DNA of 64,000 bases. Source: Trichosporon coremiiforme. Lineage: Eukaryota > Basidiomycota > Tremellomycetes > Trichosporonales > Trichosporonaceae. Made by a program: the position numbers and the translations under genes. The DNA is taken from NCBI GenBank assembly GCA_039545355.1, contig BCJJ01000001.1:1858570-1922569 (forward strand). The letters are read 5' to 3'. Below, one piece after another: positions 1-64,000 of this stretch. The number at the start of each line of letters is the position of its first letter. Position 1 is the first letter of the stretch. The notes under the pieces were generated by a model that saw nothing but the letters and a program-made list of their open reading frames with translations, made no database searches and was not told where the DNA came from.

Positions 1-10
1 GCTTACTTAC

Positions 11-414
11 GTGAAAGCTCAGAACCGAGAAAATGTTGGCAGTCGCGAGGGGGAGGTCGGGCGCCTCATCGAGCGACTTGCGCGGCGGCGGGGGGCCATG
101 CTTCGACCTCCATATTTGCCTATATGTTAGCGAAGGAAGCGTCGAGGCAGGCCGGAATGAGAGACAAGGACTTACCACCAGTGTTCCCGCTTCAAGCCCT
201 TGAAGCGGTCTTCCTCTTCGTTGGCCAATTCGCGTAGGCGAAACGCGACTTCGTCCTCTTGCGCCGTATCTGAGTCCGAGTCGCTCTTGTCGTCGCCACG
301 TCCCTTCTCATCTTGGTCGCTCGACAGCTTCGCACTGGTCGTGTGAGGTTCGGCCGGTTTATCGGGAGTACCGAGAGCCGTTAGCTGGACGTTCTCCGTC
401 GCTCCTGCTGCCAT
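11..414 (-). CDS. ABC-C (YOR1/MRP-like) transporter, N-terminal part, cut by left edge
   Basis: First two exons of a gene reading off the left edge. Exon 1 ends at 176 before a GTAAGT donor; the intron ends with CTAACATATAG; exon 2 runs 119 to 11 and ends at another GTAAGT donor. The spliced peptide has WWQIW, then a PPPPRKSLDEAPDLPLA stretch followed by TANIFSVLSFH. This is the typical cytosolic lead-in of fungal ABC-C full transporters, just before the first membrane domain. The preceding region is acidic and Ser/Asp rich. I place the start at the ATG at 414 (peptide MAAGATENVQ); an in-frame ATG at 540 would add 42 residues that look like translated leader. The substrate cannot be told from this part. 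Confidence 0.72.
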
Positions 415-1018
415 CTGGAGCGTGGTTTCGGTGGATTGGCGCTGTGAATGTTGGGCGACCGTGTGCTGTGGGGCAGGGCGGGAAGCGAATGAGTGAAATA
501 TTGCATGATCGCGCGGGGCTCTTGAGAGTTCGTTCGACAAACGATTGGAGCATCGGCCGAAGCCGACAGGATGTCATGATGCTGAAAGGGTTTCTGCCGA
601 GCTAACCGAGCTCATGAGCGCATGTCGCACGACTTCGGGAAGCGCGGCGAGAAGAACGATGTATGTTGTGTTCGTAGATCATGGCACCGAGAATCTTCTC
701 TTACTCCGCAAGATGCAGGAGATTGGATTGCGCGTTGCTCAGTGGGGACTGGAATTGACACTCCTGCTCCGCTGACGACGATCATGAGAGCAGGCGCTTC
801 AGGCTTCCGAACGCGAAAACAATGCCAAACATCTTACGTAACAACAGCCACCCCGATTGCGGTGGTCCGTGGGATCCGTGGGCGGAGGTCGAGGAATGGC
901 GCGAGAGTCCCATCAGTGCAGGACCGAGCACGGCAGGAACAAGAGGGCAGTGCCGCTGCATAGTCGTAGTCATACACAACACCAGTCTAAGATGTACAAT
1001 ACATGTGGTTCGCCCGCT
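415..1018. other. Intergenic: upstream of ABC transporter, downstream of KU80
   Basis: About 600 bases holding the 5' leader and promoter of the leftmost gene and the 3' flank of KU80. I see no RNA gene, repeat or convincing additional coding frame. Confidence 0.5.
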
Positions 1019-3756
1019 CTACTCGTACTCCTCCTCGAGCGCCGCCGCAGCCTCCTCATCGCTGATCGCCGCAACCTTCTTCCCTGCAGCCTTGAAGGTG
1101 TCCCAGAAGTCCTTATGCTTGAAGCCGGGGTCCGTGACTGCCTTCTCCAGGTTCTTGACGATTCTAGAAGTCAGAGAGTCTAACGATTCGTTTACTTACT
1201 CATTGTACGTCTCGGTCTCCTCGTACATAAGCGCGGTAGCGCGAGCCTCCTCGAGGCACGCGATCGCACCGGGGAAGGCTTGCTTCGAGAACGACGCCGC
1301 AACGTTCTCCCTCACCACAACACCCATGTCCTGAATCGCCTTCTTGAACACGTCGCCAGCCGCCGTAACACGTTTGAAATCCTCGAGCGGCTTGAGGTTG
1401 CTGATGAGACGGCCAGGCTTCGGCTTTGCAGCCGCCGCAGGGGGAAGAATGAAGTCTGGATCGTCCGCGAAGTCCGGCTTCTTGTCAACATCCGCAGTAA
1501 CCTTAGGCTTGGCAGGCGATACTGTCTCCGTCTTTGAAGGACCGGGGTTGTCGAATAGCTCATCAATGTCAATCCTGATGTCAGTTCGAATCACCGATGA
1601 TGACACTCACATTCCTTCACCCTCAGGCAAGCCTCCGACATCTGACTGGCGCTTCTTGCGCGGGACACGCGTGACCTTCTTGATGTCCAGGGCATCCTTA
1701 AGACGCTCGGTGATCTTCTCGGTCTCCTCAACCAGCTTCTCCGGTGTGTAGAAGTACTTGGTGAGCTCGGGATGCGGCGGACCAAGCGGATCAGCCTTCG
1801 TGTCGGCCGTCAGCGAGGCGTGCAAGATAGCCTGCTTGGTGCGGTGGATGGCGGGGTTGTAGGATAACGCCGGATCGAACCACGCAGCACGCAGCACTTC
1901 TTCTGCATCCTCTTCGTCATCCTCATCGTCCTCCTGCGTCACGCCCTCCGGCGTCACGCTATCAAGATCCAATCCCTTCACCAGCTCGTCCATGAGATCG
2001 CTCTGCTCCTGTGTCGGGATGTATGGGTGCTCGGTGATCTCGTTGCCTGACACGCTCTTGTAGTTGGTCAAGCTCGGGAAGAAGAATCTGTGGTCGTCGT
2101 CGGCGAACGGCAGGCGGATCCAGTACATGAGATCGAGACGAGTTTCGTCCCCAAACGTTTGCCTGGGGATGCACACTCCGATCTCCGGCGGTGAACCATC
2201 CTTCGTAACCCATCGCGTGATGGCGACCATCCCGGTGGTGACGAGAGCGGACACGAACGACGAGAACTGGATCTGTGCCTTGGTAGACTTGAGGTCAGGC
2301 CACAAGTACCGTACCTCTCCAATAAGCATGTATTTGCGGATCTGCTGTCAGCTTCGTACACCGAACCTTGAAGCTCACATTCTTCTGCGGAATGAAGCCC
2401 AATACCTCCACTCCCTTCTGCGTCTGCAACGGCTCGAACGTGTCGTCCTCGACGGGTACCCATGACGAGCCGTACCTCCAGGCTTTGACAAGCTCCTCCT
2501 TCGGGATGTATTCACGCTCCCCTTCATCCTCTTCAATAGTTGGCAGGTCCTTCGCGCCTTCCATATCTCCCGCTCCACTCTCCTCCACGGGCTCCGGCTT
2601 CTTGAGGAAGTACGTGCTATGCTGCTTGACCTCTGCCGAAACCAGCGCCGCGAGGTTGTTTCCTTGTCCTCCTTGGGATTGGCTCTGAGACTGTAGGGTA
2701 TTGAGCAGCTGGCTGGCTTCACTGTGAGTCGGAATGAACCCAGCAGGCTGCTGCAAGTCCACTGCCGTTTTCCAAGCCTTGCTCAAAGTCGGTGGCCGAG
2801 CCTTGGCCGTCGCCTTCGTATACTTGAGGGGGATGCAGATAGCTTGCTCTGCGTCGATCGGCTCCGCACCAATGTACAAGCAGGTGCCCACCTGCGTCCC
2901 GTTGACGACATCTGGCCGCGGCATACGGATCTGCGAGAGCTGTGGCTCGAACATCTTAAGCTCAGGTCGGAACTGCTCCTCTGTGCTGGACTTGGAGATC
3001 TGCCCCTCGAGATTCTGGATGAAAACTCGCCAAAACTTCTCACTAAGGCGTTTTGGCTTGGGCTTGGACTTGTCCACATTGCCTTCCGGATCGTCAAAGC
3101 CCACGCCCAAGACGGTAAGCTTGACGCCGAGTCTGTCGAGTGTCTCCATGGCTTCCTCGTACTCGCCCTGGTCAAAGCTAGACTCTCCGTCTGTGATGAG
3201 CACAATCTCCAACGTCCACATCTTGGTGTGCTTATGCATCTGGATGGCGTCGAGGGCGCATAAGATCGCTGAAACGGCTGAACGTCAGTTTCACCTGTCC
3301 TTAGGGGACTCACGGTTCCCTTCCGCATCGCCCTGCTCGGTGTTCATGAGCGTCTCCAGCGCAGCTGGCTTCGCTGTCTGAATGGCGACATCAACGCTGA
3401 CATTCTGGTATGGGGCGTCTGCGTCATCCGGGTTCTTGCTGCAGTAGTCGGCGTTGGCAGAGTTGTTAGTTTCTGAGCGTCAGTTTTGACCTTAGAAGAG
3501 GACTCACTGCCGCCGAAAGTGACCAGTCCGATGCAGTCTGTCTTTCGTCCACTTTGGATCTGAAGAGAGTAAGCCTTCCTTTCCGTGCTGAACTGTAATT
3601 CACCTTGGGCTCAAACTCTCGCGCGACATACTCCTTTACCCAGGCAAGTTTAGGTCGCTTTATGCCGGTACCGTCGGGGTCGGCCATGGGCTCACTCATC
3701 GACGGCGATACGTCGACACAGTAAGCCACAACACAGTAGCCTCCTCGCCCAGCCAT
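1019..3756 (-). CDS. KU80: Ku80, non-homologous end-joining DNA-end-binding subunit
   Basis: Partner of Ku70 in the ring that binds double-strand ends in the nucleus. Seven exons (3756-3604, 3559-3508, 3472-3314, 3268-2379, 2341-1611, 1574-1200, 1163-1019) join in phase to 834 residues. The N-terminus is a von Willebrand A fold (CVDVSPSM, later LEIVLITDGESSFD). The Ku beta-barrel follows, with VEVLGFIPQKN joined to IRKYMLIGE across a 40 nt intron, then ITRWVTKDGSPPEIGVCIP and MYWIRLPFADDDHRFFFPSL. The C-terminal helical arm contains DFKRVTAAGDVFKKAIQDMG. The last residues are acidic, and I do not see a clear copy of the vertebrate DNA-PKcs-binding tail, as expected for fungi. It is divergent from the F-box gene at 4291. 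Identification is firm; the small exons are inferred from splice signals. Confidence 0.93.
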
Positions 3757-4290
3757 TGTGAATTTGAGCCGAGGATGTGGTCGAAAGGAGGTGGGTGGAG
3801 TGGAGGTTGGCTTCAGGCGTGGATGCTCGCCGCCAGACGCGTTTGGGTGAGCGGGTGAGGTTACGTGTGAGGGTGGAGGTGGAGGTTCAGAGACCAGGCA
3901 CGGCCGTCTAGCGTCATGATGAAGGCAGACGCGACGAAGGGAGACGCTGCAACGCTATGTGTACAATATATCCACCATGCCCGCTTAACTTATCGCTGTC
4001 AGCTTGTCACAGTAATCGAACTAGGCAACACCACTGAGTAAACAACTCTCGCTCTTCACTGGAGGGTGGGGGTGGAGGGTGGTAATAATTGTCTGAGTTG
4101 GGGCGGGGGAAGGAGGGAAAGGATGCTACGGGCGCTGCCTCGCTGGGCCACACGGGGTGCAACGACTTGTGTCTCCGGCTCTACGCCCGCAGGCGCGGTA
4201 GTTAGTTGCTGCCATCCACACAGATCATCTGCTACCTCGAGCACAACCGCTGTCTGTCTTCGTTCCTTTCCACATCATCATTCATCGGCC
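3757..4290. other. Divergent promoter region between KU80 and F-box-like gene A
   Basis: 534 bases between two divergent starts. It contains purine-rich stretches and G-rich runs near 4060-4125. An in-frame ATG at 4066 exists upstream of gene A, but the segment reads like leader. No RNA gene or repeat family is seen. Confidence 0.45.
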
Positions 4291-5511
4291 ATGTCCACAG
4301 CGGACAAGATCCTGACCCCCTTCCCGGCAGAGGTGCTGCTGCACATCGTCGCAGTGGTCGACCGAGCAGACCTCGCCACTCTTCTCCTCGTCAACTCGTT
4401 TTTCCATCAGGCTCTGGTCAAGTCGCTCTACAAGCGTGTACCCAGTGTGGTTATTCAGAAGCTGGGCAACGGCTTTGCCCATCGTCGACCCCCCCTCAAG
4501 TCGCCCGCTTATGCGCAGCACGTGCGTTGCCTCAGCGTGCCAGTGTGGCCGGTCTCGTGCTGCCGGCTCCCTTTCAAGCTCCCCCACCTTGCCTCTCTGG
4601 AGGTCCTCATTCTCGAAGCAGCCCTTCCACATGGGCGTGGGATGGTGCGACCCCCAACTGAGGAGGAGCCACTGTGTCCTCTTCCGACGACGCTGAGGCC
4701 GAAGACCGTGGTCATGCGCTATCCGTTTCTTTATGATGGTGGAGCTCAGTTCCCGACTGAGTTGCTGACCGAGTCAACGGAACTGGTCGCCTTCTTCAAC
4801 GTACCGGGAGGTATCAATGGCGAGTCAGATGCTTCGTCATTCGGCACACTGTTGGACATCGTCGACTTCGAGGTTCCCGAGGGCGTGTACAACCTGACTA
4901 TCGTGTTGGACCCCTCGACGCAGAGCGACTGGAAGTTCTTCACTGTTGCGACGCTCATCCGGCTCTGCGACCACCATACTGAAGGGTCGATATTCCCGTT
5001 CGAGAATCTGCTCTCGCTCACGTTCGTATTGGGCGACGGCTCCTTTTCCAGCGCTTCACGCGACTTATTACTGGATAACGTTGGCACCCAGTTGCGCGAG
5101 AATGTGCAGAAGGCTACCGCAAACCCTGACTTCGAGCCCCGTCATCGGCCTTTCGATATCAACATCTTGATGTTGTCCGAGTTCCTCGCTTCCAAGAAAT
5201 ACAATCTCGTCCTGTCCAACGATGAAGCCGCCCAGTATCTGCTCGCCCCCGAGGCGCCACAGCATACCGACACCGGCAAGGATATCCAGGGCGTCATCGT
5301 CCGCGCGAGAGAGGCTTCAGCGGAGTACATCCGCCACCTGCAAAGGCAGTATGAAGGCGAGGAGTCGGAGAGTGAGGACGATGAAGAGTACGACGATGAG
5401 GACCCCGACTTCGTTGATGAAGAAGACCTTTGTCTCGCTGCCGCCCACGACGATGGACTTTGGGCATCCGACGATTATGACTCGGACGGCCCCATGGTGG
5501 CGTGGTTTTGA
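4291..5511 (+). CDS. F-box-like protein A of a local family
   Basis: Single-exon gene of 406 residues. Residues 10-50 form an F-box-like motif (LTPFPAEVLLHIVAVVDRAD then LLLVNSFFHQALVKSLYKRV), matching the start of the neighbours at 6095 and 12227. A family block follows with RPPLKSPAYAQHVRCLSV and LPHLASLEVLILEAALP, then a C-terminal block with INILMLSEFLASKKYNLVLS. The tail is very acidic (EESESEDDEEYDDEDPD). I chose the ATG at 4291 because the paralogues begin about ten residues before the F-box; the frame is also open upstream to an ATG at 4066. F-box proteins usually recruit substrates to SCF ubiquitin ligases, but no substrate domain is recognised, so the role is inferred only from the motif. 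Confidence 0.75.
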   Translation: MSTADKILTPFPAEVLLHIVAVVDRADLATLLLVNSFFHQALVKSLYKRVPSVVIQKLGNGFAHRRPPLKSPAYAQHVRCLSVPVWPVSCCRLPFKLPHLASLEVLILEAALPHGRGMVRPPTEEEPLCPLPTTLRPKTVVMRYPFLYDGGAQFPTELLTESTELVAFFNVPGGINGESDASSFGTLLDIVDFEVPEGVYNLTIVLDPSTQSDWKFFTVATLIRLCDHHTEGSIFPFENLLSLTFVLGDGSFSSASRDLLLDNVGTQLRENVQKATANPDFEPRHRPFDINILMLSEFLASKKYNLVLSNDEAAQYLLAPEAPQHTDTGKDIQGVIVRAREASAEYIRHLQRQYEGEESESEDDEEYDDEDPDFVDEEDLCLAAAHDDGLWASDDYDSDGPMVAWF

Positions 5512-6094
5512 GGGAGCGTCGATCACGTGAGAGTGTCAGCGATTTCGATGCGCAGGACGCTGGTGGGGATAGCAGTATAGAGCAAGGACAGGAGGCACAG
5601 TCACTGTAGGTGGACTGTTCAATGCAAGCAGCAACATTTTGCACCTCAGCACCAAATGCGCAGTGGGTGACGAGCAGCGATGTTCCCCGCGCAACGGAGA
5701 TGCCCGCCATGTCTTGTCAGGCACGACGCACGCGCCCTCGTGCGGGGTCTGGGGAACGATGCGGGGGTGGCACAGATCGCCGCTTGCTCTTCCCTGTGTC
5801 TCTCCCCTCTTTCCCCCCGCTACTCTCGCCTCCTCGCATCTTTCGCACAGCGCTCAAAGCAGAACGATGACACAAAGGGGAGCGCCGCGCCCACTGTTCG
5901 TCTCACGATGCCGCATGTCGCACAGACTTGCAGGGGCTTGACCTGGAATGACCGGCTCTTGCCGAGCTTGGGTCAGGCTTTGGGTCAGGCTTTGGGTCCG
6001 GCTTCTCAGCCTCGACCTCCTCTTCTCGTCACATCGTCATGGGCCATGGTCTTGACGTGTTGACAACGCCTCACCACTCTTCATTACTGCTCCA
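5512..6094. other. Intergenic between F-box-like genes A and B
   Basis: About 580 bases: 3' flank of A and promoter of B. It contains a short 12-base tandem repeat (listed separately) and a CACGTG at 5524-5529. No RNA gene is seen. Confidence 0.45.
5968..5998. repeat. 12-base tandem repeat, about 2.6 copies
   Basis: Unit TTGGGTCAGGCT occurs at 5968-5979 and 5980-5991, with a partial third copy to 5998. It lies about 100 bases upstream of the start of gene B. It is short enough to be incidental. Confidence 0.7.
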
Positions 6095-7579
6095 ATGACT
6101 CCCGACCAGCACGACGTGTCCATGATCCAGCGCGCTTGCGAAGCAACCAACCTTTCTGCCACGCCTCGCGACATCCTTCCCCACGAACTGCCTCAAGAGT
6201 CCCACGATCTGTCTGAGCTCTATTCTCCTGGGATGGGAGATATCCCCCTTCCGCTCTCTCCCGACCTCTCGGAGCTCAGCGATCTCTCCGATCTCTCAGC
6301 CCAGCTCGACGTGGACATCGCCTTCGAGCCCGACGAGTCATCGCGCCTCTCCCCGCTCCCCGTCGAGCTCCTACAGGAAGTCGTAGCTCAGCTGCCGCAA
6401 GAAGATCTGGTTCAACTCCTCCGCGTTAACTCCTTCTTTCACGCCGCAGTCGTTAAGTTAGTCTACGTGCGCGTGCCTGCCGTAGTGCTGAAGCGGGGAC
6501 CGAAGCGTCGAGCTGGCTCCGCTCCAGCCGACCTTGGAGGTGCAGTCGATGCAGCGAACAGGGGCAAGGGCGTGCACACCCGCCCACCGCTAAAGAATGC
6601 GTACTATGCTTCTCACGTCCGATGTCTCGATGCCGGCCTAGTCGCGCGCAGGTGCTGCCGCCCCTGGGGTCGGCTCGTGCTCCCCTCCCTCGAGGTACTG
6701 CGGCTTGACGTAGCTCCGCACGCGCCGCACCCGAAGCCAACCCCGCGTCGGTTGACCCCCGCCCAGCGCCGGGCTCTGATTGCCGGTACGTCGACAAAGT
6801 GCCTGGACACCCAGGCTCTCGCCTCCCGTCTGTCTTCCGGCGTACGCGCAAGGACTGTGGTACTTCGCACGTTGGGGCATGGGTTGGGTTTGAGAGTGGA
6901 GGAGGAAGTCATCAAGAGCGCGGAAAGGGTCGTGATGTTTCTGAAGATGCCGGCAAGCGTGTTCGACATGGAGCCTTTGCCACTCACTTTCGCGAAGGAG
7001 GTGCCGTGTTCCACCCCCAAGCTCACCGTCGTGCTCGAGTGTCCGCGCCAGCCAGACCTCGCTGTCGACGTGATGCACGCGCTGTTTCAGCTGTGCGAGA
7101 TTGTTGACGATCCTGGGTTCCGGGCAAACTACCCACGCCTCTCTGGCGTCACGGTCGTCGTCCCTGATTACATTTTGAGCTCCTCATGCCGCGAGATGGT
7201 GCTCGCGGAGATCGAACAGTACAGGCTGCAACTCTACTGGCGCACGATGATCAAGACGCAGACACACGTCAGTGTGCACCTCGCGTCCGAGTTTCTGCAG
7301 CGGAGAGAGAATGAGCTCGTCTTGACGAGGAGGGAGGCCGGGGAGTACTGGCACCGATGCCGGCCCAGTGTCCGCGCCCATGTGCACAACGCGGAGGAGG
7401 TTATGGAGCTGGCGCAGCAGGCCAGAAGACTCATGGAGCTCGCTGGCGCCGTCTGGAATACCCTCGTTGACGACTACGCCGTATACGACTATGAGAACGA
7501 CAGCGACGACCCAATGGACGACGTGAACGACGGCTGCTTTAACCATGGCATGGCCCACAGCCACCTTGTTGTATTCTAA
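6095..7579 (+). CDS. F-box-like protein B of a local family
   Basis: Single-exon gene of 494 residues. It has a longer acidic and Leu/Ser-rich leader than its neighbours (residues 1-85), then the F-box-like motif (LSPLPVELLQEVVAQLPQED, LLRVNSFFHAAVVKLVYVRV). The shared family block includes RPPLKNAYYASHVRCLDAG and LVLPSLEVLRLDVAP. A region predicted to form strands and helices follows, and then the C-terminal family motif (VSVHLASEFLQRRENELVLT) and a short acidic tail (YDYENDSDDPMDD). It is in tandem with gene A and converges on the decayed copy at 7758-8975. Its intact frame next to a decayed relative argues that it is functional. Substrate unknown. Confidence 0.75.
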   Translation: MTPDQHDVSMIQRACEATNLSATPRDILPHELPQESHDLSELYSPGMGDIPLPLSPDLSELSDLSDLSAQLDVDIAFEPDESSRLSPLPVELLQEVVAQLPQEDLVQLLRVNSFFHAAVVKLVYVRVPAVVLKRGPKRRAGSAPADLGGAVDAANRGKGVHTRPPLKNAYYASHVRCLDAGLVARRCCRPWGRLVLPSLEVLRLDVAPHAPHPKPTPRRLTPAQRRALIAGTSTKCLDTQALASRLSSGVRARTVVLRTLGHGLGLRVEEEVIKSAERVVMFLKMPASVFDMEPLPLTFAKEVPCSTPKLTVVLECPRQPDLAVDVMHALFQLCEIVDDPGFRANYPRLSGVTVVVPDYILSSSCREMVLAEIEQYRLQLYWRTMIKTQTHVSVHLASEFLQRRENELVLTRREAGEYWHRCRPSVRAHVHNAEEVMELAQQARRLMELAGAVWNTLVDDYAVYDYENDSDDPMDDVNDGCFNHGMAHSHLVVF

Positions 7580-7757
7580 GTCTTTGTAATGCTAATGGCA
7601 TGTGCTGTTTGATTGTGCTGTGTATAATGCTATGGTACAAACCCCTGAGGGGTGAGAGAAATCAGCCGCGTTGTGCCCGATACGACTTCGCCGCTGCGAC
7701 GTCCTCGCGACCCAGTGCTCTAGTACCGAGTCCAGACTCTCCCGGTCAGCGTCATTG

Positions 7758-8975
7758 CTACCCCAGTGCGGGCCACTCGATTGGTTCTCCAAAGTCGCCG
7801 TCGTCATCTTCGTCGGTGGCGTGCGACTTGTCGTCTCGGCCGGGGCCCGGACAGGTTGGACTCCAGCGGCCGCTTGACCATGCCTGTGTGCTGATACCCC
7901 TCAATCCGCTCCTTGATCTTCGCGATGGCCGCGACACCAATCACAATGTTATCGCGAAGCAGCTCTCGGTGGTGCATGAGGTCGACCTCGCTCAGCACGA
8001 ACCGCGAGCTGTCGGCGCTAGATACTCGGCCATGGGGAGGATCTCGATCACTGGCGGCGGGCGCTGCGAGCGGTCTGCATAGTCGTAGGTCTCGTGGTCA
8101 CCTGAGGGACCGGCGGGCAGCCTCGGCCGTGTTCCGCCGTTGTGGACGCCGTTTCCGGTACTGCATACTGCGCAGGCATGACAGGTCCGCGGTAGGACGA
8201 GAACCTCTCGATGTGTTTCAGCAGGCTGCGAAGGAGCTGGTCGTAACATGCCTGCGAGAGTGCCATGCCCCCGATCACGAAGCGCACGTGCTGCAGCCGA
8301 TTGTACTTGAAAGGCGTACAGTCCTGGTTGGCGAGGCTGAAGCAGATGCTCACGAGTGCAGTGATAAGTCGCTCCAGCGTGCTCTGGCGGGCGACTGAGG
8401 AGGGCGACGATCGTGATCGTGCGAGCACACCGGGACGTGAAGTTGCTAACGGCGGTGTCGGCGTGGCTAAAGTTCCGCAAGGGGAGGACGAGCTGCGTCG
8501 TCTTCATCCGCGAGGTCAGATAGGTCATGGGGAAGGCATCGTCATGGAGGTCATACGGTAGCTCGACGGCAAGAGTCCGCGGGGTGTAGGCATCCGCAGA
8601 TGCAAATTCGGGTACGCCTTCTCGATGCTAAACTGGCCGCCAAACTCAAGGCGGAGCACGTCGAGATTCAGCAGAATGAACGGGGGAAGGGGGCAACAGC
8701 CTTCCGGGCGGGCAGACACCTGGAGGCACCGAACGTGCTTCGCATAGTAGGCTCTGTGGAGAGGAGGCCGGCAATGATATGCCTTCGTCAGTCCAAGTGA
8801 TGGTGTGCTCTACCACTTCGGTGTAGAGACGCTTCACGCAGATGTCGCGGAAGAACGTGTTTACGCGCGAGCATCGGGCAAGATCGGCGCGGGAAAGGTG
8901 TAAAGGGATAACCGCGATGAGCTCTGTAGGGAGGGTAGCGAGGCTGAAGTTTTGGGCATCTTGAATGCTCGACAT
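7758..8975 (-). pseudogene. Decayed F-box-like copy C, at least six frame changes
   Basis: Starting at the ATG at 8975 the frame encodes a good family start (LATLPTELIAVIPLHLSRAD, CSRVNTFFRDICVKRLYTEV), then family blocks continue in changing frames. RPPLHRAYYAKHVRCLQV and LLNLDVLRLEFGG lie in a second frame; a TQLVLPLRNFSH segment is in the first frame again; NRLQHVRFVIGG and SLLKHIERF are in the second; PPPVIEILPMAEYL is in the first; SEVDLMHHRELLRDNI is in a third; and an acidic tail ending EPIEWPALG lies in the first. The order matches the intact relatives. The junctions lack GT-AG introns that would restore the frame, so this is a pseudogene rather than a spliced gene, unless the assembly is poor here. 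It is closest in sequence to the fragment at 9417-9791. Confidence 0.72.
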
Positions 8976-9416
8976 GGTGACGTTGCTGGATGGAGTGTTG
9001 CACTGATCGTTTCCGTTTCCGACGAGGAGTAATTCGACGATTGTGGATTGCAGGAGGCGCTGTGGCTTATCAGGGCAATGAACGCGACGATGCACTGAGG
9101 ACGAGAAGGGAAGGAATGCCTGCGATTCAGCTGCGGTGTCGATGTCTTCTGCATTGATGAGCTTTCGCAAGCTTTCGCTGCTTTGATTATGATTAACTTG
9201 AAGATAAGGATCCAGTGATAAGGAAGACTGCGTGCCTGACCTCGAAATCCAACGACTTCGTCAACCTCATGAGCCGGACACAGGCTCCCAGGACCTCTTC
9301 AGCTCCAGTGCATCCAACGCAGGGCACATGAACAAACACTGCATCACACATACCTGCAATTCTTGCCGAGGTTGCCGTGGCGATCATGAGTTGGAGGTGC
9401 AGTCTCTCTCTGTTAA
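8976..9416. other. Intergenic between two decayed F-box-like copies
   Basis: The frame of copy C stays open upstream to 9170 without family similarity, so I read it as old leader. No RNA gene, transposon end or repeat is recognised. Confidence 0.4.
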
Positions 9417-9791
9417 CTAAAGCCCAAAGACCAGCTGACCCATGTGGAGAGCAAGCACTCTCTGGATTTCCTCGGCGCGAGTGAGTTCAGTGGTCCTGGC
9501 CGGCCCTGCGTGGTGATAGCTGTCGATGAAGTCCTTGATCGACTTGGGATCATCCAACTTGTTCTTGGATGCGCGGTTGCAGTGCTCAACGACGTCTTCC
9601 CAGCCCAATACGAGTTGTCCAGACTTCAGCAAGCAGCAGTCATACATAGAGCACACCTCGATGGCGGGGGGAGGGAGCTCGGTGGCGGTTTCAGCATCAT
9701 CCTGCGGTAATTCCCCAGCCTGAGTCGGCTGCGGATCTGCGGACGATGGAACGAATGATGGTCCGACGATGAGATACGATGGGTTTATGGC
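9417..9791 (-). pseudogene. C-terminal fragment of another F-box-like copy (D)
   Basis: A 124-codon open stretch on the minus strand, directly after the stop codon of gene E (9792-9794) and in the same frame as E. Its core (TELPPPAIEVCSMYD, then QLVLGWEDVVEHCNR and IKDFIDSYHHAG) lines up with copy C (RPPPVIEILPMAEYL, IKERIEGYQHTG) and with an internal block of gene E (PPPEIELLLLDEYL). No F-box or middle region precedes it, and the stretch has no start of its own before the family block. The simplest reading is the surviving 3' end of a tandem copy whose front part was lost. The alternative, that it is an extension of gene E beyond a leaky or erroneous stop, is discussed as a finding. Confidence 0.5.
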
Positions 9792-12227
9792 TTAATAGCC
9801 ATCATCGTAGCCTCCGTCATCATAGTTGTTGTAGCCATCGTCGTCGTAGCAGTCATCATCATAACCTCCGTCGTCATAGCCATAGGCGTCGTAGCCATCA
9901 TCGTCGTAGCCGTCATAGCCGCCATCGTCGTAGCCACCTTCTCCGGCGCTGCCCTCATCGTCGTAGCCTTGGTTGGCGTAGTTTCCGCCGTGACTGCTTT
10001 CCTCGTCGTAGCCTTCTTCTTCTACCCATGAGTCGTCCTGCGCTCCGCCTACTTCCTTCGCATACTCGAGGTCGATCAGGTCCTCCACTTGCTCCGAATA
10101 AGCTTCGTCTCGGTCCGAGTAGCCGACTTCCTCATCTGCGTAGCAGGCTTCTTGATCACTGAAGGCGTCGTCGTCTCCATGGGGGAAGTGGGCTTCGTGC
10201 TCCGCAGGATCGTCCTCCAGTCCCTCAAGGTCGTCCTCGTCATCATCATCGTAACCATCGTCGCCGATGTCATCTCCGATGTCGTCTTCGTCACCGATTT
10301 CATCTTCGTCGCCATCGTCGTCGTCATCCCCGTCGATACGGACGTCTTCGTCTTCGTCATCGACATCCTCCTCGTCCTCGCCCGGGTCGTCTTCGCTACC
10401 GTATCCCTGTTCCATGCACATGCCGTCCTGCTCAGCATAGAGCCCCTCCGGGTCTATGTCGCTGTCATCATAGTCGACCCAGTCGTCCTCATCATTGACA
10501 AAGTCTTCCACCTCAAAGCCGTTCTCTCGGCCGGGGTAGTCGCCCAGGTTGTTGTCGAAGTGATCGCCTTCGTAGCGGATACCCCAGTTGGCATCGCTCA
10601 GGTCGTGGATGTAGATCCCAATCGAGTGCTCAGGTTCGACGGAGGACTCATCTTCGACTCCATCTCCGTCGTATGCGCCACAACCTTGATAGAGCACTTG
10701 TTCACCCTCGATCCGGTCCTCCCACTCTCCCTCGTGCCAGTCTCCCTCGTCATCATCTCCATTGCTCTTCCCCCTGCCATACAACCGGGCCTCCACGGAC
10801 CTCGTGCTTCCCCCAAAGGTCTCGCGAATGTACTCCTCCGGATTAGCGTCCTCATCCGACCCACAACGGTCGAGCTTGTCCATGGCGTCGTCGAAATCAT
10901 CGCCGTCGAACATCGCCTGCCAGTCCACGTTCGGATCGAAGTAGCGCCCGTTATTCTCTGCTTCCGCGTACTTGTCCTGGGGACCTTCGTCCGTGAAGTC
11001 GGGGTAAGCGTTCTCGTCGGAGGCTAGGGAGTGCGGCTCATCCCAATCCAAACCGTATGCCTCGGATCCGGGAGAGTACAGCGAGTATCCTCCATCTGAC
11101 GAATATCGATAGGGAATGTCGTCGCCATTGCCCCACCAGCTCCGGCGCAGGTCGTACTCCGTTGGATCCAGGAGGTTCGTTGCCGGTGGTATGTCCTTAT
11201 GCGCACCCATGAGCCACAAGACGTCACTGTGCTGGACGGTTCTGTTGTACCGCAACGTGCTATAGTGCTTGTGGAGATCGTCGCGGGACAGGGCACGCGG
11301 ACACTTTTGCAGGTACTCGTCTAGAAGGAGGAGCTCAATCTCCGGAGGGGGGAGGACTTCCTCAACGACGATCGACAGCGACTCCGGAGCATGCGTAGAC
11401 GTCTCATCGATGTTCGTGTCGGGGACACTGACGACATCAGGCTGCGCGGCCACCGTCCTGTGCTTCTTCATGTGCCTCTCCAAGCTCTTCACCAGCTCCT
11501 CGCGGGCGGCACCCGAGAACTCAACGCCCCCAACTACGAAGCGCACCCTCTGTAGCTGGTGATTGTCCAGTGGCTTCCGGTCCAGATTCGCAAGGCAGCG
11601 GCACATCTCCAGCAAGGCGTCGACGGTCGCATCTGGCTTTGCGATGAGGTTCAGCACGACCGTGACCTCAGTCCTACTCTTGGGAGTGTACTCCCCCAGG
11701 AGAGCGCCCAGCAGCCGACCCGGCTTCTCACGGAAGTGGAGGACGAGTTCCGTCTCCTCGAGCTTGGCCGCAACCTCTCGCGCCGGCGCCGCGTCCTTCC
11801 GCATCGTACTCGGGGAGCATATCACGACCGTTTTGAGATCATGGCGTTGTGCCGAGCAGAAGCTCAATTCCTCACTTGCTGTGTCCAGGTCCAGGCCTGC
11901 GTACTCTAACCTGAGAACTTGCAGCCTAGGCAAAAGGTATTCCGGTCCGACGCAACAGGCAAACGGCTTCGCGCGGACCTCGAGGCACCGAACGTGCTTG
12001 GCGTACTTCTCTAGCGGCGGGCGATGGTGTCGAATCCCAGCGCGTGAGTGGAACGCGGCGACGTCGATAACCTCAGCGTACATGTGCTGGAGGAGGGCGG
12101 AGGTGAAGAACGAGTTGACGCGCAGAAGCCGGGCGATGTCTGCTCGTGGGAGATGCGATGCGATCTCAACTAGCAACTCCAATGGGACTGGGCACAGAGC
12201 TGGCTCGGCGTATGTGAAGCCTGTCAT
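9792..12227 (-). CDS. F-box-like protein E with a giant acidic Asp/Tyr/Gly tail
   Basis: Single-exon gene of 811 residues. Residues 10-55 carry the F-box-like motif (LCPVPLELLVEIASHLPRAD, LLRVNSFFTSALLQHMYAEV). The family block follows (RPPLEKYAKHVRCLEV, LLPRLQVLRLEYAG), then QLQRVRFVVGGVEFSG and PPPEIELLLLDEYL near residue 285. From about residue 350 the protein is unlike its neighbours: long acidic, Tyr-rich low complexity, with runs such as DEDEDVRIDGDDDDDGDEDE and ending in YDD/GYDD repeats. The first 350 residues equal the size of the other family members without their tails, so the tail is an addition. Such tails are disordered in general; the function here is unknown. Confidence 0.78.
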   Translation of the reverse strand: MTGFTYAEPALCPVPLELLVEIASHLPRADIARLLRVNSFFTSALLQHMYAEVIDVAAFHSRAGIRHHRPPLEKYAKHVRCLEVRAKPFACCVGPEYLLPRLQVLRLEYAGLDLDTASEELSFCSAQRHDLKTVVICSPSTMRKDAAPAREVAAKLEETELVLHFREKPGRLLGALLGEYTPKSRTEVTVVLNLIAKPDATVDALLEMCRCLANLDRKPLDNHQLQRVRFVVGGVEFSGAAREELVKSLERHMKKHRTVAAQPDVVSVPDTNIDETSTHAPESLSIVVEEVLPPPEIELLLLDEYLQKCPRALSRDDLHKHYSTLRYNRTVQHSDVLWLMGAHKDIPPATNLLDPTEYDLRRSWWGNGDDIPYRYSSDGGYSLYSPGSEAYGLDWDEPHSLASDENAYPDFTDEGPQDKYAEAENNGRYFDPNVDWQAMFDGDDFDDAMDKLDRCGSDEDANPEEYIRETFGGSTRSVEARLYGRGKSNGDDDEGDWHEGEWEDRIEGEQVLYQGCGAYDGDGVEDESSVEPEHSIGIYIHDLSDANWGIRYEGDHFDNNLGDYPGRENGFEVEDFVNDEDDWVDYDDSDIDPEGLYAEQDGMCMEQGYGSEDDPGEDEEDVDDEDEDVRIDGDDDDDGDEDEIGDEDDIGDDIGDDGYDDDDEDDLEGLEDDPAEHEAHFPHGDDDAFSDQEACYADEEVGYSDRDEAYSEQVEDLIDLEYAKEVGGAQDDSWVEEEGYDEESSHGGNYANQGYDDEGSAGEGGYDDGGYDGYDDDGYDAYGYDDGGYDDDCYDDDGYNNYDDGGYDDGY
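9795..9965 (-). repeat. Degenerate tandem repeat coding YDD/GGYDDG units
   Basis: The last 57 codons of gene E are built from imperfect 9-15 base units of GAC/GAT, TAC/TAT and GGC/GGA codons, giving motifs like GGYDDGGYDG and YDDDGYDAYGYDDGG. On the plus strand the same units read as CATCGTAGCC-like repeats. The pattern suggests expansion by slippage within the coding frame. Confidence 0.75.
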
Positions 12228-12569
12228 GATGTTTCCGACCTGTGAGTAAGTGAGTGAGTGATGTGGAGATGGGGACGTGTTAGCGGTCGCGTCCTTCGAT
12301 CATAGTCATGTCGTCGTTATCGCGGCTGAGTGGCCGAGGTGAGGTCATGCGACCTGTCCCATTCCTCAGCTTGCGTGCCTCGATGCGCCTCAATCTGGAA
12401 CACGCCTGACCGCTATCTCCGGCACACGTTGCGTTGCCCTGTCCGCAAGCCATCAGCAACAACTTCGAGGACATACGTCGGCTGATGAGAGTGAAGCGAC
12501 AGACAGACAGAAAGCAAAAAGAGTGTTTTGGTGTACCCTGACATCAGAAGGCGGCAGTGTAAGGCCAGC
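12228..12569. other. Intergenic: promoter of gene E and 3' flank of U2
   Basis: About 340 bases between the start of gene E and the U2 snRNA 3' end, both on the minus strand. There is a short GTGAGTAAGT-like repeat near 12240. No other feature is supported. Confidence 0.4.
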
Positions 12570-12719
12570 GACATCGTGAGGATGCGTGCAGCAAGCCGCA
12601 GAGGCACCTCGGGCGAGGAAAGATAAAGGGAGATTGAAGCCCCGTGGGGCTATAACATATCTCACTATGTTAAGAACAGATACTACACATGATCTTAGCC
12701 AAAAGAGGCCAGAGAGGAT
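12570..12719 (-). ncRNA. U2: U2 spliceosomal snRNA
   Basis: Reading the minus strand from 12719: ATCCTCTCTGGCC, then CTTTTGGCTAAGATCA, then TGTGTAGTATCTGTTCTT. This is the near-invariant 5' part of U2. The branch-point-pairing GUAGUA lies at 12686-12681. Next comes stem IIa (AACATA ... TATGTT), then stem IIb (AGCCCCACGGGGCT), a pyrimidine-rich linker where the Sm site should be, and a GGTGCC ... GCAC hairpin that would correspond to the 3' stem-loops. The GUAGUA fits the CTGAC/CTAAC branch motifs in the introns of this window. The 5' end is well supported; the 3' end is approximate because the Sm site is not canonical and the last stem-loops are poorly conserved. Confidence 0.88.
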
Positions 12720-13412
12720 GTCCGGAGGGTGCAGTTCAGTACTGGATGGTGTGCGCACGCGGATACGGCGATACAGGTGGAGTGTTATGTGGCACTCCAG
12801 CAGCCATCTAGGATGGGAGCACTGCGGCGTTTGCGGCGAGGCTTCGTTGCCCGCAGGTCCTGTCCTCGCCTGCGTCCGGCCTCCGCCATTCCATGCATCT
12901 CAGATGTTTCGCGGCTGTGCTTCACATGCGATGCGCGCGTTCAAGCAGTATGAGACTCGTGCCATAGCGCGGAGCACCTTCCATGCTATGAACAACCACA
13001 ACAACCAGATGGCAAGGTTATGCAATGGGCCGTGTGGTCTTCTGACCCGATTGCCAAGAGGACGGTGATCTCCTTGTTCCTGCTCCACCCCAGCACCGAT
13101 GTACTTGAACCTTGGCCGCCTCCAAGCTTCTGGCCCTACAGCGGAGCAGTAGCTTATTCCGAGAGGCTTGTAAGTCAATTAACGCCGCTTGGCGATGAAG
13201 TGTGAAGCAAGAGAGGTCAGGTCTCGCTGAAACCGGACCACCACGTGGCCCGTTTCGGGGTCCCAGTCCGGCTAAGTCGCCACTCAGCAACAAGTACCTT
13301 GCAACTTGCGTCTAGCCAGCATCTCATCAATCATCCCCAACGTCCGACATATCCTTTCGATCTCGGTACCCCCTGTGCTCCTACTCAACTAGAGCCACTC
13401 CTGGGTCGAACG
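12720..13412. other. Divergent region between U2 snRNA and the demethylase gene
   Basis: About 690 bases holding the U2 promoter (minus) and the demethylase promoter (plus). A CACGTG lies at 13242-13247. The last 80 bases before the ATG are pyrimidine-rich, as in other leaders here. I could not identify snRNA promoter elements with confidence. Confidence 0.4.
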
Positions 13413-16400
13413 ATGTCGGTTGACGCTCATCCAGACGCGTCTGGAGCGGCCGTCGCCGGGCCTCGACCGACCACTCCAGAAAACAACAACGCCTCTTCCA
13501 ACATTTCACCCCGTGCGGAGCCACCTCAACCCGGCAGTGCACAGTCACCCCGTACAACCCCAAAGACGAAGAGAAAGCCGAGAGGCAGCGCTGCACCAGC
13601 GACGCCAACGCGAACGTCCCCTAGGAAGGCGGCGCACGCTAGTCAGTCTCAACCTGCGCCTGCGCCGGCTCCTCCTGTCGGTGCGACCTCCACCCCGGCG
13701 GCAGCCGAAATCGCTCAACCATACTGCTTGTACGTCCCAGCCGTGCCACGGTCTTGTTGTTAACCTGTACAGCTACCCTCTCAGCAACAATCCCCACAAA
13801 ACCGATGAGTCTGAACCCGAGCCGATACCTGAAGGCGTGTATGTCTGGCCGGAGGAAGACCCGGAGGCGACCCGCGGCATCCCAATATTCAAGCCATCGA
13901 TGGAGGAGTTCAAGGTATGTGATCTGGAAGGAGGCATCTGACACGGCCAGGACTTCGCCCAGTACATGGAAACAGTCAGACCGTGGGGCGAGCGGTCTAG
14001 CATCGTCAAGATTATCCCACCGCAGGAATGGGTTGATGCAGTGCAGCTCATCGACAAGCGCGCGATGCAAGGGCTCGAGATCCGCAGTCCGATCGAGCAG
14101 CGCATGACGGGACGAAATGGAGTATTTGTTCAACGCAATATCGAACGCAACCGCACTCGGCCGTTGTCAATACACGAGTGGTTCGACAAGTGCTCGCAGA
14201 AGGACTTCTTCACGGCCAGTCCGAAGGAGATCGATAGGACTATGAACCGCGACTCCAAGGAGGTCAAGGAATGGCTCGCGAGGAAGAAGGCCGAGCGTCA
14301 GGAAAAGGCCAAGATCCGGAAACAGAAGCTGGAGGCCGCTGCGGAACGCAAGCGTCAAAGGGAAGCCGAGGCTGCCGCTGCCGCTGCCGCTGCCGCTGCC
14401 GCTGCCGCTGCTGCTGCTGCTGCTGCTGCTGCCAAGGACTCGTCCAACTTCGACGTCCCAACAGAAGCCGCCACTCCGGCACCGGCGCCCTCTGAGAAGA
14501 TGGAAGTTGACGACGTTCCGGCATTGGAACATGACTCGAACACGTCGAAGTCCGAGCAGGAGCCGCTGGCAACGACGCCTCCCGAAACACCAGAGGAGGA
14601 GCCTCTCGACCCGTTCTATGAGGAGACCGACCTCAGCCGAGCTTGGCTTCCGGAGGGCGTCGAACCGGCCGACTACACCGTGACGGGATGCGCTGGAATC
14701 GAGCGCAAGTTTTGGAAGCAGATCGGCATGTCGACGCCCAGCTGGTACGGTGCAGATTTACCAGGGTCCCTGTTCGCCGATCCATCATACCCGTGGAACG
14801 TAGCGAACCTGCCGAACATGCTGAACAAACTGCCTAGGAAGCTACCTGGTGTCAACTCGCCCTACCTTTACTTCGGAATGTGGCGAGCGGCATTCTCATG
14901 GCACGTCGAAGACATGGACCTGTACTCGATCAACTACATTCACTTTGGAGCTCCCAAGTTCTGGTACGCCGTTCCTCAGGCAAAGGCGGAGCGATTCGAG
15001 TCCATCGCCAAGACCTTCTTCCCTACCGATGCCAACCACTGCGACCAGTTCATGCGACACAAATCGTGCACCCTTTCGCCGACAATGCTTCGCGATCACG
15101 GCATCCCCGTGAACAAGCTCGTGCACAACCAGCACGAGTTCGTCATCACCTTCCCGCGTGGCTACCACGCTGGTTTCAACATGGGCTTCAACTGTGCAGA
15201 GAGTGTCAACTTTGCGCTGCCCAACTGGCTGGAACTTGGACGCAAGGCAAAGGCGTGCACATGTGTCAACTTCAGTGTTACTATCGATGTCGACTACCTC
15301 ACCGGAGACCGGCCATTCACACCCGAAAGCAGTGACGATGAAGAGGAGCAAGAGCGAGCTGCCAAGCGTCGGAAGAAAGAGGCGCCGCCGCCACCGCCGC
15401 CATCAGAGGAGCCCGCACCTGTCAAGCTGCCAATCATCCGCATTAAGCGCCCGCAACAGATCGTTCCCTTGACGCCCGAGCCACCGAAGAAGCCGTCTGT
15501 CACCCGCGAGACCCCTAATTATCCGTGCATCCTGTGTCCATCCCTCGTTGCGGATGATCTCGCCCGCGTGTTCGAGCCATCTGAGCACCTTAAATCGATG
15601 ACAATAACGCCTGAGGTCCTGGCGCATTCTTCGTGTGCGGTGGCTATCCCTGAGGCTTACACAGAGGACGTTGAGGCGGATGGTATCATGATCACATATG
15701 TCAAGGGGCTGAATGATATCGGAAAAGACCGATGGAAGCTCAAGTGCTCGGCTTGCATCGATAAGCGAACCGCTCGACGAGGTACCAAGATCCAGTGCAC
15801 AAAGGGCAAATGCCTCCGTGCGTATCACGTCCCTTGTGCGCGTGAAAATCCAGACGTTCACTACTTTGCCGGGGTGAAGTCTGCACCGGCGGCCGAAGGA
15901 GGCACAGTCGCGGAAGGTTCGGAACAGGCAGGAGCTGGGGAGTTCGCAGTCGAACTCCTGTGTCCTACGCACAACCCTTCAATGATTGAAGTGCGTAAGC
16001 AGAGGGCAGAGGAGGCACTGTACCGCAAGGTGCATGCGGTCGAAGGCGGCGGCTTCATCAAGTTCAAGAAGTCCGGTGTGTCCTATGCAGCCGAGCTGCT
16101 GGAAATCAAGGATGAGACGCGTCGCGCGGTCGTGCGACTGCCCGACCTGACGGTCACCGAGGTAGCCTGGAATGCGCTTGATTTCCGATCACATGAGATC
16201 AAAATGCAGGAGAACGAATACGCAGGACCGCCAAAACGCAGTCGAAAGGACGCTCAGGCGACGACGACGGCGACGCCGACGACTCTGCCTGCGTCCCCCG
16301 TGTCTCTTCCCAGGGCTTCTGCCGCACCTTCGGCCGCGCCATCCGCACCGTCGGCACCGTCCGCACCATCCGCACCTGGAGGGGAAACCGAGCCAGCTTC

Positions 16401-18843
16401 CAGGCATTCGGGGTTAGCGACGCCCGTACCGCCTGCGCAGCCGCAAGATCCGCAAGTGACCAAGGAACCTGAGGCGGCCGAGAACAAAGAGGTTACAAAC
16501 CCGCCGTCACCTCATGCACGCTCCGTAGACCCGCATGGCCCTCGGGCGCGGCCATTAGATAGCGAGTACCCCCCAGGTGTCCCTGGTGGTCCGCATGACC
16601 CCCGGCCGTTTCCAGCAGCAGGGACTGCTGTAGCCCCAGCAGCCCCGCTCGCCCCCGGCCGGCTGGGAGGACCGTCTGCCCAATCTGCCCCAGTGGCAGC
16701 TGGGCGTGCGCCTCAATTGCCCTCTTTTGCGCCTCGATATCCGGGTCACTACTATCCGACGGGACCTAGTTTTCCGTGCGCTAATCGAGTGAATATCGTC
16801 GACAGCAGACTCGATTCAGGATTCCCTGGGCATCCTGGGCACGGCTACCCTGGACCTCCACCTGGACCACCTGCGCCGCCTGGCCCTTCTGGCCCCCCTG
16901 CGCACCTGGTGTCTGGCCCCCCTCCGCTTCAGAGCCCTCACCCAGCACACGCTCACCCAGCTCACCCGCCGCCGCCCCCGCCGCACCCAGGTTACCATCC
17001 CAACTACCACCCGCACTCAGCACATAACTGTTACCACCCTCCTCCTGCTCACCACCACCCACCCCCTCCTCCTTATCCTCACCAACACCACCACCATCCC
17101 TTTGCCCACTCTCACCAACCGGGCGGTGGATGGTCTAGGTCAGAATCCGCAGTGCCTCCTCCTCGTCTTCCCCCCCCGCACCTCCCCGCCGCTCACGCCC
17201 ACCCTCCGATTGGCTACCCCACCACGCGTGTATCTTTACCTCCACCTCCGAGACCGACGACGTACGTTCAACACCGTACACAAGGAACCAACCTAGTCCC
17301 ACGCGAGATGACCAACGGTCCCGCTCCTGTCCCCGGCACTGCCGCCAGTCCTACCCACGGCGGGGAATGGATCCCCGACACTGTCGCATCCCGAGCTGCG
17401 GCGCTCGCCCAGGCCAAGGCCGCCCAGCAGGCTGGTGTCGCAGTCCCGACAGGAGTCGGAAAGATCATGCTCGGCACCGACCGCCAACGTATCCTCGGCA
17501 AGTCACTTCCGCCCATCTCCATTCCCGCCATCCATCTGTCTGGAACGAACGGCAAGGGCTCGACGTCGGCGTTGCTCGAGTCTTGTCTCATGGCTGCTGG
17601 ATTGAAAACGGCCAGGTACAATTCACCTCACCTCGTCGAGCCCCGCGACACCTGCCTGTTCGACGGCCAGGTCGTGTCAGCTGAGGAGTACGCCGAGAAC
17701 GTTGCGTTCGTGCAGGCGATCGCCAACAAGGAGCAGCTTCAGTCCACAACCTTCGAGGTGTCGACATGGGCGTTCTACCGCATGTGCATTCTGCGCAAGG
17801 TAGACGTGATGATCGTGGAATGCGGTATCGGAGGTGGCCGAGACGCGACGAATATCCTCCCCAAAGAAATCGTTCTTGCCTCGGGTCTCTCGTCCGTCTC
17901 TCTCGACCACACCGCCATTCTGGGTGACACCATCACCGAGATCACAACTGATAAGGCCCAAATCGCCGTTGAGGGTGGAGTGCTTGTGAGCACCCCGCAT
18001 CAAAACCCTGAAGCGACTGCAAAGGCGAAGGAGGTGTGTGCGGAGAAGGGCGCGCTCTTCGTACAGGCCGAGCAGAGCACAGAAGTCGAGGCACCTGGGC
18101 CTATCGGTCTCTCACCGTTCACACCACCGAAGCCGCCCCTGATCCGCACGCCGCTCAAGGGCAGCCCCGGCGGAGCCATCGAGACGCGATTGCCCCTCCC
18201 AGGCGCCCATCAGCTCGACAACCTGTCCCTCGCCCTCACGATCCTCGACTACATTCGCACTGAGCCGCGTGCGCTCAATATTCAGCCAAAGCTCCGTGGC
18301 CTGACGGATGAGGCCATTCAGAAGGGTGTCGCCACCACGCAGTGGCGCGGCCGCTGCTCGTGGCTTACATTCCGAGGGCCCAAGCGTCCGATTCCCGTTC
18401 TCGTCGACGGTGCCCACAACTTTGACTCCTCGACGACCCTGCAACGGTATATCGACTCTCTGAACCTTCCCGCAGGTGCGCCACGGACGTTTGTGCTGGC
18501 CATGTCAGCCTCGATTGGAAAGAGTCCCGACGGCGTCGTGCGCCCCCTGCTGCAAAAGGGTGACCGCGTCGCCGTGCCGCGCTTCACTGCCCCTGTCGCA
18601 GGCATGCCCTGGATCACGCAGACGGACACGGACAAGGCGCGCGAGACGGTCATGCCTTTCATCGGCGAAGAGGGCGTGTTCTACGAGGCCAAGGGAATGG
18701 GCGCTGAGGGTGTCGCCGACGCTTTGCGCTGGGCCGACGAGCAACAGAAGGAGACAGGGTTCATCGTCCTGTGCGGAAGTCTGTACCTGGTTGCAGACGC
18801 GTACCGCCTCTTGGAGCTCCAGGCGAACGAGTCTTCAGACTAA
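13413..18843 (+). CDS. KDM4/JHDM3-type histone demethylase fused in frame to dihydrofolate synthase
   Basis: Three exons (13413-13729, 13773-13914, 13951-18843) give 1783 residues. The JmjN domain spans about 141-182 (GIPIFKPSMEEFK, WGERSSIVKIIPPQEW). A 21-alanine tract follows. The JmjC domain spans about 448-605, with the iron ligands in FSWHVEDMDLYS and GYHAGFN and the zinc ligands of the KDM4 group (CDQFMRH, CTC). A zinc-knuckle/extended PHD lies at about 677-836. Residues 920-1300 are Pro/His/Ala-rich low complexity. Residues 1325-1783 are a complete folate-synthase fold of the FOL3 type, with P-loop SGTNGKGSTS, YNSPHLVEPRDTC and DGAHNFDS. The first part would remove methyl groups from histone H3 lysines in the nucleus and release formaldehyde; the second would add glutamate to dihydropteroate. 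There is no stop in exon 3, but two adjacent genes remain possible: ATGs at 17308 and 17467 could start a separate synthase. Confidence 0.8.
14371..14433 (+). repeat. GCN repeat coding 21 alanines
   Basis: Alternating GCTGCC units followed by a pure GCT run encode 21 consecutive alanines between the JmjN and JmjC domains of the demethylase. The pure GCT part (14407-14430) is the likely length-variable portion. Confidence 0.9.
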
Positions 18844-19149
18844 TCTGTCAGCAGCCGTAATGCATGTGTAGAAGTAGCCGCATGTATCAAATGATGAACA
18901 AGGAAATCACCCAGATGCATTGGAGCCGCGCTAGTAGTTAGCAGAGGTCGCGTGCCGCTTCCGCACCTTAGCACGAGATGGGTGGCAACTGTGTTCTAAC
19001 GGCGGGGTCACATAAGTTGTTTTTACTGTGAAGATACGGATCTGTGCGCTTGGGTGATGCATGATCGCTCACTTCAACAACATTCACCTCCTCGCTCTGG
19101 TCTCCTATCCCCTGCCCTCCTCCATCAAACTCACCCGATTTCGCCCATC
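18844..19149. other. Intergenic between the fusion gene and SPF30
   Basis: About 300 bases with the 3' flank of the demethylase gene and the pyrimidine-rich leader of SPF30. Nothing else is recognised. Confidence 0.4.
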
Positions 19150-19999
19150 ATGTCCTCCGACGAACTGCAAACGTTCAAGGACCAGCTTGCGCTTGTGAAC
19201 CTGCAGCTCGAGTCTGACCCCGAGAATGCGGACCTGCTCCAGCTCAAGGACGAGTTTAAGGAGCTTATCGAGCTGACCGAGGCGGCCGCTGCTGCTGAGG
19301 CTGCCAAGGCGGCAAAGAGCAAGGAGAAGAAGCACCGTGGTGATCGGGAACAGCAGCGTGATGCCGCCCCGAAAGAGGAGATCAAAGCTAACACCAACTG
19401 GCAAGATCAGGGAGAGTACAGGGCCGGCATGGACTGTATGGCCAAGTACAAGGACGGCAAGTGGTAGGTGTTCTCTCTCCGCTTGGTATTGCTCGAGCTG
19501 ACGATCAGGTACCCCGCTCGTATCAACGCGGTTGTCGGATCTCAGGACAGCCCGCTGTACACGATAACCTTCAAGGGTTACACGTCGTCGACGAACGTGC
19601 CCCTCTCCTCTCTCCGACCACACGACCCGACGGCGCCGATCCCGAAACCGCAGAAGAGGCAGACGGATCTGTCGGACCGTGAGAAGGAGAAGAAGAAGCT
19701 CAAGGGCGAGAAGTGGATGGAGAAGCAGCGTGCGCGCGCCGATGAGGCTAAGGGACGCCAGAACTCCTGGCAGAAGTTCGGGAAGAAGGCGGCCAAGAAG
19801 GGTATCCACATCGCGGGCCTCGAGGGCAAGAGCGTCTTCCAAACACCGGATAACCCGTACGGTGAGTCTCACAGCTACCAAGGTTCCCGACTGAAAGCTG
19901 ACCCTTGCAGGCCGCGTCGGCGTCACTGGCTCCGGAAAGGGAGTTACGGGGTACGAGCGCATGGGCAAGCACAAGTTTGACACGGATGCGGACAACTAG
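19150..19999 (+). CDS. SPF30/SMNDC1-like Tudor-domain splicing factor
   Basis: Three exons (19150-19463, 19509-19861, 19911-19999) give 251 residues. An N-terminal helical region (DELQTFKDQLALVNLQLES) is followed by a charged Ala/Lys linker and then the Tudor domain: W-x-G-like entry at ANTNWQDQGEYRAGMDCMAK, then KDGKW joined across intron 1 to YPARINAVV and LYTITFKGYTSS. The C-terminal half has the family signature KKAAKKGIHIAGLEGKS, VFQTPDNPYG, then GVTGSGKGVTGYER. SPF30 binds symmetric dimethyl-arginine on Sm proteins and is needed for tri-snRNP joining in the nucleus; this is family knowledge. The length is close to that of other SPF30 proteins. The ATG at 19150 is preferred over the in-frame ATG at 19054, whose extra residues look like leader. 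Confidence 0.88.
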
Positions 20000-20460
20000 G
20001 CGCGCGCTTATCACGCCAGACTCGTTCCCTTGTTCATCTCTTCGCTGCGCGCTTCTAGACACTGCGCCTCTTTCGCACCGGCTCCATCGCACACCGCAAT
20101 CCGCATCAGGCAAGCTTCCCCTTCCTATCTGCCTTCCTTCATCTTCACGGGTATCCCCTAATCTCTGTTGAGACGCCCATCGTGATCCAAGCTGAGAGAC
20201 ATAGACCCACAGCGCACAGCGCCGAATCTCATTCTGGAAGGTATGTTCACCGTAGACGTTAACTTGTATGTTATTATGCCGGAGCTACCTCCGTATCGTT
20301 CGACAGACCTTATCCTTTGCGGACCTTTGCAGACGCCCCAGCGCTTTGCCCATTGAGCTGTTATGCTTGTTCTAATGACATATCGCGTTGTACACAGTCC
20401 CTACAGAATGCTTCTTGCGGCGGTTTACTACGCTCGCCTTCCTTCACGAGTGTTCGCTCC
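20000..20460. other. Convergent 3' region of SPF30 and OMA1
   Basis: About 460 bases between two converging stop codons. It is moderately AT-richer than the flanks and contains no recognisable gene or repeat. Confidence 0.4.
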
Positions 20461-21863
20461 TTAAGCCCACACCGGCGTGTTATTGCTCTTGGTCCAACCG
20501 CCAAGCTGGTCGCGGAACCCGCCGTCCATGGCAGCCTCGGCGGCGCCGCAGTGCTTCTCGCGCTCGGCCATGGCCTCGGGCTGCTCATTGCGCAGGGCCT
20601 TGATGCGTTTCTTAGACGCAGGGTGCGTCGACATGAAGTCGAGGTTGTTGCCGCCGCGCATGCCCTCGACCTCGGTCATGCGTTCCCAGACGTGAGGGCC
20701 CTCGGCTGGGTTGTAGCACGCGCGTGCCATCAGTTTCAGGCCGATGTTGTCCGCCTCCGTCTCGTTCGTGCGCGAGTTGGGGAGTCTGTATGTCAGCTCG
20801 AGTGCGATTCTTTTAACTCACTGGAGGAGGAAGGTGACGAGGAGACGGGTGAAGCCGACATCGAGACCGAGCGACTCGAGCAGGAAGGAAACGCCGAAGA
20901 GCACCTTCATCTGGGACATGCGCTCGGCACCGTGGCGGGCGACGACGTGCGCGATCTCGTGTCCCATAACAGTGGCCAGTCCATCATCGTTTCCAGATAC
21001 AGGCAGAATACCAGTGAAGACGAAGATCTTGCCTCCGGGAATAACAAAGGCGTTCTGCGTCTTCGGGTCGTCGACGACGTACACCTCCCACTCGTTCAGG
21101 TCGGCCGGCAGGTTCGGGTTGCGGTTTTTGCGCACACCCTCGCCAAAGATGTACTCGAGGTCTTGACCCCAGCCCGGTCCCTCGACGGCGCCGAGCGAGT
21201 GGCCCTGCTTCATCTTGCCCAGGTTGTTGCCCTCGACGATGCGGGTCGCGATGTGCCGCACGCGCTTCGAGATGGGGTGGTTGGGCGAGAGGATCTGGCC
21301 GCCGAACTGCTGCATCGTCTCCTGGTACGTCGCGAGACCGATCTGCCGTCAGCTTGGTGTTCGATCTTTGACGAGCTGGCGCACGCGTCGCACACGCCCT
21401 CCGGCCGCGTATGCATGCATAAACCCACCTCAGTCTCCTGGTCGACGGAGCAGTCCATGAACCGCAACCTTCCAGTCTCCGGAACACGCTCAAGGCTGTA
21501 CGTATGTCAGCGTCATGTCATCCGAAACAAGGACACCCTGGTGACTCACTGGCACACATAGTAAATGAGGGCGACTCCGATTCCGATCGCGTAGATCTTG
21601 ACGCCACGGTCCCCGCCGAGGCGCCGCTTGACGTAGTTCTCAACGTTCTGGCGGCCGCCGCCCGGCTGCCCCTGTCCGCCGTACGGATCCCATCTGTCGT
21701 AGCGGGAACGTTCCGGGCCAGAAGTCGAGAACGGCCGCTTGGGCAGATGCGAGAGGACGCTCGGTGTCCGCGGGACGCAGCGGACAGAGGGCTGCAGCAC
21801 GACGCAGGGCGTAGGGCGCACAACCCGCGCGAGCCGGACTGGTTGGGCGAGGATTCCACGCAT
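20461..21863 (-). CDS. OMA1: OMA1-like mitochondrial M48 metalloprotease
   Basis: Inner-membrane zinc protease of mitochondrial quality control. The start at 21863 opens an Arg-rich presequence (MRGILAQPVRLARVVR ... HLPKRPFSTSG). A membrane segment (VKIYAIGIGVALIYYVC) precedes the first intron. After the splice the M48 core follows: QFGGQILSPNHPISKRVRHI, EWEVYVVDDPKTQNAFVIPG, GGKIFVFTGILPV, then the HEIAH zinc motif in VMGHEIAHVVARHGAERMS. The third metal ligand lies in NETEADNIGLKLMARACYNP after the last intron, and the family end MSTHPASKKRIKALRN is intact. Four exons with three introns; the middle intron (about 85 nt) is longer than usual here. All catalytic elements are present. Confidence 0.92.
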
Positions 21864-22306
21864 GCTTGTCGACCTTAGAGGAGGTTGGTCGAGGATAAGG
21901 GTCGCCCGAGAGGACAGACGAGGTGTGGTCGTAGGGGAAATGAAAAGAACAATCTGGGGATCGACATGAGTAGTTGGATCGCCCGTCGCTGCCGCGATGC
22001 CGCCTTTACTCCGGCCCTTGCACGCTGGTGCATGACGACAACACTCGGCTCTTCGCCTGCACACTCGCTCAGCGCTCAGGAACCAGGTCCCGCCATGTGC
22101 CACTGACCGAGGTGTCTCAAGCGACCGGTAGGCGCAGGGGCTCGATCAATGTTAACGGAAAACTGAACTTGCACGCCTTCCAACGGCAAACTAGGCACGC
22201 CGACCGGTATCATGCGTCACGACCCCGCGGTGCTGTCCACACCTGTTAACTGTTGAGTGGTGCAACGGACACCATCCACACCACCACCACCCACAGTCAG
22301 GACACC
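21864..22306. other. Divergent promoter region of OMA1 and VMA5
   Basis: 443 bases between divergent starts of two organelle-related genes. There are no clear TATA or other strong elements and no RNA gene. Confidence 0.4.
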
Positions 22307-23910
22307 ATGCCGTCCGACCTGTCCTACTGGCTCATCTCCGTCCCGCTTCACGACGGCGACCCCTCCTCCGTCCTCCAGGACGTCCGTCACGCAACCGGCG
22401 GGCAGGTTACTTGCGGCGGCTGGGAGATTCCCGATCTCAAGGTACGTGCCAACGTGCTGCGATGAGTGCCGCAGGGCTACTATCGCACCTTCCTTCCGAT
22501 TACCATAGCTGTACTCGAATTCCAGAGCTGACACACGCAGGCTGGAACCCTCTCGTCGCTGATCTCGCTGTCGGACGCGCTGCCCAAGACGGACGCGGCG
22601 TTCACGCAGACTGTCTCGAAGCTGCTCGACACGCTGCGTTCGCTCGTCAACGACGACAAGGAGCGCATGCAGCAGCATGTCCGCGTCAACGACCGACCCG
22701 TCGAGGAGTACCTCATCCCGGACCCGCAGGGGTCGGGCTCGTGGCGCTGGGACAAGGGACGCTGGGGAGAGGGCGGCAAGGTCGTCGATGTCATTGCTGC
22801 GCTGCAGAGTGTGAGTTGGTCTTCCCCGAGCCGCTTCCTGCATCAATGCACGGGATCTAGCTCTGGTAGTCACGTACGAAGCTAACAGCCAAGGAAATGA
22901 ACACGATCGAGTCGTCTCAGAAGCAGAAGACGCAGCAGTACCAGCTCGCCAAGGGAGCCCTCAACACGCTCCAGCGCAAGCAGCAGTGAGTTGCCGCGGA
23001 AGGAAGGAAGGAGGGAAGAAAGGGCGCTGACACGAAACAGGGGAAATCTCGCGCAGAAGTCGCTGATCGACGTTGTGAAGAAGGGCGACGTCGTCGAAGG
23101 CTCAGAATACCTCGAAACGCTCCTCGTCGCGGTGCCGAAGTGCGTAGCTGATCCTATCGCGGAACCCAAGCTGACAATCAGGAACAACATCAAGCAGTGG
23201 TACGACAACTACGAGCGCTTGTCGAGCATGGTTGTCCCACGCAGCTCCAAGTGAGTTACCGGCCACCCGAGGATGACTCGAATGGTTGCTGACGCAATCA
23301 CAGAGAGGTCGCAGAAGACGGCGAGTACAAGCTCGTCACAGTCACGCTGTTCAAGAAGTTCCACGACGAGTTTGTTCACAAGGCGCGTGAGAACAAGTAC
23401 CAGGTCCGCGAGTTTAAGTGGGACGATGAGGCGAGCGCGAATCAGAAGGAGGAGCTTGAGCGTCTCGAGAAGGAGGAGAAGGAGCTCTGGGTAAGCTATC
23501 ATGGCGCGTTTACAACCTGACATCCAGACCGAGCTCCTGCGCCTGTCCCGGATAAACTTCTCAGAAGCGTACCAGCTGCTGGCGCACCTGAAGACGGTGC
23601 GCATGTTCGTTGAGAGCGTGCTGCGATACGGTCTCCCGGCCGACTACGCGGGCGTCATTGTGAAGGTGGGTTCAGCTTCACGAGTTCCAAGCTAATGTCA
23701 CAGCCGGAGCCCAAGACGGCCGTCAAGACTCTAAAGCAGTTGTCCGCGCAGTACAACGACCTGGCGTCGGGCAAGTCGAAGGAGAAGCAGGCGGCGAAGC
23801 AGAAGCAGGCGCCCGGCGCGGAGGACCTGATCGGCGAGTGGGCAAACGTCATGGAGCAGGAGTACTACGACTTTGTCCTGTTTGAGCTGCCCAAGGTCCA
23901 ATTCGACTGA
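22307..23910 (+). CDS. VMA5: V-type ATPase subunit C
   Basis: Stator subunit of the V1 sector that ties the peripheral stalks to the proton pump on vacuolar and endosomal membranes. Eight exons, all with in-phase junctions; introns end in GCTGACACACGCAG, GCTAACAGCCAAG, CTGACACGAAACAG and similar. The protein starts SDLSYWLISVPLHDGD and has the family landmarks LSDALPKTDAAFTQTVSKL, EEYLIPDPQGSGSW, RWDKGRWGEGGKVVDVIAAL, KGDVVEGSEYLETLLVAVPK, YERLSSMVVPRSS, VTLFKKFHDEFVHKARENKY and FSEAYQLLAHLKTVRMFVES. It ends MEQEYYDFVLFELPKVQFD. The length of about 390 residues is usual for the family. Of the genes here it has one of the highest intron densities, typical of highly expressed tremellomycete genes. 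Confidence 0.95.
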
Positions 23911-24315
23911 GTAGATTTTCTAGTGTAAAACGTTTAAACCCGGCCACACCCAGGCTTAGAATGCATGTTGTCGAGAATGCCCACTGGCTGCGGCTGCTAC
24001 ACGCAAAGCTGAGGAACTCGGCAGCTTGGCCGTCAAGTCAGCCGGCGTGCGCTGCGCGGTGACTACAACTCGGCCGTGGCCGAGGAATGCGCTTGTTGCC
24101 GTTAGATGCCGATGTGCCGCCGTGGACCGGCTTCCGGACCGGTGCTGGGTGTTGATGTGGGCGGTAGCTTCGTGCGTCCAACATCTGTTCTAGCAGTCCT
24201 TTGAGCATCTAGCCTCTGTTATCTATTCCAAGCACACACATCCTTTCCTTTCCTCGCCATCCATCCCTCATCTCCCTCTCATCAACAACACGACCAAAAC
24301 CAGACGTCAGGCACG
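23911..24315. other. Intergenic between VMA5 and polyol dehydrogenase
   Basis: About 400 bases. The part just upstream of the dehydrogenase is a long CT-rich stretch (24235-24290), typical of leaders of strongly expressed fungal genes. No RNA gene or repeat is seen. Confidence 0.45.
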
Positions 24316-25700
24316 ATGTCCGCCTTCCACCACCTCGTAACCGAGCAGCCGCCCCAAGTCTCCTCCTTGGGCCTGGGAGAGAACACGGCCTGCGTGCTGC
24401 TGAAAAAACGCAGCATCGTAGTTCGGGATACGCCTATGCCGATCCTGCAGCCTGACGGAGTGTTGGTCAAGGTAATCGCGAGCGGTATCTGTGGCTCGGA
24501 CCTGCACAACTACACGGCCGGCGGTGTCGGTGGCCGACCCGTGACTGAGCCGCTGGTCATGGGCCACGAGTCCGCGGGAGAGGTCATCGCCGTCGGTGAC
24601 CTGGTCAAGACACACAAGGTCGGAGACCGCGTTGCCGGTGAGTCCGTCGTCGGGCGTTGGCCACCCCCAGTCCCTTCCCACCCGGATCTCCACCCACACT
24701 CCCCTCTCACCGAGTGCTAACGCCCAGTCGAGCCGGGCCTCCCCTGCCGCCGCTGCAAGAATTGCAAAGAAGGCCGCATGAACATCTGTCTCGACGCGCA
24801 CTACTGCGGTTCGCCCGGTTCCGTCGGCTCCCTGTCCCGCTACTTCGCCCTGCCGGCCGACATGGCGCCTCACATCCCCGACACGCTCAGCTGGGAGGAG
24901 GCAGGCTCAATCCAGCCCCTCGCCATTGGCGTGAACATTGCCCGCCGCGCAGACCTGAGGGCGCACCAAGCCCTCGCGGTCATCGGCACGGGCCCTATTG
25001 GGCTGATCACGGGCGCTGTGGCGCGCGCATATGGGCTGAGCAAGATTGTCGGCTTTGACGTTAACCCGAAGAGGGTCGAGTTTGCGCGCAAGTACAGGGA
25101 TCCCTCTGGGCGGGCTGTGTTCGACCACGTGTTTGTCGTGCCCGAGCTGCCCACTAGTCTGCCTTCTAACGGTAATGCCAACGGAGATGCGAATGGAGGA
25201 GATCGCGAGGAGGAGGAGGTTCCGGTCGGAGATATCAAGTACGAGGCAGCCAAGCGGAACGCGAAGACGTACCTTGAGGAAGCGGGCGTGGACAGCGAAG
25301 GGTTTGAGCGCATCGTGGAGGCCTCTGGCGCCGAGGACGGGGGCATGCTCGGCGTTGCGCTCGCAGCTATGGGCGCGACGTACCTCGCCGTCGGACTTGG
25401 GCATCACCAGACCAACCGATTCCCGACACTCGCCGTTACGAACAAGGAGCTGGACGTGAAAGGTGCGTATTCTCCTCAGCTTCTCCGTCTGGACACTAAG
25501 ACATTGATGCTGACCCCGCAGGAATCACACGATACACCTCTCCCTGCTTCCCGAACGCGATCGACCTCCTCGCGCGCAATGCAGTGGACCTGAAGCAGCT
25601 GATCACCAAGGTGCTCCCGCTGAGCCGGAGCAAGGACGCTTTCGACGCTGTCGAGAGTGGCGACGAGATCAAGGTCATCATTAAGAACCAGGAGATGTAA
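24316..25700 (+). CDS. Zinc-dependent polyol (sorbitol/xylitol-type) dehydrogenase
   Basis: Medium-chain dehydrogenase of 411 residues from three exons (24316-24637, 24728-25462, 25522-25700). The catalytic zinc site is seen in SGICGSDLHNY, GHESAGEVIAVG and the downstream Glu. The structural zinc cysteines are in PGLPCRRCKNCKEGRMNIC. The NAD-binding turn is VIGTGPIGLITGAVARAYG followed by FDVNPKRVEFARK. The family end ITRYTSPCFPNAIDLLARN is present. It probably oxidises a sugar alcohol to a ketose with NAD in the cytosol; sorbitol, xylitol and arabinitol cannot be separated by reading. A Glu/Asn-rich insert of about 25 residues (around NANGDANGGDREEEEVP) after the Rossmann segment is unusual and makes the protein longer than the common 355-380. 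Confidence 0.88.
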
Positions 25701-26010
25701 TGCATTGTACTTCTGGCTTTCCTACAGAGGAGGCTGGGCGTCAGCTTGTCGCCCTTGCGGTGAGCTCACAGAGAGATGTGGCAGTCGGGAAGACAGATCT
25801 GAAGTTGCTGGGCCGTGAATGAAAGATCTGTGGATGAGACACGGATCTTTTGACGCAGCCATTTTGACACCTACACTGGTGGGCGGGCTCTGCGTACGCT
25901 GTCTGAGGCTGCTTGTCAGTTTGGATGTCGAATGCATGCGAACTGACGAGCTTAATCACCAGCTCTCCTTCGTCCGATCACGTCGCCTGATTGAACGCCC
26001 TGTACGACGT
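25701..26010. other. Convergent 3' region
   Basis: 310 bases between converging stop codons of the two dehydrogenase genes. No feature is recognised. Confidence 0.4.
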
Positions 26011-27237
26011 TTACTCCGGCTTCCTCCAGTTGATGGTAGCACTAGCCTGCTGTGTCGGGAAGATGACTGCTTATCAGCTTACGCCAACCTAGGAAGCTTA
26101 CGCATCTGCGCGATCTGGACGTGTTCCGGGCGAGACGCGACCCAGACGATCTCCTCTGCAATGTCCTGTCCAGTCACTGCTATCAGCTACGGCGGAGGAT
26201 CATCGAGCTTACGCGGCGTGAGGCCCTTGTACTCGTTATCGGCCCGGTCCTTGTCGCCGCGGTATCGAACCACGCTGAACTCGGTCTCGACCATGCCGGG
26301 CTGGATCTCGGCAACGCGGATCGGCGTGTTCACAAGTTCCCTGAGGAGTACACCGCTGATTGAGTTCACAGCAGACTTAGTCGCGCAGTAGATAGATCCT
26401 GGCGTTAACTGCGTACATAACCGAAGACTTAGCAGCACCCACCGCCGACATAGGGCTCAATGCCTGCCACACTGCCGACGTTGATGATCATCTTAAGGTC
26501 AGCTACGCGCAGCTGAGATAGCTTACACCGGTGTTGCGCTGCTTCATGTGCTTCACGAGCGATTGCGTCAGATGGAACAATCCAAGAACTGGGGGTTAGC
26601 TAGGTCTGGTCCAAGGTGTGTGAGCCGCACCATTGGTCTGGAACATGACGTCCATGTCCTCCTCGGCTGTTGTCAGCTACATGTACTTGGCTCAAATAGC
26701 TCACAAACTTCCCCAACGTGGTCACGGCCCTTGACAAGGCCCGCATTGTTGACAAGTCTGCCGTCAGCTCTCAGACACGGCGTAGGGAGCTCACATATCA
26801 ATACCGAGGCCCTCAGTGCGATCGAGGACTTTGTCCAGCGACCGGCGGTTCATCATATCCGCCTCGATTGTGACAACCTTTCCGTTGCTAAAGCCATTCT
26901 GCTTTTGAAGTGCAGAGCACTGATCAGCGACCTCGGCGAGCTTCTCCTTCCTCCGCGCCAGCAGAACGACGTTCGAACCACAGCGCGAGAAGAGCTGAGC
27001 AGTGGCGGCACCGATGCCACTCGAAGCACCGGAGATGAGGACTGGAGTCAATTCAGTTCAGCAAGCCTCCGAGAGCTTACCAGTCTTGCCCTCGAGACGG
27101 GAGGTGTTGAAGACTCCAGCAGAGCCGCTGTTGCAGCGTTGCTGGAGGAGGAAAGCGGAAGCAGAAGGGGCGCAGGTCGAGATGCGCCCAACGGAAGGAA
27201 TCTGCGAGAGGCGAGTGGCGGAGCGGAGAGTCAACAT
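26011..27237 (-). CDS. Short-chain dehydrogenase/reductase (YMR226c-like)
   Basis: A nine-exon gene of about 300 residues with introns of about 36-45 nt. The nucleotide-binding motif is VLISGASSGIGAATAQLF (the first intron splits GKT from VLISG), followed by LLARRKEKLAEVADQ. Then come LVNNAGLVKGRDHVGEV, MFQTNVLGLFHLTQSLVKHM, the catalytic Ser in MIINVGSVAGIEPY, and the Tyr-Lys pair in YCATKSAVNSISGVLLREL. The substrate loop is IQPGMVETEFSVVRYRGDK, and the end EEIVWVASRPEHVQIAQM continues into IFPTQQASATINWRKPE. These last segments match the NADP-dependent serine/3-hydroxy acid dehydrogenase subgroup. The 45-residue Ser/Arg-rich leader before the Rossmann fold (MLTLRSATRLSQIP) looks like a mitochondrial presequence, which the yeast protein lacks. 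The divergent start of the coronin gene is 289 bases away. Confidence 0.85.
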
Positions 27238-27526
27238 GTTGGCGTCGGCGTCCTGGAAGATAGAGATGAAGATTGCAACAGCAGGACACTCGATCACTTC
27301 TCCTTCTCATCCGGACTCGGTCTCGACATCAGACGGCACTGATATCTGGGCAACTCTCGGCTTAGGCCGGCTATTTCCCGTTCTCGGATTGGGATTGGCT
27401 CCGCTGATCGCCGGAATGCTCGACCTCCACCGCTGTGGTGGAGGCATCGTCGTCTGAGGTGGGTGAAACGTCATCTCAGACCCCTGCAATCGCATATCGT
27501 CAACTCTCTTCAACTCAACGACAGAA

Positions 27527-30500
27527 ATGCGGCAGCAGTTCGGGGCGACCAAGTTCCGCAATGCTGTCCCTGCAGTTCCCGCTCGGGACCACTGGTATCG
27601 CTCTCACCTGCCCAGTGCCAGCGACGCGCCCCAGAACACGGTTGCCTACAGCTCCGTGGTCAAGACCAACCGCGAGCATATCGTGACGGTGACTCCGGCC
27701 GGCGACGTGAGCATTCGTAAGTACGATGCTGTTGGCGACAAGGAGGGAGATGCCTGGCAGGGAAAGCTTGGCGCTGTTGCCGACTGGGATTTGAGCCATC
27801 TTGAGGGAGGTGACATGGTCGTTGCCGGCACGGACGGAACAGTGAGTTCGCATGACGGCAAACGGAACTGACAAACAGGTGACTTATCTGACTGTCCGCG
27901 GCTTGGAGGCACCTGGACAGCAATCAACGCTCAAGGCGCCCGCTCGCGTAACCTCTATCGCACTGCACCCGACGACTCGCGGCATTGCGCTTGCCTGCTC
28001 AAGCGCCGTCGAGATCTACGACCTTCACTCCGGCGAAGCTATGATTAAGCTGAACGTGCCCGACAACCAGCCGCTGTGGTCGGCGGCTTGGAAGAGCGAT
28101 GGACGACTCATTGCCGGTGTCACCAAGAAGGGGCAGATGTATGTCTGGGATCCTCGCGCCGGTGCCGACCCCATCACGAAGCGCGATCTCGCGACGGTGC
28201 TCCAGGCGCTGAAGCCGGTGCGCGTCGCTTGGGCCGGTGACGAGGTGTTCGTAACGTCGTTCTCCCGTACGCGAGCGAGGCAGTACTCCCTCTTCAAGCC
28301 CGACCTGAGCACCATCTTCACCGCCAGCGTGGACAATAGCCAGGGTCCGCTCTCGCCCCTCGTGGACGAGGAGAGGCGTATCGTCTACCTCGTCGGAAAG
28401 GGCGACATGACCCTCCGCCAAATCGAGCTGTCGGGCCCTCAGGGATACCAGGAGGTTACGCACCCGCTGCAACACGCGGTGTGCTCGGGCTCTCTCGCCG
28501 CTGCGCACTGGTCCACACTGCCCGTGATGGAAGCGCGTGTCGCCAGTATCCTCCTCCCTGTCGTGGACAAGGACGGCGAGACGCTGATGCCTGTTCACAT
28601 CAACGTTCCTCGCCGTCAACTCATTGACTACCACGCCGACCTGTATCCTGATGTCGTTGGAGGTGTGCCTGAGCAGGCGGCCAAGGCTTGGTTCGATGGA
28701 GGTGACAACCAGCCTCTGCCAGCGTCCCTCGACCCGACGAGGAGAGGAGAGTGGGAGAAGATCGTGGCTTCATACGCCCCTGCTCCACCTACGTCGACGA
28801 CCAAGTCGAACGTCCAGCCTCCACAGGAGCTATCGCCGAGTGCGGCGAAGCCGGACCCGACATCTGAGGCTAGGGCTGTCTCGCCGGCCCCGTCACCAGA
28901 GCCTGAGAAGCAGACTGCACCTGCACTCGCTGGTGCTGCCACTCCTGCCCCGTCGCAGCCTGCTGTCCAAGCTTCGATGAGTGTGCCTGCTAGGTCTGAT
29001 GACCTCCCGAAACCTCAAGACAGCGAGGACTATGCCTCGACCTCCTACAAGGTCCGCAACGTGTGCGATCGCTTGGAGCAGTTCCGGAGACAGCACACCA
29101 AGGACCACAAGGGCCCTCTGATGGTCGGTCTGCAGGGACCCCAGGGATGTGGCAAGACCACATTGTGCGATGCGCTGCTGCAACACCTCCGGGATAAGGG
29201 TCTGAAGGTCGCCGTCCTGTCTCTCGATGACCTCTACCGCACACACGATGGGCTGCAGAAGGTTGCTCAAGACTACCCGAACAACCCACTACTGGCCGGC
29301 CGTGGACCACCCGGCACACATGACATGGCTCTCGCCGCGGACGTGCTCAACAAGATCGTTCACATCAACGACAACAATGGACACGTTGACTTGCCCGTGT
29401 TCGACAAGAGCTTGTGCGGCGGCGAGGGAGACCGAAGCGAGATAACTGTGCCCGTCGATGGACCGCTAGATGTCTTCGTGCTCGAAGGATGGTCCATGGG
29501 CTTCGGGCCATTGACGCCCTCTGCTTTGAAGCAACGTTACGAGAAGGAGGATGGCAAGTACTTCCCACAACACTCGCTCGAGTCTCTGACGAACTTGAAC
29601 GATAGCCTTGTTCAGGTGTCGGAGAAGATGTACACGCCATTCTCGGCGCTGGTGCAGGTCGAGCCCACGAGCTACGACTACGTTTTCGACTGGCGCCTGC
29701 AGCAGGAACACAACATGAAGGCCGCGAACGGTGGCAAGGGCATGACCGACGAGCAGGTGCACAAGTTTGTCGAACGCTACATGCCTGAGTATGAGCTGTG
29801 GGGCGAAACGGTGCTCGCCAAGGATGCACCATGGGCCGGTCACGTCATTCGCATGAACTATGGCAAGGACCGCGAGGTGCTCAAGTTCGAGACGCCCAAG
29901 AGTGACAAACCGAACATGTTTGGTATGTCCGAGCCTGCCGGAGCGTCGGCATCGAAACCGGACAACAAGGCTGAGGCTTCAGATGCCGCTCCAACTGAGA
30001 CCAAGACAACGCAGAGGAATCCGCAGGCTCACGCTTTCCATCCCCAGAAGCTGCCTGGTCTGGAGAAGGCGCCCGAGTCCCGGACCATGCCCGATAAGCC
30101 GGCATCTAAGGGCATCCCCGGAGCTCGCGAGTCAACGCTCGCTGGCGTTGTTCCGGACGAGAAGCCGAAGACGCAGGAGAAGCCGCGATACAACTCCACT
30201 TGGTCGCGCAAGTTCATGGGTGCCCGCTCGCCGCTGAACCCGACATACTTCGAGATTCCCCCGGTGGCGACGCTGCACCAGGACTCATGCGTTCTACACA
30301 TCACGAACCGGCTCGCCCTGTTCCCGATCCAAGGTCCGGGCGGGCGTGTCTGTGTGCACCCGTTGGCGCAGAAGGGTCGCCTGCCCGATGGCGGCAGGGG
30401 CTTCTTGTCCGGCGGCGCGGGTCTGACTGACTTTGCGGCCTTTGCAGGCAAGGAGCAGGATACCGTCGTGCTCGCGGGAGATGACGGAGCTCTCCGCGTC

Positions 30501-31568
30501 TGGCGTGTCGGGAAGGAAGGTATCGAGGGCCCTGGCCCCGAGCCGGAGCAGACGATCAAGGCGGGCATGGACAAGATCGCGCACGTCGCCTTCCACCCGA
30601 CGGCATGGAACCTTGTCGTGGTCGCGAGCAACGACCTGAAGTCACCCGCGCTGCACTTCTTCGACATCTCTGAGGGTCAGCACCAGCTGCACGTCCCGCT
30701 CGATGTTGGCCAGATCTTCACCTTCGCGGTCGCGCAGAATGGCTCGAGGGTCGCGCTCTCGTGCAAGAACTCGCAGATCGTCGTGCTCGATCCCCGCCAG
30801 CCTGAGAAGATGGTGAAGGGAAAGGCGCACGACTCACCCCGTTCGTTCCAGCTGACATGGATCGACGACACCCATCTCGTGTCCGTCGGCTTCAACCGCG
30901 GCTCCATGCGCAAGATCAACCTGTATGAGGTCACCGACAGCGAAGTCAAGACGCTCGCGTCGTCCACGATAGATGTGTCTCCTTCGGTCCTCTTCCCGTC
31001 CTACGACCCCGACACTAACATCCTCTATGTGTGGGGTAAAGGTGAGCGTGCGATTCAGGCGTTCGAGATCCAGCCCGGCGCGAACGAGCCGATCGCGAAG
31101 TTGCCCGCATTCACTGGTGCAGCGCCGCAGCTTGCCGTTGCTTTCTTCCCGAAGACGGCGTGCGACGTGCGCAAGGTTGAGGTCGGCCGCGCACACCGCC
31201 TGACGGCCAAGACTCTCGAGGACGTCATCTTCACGATTCCCCGTAACAAACCCCAGTTCTTCCAGGACGACATTTACGTTGACACGCTGGATCCGACGCC
31301 CGTGACGCTCGCTGAGCAGTGGATTAACGGTGACGATACGCCTCCGAAGAAGCTTAGCCTCCGCCCCGAGGGCATGGAGCTCCTCAGCGAGGCACCGGCG
31401 CCGACGGTCGTCAAGAAGAAGTTCGTCCCCGCTGCCCAGGTCATGAGCGAGGAGGAGAAGAAGCAGAAAGAGATGGACGCGCTGTTCGCGCGCGCGCAGG
31501 CTGATGTGAGCGACTCAGAGTCCGAGCCCGAGGTGAAGGGTCTCCCGCCGCCCGACGACGACTGGTAG
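27527..31568 (+). CDS. Tandem-propeller coronin (POD1/CORO7 type) with an inserted glycerate-kinase-like P-loop domain
   Basis: Two exons (27527-27841, 27879-31568), 1334 residues. Residues 1-385 are the first coronin propeller with its trailing segment (start QQFGATKFRNA, later RRIVYLVGKGDMTLRQIEL, QLIDYHADLYPDVVGG). A Pro/Ser linker follows. Residues 490-790 form a complete kinase of the D-glycerate 3-kinase/yeast Tda10 group: Walker A in GLQGPQGCGKTTLCDALL, LSLDDLYRTHDGLQKVA, GRGPPGTHDMALAADVL, VFDKSLCGGEGDRS, VFVLEGWSMGF and FVERYMPEYELW. After a second linker, residues 870-1245 are the second propeller (YNSTWSRKFMGARSPL, LFPSYDPDTNILYVWGKGE). The protein ends PPPDDDW, an acidic-Trp tail like the Arp2/3-binding end of CORO7/POD1. 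The coronin parts suggest actin-linked trafficking; the kinase substrate is inferred. The frame is open throughout exon 2, so this is not two genes side by side. Confidence 0.88.
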
Positions 31569-31619
31569 TCAAGCCGAATACTGTTATACATATACAGTGT
31601 CTATGAATCTCCCCATACT

Positions 31620-32353
31620 CTACGCACTCTCGTCCATGTCCTCGCCGAGGCGCTCGCGCAGCGTCTCAGCGACGACGCGGTGAACGTCGACGTCCTTCTC
31701 CTTGACGTACTTGTCGTTCTTGAGCGAGTGGTCGTACTGCGCGCCAATCGTCTCGTAAAGGTCCCGCAGGTTCGAGAGCGCACGTCGCAGGCAGTCCACA
31801 GCGGAGAGACCCTCGTACATCTGAACGCGGAGGTGGATCTTGGGCTCGGACGGGTGCGGCGCACTGTAACCACAGTACTCGACGTCGGGGCTGAAATGTT
31901 AGCTAGAAGTACAGCAAACAGCAGCTGATGTGGTGACAGAACTACAGACGTACTGCCGCAGCAGAACCAGGCCTGCCTATCGATCGCACACCGAGAGGAT
32001 AGACTCACTCCTTCATGATCATCCACCGCAGCGCATTGCCGAGCGTGTGGTCCTCCTCCCAGAGACAGAATGTGCACGCCGAGTAGTCCGGCTCGTGTCC
32101 GGGGAGCTGATATTAGCTACGGTCTATCAAGCAGCTGAAGAGCTCTTCATTTCTGTGTTCCCTTCCCATGTGCGTAGGAGGTAGCGGAGCGACGAGCAGC
32201 AACCCCGCCGAACCCCAGAAGCGGTATACTCACAATCGTGATCTTGTCAGGGATCTCAGCCTGCGTGCTCATGTGGAGCACACCGGCGTTGTCGAGCTTG
32301 GCGTGTCGGCGCGAGGCGGCCTCCTCCTTCTGGCGCTGCTCTTCTGAGGACAT
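31620..32353 (-). CDS. RPC19: RNA polymerase I and III common subunit AC19
   Basis: Three exons, about 160 residues. AC19 pairs with AC40 as the alpha-like dimer that nucleates assembly of Pol I and Pol III. After a charged leader (SSEEQRQKEEAASRRHAKLD) comes ITI, spliced to LPGHEPDYSACTFCLWEEDH. The family core TLGNALRWMIMKDPDVEYCG is itself joined across intron 2, then YSAPHPSEPKIHLRVQMYEG. The C-terminal helix ends with ETLRERLGEDMDES. Introns end in GCTAATATCAG and GCTAACATTTCAG. The stop lies about 50 bases from the end of the convergent coronin gene. The length fits the family. Confidence 0.93.
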
Positions 32354-35069
32354 AGTGCTGGTTGCTGTTGTTGATGTGGAGGAAGGTAGCTGGCGTGCAG
32401 ATCTGCAGCCTGCCAGACTCGCCGAGCGTCATGAAAGTGGAGGGTCGAGGAAATCTAACATTTTGCGGTTACGTAAAGGAGTCGCGTGGTGTTTATGTCA
32501 CGTGCGATGCTGACGAAGCCGTCTTCGTAAACCCTTCCCAGGAAGCATATTGCGAGGTGGATTTGATTAGAAATGCATTAGAAAGCAGGGAGGGGCTCGG
32601 GCGGTCTAAGCTTGTGGCGTTTGAGGCTGCGGTGAGGCTCGTGCTCGGGCCAGGCTGGGCTTGAAGAGGCGTCTGCAACGCCCAGCGAGGCTGGCCGGGG
32701 GTGACAAACCATGAGTTCTGTCTATATGAATCTCTCGAAGGAGGTCCTGAGTTTAGATGGGCCCCGATCTATTGTCTTCTTACTGTCTGTGACACTCGGA
32801 AGTTCGAGGCGGTGACGCAGGAATATTGAAGACGCTGCGGAGAAAGCCGCTGGACGGCCGGAAAGCTATCAGCCGTAGCTCAGAGAAGTAGCAGAATCAC
32901 GGTAGCTGAGCAGTGTCTGCAGCCTCTAAGCTTTAGAAGAGAGTCAGCGAAAGCGGCGAGTCGATAACTCAGCTCCGATGGACGACATGCCTCGTCTCGA
33001 GACTACTCTCAGATAAGCGGAGTGTCTCATTCAACAAGTCAACAATGTTGAGTTCACGTTACGGATGAGCGGCACTCGCTTGCAGCACCCTGCACCATTG
33101 TAGTACAGACTTGAAGCATCCTGTCAGAGAGTGCACTCGGATGACGCCAAGTATGAGCAAGCCCCGCATGTACCCCTTCAGACTTCGAGGGCAATCAGTT
33201 ATGAATATACACACAGACGGGAGCCCAGGGACGCTATTGTTCAAGTCATATGTTGTGTGCTGATCGCCACTGACATTGTCCACTCCGGTCGTCTCGAGGC
33301 AGTGCTTCATGCCATCTAAGGCTACATTCGAGATGAAACGGGGCCATGTGGGGTGCCGGGGGTGCCGACGGGGGCATGTCGTACCTGATGCTACCCCGCC
33401 TCATCCGTTGAACAAGTCCTCTACCGTCATTTGGCCGACGGCGGTACTCAATCTGAGATGCAGGGCAGCGCCCAGAGGCAACGGACGACGGCGCACTCGG
33501 CCACGCTTCTGATCAGCAAACCGCCCGTCTGTGTCCGAGAGAACAATGGAGTTCACGGTCCGGGGAGTCCGTGGTGCTGTGTCATGGCTTCGACAGCAGT
33601 TTCCTTGGGGGCGCCTGGACACTAGACTGCTTATGCCTCTCCGCTTATACGACCAACCTCGCTGACGTGTTGTGTCGCGCACAGAGAATGCGAATGCCTC
33701 TGTGACACAGTCAGAACCACAATCTGATGAATCTGATGCTGACTGAAACTCGTATCGGTTGGCAAGATGCCGTCACGCAAAGTCCGAATGTTGAGCATGG
33801 CAACATCGCTTTCGACTCAATCATGGTCTCAGATGCTCGCATGGAACCGCTCCGAATGCGCATGAATACGCCAAAAATGCGTTCTGAGTGTGTAGGTGTG
33901 GACAAGAGATTCCTTCCTGTACCATACCAAGCCCATTGTTCGAACACTGTCACGGTCCCTTTGTGCGACCTGTGCATGATTCGTAAGCTTACCAGGACCC
34001 ATGGGACGGCGGAGCTCAATGTAGCCTTCATTGTCTCCCAACATTGGACTGCGAGCAAGCTGCAATCAATGTTACACGCGCAGGATGATCTCACAGAAGG
34101 GCGATCCCGTGGTGAAACAATAGTGCCCACACAACAGCACCCAGCTTTTGTCGCCTGCCTGCATCAGCGTGGTCCCACTAAATGCCACTAAATGTGGCCA
34201 CCGTAGCGGCTCAAGACCACCGATGGCAAGTGCAACGCTGCACACACGCACCCACACACTGTTTTCTTATACCTTCCATCCAGGGCCTGACCCCATAATC
34301 ATTCACTGTAGACACGGGGCTAGAGGCACAAAGCGGCTGCCTGGCTGCTGACGTTCCTGCCGCGCGCTCGTCGCCCGCATTGCATACGTTTATTCACCTC
34401 GACGTAGCCACTGGGCTTCGAGATCCTGACAATAGATCTACGTGGCCGTTGAGATCGGGTAACAATGCTGGTGACTGCAGCCTTGTGTGTTCGTTCGTCT
34501 CGGTCCGACTTGTCCCACCATTCGGTGCGTGATATGCGTGTGGCTCTCCGCACCCTGCTGCCACCCGCTCCTACCCTGCTGGATGGGACCTTGTGTGGAA
34601 TGTGGAGTTCTCGGGCCGAGTGACCAAGGAACGGAGGCGTCCTCCCATCTTGCTGCGGGTGCACTGTTAATGCGCCGCGCACTGTTGAATAGATTGAGCT
34701 GGGGCGAAGCGCACGAACATCGTCGCACAGCTCTGTGGAGGATTCAGGACCGTTCCCACTGTCCTGCTGGGAACATCGTGCAGAGATATCCGGCCCAGCG
34801 CCGACTTGTTCTTTCGATCGATCTTGCCATAAAAGCGGGAGCCCTTTGTTGCTTTGGCCACACAAAGCCCACACAAAACGTCTCTCGACGCCAATTGCCA
34901 CTGTCAGCTACAGTCATACACGAGACCCTCACGACATCCTCATTGTGCTGCCACCTCTTCGCCGGTTCATCGCAGCCCTCACAGCCCTTAAGACCAGTGA
35001 CCGTCGAACACCGCTTCCGCCTCCCGTTCTCCCGCTGAAGGACACTTCGACCGCCAAAGAGCACTCAAC
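32354..35069. other. 2.7 kb gene-poor stretch
   Basis: The first 200 bases are the AC19 promoter, with CACGTG at 32499-32504. The rest is less GC-rich than its neighbours and contains short overlapping open frames on both strands (for example 33727-34191 + and 34320-34901 -) with no family resemblance, no splice-linked continuation and no biased composition. I see no transposon ends, long repeats or RNA genes. The final 250 bases are a plausible promoter for the gene at 35070. Confidence 0.45.
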
Positions 35070-37039
35070 ATGTTGTCATTAAACTCCGAAGCCCAGTATG
35101 CATCGCCGCCCAAGGAAGAGCACACGACCATCAAGCTCGAGCCCGTCTCTCTCAGCAGGCGCATCAACGAAAACGGCGCTAGGGTGAGTGATGCAGACGG
35201 TGGCGCACAGTCCGAACCCCGGAAAAAGTCGTTCCTGCGGCTCCAGCCCAGTGGCTTACCTCTGTGTATCTGAGAAAGTTCAACACAGGACCAACAGAGG
35301 GCAGCCGACGTGCAGAGGAGACTAATTCGTGAGGTTCTCATGAGCGGTAGCGCTGACGGAGCAGGAAAGTAAGCCCAAGTTCTGGCGGGCCGACCGTCAG
35401 CCGAATGCCAGTCCGACGTCCGCAGAGTCAGCCTCCCCGACATCCCCCAAGCCGTTGCGGGCACCGACTCCTGGGGCCGTGACACCCTCGACAGCGAGCT
35501 CTCTTTTGTCCCGCGAGAGACGATCTTCGCCCACTCCTGACGTCGAGATGGAGAGGCTGTCTCTGGAGAGGAAAGCGTTTACTGAGGAGCCACCTTCTCC
35601 TCCTGCCAATGCACCTAGTCCCGATATTGGCAAGGCCGCTCGCCCCATCTCGCATAGTGCTTCTCCGCCCCTCCGATCTCCGGCGCAGGTCCTCCGCCAG
35701 CAGCCCCAGCATCAGAACCACCCGCATGTCTCGAACGCACAAACACGCAAACCCAAAAGAGTGCCTCACCTCATAACATCATTCCCCTCGCCGCGGCGCC
35801 ATGTCTCGCATCCGCTCGACGATAAGGTTTACGCCACATCGACCCAGGCGCATTCGGCACACCCTTGTCATGCCGGCCATTCTCACCTGTCCCCTCAGCC
35901 TTTGTCGCCGGCGGATGGTTCTCGCCCTGCCACATCGTATGAGCACTCCAGGGCACATGGACTGCCGATGCCTGGGTCCATGTCCGAAAGTGTGGTGGTG
36001 AGTACCCTCGGAAATACTCCGCTACAAACGCGCTGGCGGTGGCGCACATTGTGCTGACGGACAGAGCCCTGTCGTTAGAACTTCCCAGTGAGTAACGTAT
36101 CCGTGACTTCATCACCCCATCGGGTCATCCCGGCCTATCGTTGTAGCAGGGCCGTGTGAAAAGATCAGCGGTCACGTCCACCATCTTGTCAGATTCATGG
36201 CCATGGGAGGCGCCACATTCCGGTCTGCGTCTAGTTGCGCTCATGGAGCTTCCCACAGTAACCAGCTGTGTCGTGATAACTTTTCCGAATGAAGCTGACC
36301 AAGCAGCCGTTACTCGCCTTATGCAGCGCCGCCGACCGCGCCACCGACGCCGGTGCGAACGGGCTTCATACTCTCGCCAACAACGAGTGTCAAGGGGAAG
36401 CACCTCGTGCTCGTTTCCTCCGATATGGCGGAGAAAATGCGGCGCGGGGGCGTGATTCACTTCCACTCCGATGACGGCAGGGAGTACCACGCGCGGCAAT
36501 CCGAGGTCCCTGGTATTGCTGAGAATACAACCCTCCTGTCAAGCAAGAAGTTCAAGTACCAGGCTGCCGACGAGGCGATGGACATTGAGGAGGATTTGAG
36601 CCCAGCAAGCCTCTCGAGTCAGAGCGACCGCGACGTACGACTGGGGCGGGAAGTGAAGGAGCGGCGCTCTCCGCAGCAGTTCCACCCATCGCTGGTTGAC
36701 CCAGTCGCCGCTGCCAATTTGGCTGTTGAGCGCGAACACCTCCGAGAGCGAGAGCGGCTGCTGGCTGCGCGCGAGCGCGAGATGGCAGAGCGCGCACACA
36801 TCCTCCAGCTCGAGCGCGACTACGAACGTGTGTACGAAGAGCGCCAACGCCACTTCGCTGCACACCCGTACTACCCCCTCTACGCTGAGCGGGAGATGCG
36901 CCCCGTTGCCCACGCCCAGGTCGGTCACTGGGACCGCAACATTGACTACCCGCGCGCCGACCGCCACCCCATTGTTTACGCGGCCCGCCCGCCGCGCTCC
37001 ATCACGCCCCGCGGACCACCCCGATCCTCCTCGCGCTGA
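35070..37039 (+). CDS. Unrecognised Pro/Ser-rich protein with charged coiled coil
   Basis: A model of four exons (35070-35183, 35365-35997, 36065-36087, 36307-37039) joins in phase to 500 residues. I do not recognise a family. The N-terminal half is disordered: Ser/Pro-rich with many SP and TP pairs (SPTSAESASPTSPKPLR) and His-rich parts. Exon 4 opens with YSPYAAPPTAPPTPVRTGF and the more ordered segment LVLVSSDMAEKMRRGGVIHF. A strongly charged helix follows (EREHLRERERLLAAREREMA ... ERDYERVYEERQRHF) that should form a coiled coil, then a basic Pro/Arg tail. The introns are 181, 67 and 219 nt, long for this window, so the exon model is less certain. The many SP/TP sites would suit a phosphoregulated nuclear or scaffold protein, which is only a guess. 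Confidence 0.55.
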
Positions 37040-37370
37040 GCGTAAGGCACCTCCTCCCATCTTGTCACCGGCCCCGAATACCCGGATCTCCGCTTTGTCC
37101 ATCAAGCATTGTCTTTGTCGTTCTTGTGCCTGTCCCGCAGAAATTGATATCGTTAAACCCCGCCTGTAGTCCATAGTCAGCTTGGAATTGTTGATATTGT
37201 CTGAGTATCTGGAATCAGTGCCCTGCTCTAGTGAACCGGTTGCATGGGATGAGTACAGAATGGACGCGGTCCGGGTGCCGAGTCGTGAATTGGATAGACA
37301 AGTCGCCGGTTTCTCTATGAGCCGAGTAGACAGGCGACAGGATGGTGAGAGTGGGTCGCAGAGTAGATGC
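37040..37370. other. Convergent 3' region
   Basis: About 330 bases between converging stop codons of the unrecognised gene and RPA49. Nothing recognisable. Confidence 0.4.
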
Positions 37371-38978
37371 TTATCGCTTGGCGGGACCCCTGCGCTTGGT
37401 CTTGGGGAACTTAAGGGGCGCCTTGAGCGTAGCCTTGCGGAACTTGTTGGCATCCGCGAGCTTGATGCCCATCTTCTCGCGCTCGGCGGGGGTCGGCAGG
37501 TCGACGTTGCATCCGAGAGACTTGAACATGTCCACAACCCTAGAAATTGTTAGCACAATGCACACAGTGGACAAAAGAGCGCGAGGCAGCCGTTCCAGAG
37601 GTCCGGAGACCTTGGTTGATCGAGCCTTGATCGGTTCCTGGGCCACCTCCCACCTGCTGCGCCCCATACCGACGGCACCATGCGGGTTCACATGTCCGTA
37701 ACAGGAGCTATGTCAAACCCCCGGTGGCCGCCTTGCAGGTATACTCACTTGGGCGTCTCCTTGGCGAGCTCGCGCGCGACACGCTCGACCTCGATGTTCC
37801 ATCCGTTCAGCGCCAAGAAGCACACACAGATCCACGCGAAAAGCTTCGTTCCCGTCTTCTCCGTGACCTTGAACTTCTTGCCGTCCTGCTCGGCGAACGT
37901 GGTGAGCATGCCATTCAGAATCTGTGCAGGCACGCCCGGGAACTTGGCAGGCAGCTCTGTCGCATTCAGCTTGTGCAGGCCACCGGCGAACTTGTAGAAC
38001 GAGAGCAGGCACGCGAGGTAGTACAGCATCTTGAGGTTGTGCTTCTTCGCCGACGAGCTCTGCATGTGAACAGCATACCGCAGCTTGTCCTCGACCCAGC
38101 GGCTGCGCGCGTACGGCAGCAGTTTGACACGCTCCTTGTCCTCGGCCGTAATGAGCGGTCGGACGTCGATCGAAGCCCACTGGTTGTCCGGAATGATGGA
38201 CTCGCGCGGGTACGCCTTCGTGACATCCTTGGTCTCCAGGTCGGGAACGGGGATAAGCTCTGAGGGGGCAGTAGCAGCTGAGGTCAGTTACTTGTCGACG
38301 CTTGTTCACTCACCATCATCCTTGGTGTCGAGAACACCGATGCTCTCCATGAGGCGCGCCTTGACACCCTGCATAGCATTGGCATCGACCTTGTTCCTCT
38401 CCTCCGCCTTGATCTGCGACTTGGCCTTGCGCGTACCGAACGTCTCTCCCAGGTCGTTTCGTCGCTGCTTCCACAGTTCGGACCTCTGCGTCTCCGACAG
38501 CGGAGCCTCACGCATGCGCTTCACACGGTGAGCGAGGAGGTACAGAGGCGTAGTGGGGTGGACGTGCAGCGTCTTCGTCGAGGGGTCGTAGACAGCAGGA
38601 ACATACCTGTGGTGCGTCAGCGCACTGGACAAGCAAAGGTGGTCTACACTCACTGGCAGTCGTGACCCTCGCCGGCCTGATAACGATCCCGGTTCGTGGA
38701 GAAGTACTCGACATCCTCAGTCTCGCCGGCGATCAGAGTGTGCTGCTTCGTGATAGCAGATGATGAAGGGTCGTCTTCTCTTGAGTAGATGTCGAAGGGA
38801 GTGTTCTTGCTCGGGCGCACCGCGGGGAAGTTCACTGTCATTAGCGACAACCACTTGAATCATGCTCACCGAAGGCAGGTCCGACACCCATGCTGTCCTC
38901 CATCGAGACAGTAACATCGGATGAGGAGCCTCCGACGGACTTCCTCTTTTTGCTCTTCTTGCTTTCCTGCGAAGCCAT
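37371..38978 (-). CDS. RPA49: RNA polymerase I subunit A49
   Basis: Pol I-specific subunit that, with A34.5, helps initiation and elongation on rDNA in the nucleolus. The start at 38978 gives a Lys/Ser-rich leader (MASQESKKSKKRKSVGG). The dimerisation part follows (VRPSKNTPFDIYSREDD, KQHTLIAGETEDVEYFSTN, then YVPAVYDPSTKTLHVHP). A middle linker contains LGETFGTRKAKSQIKAEERN. The tandem winged-helix end has LITAEDKERVKLLPYARSRW, then KMLYYLACLLSFYKFAGGL and FPGVPAQILNGMLTTFAEQ. The last exon encodes a basic tail ending KFPKTKRRGPAKR. The final intron (about 200 nt) is longer than the others. An in-frame ATG at 39056 would add 26 residues; the shorter form fits better. It is a second Pol I subunit, 5 kb from AC19. 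Confidence 0.88.
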
Positions 38979-39399
38979 CTTGGAGGCGGCCGGTCCGGAA
39001 CAGTCGCGCGAGAGTGAGGGTTGTGTTGTTGCGGTCATGGACCGCCGATCGCTCAACTTTCAAAATCTCGAGTTGGCTAGGGCGGATCACGTGATGACGG
39101 CATAACCGGTTGGGCAGTCATATACTATATGTTGACGGGAATAGCATTACTTGACAGGAGTAAAGCAAACAATGCATGCAGCATGGTTGCTTGTATTAGT
39201 CATCGGATAGCATGTGCGTGTTCCTGCACAATCCATGTATAACTTTGAGAAGGAGGACAAGTGGACTGCTCTCTAAGCGGGACCTGCCTTTCATAAGCCG
39301 GTGGAGGCAGGTTAGTCAACCCTTCCGGTGGAGGTGGTCCGGGGAAGTCGTCAACAACCATACATCGTTAACTCGACACTCAACGCCGACGACCGAGCA
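38979..39399. other. Divergent promoter region of RPA49 and GEN1
   Basis: About 420 bases between divergent starts. It contains a 10-base palindrome listed separately. No other element is supported. Confidence 0.4.
39086..39095. promoter_or_regulatory. ATCACGTGAT palindrome (E-box/Cbf1-like site)
   Basis: A perfect 10-base palindrome centred on CACGTG, 108 bases upstream of RPA49 and about 300 upstream of GEN1. CACGTG is bound by basic helix-loop-helix factors in fungi. A regulatory role is plausible but is inferred from sequence only. Confidence 0.35.
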
Positions 39400-42134
39400 A
39401 TGGGTGTGAAAGGTCTTTGGGACGTACGTCTATGGCTCTCAACATCGTTGCTAACATCAGCTTCTGCGCCCTGCAGGTGGGCGTACTACGCTGCAAGCCC
39501 TTGGCCGCGAGGCTGTCGAAGCTGGCCGAGGAACGTTCCGCCTTGGCATCGATGCTAGGTCAGTAGCTTCGGTCGCGTGTCTACTGACTTGCTCCAGTCT
39601 GTGGATATTCCATAGCAGAGACATCAAAGGTGGGAATAATCCCTCTCTCCGAAATGTCTTCTTTCGAACGCTAGCCCTCTTGCAACACCCTGTCAGCCCG
39701 CTGTTCGTCTTTGGTACGTACTCTTGTCAGTCCTTCGCTCACCTGAGATGGACCCAGACGCCCGACTTACAAACGGGGCTTGCGGGTAGGGGGACACTTT
39801 GGAACGCACGACGATGATTCAAAGCGATTCCAGAAGATGTTGGATATATGGGGTCTTCCGTGGCTCCAGGTGCGTCGCCAGTTCATCACCGCTGACCTCA
39901 CCAGGCGCCGGGCGAGGCCGAAGCCGAGCTCGCCGTCCTAAACAGAGCCGGCAAGATAGACGCCATTCTATCCGATGACGTAGACGCCTTCGTCTTTGGA
40001 GCTCGTGCGGTGTTGAGGAAGTATGTCGAACGCCAGCGTCTTGACCTAACTGCAGCAATTCCCCCGAGCTCTCGGGATCCAAGGCGGCAATGACTAACCA
40101 GGGGTCTTCCAAAGACGTTCACTCGCGCGAATACGTTCTCTATCACGTTGATGATGTAACCAAACAGTGGACTGCTGACGACTCTGAACTCCGGAACGAG
40201 AGCGATTGCCAGATGGCGATGGTGCTTGTCGCACTCTTGGCTGGAGGAGACTACCGGCCCCAGGGCGTGGCGAGCATTGGTAGGTTGCTGAATATGTGCA
40301 GTCTAACCTGACTCCAGGGCCGGTCATTGCCATGGGGCTGGCGCGCTCAGGACACGGCAAGCCTCTCGCGCGCTACGTCGATGATCCAGATGGTTTTGCA
40401 AGGCTTCTTCCGACATGGCGTGCCGAACTAGTTGAGGAGCTCCGGCATGACCTGTCAGGGCACATTGGCAGGAGGTATAAGGTGATGGCCGAGCGGCTCG
40501 CGTCGATCGATGAGAAGGAGCTACTGCGCCTACTGCCTCTACAGGAATACCTCTGTCCGACAGTGACCCCTCCGGAGAAACGAGAGCAGCATTGGCGACG
40601 TGTAGACGAGCTGGATGCGGCCCTCTGGCGCGGCAGCATTACCGGGGCCGCACGGGCGTGCGAGGAGTTCTTCGAGTGGGGGACTCCAGACCTAGTCGTG
40701 AAGCGGTTCAGCGCTGCAAACTCTGTCTTCTCCGCAGCTGTCATCACGTCAGTCCTCAAGTCCGAACCGCTATCCGAGTCGCCCGTCATCCGTGTCCATG
40801 ACGTCAAGCCGTCCAAGGCCGACTCAGGAACTCAGGACGTCGTATTGGATTGCAGCTGGTCGGCATTCATCAGCTCCTGCCGCTCAGCTATGATCGGCTC
40901 GAGGCCAGACCCAAGCACGCTTCCGCCCGAAGTCCGGATGCAACTGGGCCTCGTGGAGGTCGCGCGGCCAACAGCAGCGCAGCCGGTGGTCGGAACGTCG
41001 CGCATCAAGCTGCCGCAATATCTCGTGGAAAGAGAGTGGCCGTCGGCTCTCGTGGACTACGAGAGGGAGAATGCAGAGCGTGCTGCGTCCAAGAAGGGCA
41101 AGCGAAAAGCTCAGGCAAAGCCGAGGACGAAGACCGCATGCGAAACAAACATGAACATCCGCAACTTCATGACACAAATGCCGCCGGCGCAGGTGGTTTC
41201 TTCGCAACGTGCTCCAGAGCCTAGAGCTGACTCCCCGCCCACGGAGGATGCCTTGTTACCTCCCGAGATCGCCTCGTCCCCAGTGCCATCCATCTTTTCC
41301 AAGTCACCACCACCGCTTCGGAGACGAGCCGATCCCTCCCAGGTTCCGACATCGCCGTCGCCGCCGCCGATCAGCACGTCATTGTTACCGTCCCCGCCGC
41401 CTGTCTCTTCTCGACGTGACCAACCCCGGCTGTTCTTCACAGACAGCGAAGCATCAGAGCCGGAGACCGAGACTGTGCGCAAGCCGGTGCAAGAGCCAGA
41501 GGAGAACGCCCGGCAAGATGCAGCTCCGAATCCCGCGCAACAGCAGGAGGGTCATCCGGACTCAGATTACGACGACTCGGTAGTCCTCATCGATCCTCCT
41601 GCACTTCACGCGCACGCCCCGCCAGCGTCGCCGAGCAAGCGCGGCCGCCGGGCGGGCTCTAAGAACAGCTCGTCGAGATCTACCACCCCTCTGCCGAAAC
41701 GAAATGCCGCTAGCTTTGCGCGGGCAGGTTCTGCTGGAGTTGGTACGAAGGACGACCCGATCTCCCTCTCGGACACGGACGACGAGGACGCGTTCCCGAT
41801 TCTGCGTGCTGCCCAAAGCAGAAGTATACTTTCAACCCGCAGCACTGCCGCTCCCAAGCCGTCCAGCTTTACCGCCAAGCCGAGGAGCCGAGACACTGCC
41901 CCGGAGTTACCACCGAAGCCCAAGTCGCCCCCGAAGGCGAAGGCAACCGCTCCGCTCGCATCGTCCGCCCCGCCCGCCGAGCAGCAGACGCTCCTGCAAG
42001 GCTTCTTCAAGCCGACTGCCAAGGTCGGCGCTGCGACTGCATCGAGGGCGAAGGCTGCAAAGCCGAGGAAAGAGAAGAAAGAGCGATACAGGGTTGAGGA
42101 GAAGGACGGCACCGAGGTGTACCATTTCCTCTGA
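39400..42134 (+). CDS. GEN1/YEN1-type Holliday junction resolvase with C-terminal PIP box
   Basis: Rad2/XPG-family nuclease of about 850 residues. Six short introns break the first third. The spliced N-domain reads MGVKGLWDLLRPAGGRTTL, RLGIDASLWIFHSRDIKGG, then SPLFVFDARPTYKRGLRVGG. The internal nuclease motif is WLQAPGEAEAELAVLNRAG with DAILSDDVDAFVFGA. A helix-hairpin-helix region follows (VALLAGGDYRPQGVASIGP). The family-specific segment after the nuclease includes RSGHGKPLARY and a chromodomain-like part. The long C-terminal third is Pro/Ser/Lys-rich and disordered. The end carries QTLLQGFF followed by a basic patch, an exact Q-x-x-L-x-x-F-F PCNA-binding motif. The acidic catalytic positions typical of the family are present. 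Resolves four-way DNA junctions after recombination. Confidence 0.88.
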
Positions 42135-42236
42135 GATCAGTTATCACGTTTGGATTGTTGTAAATTTGGACACAGATGTACAGTATCATAAAGGGATGGC
42201 TACCGTTCTATCTAGACACCTGCACAGACTCGCACG

Positions 42237-44499
42237 CTACGCCGGCGGCGTACCGACACGGTTGACGCGCTCCTCCATCCTCTGCCTGACGTTGCCCCAC
42301 AGCCGCCCCGCGCCATCGCGAATGCCCTCTCCGACCTGCGCAATGCCCTGCAGCTGGAGATTGACGTCGTTCTCCCGTGACCTGAAGAGACCAGTGCCAC
42401 CCGCTCCGCCGACGGAGAGCTCGTATCCTCCCGCGCGGAGGTTGATGCTCGGCCCTCCCGGCGTCGGGGCAGCCACACCACCCCCAGCAGCGGGCGTAGG
42501 CGTGGACGCGAGGCTGTTATGGCTGCTCGGCACGCCCAAATTGGGCGGGGGCTGGTACACAGTCTCTGGCCACGTCGTGGCCGCATTCGCGATCATCTCG
42601 AGGAAGCTCTCTGAGTTGTGCACGCAGCTTCCGCCCAGCAGAATGCGCGTTCCGCCGGGGCCGCCGGCATCGCCAGCAAGGCGCTGGTTCAGGAGCGCCA
42701 CGGTCCGGCTCTCCTCGTACGTCGCACCGCCAAGGATGAAGAGGATGATATCCTGCGGGCGCTGGGTGCGCGCCGCCTCCCCGCCCTCGACGAAGGGGTA
42801 GGAACTTTCGCGCAGCCGGCCCTTCAGCAGCAGATCGAGGGTTTCGGCCAGATGCGGCGTGTGCTGCGTGTACACGTTCTCGACGCCCTTGAGGCCCTTC
42901 AGCGCCGACTTGCCGCGGCTGAACAGGTTCTCGTTCATGAACAGGTCGTCCTGTCGCTCGTCCGCCCCGGCAATGTTGAGCATGACGTAGACCAACCTCG
43001 CACGCTCGGCAGGCACGCCGGCAGCGAGCAGCGCGTCGACGACCGAGGCGATCCCATTTCCGGCAAACTTCTGGTACCGGAGCGCATAGAGAATCGCGAG
43101 GCGGAGCTTGTTGGCAGCTGGCGTCTTCGGGGACGCGATGAGCTGCTGCACACTTCGCAGGTCCGTGGCGTGCGATTCCTGAGAGGCGAGCGACTGCTCG
43201 ACCTCGCTGATGTTGAGCAAGTCGTCGCGCTCAATCACGCGCGAGAGCTCGCCGACAAGCGCAACATGCTTGCTCACATTGCCGCCCAGTCGCTTGAACT
43301 CGGGGTACTCCTCGACGAAGCGCTTCATGTCTGCAATCGTGTCGATGCGGTTCGCCGCCTGGCCTGCGGCGCCCATGGAGGACGTCTTGGCAGAGTAGTC
43401 GGTGACGTACTGTGAGAGGGAGGCACCGAGGTCACCAAAGTTCTCGAACAGGTGCGCGGAGAAGAACGGATCGCTGCTCGCCGACAGCACAAGGTCCCGT
43501 AGTTCCAGCTTCTCCTCACCCGGCACGTGCACACGTCCGTTCACGATACCCAGCAGTTCGTGCACCATCGCCTCGTACGTCCACTGGCTGAGCAACGGTG
43601 TCACCGGGTCATTTCGCCTGTCCAAGATCAGAAGCAGTGGTGCTGGTCCAGCATTCGTGCGGAACTCAAACAGGTCTCGATACGGCGGGGTCTGGATCGC
43701 ATTGTGCAGTGACTGAGCGAGCTTCCGTCCGGCTGCACTCATACGCTCCCATCGGATTACGGGGCGTTTCTTCAGCGACAGCAAGCACGCAAGGATCGCT
43801 CGCTGATGCGTCTCCAATACCGGATCCGGGATGTTGTCAGGTGACGGGAGGTAGATCGGGGGCTGGAGTTAGCTGCCCATAAACGCTTAGTAGCTCACCT
43901 GTGAAGGACCGGCGCCGCCATCGTCGAGTGCGGCCGGCGTTAACGTGAACAGCGACGGGTACTGAGACAGATAGTCGGCGAAGTATTCCTGCTCTCAGCT
44001 ACAATTACAAATAAGAAGCTCACCTGGACCTCCTTCACGACCTCAAACTCGTCGACGCTCGCCATCTCCTCGATCTGACCCTTCGTGAGCACGTTCGAAA
44101 AGTCTGCACCTGTCAGCTATCAAGTTGAGCACAGCGCAGCTTACATAGCCAGTATCCACCGTATTTCGGCTTCTGCAGCTCCTGCTTCACCCACTGCACC
44201 GACTGTTCTGTCGGTGACAGGAACGCTACACAGTTCAAGTGGCTCAGCGACTCTCGCGACTCACTGGAGGTCAGCTACGATATCCCCAGTGTAACTCACT
44301 TGTCTATCCTATCCGTGAGATACACCTCGTGGGCCAGCAGCTCCGTCTGCGTAGTGACAAGCGAAACGATCGGTGTCTACGGGTTAGCTGAGGAGGCATC
44401 TCGACGTACCGTGTGAGCATCGAGCAGCAGCACCTTCATTCCGGGCACCTCCGTGATCATTTTGATCACGTAGGTCTGCACGGCCTTGAGGACGTCCAT
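42237..44499 (-). CDS. VPS45: VPS45, Sec1/Munc18 family vesicle-fusion protein
   Basis: Binds the Tlg2/syntaxin-16 type SNARE and controls Golgi-to-endosome fusion. Six exons, about 700 residues. Exon 1 encodes MDVLKAVQTYVIKMITEVPG and KVLLLDAHT, spliced to TPIVSLVTTQTELLAHEVYL. Then come VAFLSPTEQSVQWVKQEL, PKYGGYWLYFSNVLTKGQIE and SVDEFEVVKEVQEYFADYL. The large last exon holds the SM core: LLILDRRNDPVTPLLSQWTY, MVHELLGIVNGRV, EYPEFKRLGGNVSKHVALV, LRLAILYALRYQKF and PQDIILFILGGATYEESRTV. A C-terminal stretch of about 100 residues rich in Gly/Pro/Ser and ending ERVNRVGTPPA is longer than in yeast. Converges on GEN1 with only 102 bases between stops. Confidence 0.93.
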
Positions 44500-44824
44500 G
44501 GCGTGAGGTGTCGCTGTGCGTGGTGGTGACGGTTTCAAGTGATGGTGTGGATGATGCCGACACGACAACACTCAAGGTGGAGGCCGTCAAGCACGGATTC
44601 GTGTAACCGCACAAGGCACCGACGTCACCGTAGCCTTATCTAGCGTGACCTCTATGCGACATTTCTTCAATCATCAACGACTCTGCAGCGTGTAACATGC
44701 AACTAGAGAGCACCTCGTTTACTTTATTCATTTGCTTCGACTTCTCTTCAAGGATCACGCAGACAGTCTGGAAAGCCTGTGACTACAAACAACTCAAACT
44801 ATCTAGCACCTCAGAAGGGCACGC
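44500..44824. other. Intergenic between VPS45 start and cyclophilin stop
   Basis: 325 bases: VPS45 promoter and cyclophilin 3' flank, both genes on the minus strand. Nothing further recognised. Confidence 0.4.
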
Positions 44825-46005
44825 TTAGATGGTGCCGGAGGCAGCGATCTTGATGTCGGCCTTAGGCTTGCCGGACTGCGAGCCGAGGGACTCGATCTTC
44901 TTGACGAGGTCCTGGCCCTCGGTGACCTCACCGAAGACGACGTGCTTGCCGTCGAGCCACGAGGTGACNACGGTGGTGATGAAGAACTGCGAGCCGTTGG
45001 TGTTGGGNCCNGCGTTGGCCATGGAGAGGAGGAAGGGGCGGTCGTGGCGGAGCTTGAAGTTCTCGTCGGCGAACTTCTCACCGTAGATGGACTTGCCGCC
45101 GGTACCGTTGTGGCGGGTGAAGTCACCACCCTGGAGCATGAAGTCCTGGGCAATGTCAGCAAGAGAGTCACGAAGCTACAGGCGAACTGTGCGTCGCGAG
45201 CCAACGACGCGCCAGTCTACTCACAGGGATGACACGGTGGAAGCCAGAGCCGGCGTAGCCGAAGCCCTTCTCGCCAGTGCAGAGAGCACGGAAGTTGGCG
45301 GCGGTCTTGGGGACGACGTCGTCGAAGAGCTTGAAGGTGATGCGGCCCGCAGGCTGGTTGCTGCTCTGTTAGTTACAAGGTCAGGAGGGGGAGAGTCGAG
45401 GGCCCCAGAAAGAATAAGACCTAGTGACTAAGGACCGACGATACGGTGCCGAGCTCGAACACAACCTCGACAGTGCATGTTCAGCACCCATGATCGTGGG
45501 CTCAGCTCGCCTAGGACCACCTCTGGGGGCGCGCAGAAGACAATGGAGGGCAGCCTCGAAGGTGGAGGTCAAGTTGCAGTTCAGGCGGGCGGAATCGGTT
45601 TCCGAGCCTTCCAGACCACCTCCGGAGCCGCTTTCAATGCTCTTCTCGCTCTCAACTGGGCTCCGGACGCCGTTTTCGACGTCGAAAGCGACTCACTTGA
45701 TCGCGATGTCAAAGTAGACGTTGCTGTATTGTAAGCGAATGCATAAGAAGTAGAAGAAAAGAAAATCGACCTCGAAGTGTCTGGAGGTGGTGGATGGTGC
45801 CTGGCCAAAAAAGGTGTAAACACATCCGAGGCAGGTGGCATCCGGCCGCAGCCGCCACGTTCGCTACGGTGGGAGCACACCCGGGACACAGACAGCACTG
45901 CCCAACGCTCGCAGACACTCCGAGGCCGACAGCAGGAAGAAGAAGAAGAAACACTCACGACATCTTAGGGGCGGAGTTCGAAACGAAGCGACGGGCGAAA
46001 GACAT
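44825..46005 (-). CDS. Cyclophilin A-type peptidyl-prolyl isomerase, possible dual mitochondrial/cytosolic product
   Basis: Four exons. The first encodes [16 protein letters not shown], then after an intron of about 235 nt NVYFDIAI; after a second long intron (about 300 nt) [44 protein letters not shown]. The last exon has [25 protein letters not shown] and [12 protein letters not shown]. All active-site residues of the cyclophilin A group are present, and the protein ends SGTI. The first 14 residues look like a short mitochondrial presequence, and the second ATG in exon 1 would give a plain cytosolic cyclophilin ([10 protein letters not shown]). Three ambiguous bases at 44969, 45008 and 45011 all fall at third positions of GTN, GGN and GCN codons, so the protein sequence is still determined. 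It would be the target of cyclosporin A. Confidence 0.92.
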
Positions 46006-47529
46006 GGCGTAAACGTGCGATGATGCAATGGGGGTTATGCGAGGTGCGGATGAGAGGATGCGGGCGACGATATATACAGAAATGCGATGCTGGTGAGCTA
46101 TAAGCCTCAAGGGATACCAAGCTGCGGGTCGCTCTGGGGGAGACACTCACTGTGACTGATGTTTTTTTCCTTGTTAGTGAAGGATGAAGAAGGAAGAAGT
46201 GTTTTGGGGGGGCCAATGGGTATACCTGTAGTGGGAGCAAGAGAAAGTGCAACGTCAGAGATTCAGGGTCCACCACGTGGGTGGGCGGCTCGCTGTGCAC
46301 GCAACGGCGTTATGATCGCTCGCGACTGTTCGCTTTGTGGCTTTGAGCACGGCGTCAGTCATCTTGTCGCCTTCGCCTCGCATCGACGCGTGAGCTGAAG
46401 GCCGCTGCGCGGGTCCGAGCTAACGATTCATGACGCGCATGGCGTCGGACGTGTGCCGCGTCCATCTGAAATCATACTGAAACAGGCAAGTTGTTGGGCA
46501 TTCCAGGGGTGTATTCTCTCGCTGCTCTACGAATCTACCTCCCGACCTGGCAGACGTGCAGGTGCAGACTGGGGCGCAAGGGCTTGAGCACAGGCTTTGC
46601 GCTCAGCATGCACTGAGGAACGACTGTTCGTACTCAACGCCCGCGTTGATCGCTGGGCGTTCCGTCTGCAGGAAGTTTCAGTCTCCCGTCCAGCACGCAC
46701 CAAGAACGACGTGGACTTCACTCACGAGCTACCCAATGCATACACTTGGAGCAACTCCGTGCGTAGTAGCTCGAGTTTGGCGATCATGTTCCTTGGGGCA
46801 ACTATCGAGGGAAGTGGTCAGCACGCAACGTGGGAGGTTGAGGAGCTGAGGACTAACCCTTTGGAATGTCTCATACCCCGATCGGCATTCACTAGTGTAA
46901 TGAAGATCCATGACCTAACATGTGCTCGTGAGCCTTCGATCTCAGTAGGCAATATGCATAGGACAACTGCCTTCCCCCTCTGTGAGCTGGTCATATCGCA
47001 GCCGATGTATCCGATGTCTCTTCCTCATCCTATCCCCATATTCACTGCACCTCGAAAGCATGGGAGTCGAAAGACAGTGGGTCGGGACTGCCTCCGACGC
47101 CAACCTCGCCTTGATAGGTGACAACGAATCCCTCAATGTCCAAGTACAACTTCCTTGCTTGATCCTTCGCCCGTTCCATCTCTTTCCGCCAGTACTCGCC
47201 GCTTCAGCAAGGTCACCACTACACTCTCCTTCAATCCATCCTTTACGCTTCTCTGCTCTGTAATTCCCAGGTATCCGTGCCTACGCCCAGTCCCCTAAGT
47301 TTGAGCCAATGAAATGAATCCCGCTCCTAGCAACGGCGCTGCCTCCCACCTTACTTGCCATTCTCATCCCAACTTCCTCCGTCGCGTTCCAACTTCCACA
47401 CCGCTCGTCGACATAGCCTGCGCCCTTGACATCTCCGAAACTCACTGTGTGCATCGCTTGTGTGCCTGGACGTGCATTTGAGGTGTGCGGCGGCCGAGGG
47501 GCCGGCAGGGAAAACCTGCAAAAAATGAA
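46006..47529. other. 1.5 kb stretch without recognised gene
   Basis: The first 300 bases are the cyclophilin promoter, with CACGTG at 46274-46279. The remainder has an open frame (46597-47121 +) with no family resemblance and no coding-like composition. I see no repeats or RNA genes until the tRNA. Confidence 0.4.
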
Positions 47530-47625
47530 GTGCTCTTCTGCTAGTGGTCTATGCAGTCGGCCTTAAGTTGTTTAACAACATCCGATGGGATTTATCCCTC
47601 GCGAGTTCGAATCTCGCAGAGCACA
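47530..47625 (+). tRNA. tRNA-Leu(UAA) with a 12-nt intron
   Basis: A perfect 7-bp acceptor stem pairs 47530-47536 (GTGCTCT) with 47618-47624 (AGAGCAC), and A follows as discriminator, as in leucine tRNAs. D arm TGC/GCA with the GG-containing loop is at 47539-47555. The T arm GCGAG-TTCGAAT-CTCGC is at 47601-47617. A long variable arm (GGGA/TCCC, 47587-47598) marks class II, i.e. Leu or Ser. The anticodon loop reads C-T-TAA-G, giving UAA, with an intron at 47568-47579 after position 37. One pair (31-39) is mismatched. TTTT downstream at about 47636 can end Pol III transcription. Confidence 0.82.
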
Positions 47626-48367
47626 GATACTCCTCCTTTTACCCTTCTCTGGCTCTGATAATCGCACACATCTCGTCCAGGAACGAAAGAGCACACGACC
47701 GACGAACGGCAGATATGGAAAGTAACCGAGAGCGGCTTTCAAACGAATACGAGGGCCCTTTTGCACCTGTGATACAACATCCGCGTTCACAGTACGTTGT
47801 CCAGCACAGGGGGGCGCGCACCACTGTGAGTTCAGCCGGCGTGCACTCGATACTCTGCAGAGCTTGAAGCTTTGGAGTCGTCTGCACGCCATTTCAAATA
47901 TCACTCCCGCCCATCGGAATTAGCCGACCACCGCCTTATCAAGGGGCTTCTTCCTCTCCGTCCTTGCGTCTCTTCCACGCCTGCTTCGCTCCAACAATGC
48001 CATAAGCTTTGTCCAAAACCCACCCGAGAGTGATCGCCGCTGCCCGCTCGCTCGTTTGACCAATTCAGCTCCAACTGCCCACGTTCATGTCCGACAGGTA
48101 TTGTTGGCGGTATTGTCATGTGGGCCGCGGGCAATCTGCTAAATATAGCACATGAAAACACCTAAAGTGGTCCACGACGAGCCTAACGGGGTCATCAGAC
48201 CACACGTTCGCTGCATCTCCGCTCGACATCCGGGCGTGACAGTGCGGCCGCAAGCTGTTGCTCCACTAACGAGATGTAGATCACGCCAAGCTCGTTCCTA
48301 TTAACGACCCGTCGAGATATAAGATGCGGCGGCGACTTTTTTCTGATATTCATCCCAGCCGCCCAAC
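47626..48367. other. Intergenic between tRNA-Leu and transporter gene
   Basis: About 740 bases. It holds the tRNA terminator and the transporter promoter; a TATAAG-like element lies at 48319. No other gene is recognised. Confidence 0.4.
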
Positions 48368-50019
48368 ATGTCGCAAGAAGCGAAAGCTGACAAGTCGTCG
48401 TTCGAGGTTGACGACGAGAAGAACATCTCCGCTCTGCCCACCCAAGGGTTCGAGGGCATCGACGACAAGACGCTCCAGTATCTGCCGAAGGATATCACTC
48501 CGTCTGAGCTCGAGCGCGAGCGAGCTTTCGAGGAGGGCGAAACTCCGACTGGCACCAAGAAGGCTACTGTGTCCGACTACTTCACTCTCCTCGCCTCTGG
48601 ATTTGCTCTCGTCTCTGATGGCTACCAGAACAACCTCTCGACGGTGTTCAACCCGATCTTCGCGCTCCTCTACCCTCATGACTACACCTCTACCGTGTCG
48701 ACACGTGTGTCGAACGCGCTGCTCGTCGGCGAAGTCATCGGTCAGGTTGTCGTGGGACTGATCTGTGACCGAGTCGGACGTAAGACCGCCATGGTCGGAA
48801 CAACACTGCTCATCGTCATCGGCGGTATCTTGTGCACGGCGTCTACTGCTCCAACGCCGGCCGGCATGTTCTGGATGCTAACCGTGGCGCGCGGTACCAT
48901 CGGTGTCGGTGTCGGCGGCGAGTACCCTGCGTGCAGCACGAGTGCTTCCGAGTCTGCCAACGAGAAGTTTGGCCGCGACCGAGGCAAGATCTTTATTCTC
49001 GTCACCAACTTGATGCTCAGTATCGGCGGTCCCATCGTCATCTCGCTCTTCCTGCTCATCATCAACGCCTCGCACTATCACGGCGGCACTACTGGCAGCG
49101 ACCGCTACAAGCTGCAGTACACCTGGCGCGTCCTCTTCGGCATCGGCATCATCATTCCTCTCTCGGTCTTCTACTTCCGCCTCAAGATGATGAACCCGAA
49201 GCTGTACCGCCGCAACGCCATCCGGCACAATCCGCCTTACCTTCTGATCCTGAAGAAGTATTGGAAGACGCTGATTGGCACGGCCGGGACATGGTTCCTG
49301 TACGACTTTGTGACGTTCCCGAACGGCGTGTTCTCAAGTACGATCATCGCGAGCGTCACCCCGGACAAGGGCATCGTGCGCACGCTCGAGTGGAACCTGC
49401 TGCTCTCCGTTCTGTCGCTTCCCGGAGTATTCCTGGGCGCCTGGGTCGTCAAGTAGTGAGTACTCAAGCTTAGGGGAACGCTTGAAGCTAACAACGTAGC
49501 ACCGGCCGGCGCAACCTCCTGATCATGGGCTTCATGGGCTACATCGTGTTCGGCCTGATCGTCGGCATTTCGTACCCGAAGCTGACCAAGGTCGTGCCCG
49601 CCTTCATCGTGATGTACGCGATGATGCAGAGCAGCGGCAACTTCGGCCCTGGCAACATGGAGGGCACGATCAGTGCTGAGTCGTACCCGACCTCTATCCG
49701 TGGTACCTGCTACGGTTTCAGCGCCGCTGTCGGCAAGGCTGGCGCAGCCATCGGAACGCAGGCGTTCACCCCGATTCGCCAGCACCTCGGAAGCCGGTGG
49801 ACGTTCATCATTGCCGCGTGCTGTGGTCTCGCAGGTGTGCTGCTCGCCTTCTTCTTCGTCGAGGACAAGGGCAAGGACCGTCTCGAGAAGGAGGACGAGA
49901 TCTGGCGCCAGTACCTTGTCGATCATGGGTACGGCGATATCCAGATGGGCGATGGCAGCGCGGGCGTCATGAACGCCTCGGGCAACCGCGAGATCGAGTC
50001 TCTCGAGTTTGAGAAGTGA
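48368..50019 (+). CDS. MFS transporter, GIT1/PHO84-like (phosphate or glycerophosphodiester)
   Basis: Two exons (48368-49455, 49500-50019), 535 residues. After a charged 65-residue cytosolic leader, about 12 membrane segments are visible. Signatures are LLASGFALVSDGYQNNLST in helix 1, the loop motif CDRVGRKTA, then RGTIGVGVGGEYPACSTSAS in helix 4, TWFLYDFVTFPNGVF in helix 7 and PTSIRGTCYGFSAAVGKAGA in helix 10-11. The DGYQNN and GEYPACSTSASES motifs are typical of the Pi:H+ symporter branch that includes PHO84 and the glycerophosphoinositol permease GIT1; I favour the GIT1 side, but the substrate is not settled by reading. The acidic C-terminal tail could carry regulatory lysines or phosphosites. 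A plasma membrane location is expected. Confidence 0.85.
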
Positions 50020-50204
50020 TAATCGCTGCATTCAGCGCAAGGGTAATGCTGTCAGTGATCAACAGTGCGGATCAGTAGTCATAGCATAAAGATATACCAG
50101 TTACAGCGATATCTACAAGGCGGGGTATACTGTGTGTGATGAATGGTGTTTTTGTGTGTGTGCTTGTGCTTGCGTGTAACACATATCTAGCTTTTTTAGG
50201 CGGC

Positions 50205-51914
50205 TCAGGCGGCGAGACGACCAGCGTCATGGGGGCACTCGGGCGGCGGGACGATCTCGTTCTCCTTCCCGGGGCGAGTGCACTCCTGTCCCTCGGTGTC
50301 ATCGATGGCTTCGCGGGCAGCCAGCTCTGCCTTGCTCTTCTCGAGCATCTCCGCCTCGCGCGCACGACGCTCGGCCTCGATCTCGTCCAGAATCTCGCCC
50401 GCGCCAACGACACGCATCTGCCGCGCGCACTCCTCGCCCCAAGCGACCGCCTCCTGGTAGTTGGTGACGACAACGTCTCCGGGCTCGTACACGACCTGCC
50501 TCGTGCCGTCCGTCGACGTAACGCTCGCCTTGAGGTTGAGCTTGGCCCGACGCTGGATGAGCTTGGGCTCCTCGCCGGGCGCAGGGAAGGGCGCGTCGGC
50601 GGGAAGAATGCCGGAGAAGTTGAGCAGCGGACTAGAGGCCGTCGGCGCAGGGAAGGTGCCGGGGGCATACTTGGGCTGAGCCGACTCGGCCTCCGCACCC
50701 TCCAGCTCGGTCAGCTGCGTCTCCACACCGACGGGGACGGAACAGCCTCCCTCAAGCACGCGCAGGAGGCCGCGCTCGGCACCGACACGCCACTCGGTCG
50801 GCCAGTGACCGACCGTGCGCAGGACATCGCGCGTGGCGGCGTCTCCGGAACGAGATTCGACGGCGAGCGCACCCTGGCCCACCGAGTGCATCATGTCCGG
50901 GAACTCGATGGGGCAGGTTATCCTGTCGCCGGATCCGAGGCGGTCGAGACCGGAGATGGCGAGGATGAGGGCGGCAAAGGGAGAGTCGGGGGCGTCGAGC
51001 TTCGCGAGACGGGTGTTCAGGTTGCCGCGCTGGAGGTTAGCTACGCACGAAGAATGGTACAGCTAGAGAGACAATGCGGCGGGGTAGGGACAGCGAGAGA
51101 CGTGGTCAGGCTGAGCGGAAAAGGACAGCTTGAGGTGAACCGCCACGGCGGACTGGGACGGAGCGCCTCGCTGTGCGGGCACACACGCGTACACAGTCAT
51201 CGACACAGAGTTACGCGGGCTCCCACACAAGCCCGGCAGCGTTACGGCCGCTCCAATGAAAATGAACCTTGCTCACGAGCGAGCCCAAGAACACTTCCAA
51301 TGGGCGCCGGTCGCGGCGAAGTTCACCTCGCACGACACTGCCGCTCGGTAGCAAAGCTCGAGCAGTCCCGCCTGCCCTGTGCCAGCTTTCTCTTGTCACA
51401 CGACCCTCCACAGCTTCGCTCATGTACTCACCATGTCGGCGAACTTGAGGTCGGGGTAAGCGCGCGAGAGCTGCGCAATACGGCGGACGGATCCAGTACC
51501 GATAACAGCGCCCTTCGGGAGGTCCTTCAGGCTCTTGTACTCGAGACCCTTCTTGACGACGAGGGCGTCGCGGGGGTCGTGGCGCTCGAGGAGACAGGCA
51601 ATCTCGCACCCGTCACGGAGCAGCGTCGGGACGTCCTTGCAGGAGTGGACGAGGACGTCGAAGCGGCCGTCGAGGAGAGCAGCCTCGAGTTCGTCGGTCC
51701 ACAGGCTCTTTGCGGGCTGTCCGCTCTGGTACGGCTGCAAGAGGTGCAGCGGCGTGGTCTGGTTGCGGTCACCGACGGTCGTCATGTGGCGAACGGGAAA
51801 CTGGGCGCTGTTGCGGAGCGCAAGGGCATCGGCGACAAACTGCGTCTGGGTCAGAGCAAGGTTGGACTTGCGCGTGCCGACGACAAAGGTGTCAGCGGTT
51901 TTGGGGGCGGACAT
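50205..51914 (-). CDS. HEM3: Porphobilinogen deaminase (hydroxymethylbilane synthase)
   Basis: Third step of haem synthesis in the cytosol: joins four porphobilinogen units into hydroxymethylbilane. Two exons (51914-51432 and 51029-50205), 435 residues, split by a 402-nt intron between KFADM and [13 protein letters not shown], exactly within the conserved segment. Landmarks: [79 protein letters not shown] and [13 protein letters not shown]. The dipyrromethane cofactor cysteine is in [19 protein letters not shown] Pro-rich insertion of about 50 residues follows the cofactor loop, as in other fungal enzymes. The C-terminus has an extra helical, charged stretch ending [11 protein letters not shown]. 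Divergent from BNA5. Confidence 0.95.
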
Positions 51915-52840
51915 GGTGGTTCAGTCTCTGTCGGAGTCGGAGTCGGCCGGAGGGAGGTTGAAAGAAAAGAGTGAAAGAGAGATAAGTTGTGGAGGCAGCT
52001 GAAAGCGACGAGGTGTGTCACGGAGTCGAGGCGATTGGACGCCGCGTCGATGAATATGAAGCGGGCTGTTGCTAGCGTGTGTCGCGTTGTCTCTAGCGGG
52101 TGCCGACGACAAAGTTGGAACTTTTGCCTGTCGAAGCAACTTGACGGTGGTTGAAACCTCGGAACGTCGGTGCTGCCCCTGACAAAGGTCCCGCAACTTT
52201 AGGCTCTCTCCCCGAGCACTCAAGCCCGGGCAGTGACAGCCGGGTGTCACGTGAAGCCTATCAGGCGCTGCGTGATAGTAATCTGGTTTTATGAGGAAGA
52301 CCGTGGGAAATCAGATGCGGGGTACCTTTTTTAAGCAGGCGTGGGAGACCTACCTGATCGGGATCCATTGCATTTCCGGCTGTCGACTCGTTTACCGCGC
52401 CCGCCATCGTGGGAGAGTTGCAAAGGTGGGCCGGAACTGCCGTCTCGAAAGGAGCTTCCACCAGGAATAACCACTGTGGGGTCAGGGCTGCATTCCTCGC
52501 AGACACTCACTGGCCTGTCACAGACGACAGAGCTCCAGGCTCCACAGGGAAGACCACGTGACACTGGATGTACTGACGCGTGAAGATAGACATGTTTACA
52601 CGGGCCCTCCGCGGCGCCTCCGAACTCACCGTACGCACACCGGCCACAACCGAGTTGAGTCTGTCACAAAGTGTCTCTCGATAATCGTCCTTTTCCCCAC
52701 ACGCGACCCGGAATCTCCACGAATCTCCAGCCGACCCCACCTTGATATAAAAGGTCGCTTATACTTCTTGCGTCTATCTTCTTCCCCAGCCACCCCACAC
52801 CCTTCCCCTTCCCTCTCCCTTACCACATCAGTTAATCAAG
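51915..52840. other. Divergent promoter region of HEM3 and BNA5
   Basis: 926 bases between two metabolic genes. It has CACGTG at 52248-52253 and 52555-52560, a TATA box near BNA5 (listed) and a CT-rich leader at 52780-52820. No RNA gene is seen. Confidence 0.45.
52746..52752 (+). promoter_or_regulatory. TATAAAA box of BNA5
   Basis: TATAAAA followed by GG, 89 bases upstream of the kynureninase ATG and upstream of a CT-rich leader, the normal place for a core promoter element in a short-leader fungal gene. Position only; not tested. Confidence 0.5.
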
Positions 52841-54666
52841 ATGGCGCCGCCTACCAAGGACCAGCTCGCCCAGATGGACAAGGAGGACCCCCTCAACTGG
52901 ACTCGCTCCGAGTTCGAGATCCCCGACGCCAAGGCGTGCGGCGGTGAGGTCGGTGAGTACTACAGCAGTGCCGGGAAGGTTCTGGTCTACGTGGAGCGCG
53001 CGCTGGACAGCGAGCATGGCGATGAGCCGTCGGGCGATTCGCCCCACTCCTCGTCATGGGTGGAGCTCGAAGCCGGGGGACCGCCAAGCTACCACGGCGC
53101 TCCAACTGTCCGTGAGGCACGCCTACGGCATAGCGTCCTTAGTCTAGCAGCCGCTGCTCCCTCTTACGACTGGTCGGCCGGAGCACAGCGGCACTGCAGC
53201 TTCCTTCTGGGAGGTCTGGAACTCTGCTGACGTCAGACGGCGAGGCCGTTTACTTCTGCGGTAACTCGCTTGGTCTCCTTTCCAAGCGCGGACGCGAGCT
53301 TGTCATGCAGGAGCTTGACACTTGGTCGACCTCGTGAGTTACTATTCTGTGGCTGTCTGCTGCGTTGTCGGAAAGCCTCTGGGCCGCGATCAGAGCCAAT
53401 TTGCGGCTGTCCGAGTGCGCCGCGGATCTCGGACGGCTTGGCTGAGGCGATCAGTCAGGTTGCAGAGCAGATGGCAGCAGTTACTGTGACCGTCTCGAGG
53501 TTTAGCTGACGTTTAGCGCTGTCACTGGCCACTTCAAGCACAAGTACGACCGCCCCTGGAAGCACCTCGATGCTCCCATCACCCCGATCATGGCTGAGCT
53601 CGTCGGCGCCAAGGAGTCAGAGGTCTCGCACTCCGGAACCCTCACCGGCAACCTGCACAACCTCTTCACGACGTTCTACCGCCCGACCCAGAAGCGCTGG
53701 AAGATCGTCATCGAGCGCGGCTCGTTCCCGACCGACTGGTACGCGGCCCACTCGCACCCCAACCTCCACTCCGACATCCTGAGCAAGGAGCAGATCGACA
53801 ACGCCATCATTGCCCTTGAGCCCCGCAAGGGAGAGGACACCTTCCGCGAGGAGGACATCCTGAAGGTCATTGAGGAGAACGGAGACGAGATCGCCCTTGT
53901 CTGGCTCCCGATCGTTCAGTACTACACCGGCCAGTACTTCAACGTCGAGCCTCTGTGCAAGAAGACGCACGAGGTCGGCGCCACTTTCGGTCTCGACATG
54001 GCCCACGGTGTCGGCAACGTCAAGATCGAGCTCGACAAGTGGGGCGTCGACTTCGCCGTGTGGTGCACCTATAAGTACCTCAACGCTGGACCCGGAGCTA
54101 TCGGTGGCTTCTTCGTCCGTGACGGCCTCGACAACGGCGGCCGCCGCATGGCCGGCTGGTGGGGCAACGACCCCTCCGTTCGCTTCGAGATGAAGGAGGA
54201 GTTCCAGGCTACCCCGGGAGCCAAGGGATACCAGCACTCGTGCACTTCGGCCTTGGGCACCATCCCGCTGCTCGGCACCCTCGAGATCATTAAGAAGGCG
54301 GGCTTCGACAACATGCGCAAGAAGGCGGACAAGCTCACGGGCACGCTGCAGGAGCTGCTTGAGGCCTCGCCGTTCTACGTCAAGGAGGCTCCCAAGGAAG
54401 GCGACAACAAGGTCGGCTTCCGCATCCTCACCCCCGAGGCGCCGTGGCGTGGAACTCAGCTCTCGATCGAGATCCTCCCCAAGGTCAAGGGCACGATGCC
54501 CCGCGTCTTCGACCGCATGCTCAAGCAGGGTCTCGTCGGCGACGAGCGCTTCCCGTACGTCATCCGTCTCTCACCCTGTGTCCTCTACAACACGTTCTCC
54601 GACGTCGGCCGCGCTGTCGAGATCCTCAACAAGGCGCTCGAGCAGGAGCAGAAGGAGCAGAAGTAG
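52841..54666 (+). CDS. BNA5: Kynureninase
   Basis: PLP enzyme of tryptophan degradation and de novo NAD synthesis; cleaves 3-hydroxykynurenine to 3-hydroxyanthranilate and alanine in the cytosol. Three exons (52841-52952, 53237-53333, 53517-54666), 452 residues, close to the family size. The short first exons encode MAPPTKDQLAQMDKEDPLNW and DGEAVYFCGNSLGLLSKRG. The third holds SGTLTGNLHNLFTTFYRPT, RKWKIVIE-like KRWKIVIERGSFPTDWYA, IALVWLPIVQYYTGQYFN, the PLP Asp in FGLDMAHGVGNVKIEL, and the Schiff-base Lys in VWCTYKYLNAGPGAIGGFF. It ends LSPCVLYNTFSDVGRAVEIL. Introns of 284 and 183 nt are long for this genome. Confidence 0.95.
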
Positions 54667-56733
54667 ACTAGCCACTCACCTTATATATATCCATTTCGGC
54701 ATCTCACATGTAGCTTTGTACGAAGAAGGCGCAAAAATACTGTTCTGATTATGCACCATTTGGGGTCATTGCGGACATTTGAGCAGAGCGAGCGAGCGAT
54801 CGAGCAGCGAGCCTAGATGAGGCAGCAAGGGGAGAGAGAGTGGCTGCGCGGTACGAGTCAAACGAGTTTCCGGGAGAGGGATACGCAATGTATCTTTGGG
54901 TCAAGCTTCTACAGCCTGTGCTCTATAACCTAAAAGTGAAGCAATTGACTGTTCCTCGACGGGCTCAACATGGGGTCATGATTGGGCAGAGATTGTGAAG
55001 TGCGTGATTCATGATTCAGCGGAGATCGCGTCTGCGTTGCCGGTGCGCTGCGTTGCCGGTGCGGTGCGGTTTGGCTCTACCATGCCGGAAGTGAGAAGAG
55101 AGTCGCCAGCGCGCGGAAGGACCGATACGGGAGGGGATGGGGGCTGGGCCTGGATGCGCGCTGGGCTCGATCCAGAAAAGGGTCGCAATGAGGCTGAGTG
55201 GGTGGGTGGGAGGGAGGCATGCGAGATTGGGTGCCCCGCGCGGCTCCTCGGTCCCAGGTCTCCCAGATCTCTCTCTGCATTTCAACCGGACCGGGACATT
55301 GTCTTCCTTCCCTCCGCTCCTTGCGTCTTCCCTCTTTCCCCTTCCCCACTCTGGCCCAGAGTGGCCACTCTGCGCACCTTACTCGCTACCATCCCAAACC
55401 CTCAAGATCCCTCGTGACCCCCTCGAGACCCCTCTCCCGCCCAACTTTCCATGTCTTCTGGGGCACGTTTCCGCTCACCGCCCTCTGGCGACGGGATGAA
55501 CTTCGGGTGCAACCACAGAAGCCATGCAGCCACCCCGAATAACAGCCGCGGTCCTCCTACGCTTCAACTGACCGCAGGACAGGATCCAAAATAACCTTGT
55601 GGCGTAGCGCTAACGGGATCCATACGTTCGGTCGTGGATCTGGGCCACCCTGCGCTGCCTGCGCTGCCTGCGCTGCCTGCGCTGCCTGTGACCTGCTGCG
55701 CTACAGCCGCGAAAGCGTTCATGCCCCACTCACCTCTATTCCCTCACTGTGTCATTGAACCACTGTGTCACTGCTCTCAACCGAACTACCATTGCTGCAG
55801 CCATCATCACACCCAATGCGGCGCATTGCCCACGCAAGGCGATCTGGAAGGACGTACAGAGGCCGAGACTTGAGACCTGCCGAGGCCATCGCAGCCCCAC
55901 ATCCCCCATTGTCCCCACGTCCCCATGCGCCTCTGTCTGAGCGTTCAGAGTCAGAGTTCCCAGGCCGTATCGAGGTTGCGCTTTGCGGAAGCTCCAATGA
56001 TAGCGTACGCAGCTCTCATACGACCATGCCGCCGATCCGGTCTAAACGGGGTCCCTCAAGGCAGGAAATAACTATGATCCGGCTGTGGTGTGCCTGGCCC
56101 CCCTCTCTTCGTCCCCGATCCCTCGTCACCCCCCACCGGCACTGGCGCCGGGACTTGCGAGTCAACCATTCACGCGACGCGTACCAGTGGTCTCAAGCGT
56201 CTCAAGCGTCCCACCCGCGCAATCCAGATCGGCTTGGGAGCCGGTGGGAAGGGCCAGACGAGGGGAAGCTGAGGGCAGGACCGGCGCAGGACCGGCAAGT
56301 GGCAGGGCACTAGTGCAACACGAGGTGCAGTCGAGCGCCTGAAGTGCCCTCAAGCGTTGCGCAAGCGTACAGCCTTCGAGTTTGTCGCGGATGGCGTCTT
56401 CCCTTTTGCTCTCGACCGGCTCGACCGCGACCTACGGCTGGTGTTCGGGAGAGCGAGAGCACGTTGTTGCGTGCTTATCGATCCCCAGCCCACCTGGCCT
56501 GCTGGGCTGATGGCATCCAGACGCTTGGATAAGCTGATGTTTTCTTTCCGTTCTCTTCTCATCATCACTCAGCGTGCCCAGGTGCCGAATAGAACTCCGG
56601 TCCGACGTCTGACAACAGTCGCTATCGCCCACTTGTTCGACTCTCCCCACAAACCACCACCACCATTCACCGACTCTCCCAACCCTCCCGGCCCCCAGTC
56701 TCCTTGCGGAGCACCGTCAGGCGACGCCGCGCG
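54667..56733. other. 2.1 kb stretch without recognised gene
   Basis: Contains short simple repeats (a 9-base repeat listed separately, TCAAGCGTC doublets near 56190 and 56340, GAGCGAGCGAGC near 54785) and GC-rich frames without family resemblance. The last 150 bases before 56734 are a CT-rich leader for the GT90 gene. No transposon or RNA gene is recognised. Confidence 0.45.
55651..55688. repeat. 9-base tandem repeat, four copies
   Basis: TGCGCTGCC is repeated four times from 55651 to 55686 with two further matching bases. It lies in intergenic sequence between BNA5 and the GT90 gene. Confidence 0.85.
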
Positions 56734-58831
56734 ATGAGGTCCCTCATCCCCTCGCCGCTGAAGCTGGCGCGTCTCGCCTTGTTGATACTCACACTCGCCG
56801 CCCTCCTGCACGTGTCGCTATGGTACGCCCGGCTACTGCACCAGACACACTTCCCTTCCAAGAGTCCCACTAAGGGCTCCGCCTCCGCCGTTCGACGGAT
56901 CTTGGAGCGTCTCCGCGCCGCCCAAGAGCAGCACGCCGTTGAGCACAGCAAGGGCGGCCCAACAGCCCGCGCCGGTGCCAAGAGCGCCGCCGCTCGAGGC
57001 AAGGTGACGGCCAAGGGAAGCCGATGGGGCTGGGGTCGCAGCACGAAGGAGCAAGTCCCGCTGGAGGCGGAGGAGAGGCACAGAGTCGGCGCCAACGGAC
57101 TCATGAGCACGAATGCCGCAGCCGGACATCCGATCTACCAGCTCGTCGCTGATGCGGAGAAGAGGTGGGAAGGAAAGCTGGACAAGGCCAGCCGGAGTCT
57201 GCCTCAGGCCGTGGGCGAGTACAGGAGACGGTACGGACGCGATCCGCCGGCGGGGTTCGAGGCGTGGTGGAACTATGTCAAGCAGAAGAACGTCAAACTG
57301 CCGGATGAGTATGACCAGATTGTAAGTCATCTTGAGTTCCGCTGAATCCTCGTTTGGGACCACGAACTGACGATAGACGCGCGACCTTGAGCCCTTCTGG
57401 GCCATCCGTCCGTCGCACCTGCGCCAGCTTGCCCGCAAGGCGGGGCGAATGGAGGGCTTCTTCGTCCTGATCTGCAGGCGCGGCAGGTGCAGGGCCATCC
57501 TGAACGAGGAGGGTTTGGAGGGCGAGGCACTCCGTGTCGCACGCGAACGAACCCAGGCACAGCTCAACCTCCTCACGCCTGTCCAGCGTTGGATCCCGGA
57601 CATCGAGCTGCCGGTGTACGCACACGACACGCCGTGGCAGTTTGTAGGACACGACCTCAAGTCGAGTCTCGAGGAAGCGACCATGCTTGGAGAATGTGAG
57701 TTCGAGTATAACCACTGGGGATAGCTTACAAGACGCCGAAAGCTGACCGCAGACTACGACGCGGGCTCGGAGATTGACACTCAGCACGTCGGCTGGGCCT
57801 CTGCTTGTGCGCCTACACGTCCACTGCGCTCCTACGATCCCGCCAATGTCACGGCAGAGGCACACACCTTTGTCTCGTCGCACTCGCGCTCAATGGACCC
57901 GTGTCAGAATCCGTCTCTAGTCTCTTCGCAGGGCTTCCTACTCGGCTACGGTGCCGGTCCCCGACCAAGCGAGGAGATCTATCCCGCACTCTCACTTTGC
58001 AAGACGAGCCTGCACGCCGACGTGCTCGGCGTCGTGCACGAGGGCTGGACGGAGGACATCGGCCCTGACCCCGAGTGGGACACGAAGGAGAGCAAAGTCC
58101 TCTGGCGCGGGAGCAACACGGGCGTGTTCGCGAAGAAGGGCTACGGATCCATGAAGGACGGCGCCTGGGCCAAGTCGCAGCGCATGACACTCGTGTCCAT
58201 GACACAGAAGACGACGGGCACGCGCTCCGTGCTCATGCCTTCGCTTCCAGGCCAACCCATTGGCGACGCTGTGGAGAAGCCCTATGCCGATCTCAACTCC
58301 GTCATCGACGTGGGCTTCACCTCGCCCGCGGTGCAGTGCGAGGCGGCGCTCTGCGCCAAGATCGAAAAGGAGTACGCCTTCAAGCCGCGCGTCGGCAAGT
58401 CGGAGCACAACAACGCAAAGTATCTCCTCGACATGGACGGAAATGGGTGGAGTGCGCGCTTCAAGCGGCTCATGTCCTCGCGCAGCGCAGTGCTCAAGGC
58501 CACAATCTTCCCAGAGTGGTACGCGGACCGCGTCCAGGAGTGGATGCACTACATCCCCCTGCGCGCAGACATGGCGGACCTGTACGACGTGACGCAGTTC
58601 TTCCTCGGCGGGGCCGAAGGAACGGAAGGAGAGAAACAAGGGCAGAAGGAGAGAGACGCAATGGGCCAGGCGATTGGAGAGGCGGGGCGGGAATGGAGCT
58701 TCAACTTTTGGAGACACGAGGACATGGTCGCGTACCAGTTCCGTCTTGTTCTTGAACTGGCGAGACTGCTGAATGATGACAGACACGGGGCCAGCTACGC
58801 CCCGCCCATGAGCGATGGGGACATCTTCTAG
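56734..58831 (+). CDS. CAP10-like GT90 glycosyltransferase, type II membrane protein
   Basis: Golgi enzyme of the GT90/CAP10 family, which includes capsule-related and xylosyl transferases of Cryptococcus. Three exons give about 640 residues. A short cytosolic tail and one membrane helix (LARLALLILTLAALLHVSLW) start the protein; a stem with a basic Ala/Gly-rich part follows. The CAP10 region begins around GFEAWWNYVKQKNVKLPDEY and continues with PFWAIRPSHL, SKVLWRGSNTGVF, VDVGF-like SVIDVGFTSPAVQCE, and the nucleotide-sugar end KYLLDMDGNGWSARFKRLMS then KATIFPEWYADRVQEWMHYI. It stops 49 bases short of the stop of the convergent F-box-like gene. Donor and acceptor are not readable from sequence. 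Confidence 0.88.
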
Positions 58832-58880
58832 CCCCGTAACCTCTTACCACACTGTAGACATTGGATACTGATACATAGAC

Positions 58881-61481
58881 TTATGGATTTGTGCTACTTC
58901 CGCCGGTGTTGGCTTCGTCCTGGCCTTGAGAGTCGGGTTCAGCCTGGGACTGGGCCTGTGCCGGCTGTGTGTCAGCCGGCTGTCCAGTCGACAGAAGCTG
59001 TTCCGCCGACAGCTCCTGTCCTCCCAGCCCTCCCTGTGCCGCCTGTCCCGCTTGTTCCGGTGCAGCGGCGTCCTGCAAAGCAACAGCCTGCTGCACCTGC
59101 TGCAGCTGATGCAGCGCCTCAGCCTGCGCCGCAGCCTGCCCCGGCGTGAGCTCCATCGCCTCCACAGCCGCCAACTGCGCCTGGAGTTCCTGTACACGCT
59201 GCACGAACGAGTTATGCGTCGCCAGGCGTTCCTGCCGCTGTAATTGGAATTGAGCCTCCTCGTGCACCATCTGCGCCATGAACTGGTGCAGGAGCGTTTG
59301 CACCTCTTGCTGAAGGTGGACTTGGATTGGGAGCAGGAGGGGTTGGGGGGGTGCTGTCATCTGCCCTCCAGGGACCGATGTTGCACCACCAGGCCCGGCG
59401 CCGTTGCCGGCAGGCTCGCCGTTAGCTTCGGCGTTGGGCAGGTCGTTGGCCTCGTCGTCGCTGTCTGCCGGCGGCGTGCCGATGATCTCGTCGTCCTCGT
59501 GTCCGAACTCGGCCCAGGGCCCTGGATCGCTGTCGCTGCCCCAATCGCCCGGACCGGCATGTTCGTCCACCATGCCGTACGAGACGTACTCGTCCGCACC
59601 GCCAAAGTGTTCCTTGTAATCCCCCCTGTATGCCTGCACGAGCCTTTCTCTCTCTTCCTCGCTCATCGGCTTCGACGGCACGCCGGGCTCGACGGCTCGC
59701 CAGTCCTGGTCCCCTTCGCCCAGAAGGACGGTCACGCCCTCGGGAACCTTCAAACCCTCCAGGTCCTTTGCGCTGTTACATACCAGCTCGAGACGGGTGC
59801 GTGGATGTAGTGGGTACGCCTCCACCCGGCGCGAGGTCGTCGTCTTCCAGAACGTGACTGTGCCGCCGCCTGTTCCCGCGGAGCTCGGGGCGCCGAGCCG
59901 CAACTCGCGCGTAGGCACGCACGTCGCGGACGACTCGAGGGAGAATGCGTCGTCGGGCTCCAGGCCGCGCGCCATGCGCATGCGTACGTGGGGAACAGGG
60001 AGGGACTGCCAGAACCACGCCTCGTGCGCTATGCATGCCGCCGCCGGATCTTTGAAGACGAGGTAGAGGCTCTCAGGGGTGTGTACACGGAGATGGTCGA
60101 GCAGGCGCCAGCGCAGCTTCAGAGCGAGCTGCTTCCGCGCATCGTGCAGGTTGATGGGAAGGCCAGAGAAGTCTTCTGCCGCGTTGACGGGTTCGAATGT
60201 ACGCCCCGTCACGGCATACTGCGGCCGGTCGCTGAGCCATCGCGCTGCTGCCTGTCGCTTCCCCGTGTCCTGGCTGTATACCACGCCCATCATGGCTGCG
60301 TACTCTGCCTTGGTGATCGCGTCTACGTCCCACTCCCCGTCCTTCTTCCTCAGAGACTCGGGCTCCTCTACTTCGGGCGGGGCGTATGGCTCCCAATGCT
60401 CTGATGCTGGCTCGTCGGGAACTGGGTTCGGATACGCGCCGTTGGCGACGTATCGCGGCCTCTGGGCGAGTGCACGAGGCGTCATGTCCGCCTTTTGTCC
60501 ATCGATTGTCTGCTCGTTCAGAACGCTGCTCCACCACTCGGACATCTCGTCCGGCCGCGTTCGGAAGTCGCTTGCCTGTCCCTCGAGTCCGAAGGGCTGG
60601 ATCACATCTGCCGGATCCCTGATGCTGCCGACGACGGTTCGGTCGGGCCGGCTGCAGCGTCCAGCAGCATTCAGGAGGTGGCCTGGCGCCTCGATCGCGA
60701 GGTTCATGAGCTGCAGCTCGAGACGGAGCTTCTTGACGCCGGCCGCCAAACGCAAGGTGTCGAGCATGACGACAGCATCAAATCCCTTGAAGATGGGCAC
60801 GTCGAGCAGGGATAAACTCCAGAGGTGCGGACAGCCAGACACGAGCTGGGGCAAGCGACAGTTTAATGCCGCTTCCTCGTCCAGAGCGAAGGAGTCTAGT
60901 TGCCGTCCCGGCCGCACGGTCAGATGCCTAACGTCCTCGAATTGTGGAGCAAGTCTCTGTAATCGTCTCCCATCGTCGCCGTACAGTAGAGCATAGAGAG
61001 CGTCGAAGTCGAGGTGCGGATGTGACCAGAATGAGCGCCGCGCGAGGGGCAGCAAGCCTCTGCACACCAGCATGGGAGTCAAGAGACCGCGATGAAGGTT
61101 CGTTTCGTACCAGTCTGAGATTAGCTCGGAAGACAGCCAAAAGAGCGTACCATCATGCACCGAGTCGTAATAGAAGTCGAACACACGCCCTATGACCTCG
61201 ATGGGAAGTTTAATCCCAGTCTGCTTGTCGGCTGACTTCCCCGAAACGGCTGTCTCCTTCCCCTTGGCCTTTCCATCCAGCGGCTCAGTAGACATCTCCT
61301 CATCCACCTCCATCTTGTTCTCCACTTCTTCGTCAGCGTCCGTCTTCGCCCGCTTCGCAGCACCTGCGTCCAGGACGTCCACTCCTAGGCGTCAGCCTGC
61401 CAGCTCTGCCTGTGGGCTCCTCGACTTGAAGCACTCACCGCTCCGTTTCCTAGTTACTGGCTCTTCGACTTCGCTGACCAT
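58881..61481 (-). CDS. Large F-box-like protein with Gln-rich coiled-coil tail
   Basis: Two exons joined by a short intron that ends GCTGACGCCTAG (donor GTGAGT near 61436); about 850 residues. The N-terminal 50 residues are charged (KRAKTDADEEVENKMEVDEE). An F-box-like motif follows (IKLPIEVIGRVFDFYYDSV, LTPMLVCRGLLPLARRSFW), then leucine-rich strands (HLWSLSLLDVPIFKGFDAVV, MLDTLRLAAGVKKLRLELQL), an acidic linker, and a Gln-rich coiled coil (LLPIQVHLQQEVQTLLHQFM ... LQAQLAAVEAME). It is not closely related to the family at 4-12 kb. I use the ATG at 61481; an ATG at 61674 would need another weak intron and would overlap the tRNA-Val region. Function unknown beyond possible SCF recruitment. Confidence 0.7.
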
Positions 61482-61678
61482 CTCGTCGCCTTGGTGGTGA
61501 GGAGATGGGAAGAAACTTGGGGCGAACAACCTTCCTCGCCTTGTACGTACGTTGGCCTGGTGAGCGACTGACATCGCGCACAATGACGACACCCCACGGG
61601 GCGATATGATCGGCCACGGAGAGAGGTTGATCTCCGCCCTCGCTGGTCATTTTCCCTTTGGCTGTGTCTGACATTCAA

Positions 61679-61764
61679 GGCCACTTAGCTCAGTTGGTTA
61701 GAGCGTATGCTTAACACTTGAAGCGTTACGCATAAGGTCGGCGGTTCGACCCCGCCAGAGGTCA
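61679..61764 (+). tRNA. tRNA-Val(AAC) with a 12-nt intron
   Basis: D arm GCTC/GAGC around AGTTGGTTA at 61688-61704. Anticodon stem TATGC (61706-61710) pairs with GCATA (61730-61734). The loop TTAACA...C gives anticodon AAC with intron 61717-61728 after position 37. Five-base variable loop. T arm GGCGG-TTCGACC-CCGCC at 61740-61756. The acceptor stem 61679-61685 with 61757-61763 has one G-T pair and one A-A mismatch; discriminator A. TTTTT follows at 61766. It lies head-to-head, about 200 bases from the F-box-like gene start. Confidence 0.85.
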
Positions 61765-63176
61765 TATTTTTGGATTTCGGCTCTCTCCCTTCCCCCCCGT
61801 CTTCGCACGGTCAATTATTTGTCCCCTATGCCTCTATGCCTCAGCATGTCATCACCTACTGTGTACCTCGGCATCGTTGATACCTTCCGAAGTATTCGAG
61901 GTGCGCATGCCTGTTCAATGGTCTGAATAGGAGGCTGCTGAGAACAGCGCCACAGGCATGTGAGGGCATGCGGCCCCCACGCTCGCTAGGCACTGCCAAT
62001 TGCTTGCCCGTCCAAATGGAGCACATGGGCAACGCCGGTCTCGCCCTCAATGGCAAAAGGGGCATGGTGTTTCGGAGTTGGCGGAGCGCAATTCGAGTGG
62101 CCAAGTCCGAAGGAAACCATCTGTGTTCGCCTCTGATGGCATCGCGGCGAGGGAGCGTCGGGACCTAATGAAGCGGCGGCGGTGGCGGAGGGTGGCGCCG
62201 GAGGCGTGGTGCACAAGTTTCAGCCAGCGACGCCCAACGGCGCTAGACGGCGGCGACGGCGGACATATGTCTCACATATCACTTCAGTCGCCCTCCATCC
62301 CCCTTCAGCACCCTTGGGTCTCCAGCCAGGTCGGGCTGTGGCGTAGATCCTCGCCCGCGAAAACTTTATTGCCGCACTTCAGCGGCGAAGCAGACTGCTG
62401 CAGACACTTGCAGACTGCAAGGGAGGCTTAAACAAGGGTGCGAACCGACAGACTGTAGATTTGCTTGATCGGGAATCGGCTTCGGCGTGCGCCGCTGGCT
62501 TTGAATCTGCCGGTATGCCGGACCAGCGGCGCTGCGATGGCCGGAGATTGGCCGAGGTAGAACAGACAAGCATGATAGGCAGCCTGTGTGGACGAAGGGA
62601 GACAGGTGTTGATTGGTGTAGAGAAGGTGAGCTGCTGGGATTGAGTGACTTACGCACGTCTCGAGATCAGTTGGTGGAGTAGAGATGAGTTAGTCACTCC
62701 GCAATCGGTGTCATGTCACACAGGAGAGTGAGTAACCGATACGCCCGAGTTCCGGGTCAGTATGAGGCATGCTGCATCTCGCTACGTTTGGATAGGAAGA
62801 ACCTAGTGACATGCATATGGAACAGATACGTGCTTACAGGGAAACCGCCCCGCCACTCCTGTGCGTCGTGTGTATGGACATGGAATGCGTGAATGGTATG
62901 AATTAAGAGGGCGCGGGCGGGCCAGACACTGCAAGAGCAGTTCTGTAGTTAAGGAGATATAGGGGGATGGAGAACGGAGATTATTGTTCTTGATTAGTTT
63001 AGTCGATACACCATGCGTAAGCACAGAGGAGACGACTGTGCACACCCTGGCGGGCGCGCGGGGATCCGTGCAGAGAGATGCCGGTCCGATGCCGAGTGAT
63101 GTAGAGTATATGCCGATGGGAGAGATCAATGGATGGAGACCACAGAGTGTGGGTTCGCTTCGCTCGCAGAGCGCGC
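61765..63176. other. 1.4 kb stretch without recognised gene
   Basis: Between the tRNA and the aquaporin stop. Open frames such as 62000-62431 (+) lack family resemblance. The last 400 bases are AT-richer and are probably the aquaporin 3' flank. No repeats or RNA genes recognised beyond the tRNA terminator. Confidence 0.4.
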
Positions 63177-64000
63177 TTAGGCGATAACCTTGTTGCCCTC
63201 GGCCTGGCGACCGGCGGGAACGTAGTGGGTCGAGAGGTTGGCGAGGTGGTTCTCGACGCGCTCCATGCGGTCACGCATGTCGAGCTGGTAGCCGTAGGTG
63301 AATCCGTCGTCATCGCAGTCGGGGCCGAGGTTGGTCTCGTACTTGATGTACTTGAGGATGAGGAAGAAGACGGCGGCGAGAGCGGCACCGCAGAGGGGCG
63401 CAATCCAGTAGATCCAGTGGTAGCTGGGGAAGTTGTGGTTGGTAACAGCGGGGCCGAGCGAACGGGCGGGGTTGAGCGAGCCACCAGTGTAGTTGACAGA
63501 GAACATCTCGCAGATGAAGAACGAGAGGCCGATACCGAGGGGAGCGATGAAGGTGGCACGGTTCTTGAAGCCAGCGAGGAGGAGAATCGAGGTGACAAGC
63601 ATGAAGGTCATGAAAAACTCGATGAAGAAACCGCGCGAGACCGAAGCACCACCGCCGAGAGTGGTCTCAGCGAGAAGAGGGCCGGGAGTCAGGACATCAG
63701 CGAGAGCGGCTCCGGCGAGACCACCGAGGAGCTGAGTGATGAACAGGAGAACGCCGCGGATAGGGGTGATAGCACCGACGATGACGAAAGCAGTCGTGAC
63801 AGCAGGGTTGAAGAGACCACCAGAGATACGGAAGAAGCACCAGACGTTGGTGCCGAGCGAGGCACCGAACATGACCGCGATGAAGAACCTAGCTGTCAGC
63901 GATTTACTGGGAGACACAGGTGCGGAGGACGCGGAGGATGGGGACGGGCGGCTGACGTCACAGACCTTGGGTAGGGCCATCGATGATCACGGCCAGACCC
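63177..64000 (-). CDS. Aquaporin (MIP family), N-terminal part beyond right edge
   Basis: Membrane channel for water, possibly small solutes. The 3' exon 63888-63177 is joined to 64000-63962 by a 73-nt intron (donor GTGACG, acceptor GCTGACAGCTAG), which restores AVIIDGPTQG-LFFIAVMFGA. Both NPA boxes are present: GGLFNPAVTTAF and GGSLNPARSLGP. Helices FIAVMFGASLGTNVWCFF, VLLFITQLLGGLAGAALADV, GFFIEFFMTFMLVTSILLLA, FIAPLGIGLSFFICEMFSV and WIAPLCGAALAAVFFLIL are seen. The Arg after the second NPA and the His before it in the filter region suggest the orthodox water-selective group rather than aquaglyceroporins. The first helix and start are missing. A cytosolic tail with KYETNLGPDCDDDGFTYGYQ follows. 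Confidence 0.9.

Follow-up and report, generated by a model that had tools for sequence, protein, structure and literature searches.

A demethylase and a folate synthase in one reading frame

The window, a 64,000-nucleotide stretch of the Trichosporon coremiiforme genome, raises the question of whether a KDM4-type histone demethylase and a FOL3-type dihydrofolate synthase are made in this fungus as one protein. The initial annotation had placed both in one uninterrupted frame, exon 3 (13951-18843), and this was confirmed by the frame itself and by profile searches. The stop-to-stop frame covers positions 13942-18843 of the forward strand, on which all features described below lie, and corresponds to 1633 amino acids; the product from the ATG at 13413 is predicted, after removal of two introns, to have 1783 amino acids and a mass of 192.3 kDa. 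In this spliced frame the predicted exon 1, the gene start (13413-13729), includes residues PYCF...NN that match relatives by eye (compared with P0002), and is followed by a predicted GT..AG intron (13730-13772). Exon 2 (13773-13914) encodes the beginning of JmjN, according to the profile match, and the predicted intron 2 (13915-13950) has GT..AG borders that recur at the same place in a second copy of the gene. Exon 3 runs without internal stop through the rest of JmjN, the JmjC domain, a PHD-like finger, a putative Tudor-like barrel, a linker and the FOL3 domain to the stop codon.

The JmjN domain (13882-14019, residues 143-176 of the spliced protein) is split by intron 2 and scored 49.7 bits against PF02375 in the spliced protein (cut-off 26) and 19.5 bits in exon 3 alone. 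With this match above the cut-off, JmjN precedes in the spliced N-terminus a JmjC domain of the KDM4/Rph1 type (14863-15213; Pfam PF02373, E 2.7e-40), and in the PDB comparison the nearest entry to the demethylase part was yeast RPH1 (3opt, E 1.4e-89). The HxE..H residues at 14902, 14908 and 15166, found in HVED at 14902 and YHAGFN at 15163, are presumably the Fe ligands of JmjC; across 40 aligned rows the second His is invariant and the first His and the Glu are kept in at least 90%. A PHD-like zinc finger (zf-HC5HC2H, 15616-15852) was identified by profile match (E 4.8e-13). The strands predicted by AlphaFold2 at residues 702-739 (16054-16167), which resemble strands at the start of the relative P0123, are read by us as one Tudor-like barrel, and the basic motif PPKRSRK (16228-16248) may act in nuclear localisation. 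Like the KDM4/JHDM3 proteins (yeast Rph1 and human KDM4A-D), the protein predicted here has a JmjN-JmjC core with intact putative Fe ligands, and it may share with them a zinc-finger module and a Tudor-like barrel. Members of this family demethylate H3K9me3/K36me3, an activity that the predicted protein may have too. It differs from them by its C-terminal folate synthase and by the linker of some 360 residues, predicted to be disordered, that precedes it.

The FolC/FOL3 domain of this synthase, of the dihydrofolate synthase type, lies at 17518-18810. It passes the NCBIfam folC model TIGR01499 (229.7 bits, cut-off 162.65) and matches FolC structures, for the window by sequence only; for the model of the relative P0123 the PDB ranks 1-17 are all FolC/FPGS entries, with TM-scores by target of at most 0.82. 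With Pfam Mur_ligase_M the window remained below the cut-off of 24 (15.7 bits), as did the Cryptococcus synthase P0146 (21.6). The residues GTNGKGS at 17542, which we take to be the P-loop of the synthase, and NSPH are invariant in 35 aligned sequences, the window included. Asn or Lys in the P-loop serves to tell dihydrofolate synthases from polyglutamate synthases, and by this mark the window's domain may be of the former kind; a separate FPGS-like gene pair in the same genome has GTKGKGS. A search of the genome for another FOL3 copy, which the initial annotation had proposed as a check, found none beyond the two joined ones; the further matches were the FPGS-like pair only. The genome search with PF02875 returned no match and is uninformative, because it misses the window's own FOL3 as well. 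Elsewhere FOL3/FolC proteins mostly have about 430-750 amino acids and no demethylase (most matches), whereas in this genome FOL3 was found only joined to KDM4.

Evolution of the linker

The two halves are connected by a Pro/Ala/His-rich linker (16225-17307), predicted to be disordered, whose 361 codons include 99 for Pro, 46 for Ala and 32 for His. In dinucleotide shuffles of this segment a given frame was open in 6 of 4000 cases; at least one of the three forward frames was open in 15. The second, diverged copy, on contig C25, is also open over 1650 amino acids. The two copies differ in the linker by seven indels, each with a length divisible by three; of the 27 indels in the flanking non-coding DNA this holds for three (2/19 upstream and 1/8 downstream; Fisher p 2e-5 versus the linker). 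The 27 leave aside three intron gaps and, within the FOL3 segment, a gap of 20 bases at 18839 that adjoins the stop codon. None of the three gaps in the two introns is a multiple of three, and both indels of the demethylase part are. Some linker indels lie in period-3 repeats, where multiples of three are favoured even without selection. The linker has a dN/dS of 0.47 between the window and the second copy; the nonsynonymous/synonymous ratio is 0.56 in its own frame and 1.57 and 1.20 in the other two, which contain 8 and 9 stops. For 17140-17307 alone, seven synonymous and six nonsynonymous changes were counted (p 0.04, a weak test). The comparison of the two copies indicates that the linker evolves as protein.

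AlphaFold2 gave low confidence to the linker in both P0123 and the window segment 13951-17307, and no ordered docking of the linker onto either half appeared in these two runs; the overall quality of the 13951-17307 model is poor (mean pLDDT 60), and in the alignment behind it some of the linker had been forced onto FOL3 of relatives.

The joined domains in related fungi

Among the best 7988 candidates scored, JmjC and the FOL3 marker PF27239 occurred together in 30 of the 71 FOL3-bearing database proteins of fused length, namely 26 named Trichosporonales or Tremellales proteins and four metagenome proteins. JmjC precedes FOL3 in all 30; these relatives keep the joined domains, a check that the initial annotation had proposed. 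Many of the fused relatives are automatic annotations. Metagenome ORFs apparently read from genomic DNA also span the junction (P0004, P0007, P0028, P0123 and P0124), and in four relatives (P0029, P0030, P0026 and P0015) the stretch of 136 to 213 residues that precedes the synthase P-loop lacks Met, the domain itself not counted. A search of viral contigs for DNA of relatives found none.

The linker itself, measured from the ENEY motif to the P-loop, varies from 51 to 436 residues in annotated relatives. Its peptide NRVNIVDSR (16783-16809) contains a motif common to fusions of Trichosporonales and Tremellales. The form [R/N]VV.[V/C]DS, picked after the sequences had been seen, occurs in 20 of 35 linkers, where shuffling predicts 0.07, and in none of 89 unfused KDM4 tails; in this comparison P0014, P0022 and P0241, which lack the anchor motif, were uncut at the start, and the linker of P0006 is tiny. 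The Trichosporon-like P0001 has a core 90% identical to that of the window and keeps linker peptides up to 17139, including ARAPQLPSFAPRY and the VDSR motif.

Separate halves in relatives and the FOL3 tree

The initial annotation had named a break between the halves in related genomes as evidence against fusion. Such breaks do exist in part. Cryptococcus deuterogattii and C. depauperatus have the halves as two separate proteins instead of one. A probable further case is C. neoformans, for which a demethylase lacking FOL3 was recorded, and a possible one is P0001, a probable Trichosporon relative without FOL3 part, whose demethylase ORF ends inside the linker, right after the residue matching 17139, by a stop, an intron or the contig end. 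Linker peptides were found in unfused KDM4 tails of three Cryptococcus only: the Rph1-like tails of C. deuterogattii, C. depauperatus and C. neoformans keep a PLRMDEMLNP-type peptide that otherwise occurs only in fused linkers, and these three species look like cases of later splitting.

In the FOL3 tree, 30 fused-type rows (among them the window and the second copy, as well as P0123, P0124, P0241 and P0242, the last four without full demethylase) and six short rows formed one group (100/99). The fused label needs six changes on this tree, at least four of them forced by well-supported branches, and the label 'separate' was given to P0121, P0122, P0152 and P0155 (four of six) by ORF length only. 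The tree omits five of the Kwoniella sequences, and P0011, a gene model without P-loop, is absent from both tree and motif count. The branch that leads to the window's FOL3 is long (0.96). Since C. deuterogattii and C. depauperatus fall inside the fused group, among fused Cryptococcus, their split is read as later. We read the tree as a single join, in an ancestor shared by Trichosporonales and Tremellales, that some Cryptococcus would have undone later.

One protein or two

The fusion reading of the initial annotation is backed by the open frame in both copies, the protein-like evolution of the linker, the shared peptides and 30 proteins from two orders in which the two domains are joined and arranged alike, and no other FOL3 match was detected. 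The joined frame is probably translated as a single protein of about 192 kDa; the one dihydrofolate synthase detected in the genome would then be attached to a chromatin enzyme.

The alternative that survives best, which we regard as unlikely, is that two proteins come from the one locus: a demethylase whose tail is disordered, and a stand-alone synthase started at the in-frame ATG 17308-17310 from an internal promoter, the fused protein being minor or absent in the genus. An equivalent Met is present in the second copy and in P0121 and P0122, which are 95-97% identical to the window's synthase and whose ORFs start at that Met. The residues encoded by 17308-17466 are strongly conserved (dN/dS 0.09), and P0001 ends at 17139. 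This end and the starts of P0121 and P0122 imply that the frame may be broken between 17140 and 17307 in some Trichosporon, and they hint at an intron, a stop or an internal start. Against two products, the part of the linker before 17308 shows constraint at the protein level, and its indels between the two copies preserve the frame. Moreover, 14 of 34 linkers have a Met in the 21-residue bin that starts at -74, no excess over the bins from -95 and -116 (17/34 each). An internal start conserved across the clade was not found among Met positions in 35 sequences, although the Trichosporon sequences seen do keep the Met at 17308. The ATTGG at 17209, offered earlier as a promoter hint, did not hold up: CCAAT/ATTGG occurs twice in the 2273-base demethylase part, twice in the 1084-base linker and once in the 1536-base FOL3 part, so that the motif is no commoner there than in coding background.

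Much less probable still is a fused protein from whose linker an intron, either optional or confined to some lineages, takes out a piece near 17139-17300. This intron would start at the one defined point where P0001 ends, with P0121 and P0122 starting downstream, and would fit the widely varying linker lengths of annotated relatives; yet the window and the second copy read through 17139-17300 as conserved protein, and the three GTRNGY donor-like words in 16101-17500 (16706, 16776 and 17262) do not include 17139. That the frame between two adjacent genes is open by chance, and that the joined database entries are products of gene prediction alone, is hardly credible: high GC does lower stop frequency and predictor merges are probable (P0005 also joins a Zn2Cys6 factor, and several FOL3 joins involve unrelated domains), but the shuffles and the frame-specific constraint in the linker led us to reject it, and linker peptides are common to two orders.

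Proposed function and significance

If the single joined protein is made, the folate-making enzyme would likely be tethered to a chromatin-acting enzyme. The JmjN/JmjC part, the zinc finger, the Tudor-like barrel and PPKRSRK would carry the protein to the nucleus and to histones, while the FOL3 half, loose on a long disordered tether, would make dihydrofolate at that site from dihydropteroate, glutamate and ATP, the two active sites acting independently. Fusion would keep a demethylase that releases formaldehyde and an enzyme that makes folate in equal amounts and in the same place. FOL3 makes dihydrofolate, and DHFR is needed before formaldehyde can be trapped. The link between formaldehyde and folate, which the initial annotation had inferred, would therefore be indirect, and formaldehyde capture by reduced folate, which requires DHFR, would be the least certain step.

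We found no description of a JmjC demethylase-FOL3 fusion in the literature, that on Cryptococcus included, as judged mostly by titles and the first lines of abstracts. RNA-seq data have been generated for hybrid Trichosporon (PMC6642101). In PMC8594702 and PMC4406087, which cite Luka 2011 and 2014 for it, another histone demethylase is tied to folate: LSD1 (KDM1A) binds tetrahydrofolate. Around LSD1 it has been discussed whether folate recovers the formaldehyde that histone demethylation releases. LSD1 is a flavin enzyme that binds tetrahydrofolate itself, whereas the window encodes a demethylase of the 2-oxoglutarate type joined in frame to a folate-making enzyme. FOL3 or FolC also shares one annotated protein with another enzyme in Naganishia (HDAC-FOL3), in a chytrid (topoisomerase I-FOL3) and in haloarchaea (FolC-DHPS), but the partners differ, and these joins are known from protein records alone, some of which may be gene-model merges.

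As a distinctly speculative extension, a whole branch of basidiomycete yeasts might make its dihydrofolate on chromatin, with the demethylase bringing the only folate synthase to histones and formaldehyde from demethylation passing directly to the one-carbon pool; Naganishia, a nearby lineage, might have reached the same end through its FOL3-histone deacetylase. The joined frame, present across two orders, makes formaldehyde recovery by folate testable by cutting the tether. If the fusion is real, the nucleus of these fungi would be at least one site of de novo folate synthesis, a pathway that may be an antifungal target, and the separate proteins of some Cryptococcus would descend from an ancestral fusion that was split.

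The joined reading frame and its two halves

A histone-demethylase-type part and a dihydrofolate-synthase-type part in one uninterrupted frame, as the initial annotation proposed, were confirmed by our analysis: a single stop-to-stop frame of 1633 aa covers 13942-18843 (+) with no internal stop. The spliced gene model, starting at ATG 13413 with predicted introns at 13730-13772 and 13915-13950 (+), encodes a predicted product of 1783 aa (192.3 kDa). The 361-codon linker between the two halves (16225-17307) includes 99 Pro codons, and its opening by chance is rare, since 6 out of 4000 dinucleotide shuffles were open in a given frame.

In Pfam searches, exon 3 (13951-18843) matched JmjC at E 2.7e-40 and a PHD-like zinc finger at E 4.8e-13, while the N-terminus of the spliced protein scored 49.7 bits for JmjN against a cut-off of 26. 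The closest PDB relative of the demethylase part is yeast RPH1 (3opt, E 1.4e-89). The final 511 codons resemble FolC/FPGS structures in the PDB comparison (best E 1.1e-24), and the synthase half passes the folC model TIGR01499 (229.7 bits against 162.65). Neither this half nor the stand-alone Cryptococcus synthase P0146 reaches the cut-off of the Pfam Mur ligase model.

Constraint on the linker and gene copies in the genome

Comparison within the genome (42.0 Mb, 134 contigs) revealed a diverged second copy of the fusion gene on contig C25, also open, with a frame of 1650 aa. Between the two copies, dN/dS is 0.006 for JmjC, 0.04 for the FOL3 part and 0.47 for the linker. In a nucleotide alignment, all seven linker indels have lengths divisible by three, compared with 2 of 19 in the upstream and 1 of 8 in the downstream non-coding sequence; some of the linker indels lie in period-3 repeats, which would favour such lengths. 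The nonsynonymous/synonymous ratio of the linker is 0.56 in its own frame and 1.57 and 1.20 in the other two, which contain 8 and 9 stops; the synonymous excess has a Fisher p of 2.7e-5 over the linker but of 0.04 in the final stretch before ATG 17308. An alanine run of 21 codons in the demethylase half (14371-14433) has 7 codons in the second copy.

A query with the FOL3 half returned four loci, the two fused copies and a further pair at 36-38% identity. The members of this pair are copies of one gene (DNA identity of 87% and 82% in the two longest pieces), and one of them, carrying GTKGKGS, reads as FPGS-like; therefore our frame-based search, which can miss a diverged gene, found no stand-alone FOL3 in this genome, a point raised initially. 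The two-copy genome, with its size of 42.0 Mb and its nearest relatives in Trichosporonales, suggests a hybrid Trichosporon or Cutaneotrichosporon species; one study reports three hybrids in the order and a suspected fourth (PMC12820176).

Just upstream of the fusion gene, at 12533-12719 (-), Rfam model RF00004 identifies a gene for U2 spliceosomal RNA with 107.5 bits, and its aligned bases at 12601-12700 are 100% identical in both copies. ARAGORN identified a tRNA-Leu (anticodon taa) at 61679-61764.

Distribution and history of the fusion

Relatives were sought with the FOL3 part of the metagenome ORF P0004, keeping only candidates of fused length. Among the best 7988 candidates scored, 30 of the 71 FOL3-bearing proteins also contain JmjC, always in the order JmjC then FOL3 (30/30). 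Four are metagenome proteins; the remaining 26 carry names, in some cases at genus level. The named ones belong to Trichosporonales (three from Vanrija, four from Cutaneotrichosporon and one from Cryptotrichosporon argae) and Tremellales (12 from Kwoniella, three from Cryptococcus, and others from Naematelia, Kockovaella and one Tremellales isolate), so that the join is kept in related Trichosporonales, where the initial annotation proposed to look, and also in Tremellales. P0004, P0007 and similar ORFs from metagenomes start with what resembles a translated intron and extend through the end of FOL3, which indicates that the frame is probably open in genomic DNA there.

FOL3 also occurs with other partners. 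Three annotated Naganishia proteins (P0243-P0245; Filobasidiales, another order of the class) combine it with a different chromatin partner, a histone deacetylase domain; one annotated protein each in the chytrids Batrachochytrium and Synchytrium (P0250, P0251) combines it with DNA topoisomerase I; and Symbiodinium FOL3 gene models P0257 and P0259, possibly merged, include a SET domain.

Using patterns composed after the sequences had been viewed, we found an NRVNIVDSR-like motif in 20 of 35 linkers, where shuffling predicts 0.07, and in none of 89 unfused KDM4 tails, and a PLRVEQMLNP-like motif in 16 of 35 linkers, all from Tremellales, and in three of the 89 tails, those of Cryptococcus P0032-P0034. 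Fused-type and short Tremellales/Trichosporonales sequences group together in the FOL3 tree (support 100/99), and C. deuterogattii and C. depauperatus fall among the fused Cryptococcus. The fused label requires 6 changes on this tree, implying several losses or gains; because split Cryptococcus demethylases retain a linker peptide, we read the pattern as probably one ancient fusion with later splits. In the window's group (17308-18843 and the C25 copy), the FOL3 half is on a branch as long as 0.96 changes per column; it deviates at several nearly invariant columns, with an intact P-loop.

Relatives gave a mixed answer on whether the two halves stay joined. Cryptococcus includes split demethylases, and the Trichosporon-like demethylase ORF P0001, 90% identical in the core and keeping the linker peptides, ends directly after the residue matching 17139, where there may be a stop codon, the start of an intron or the edge of a contig; synthase ORFs P0121 and P0122 start at the Met matching 17308. 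On the other side stand the joined relatives with their uniform order. No internal Met conserved across the clade was found, and in four relatives Met is absent from the 136 to 213 residues that precede the P-loop outside the domain, so that a stand-alone product is unlikely to be general.

Possible role of the fusion

The frame is joined, under constraint and conserved. The PPKRSRK sequence at 16228 and the biology of the KDM4 family would place the product in the nucleus, where two active sites, probably independent on a tether that AlphaFold2 predicts to be disordered, may supply dihydrofolate near chromatin. Since DHFR has to reduce what FOL3 makes before it could trap formaldehyde, plain shared expression and location of both enzymes is a safer reading than the formaldehyde link suggested initially. 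The tetrahydrofolate-binding demethylase LSD1 is a precedent for a link between demethylation, formaldehyde and folate, and raised H3K4 methylation is reported for mouse liver under folate shortage (PMC8594702, PMC4406087).

No publication on a demethylase-FOL3 join was found in the open-licence literature. The component families are already known and fused sequences are already in databases under demethylase or hypothetical names; the join that these known families make is of clear interest.
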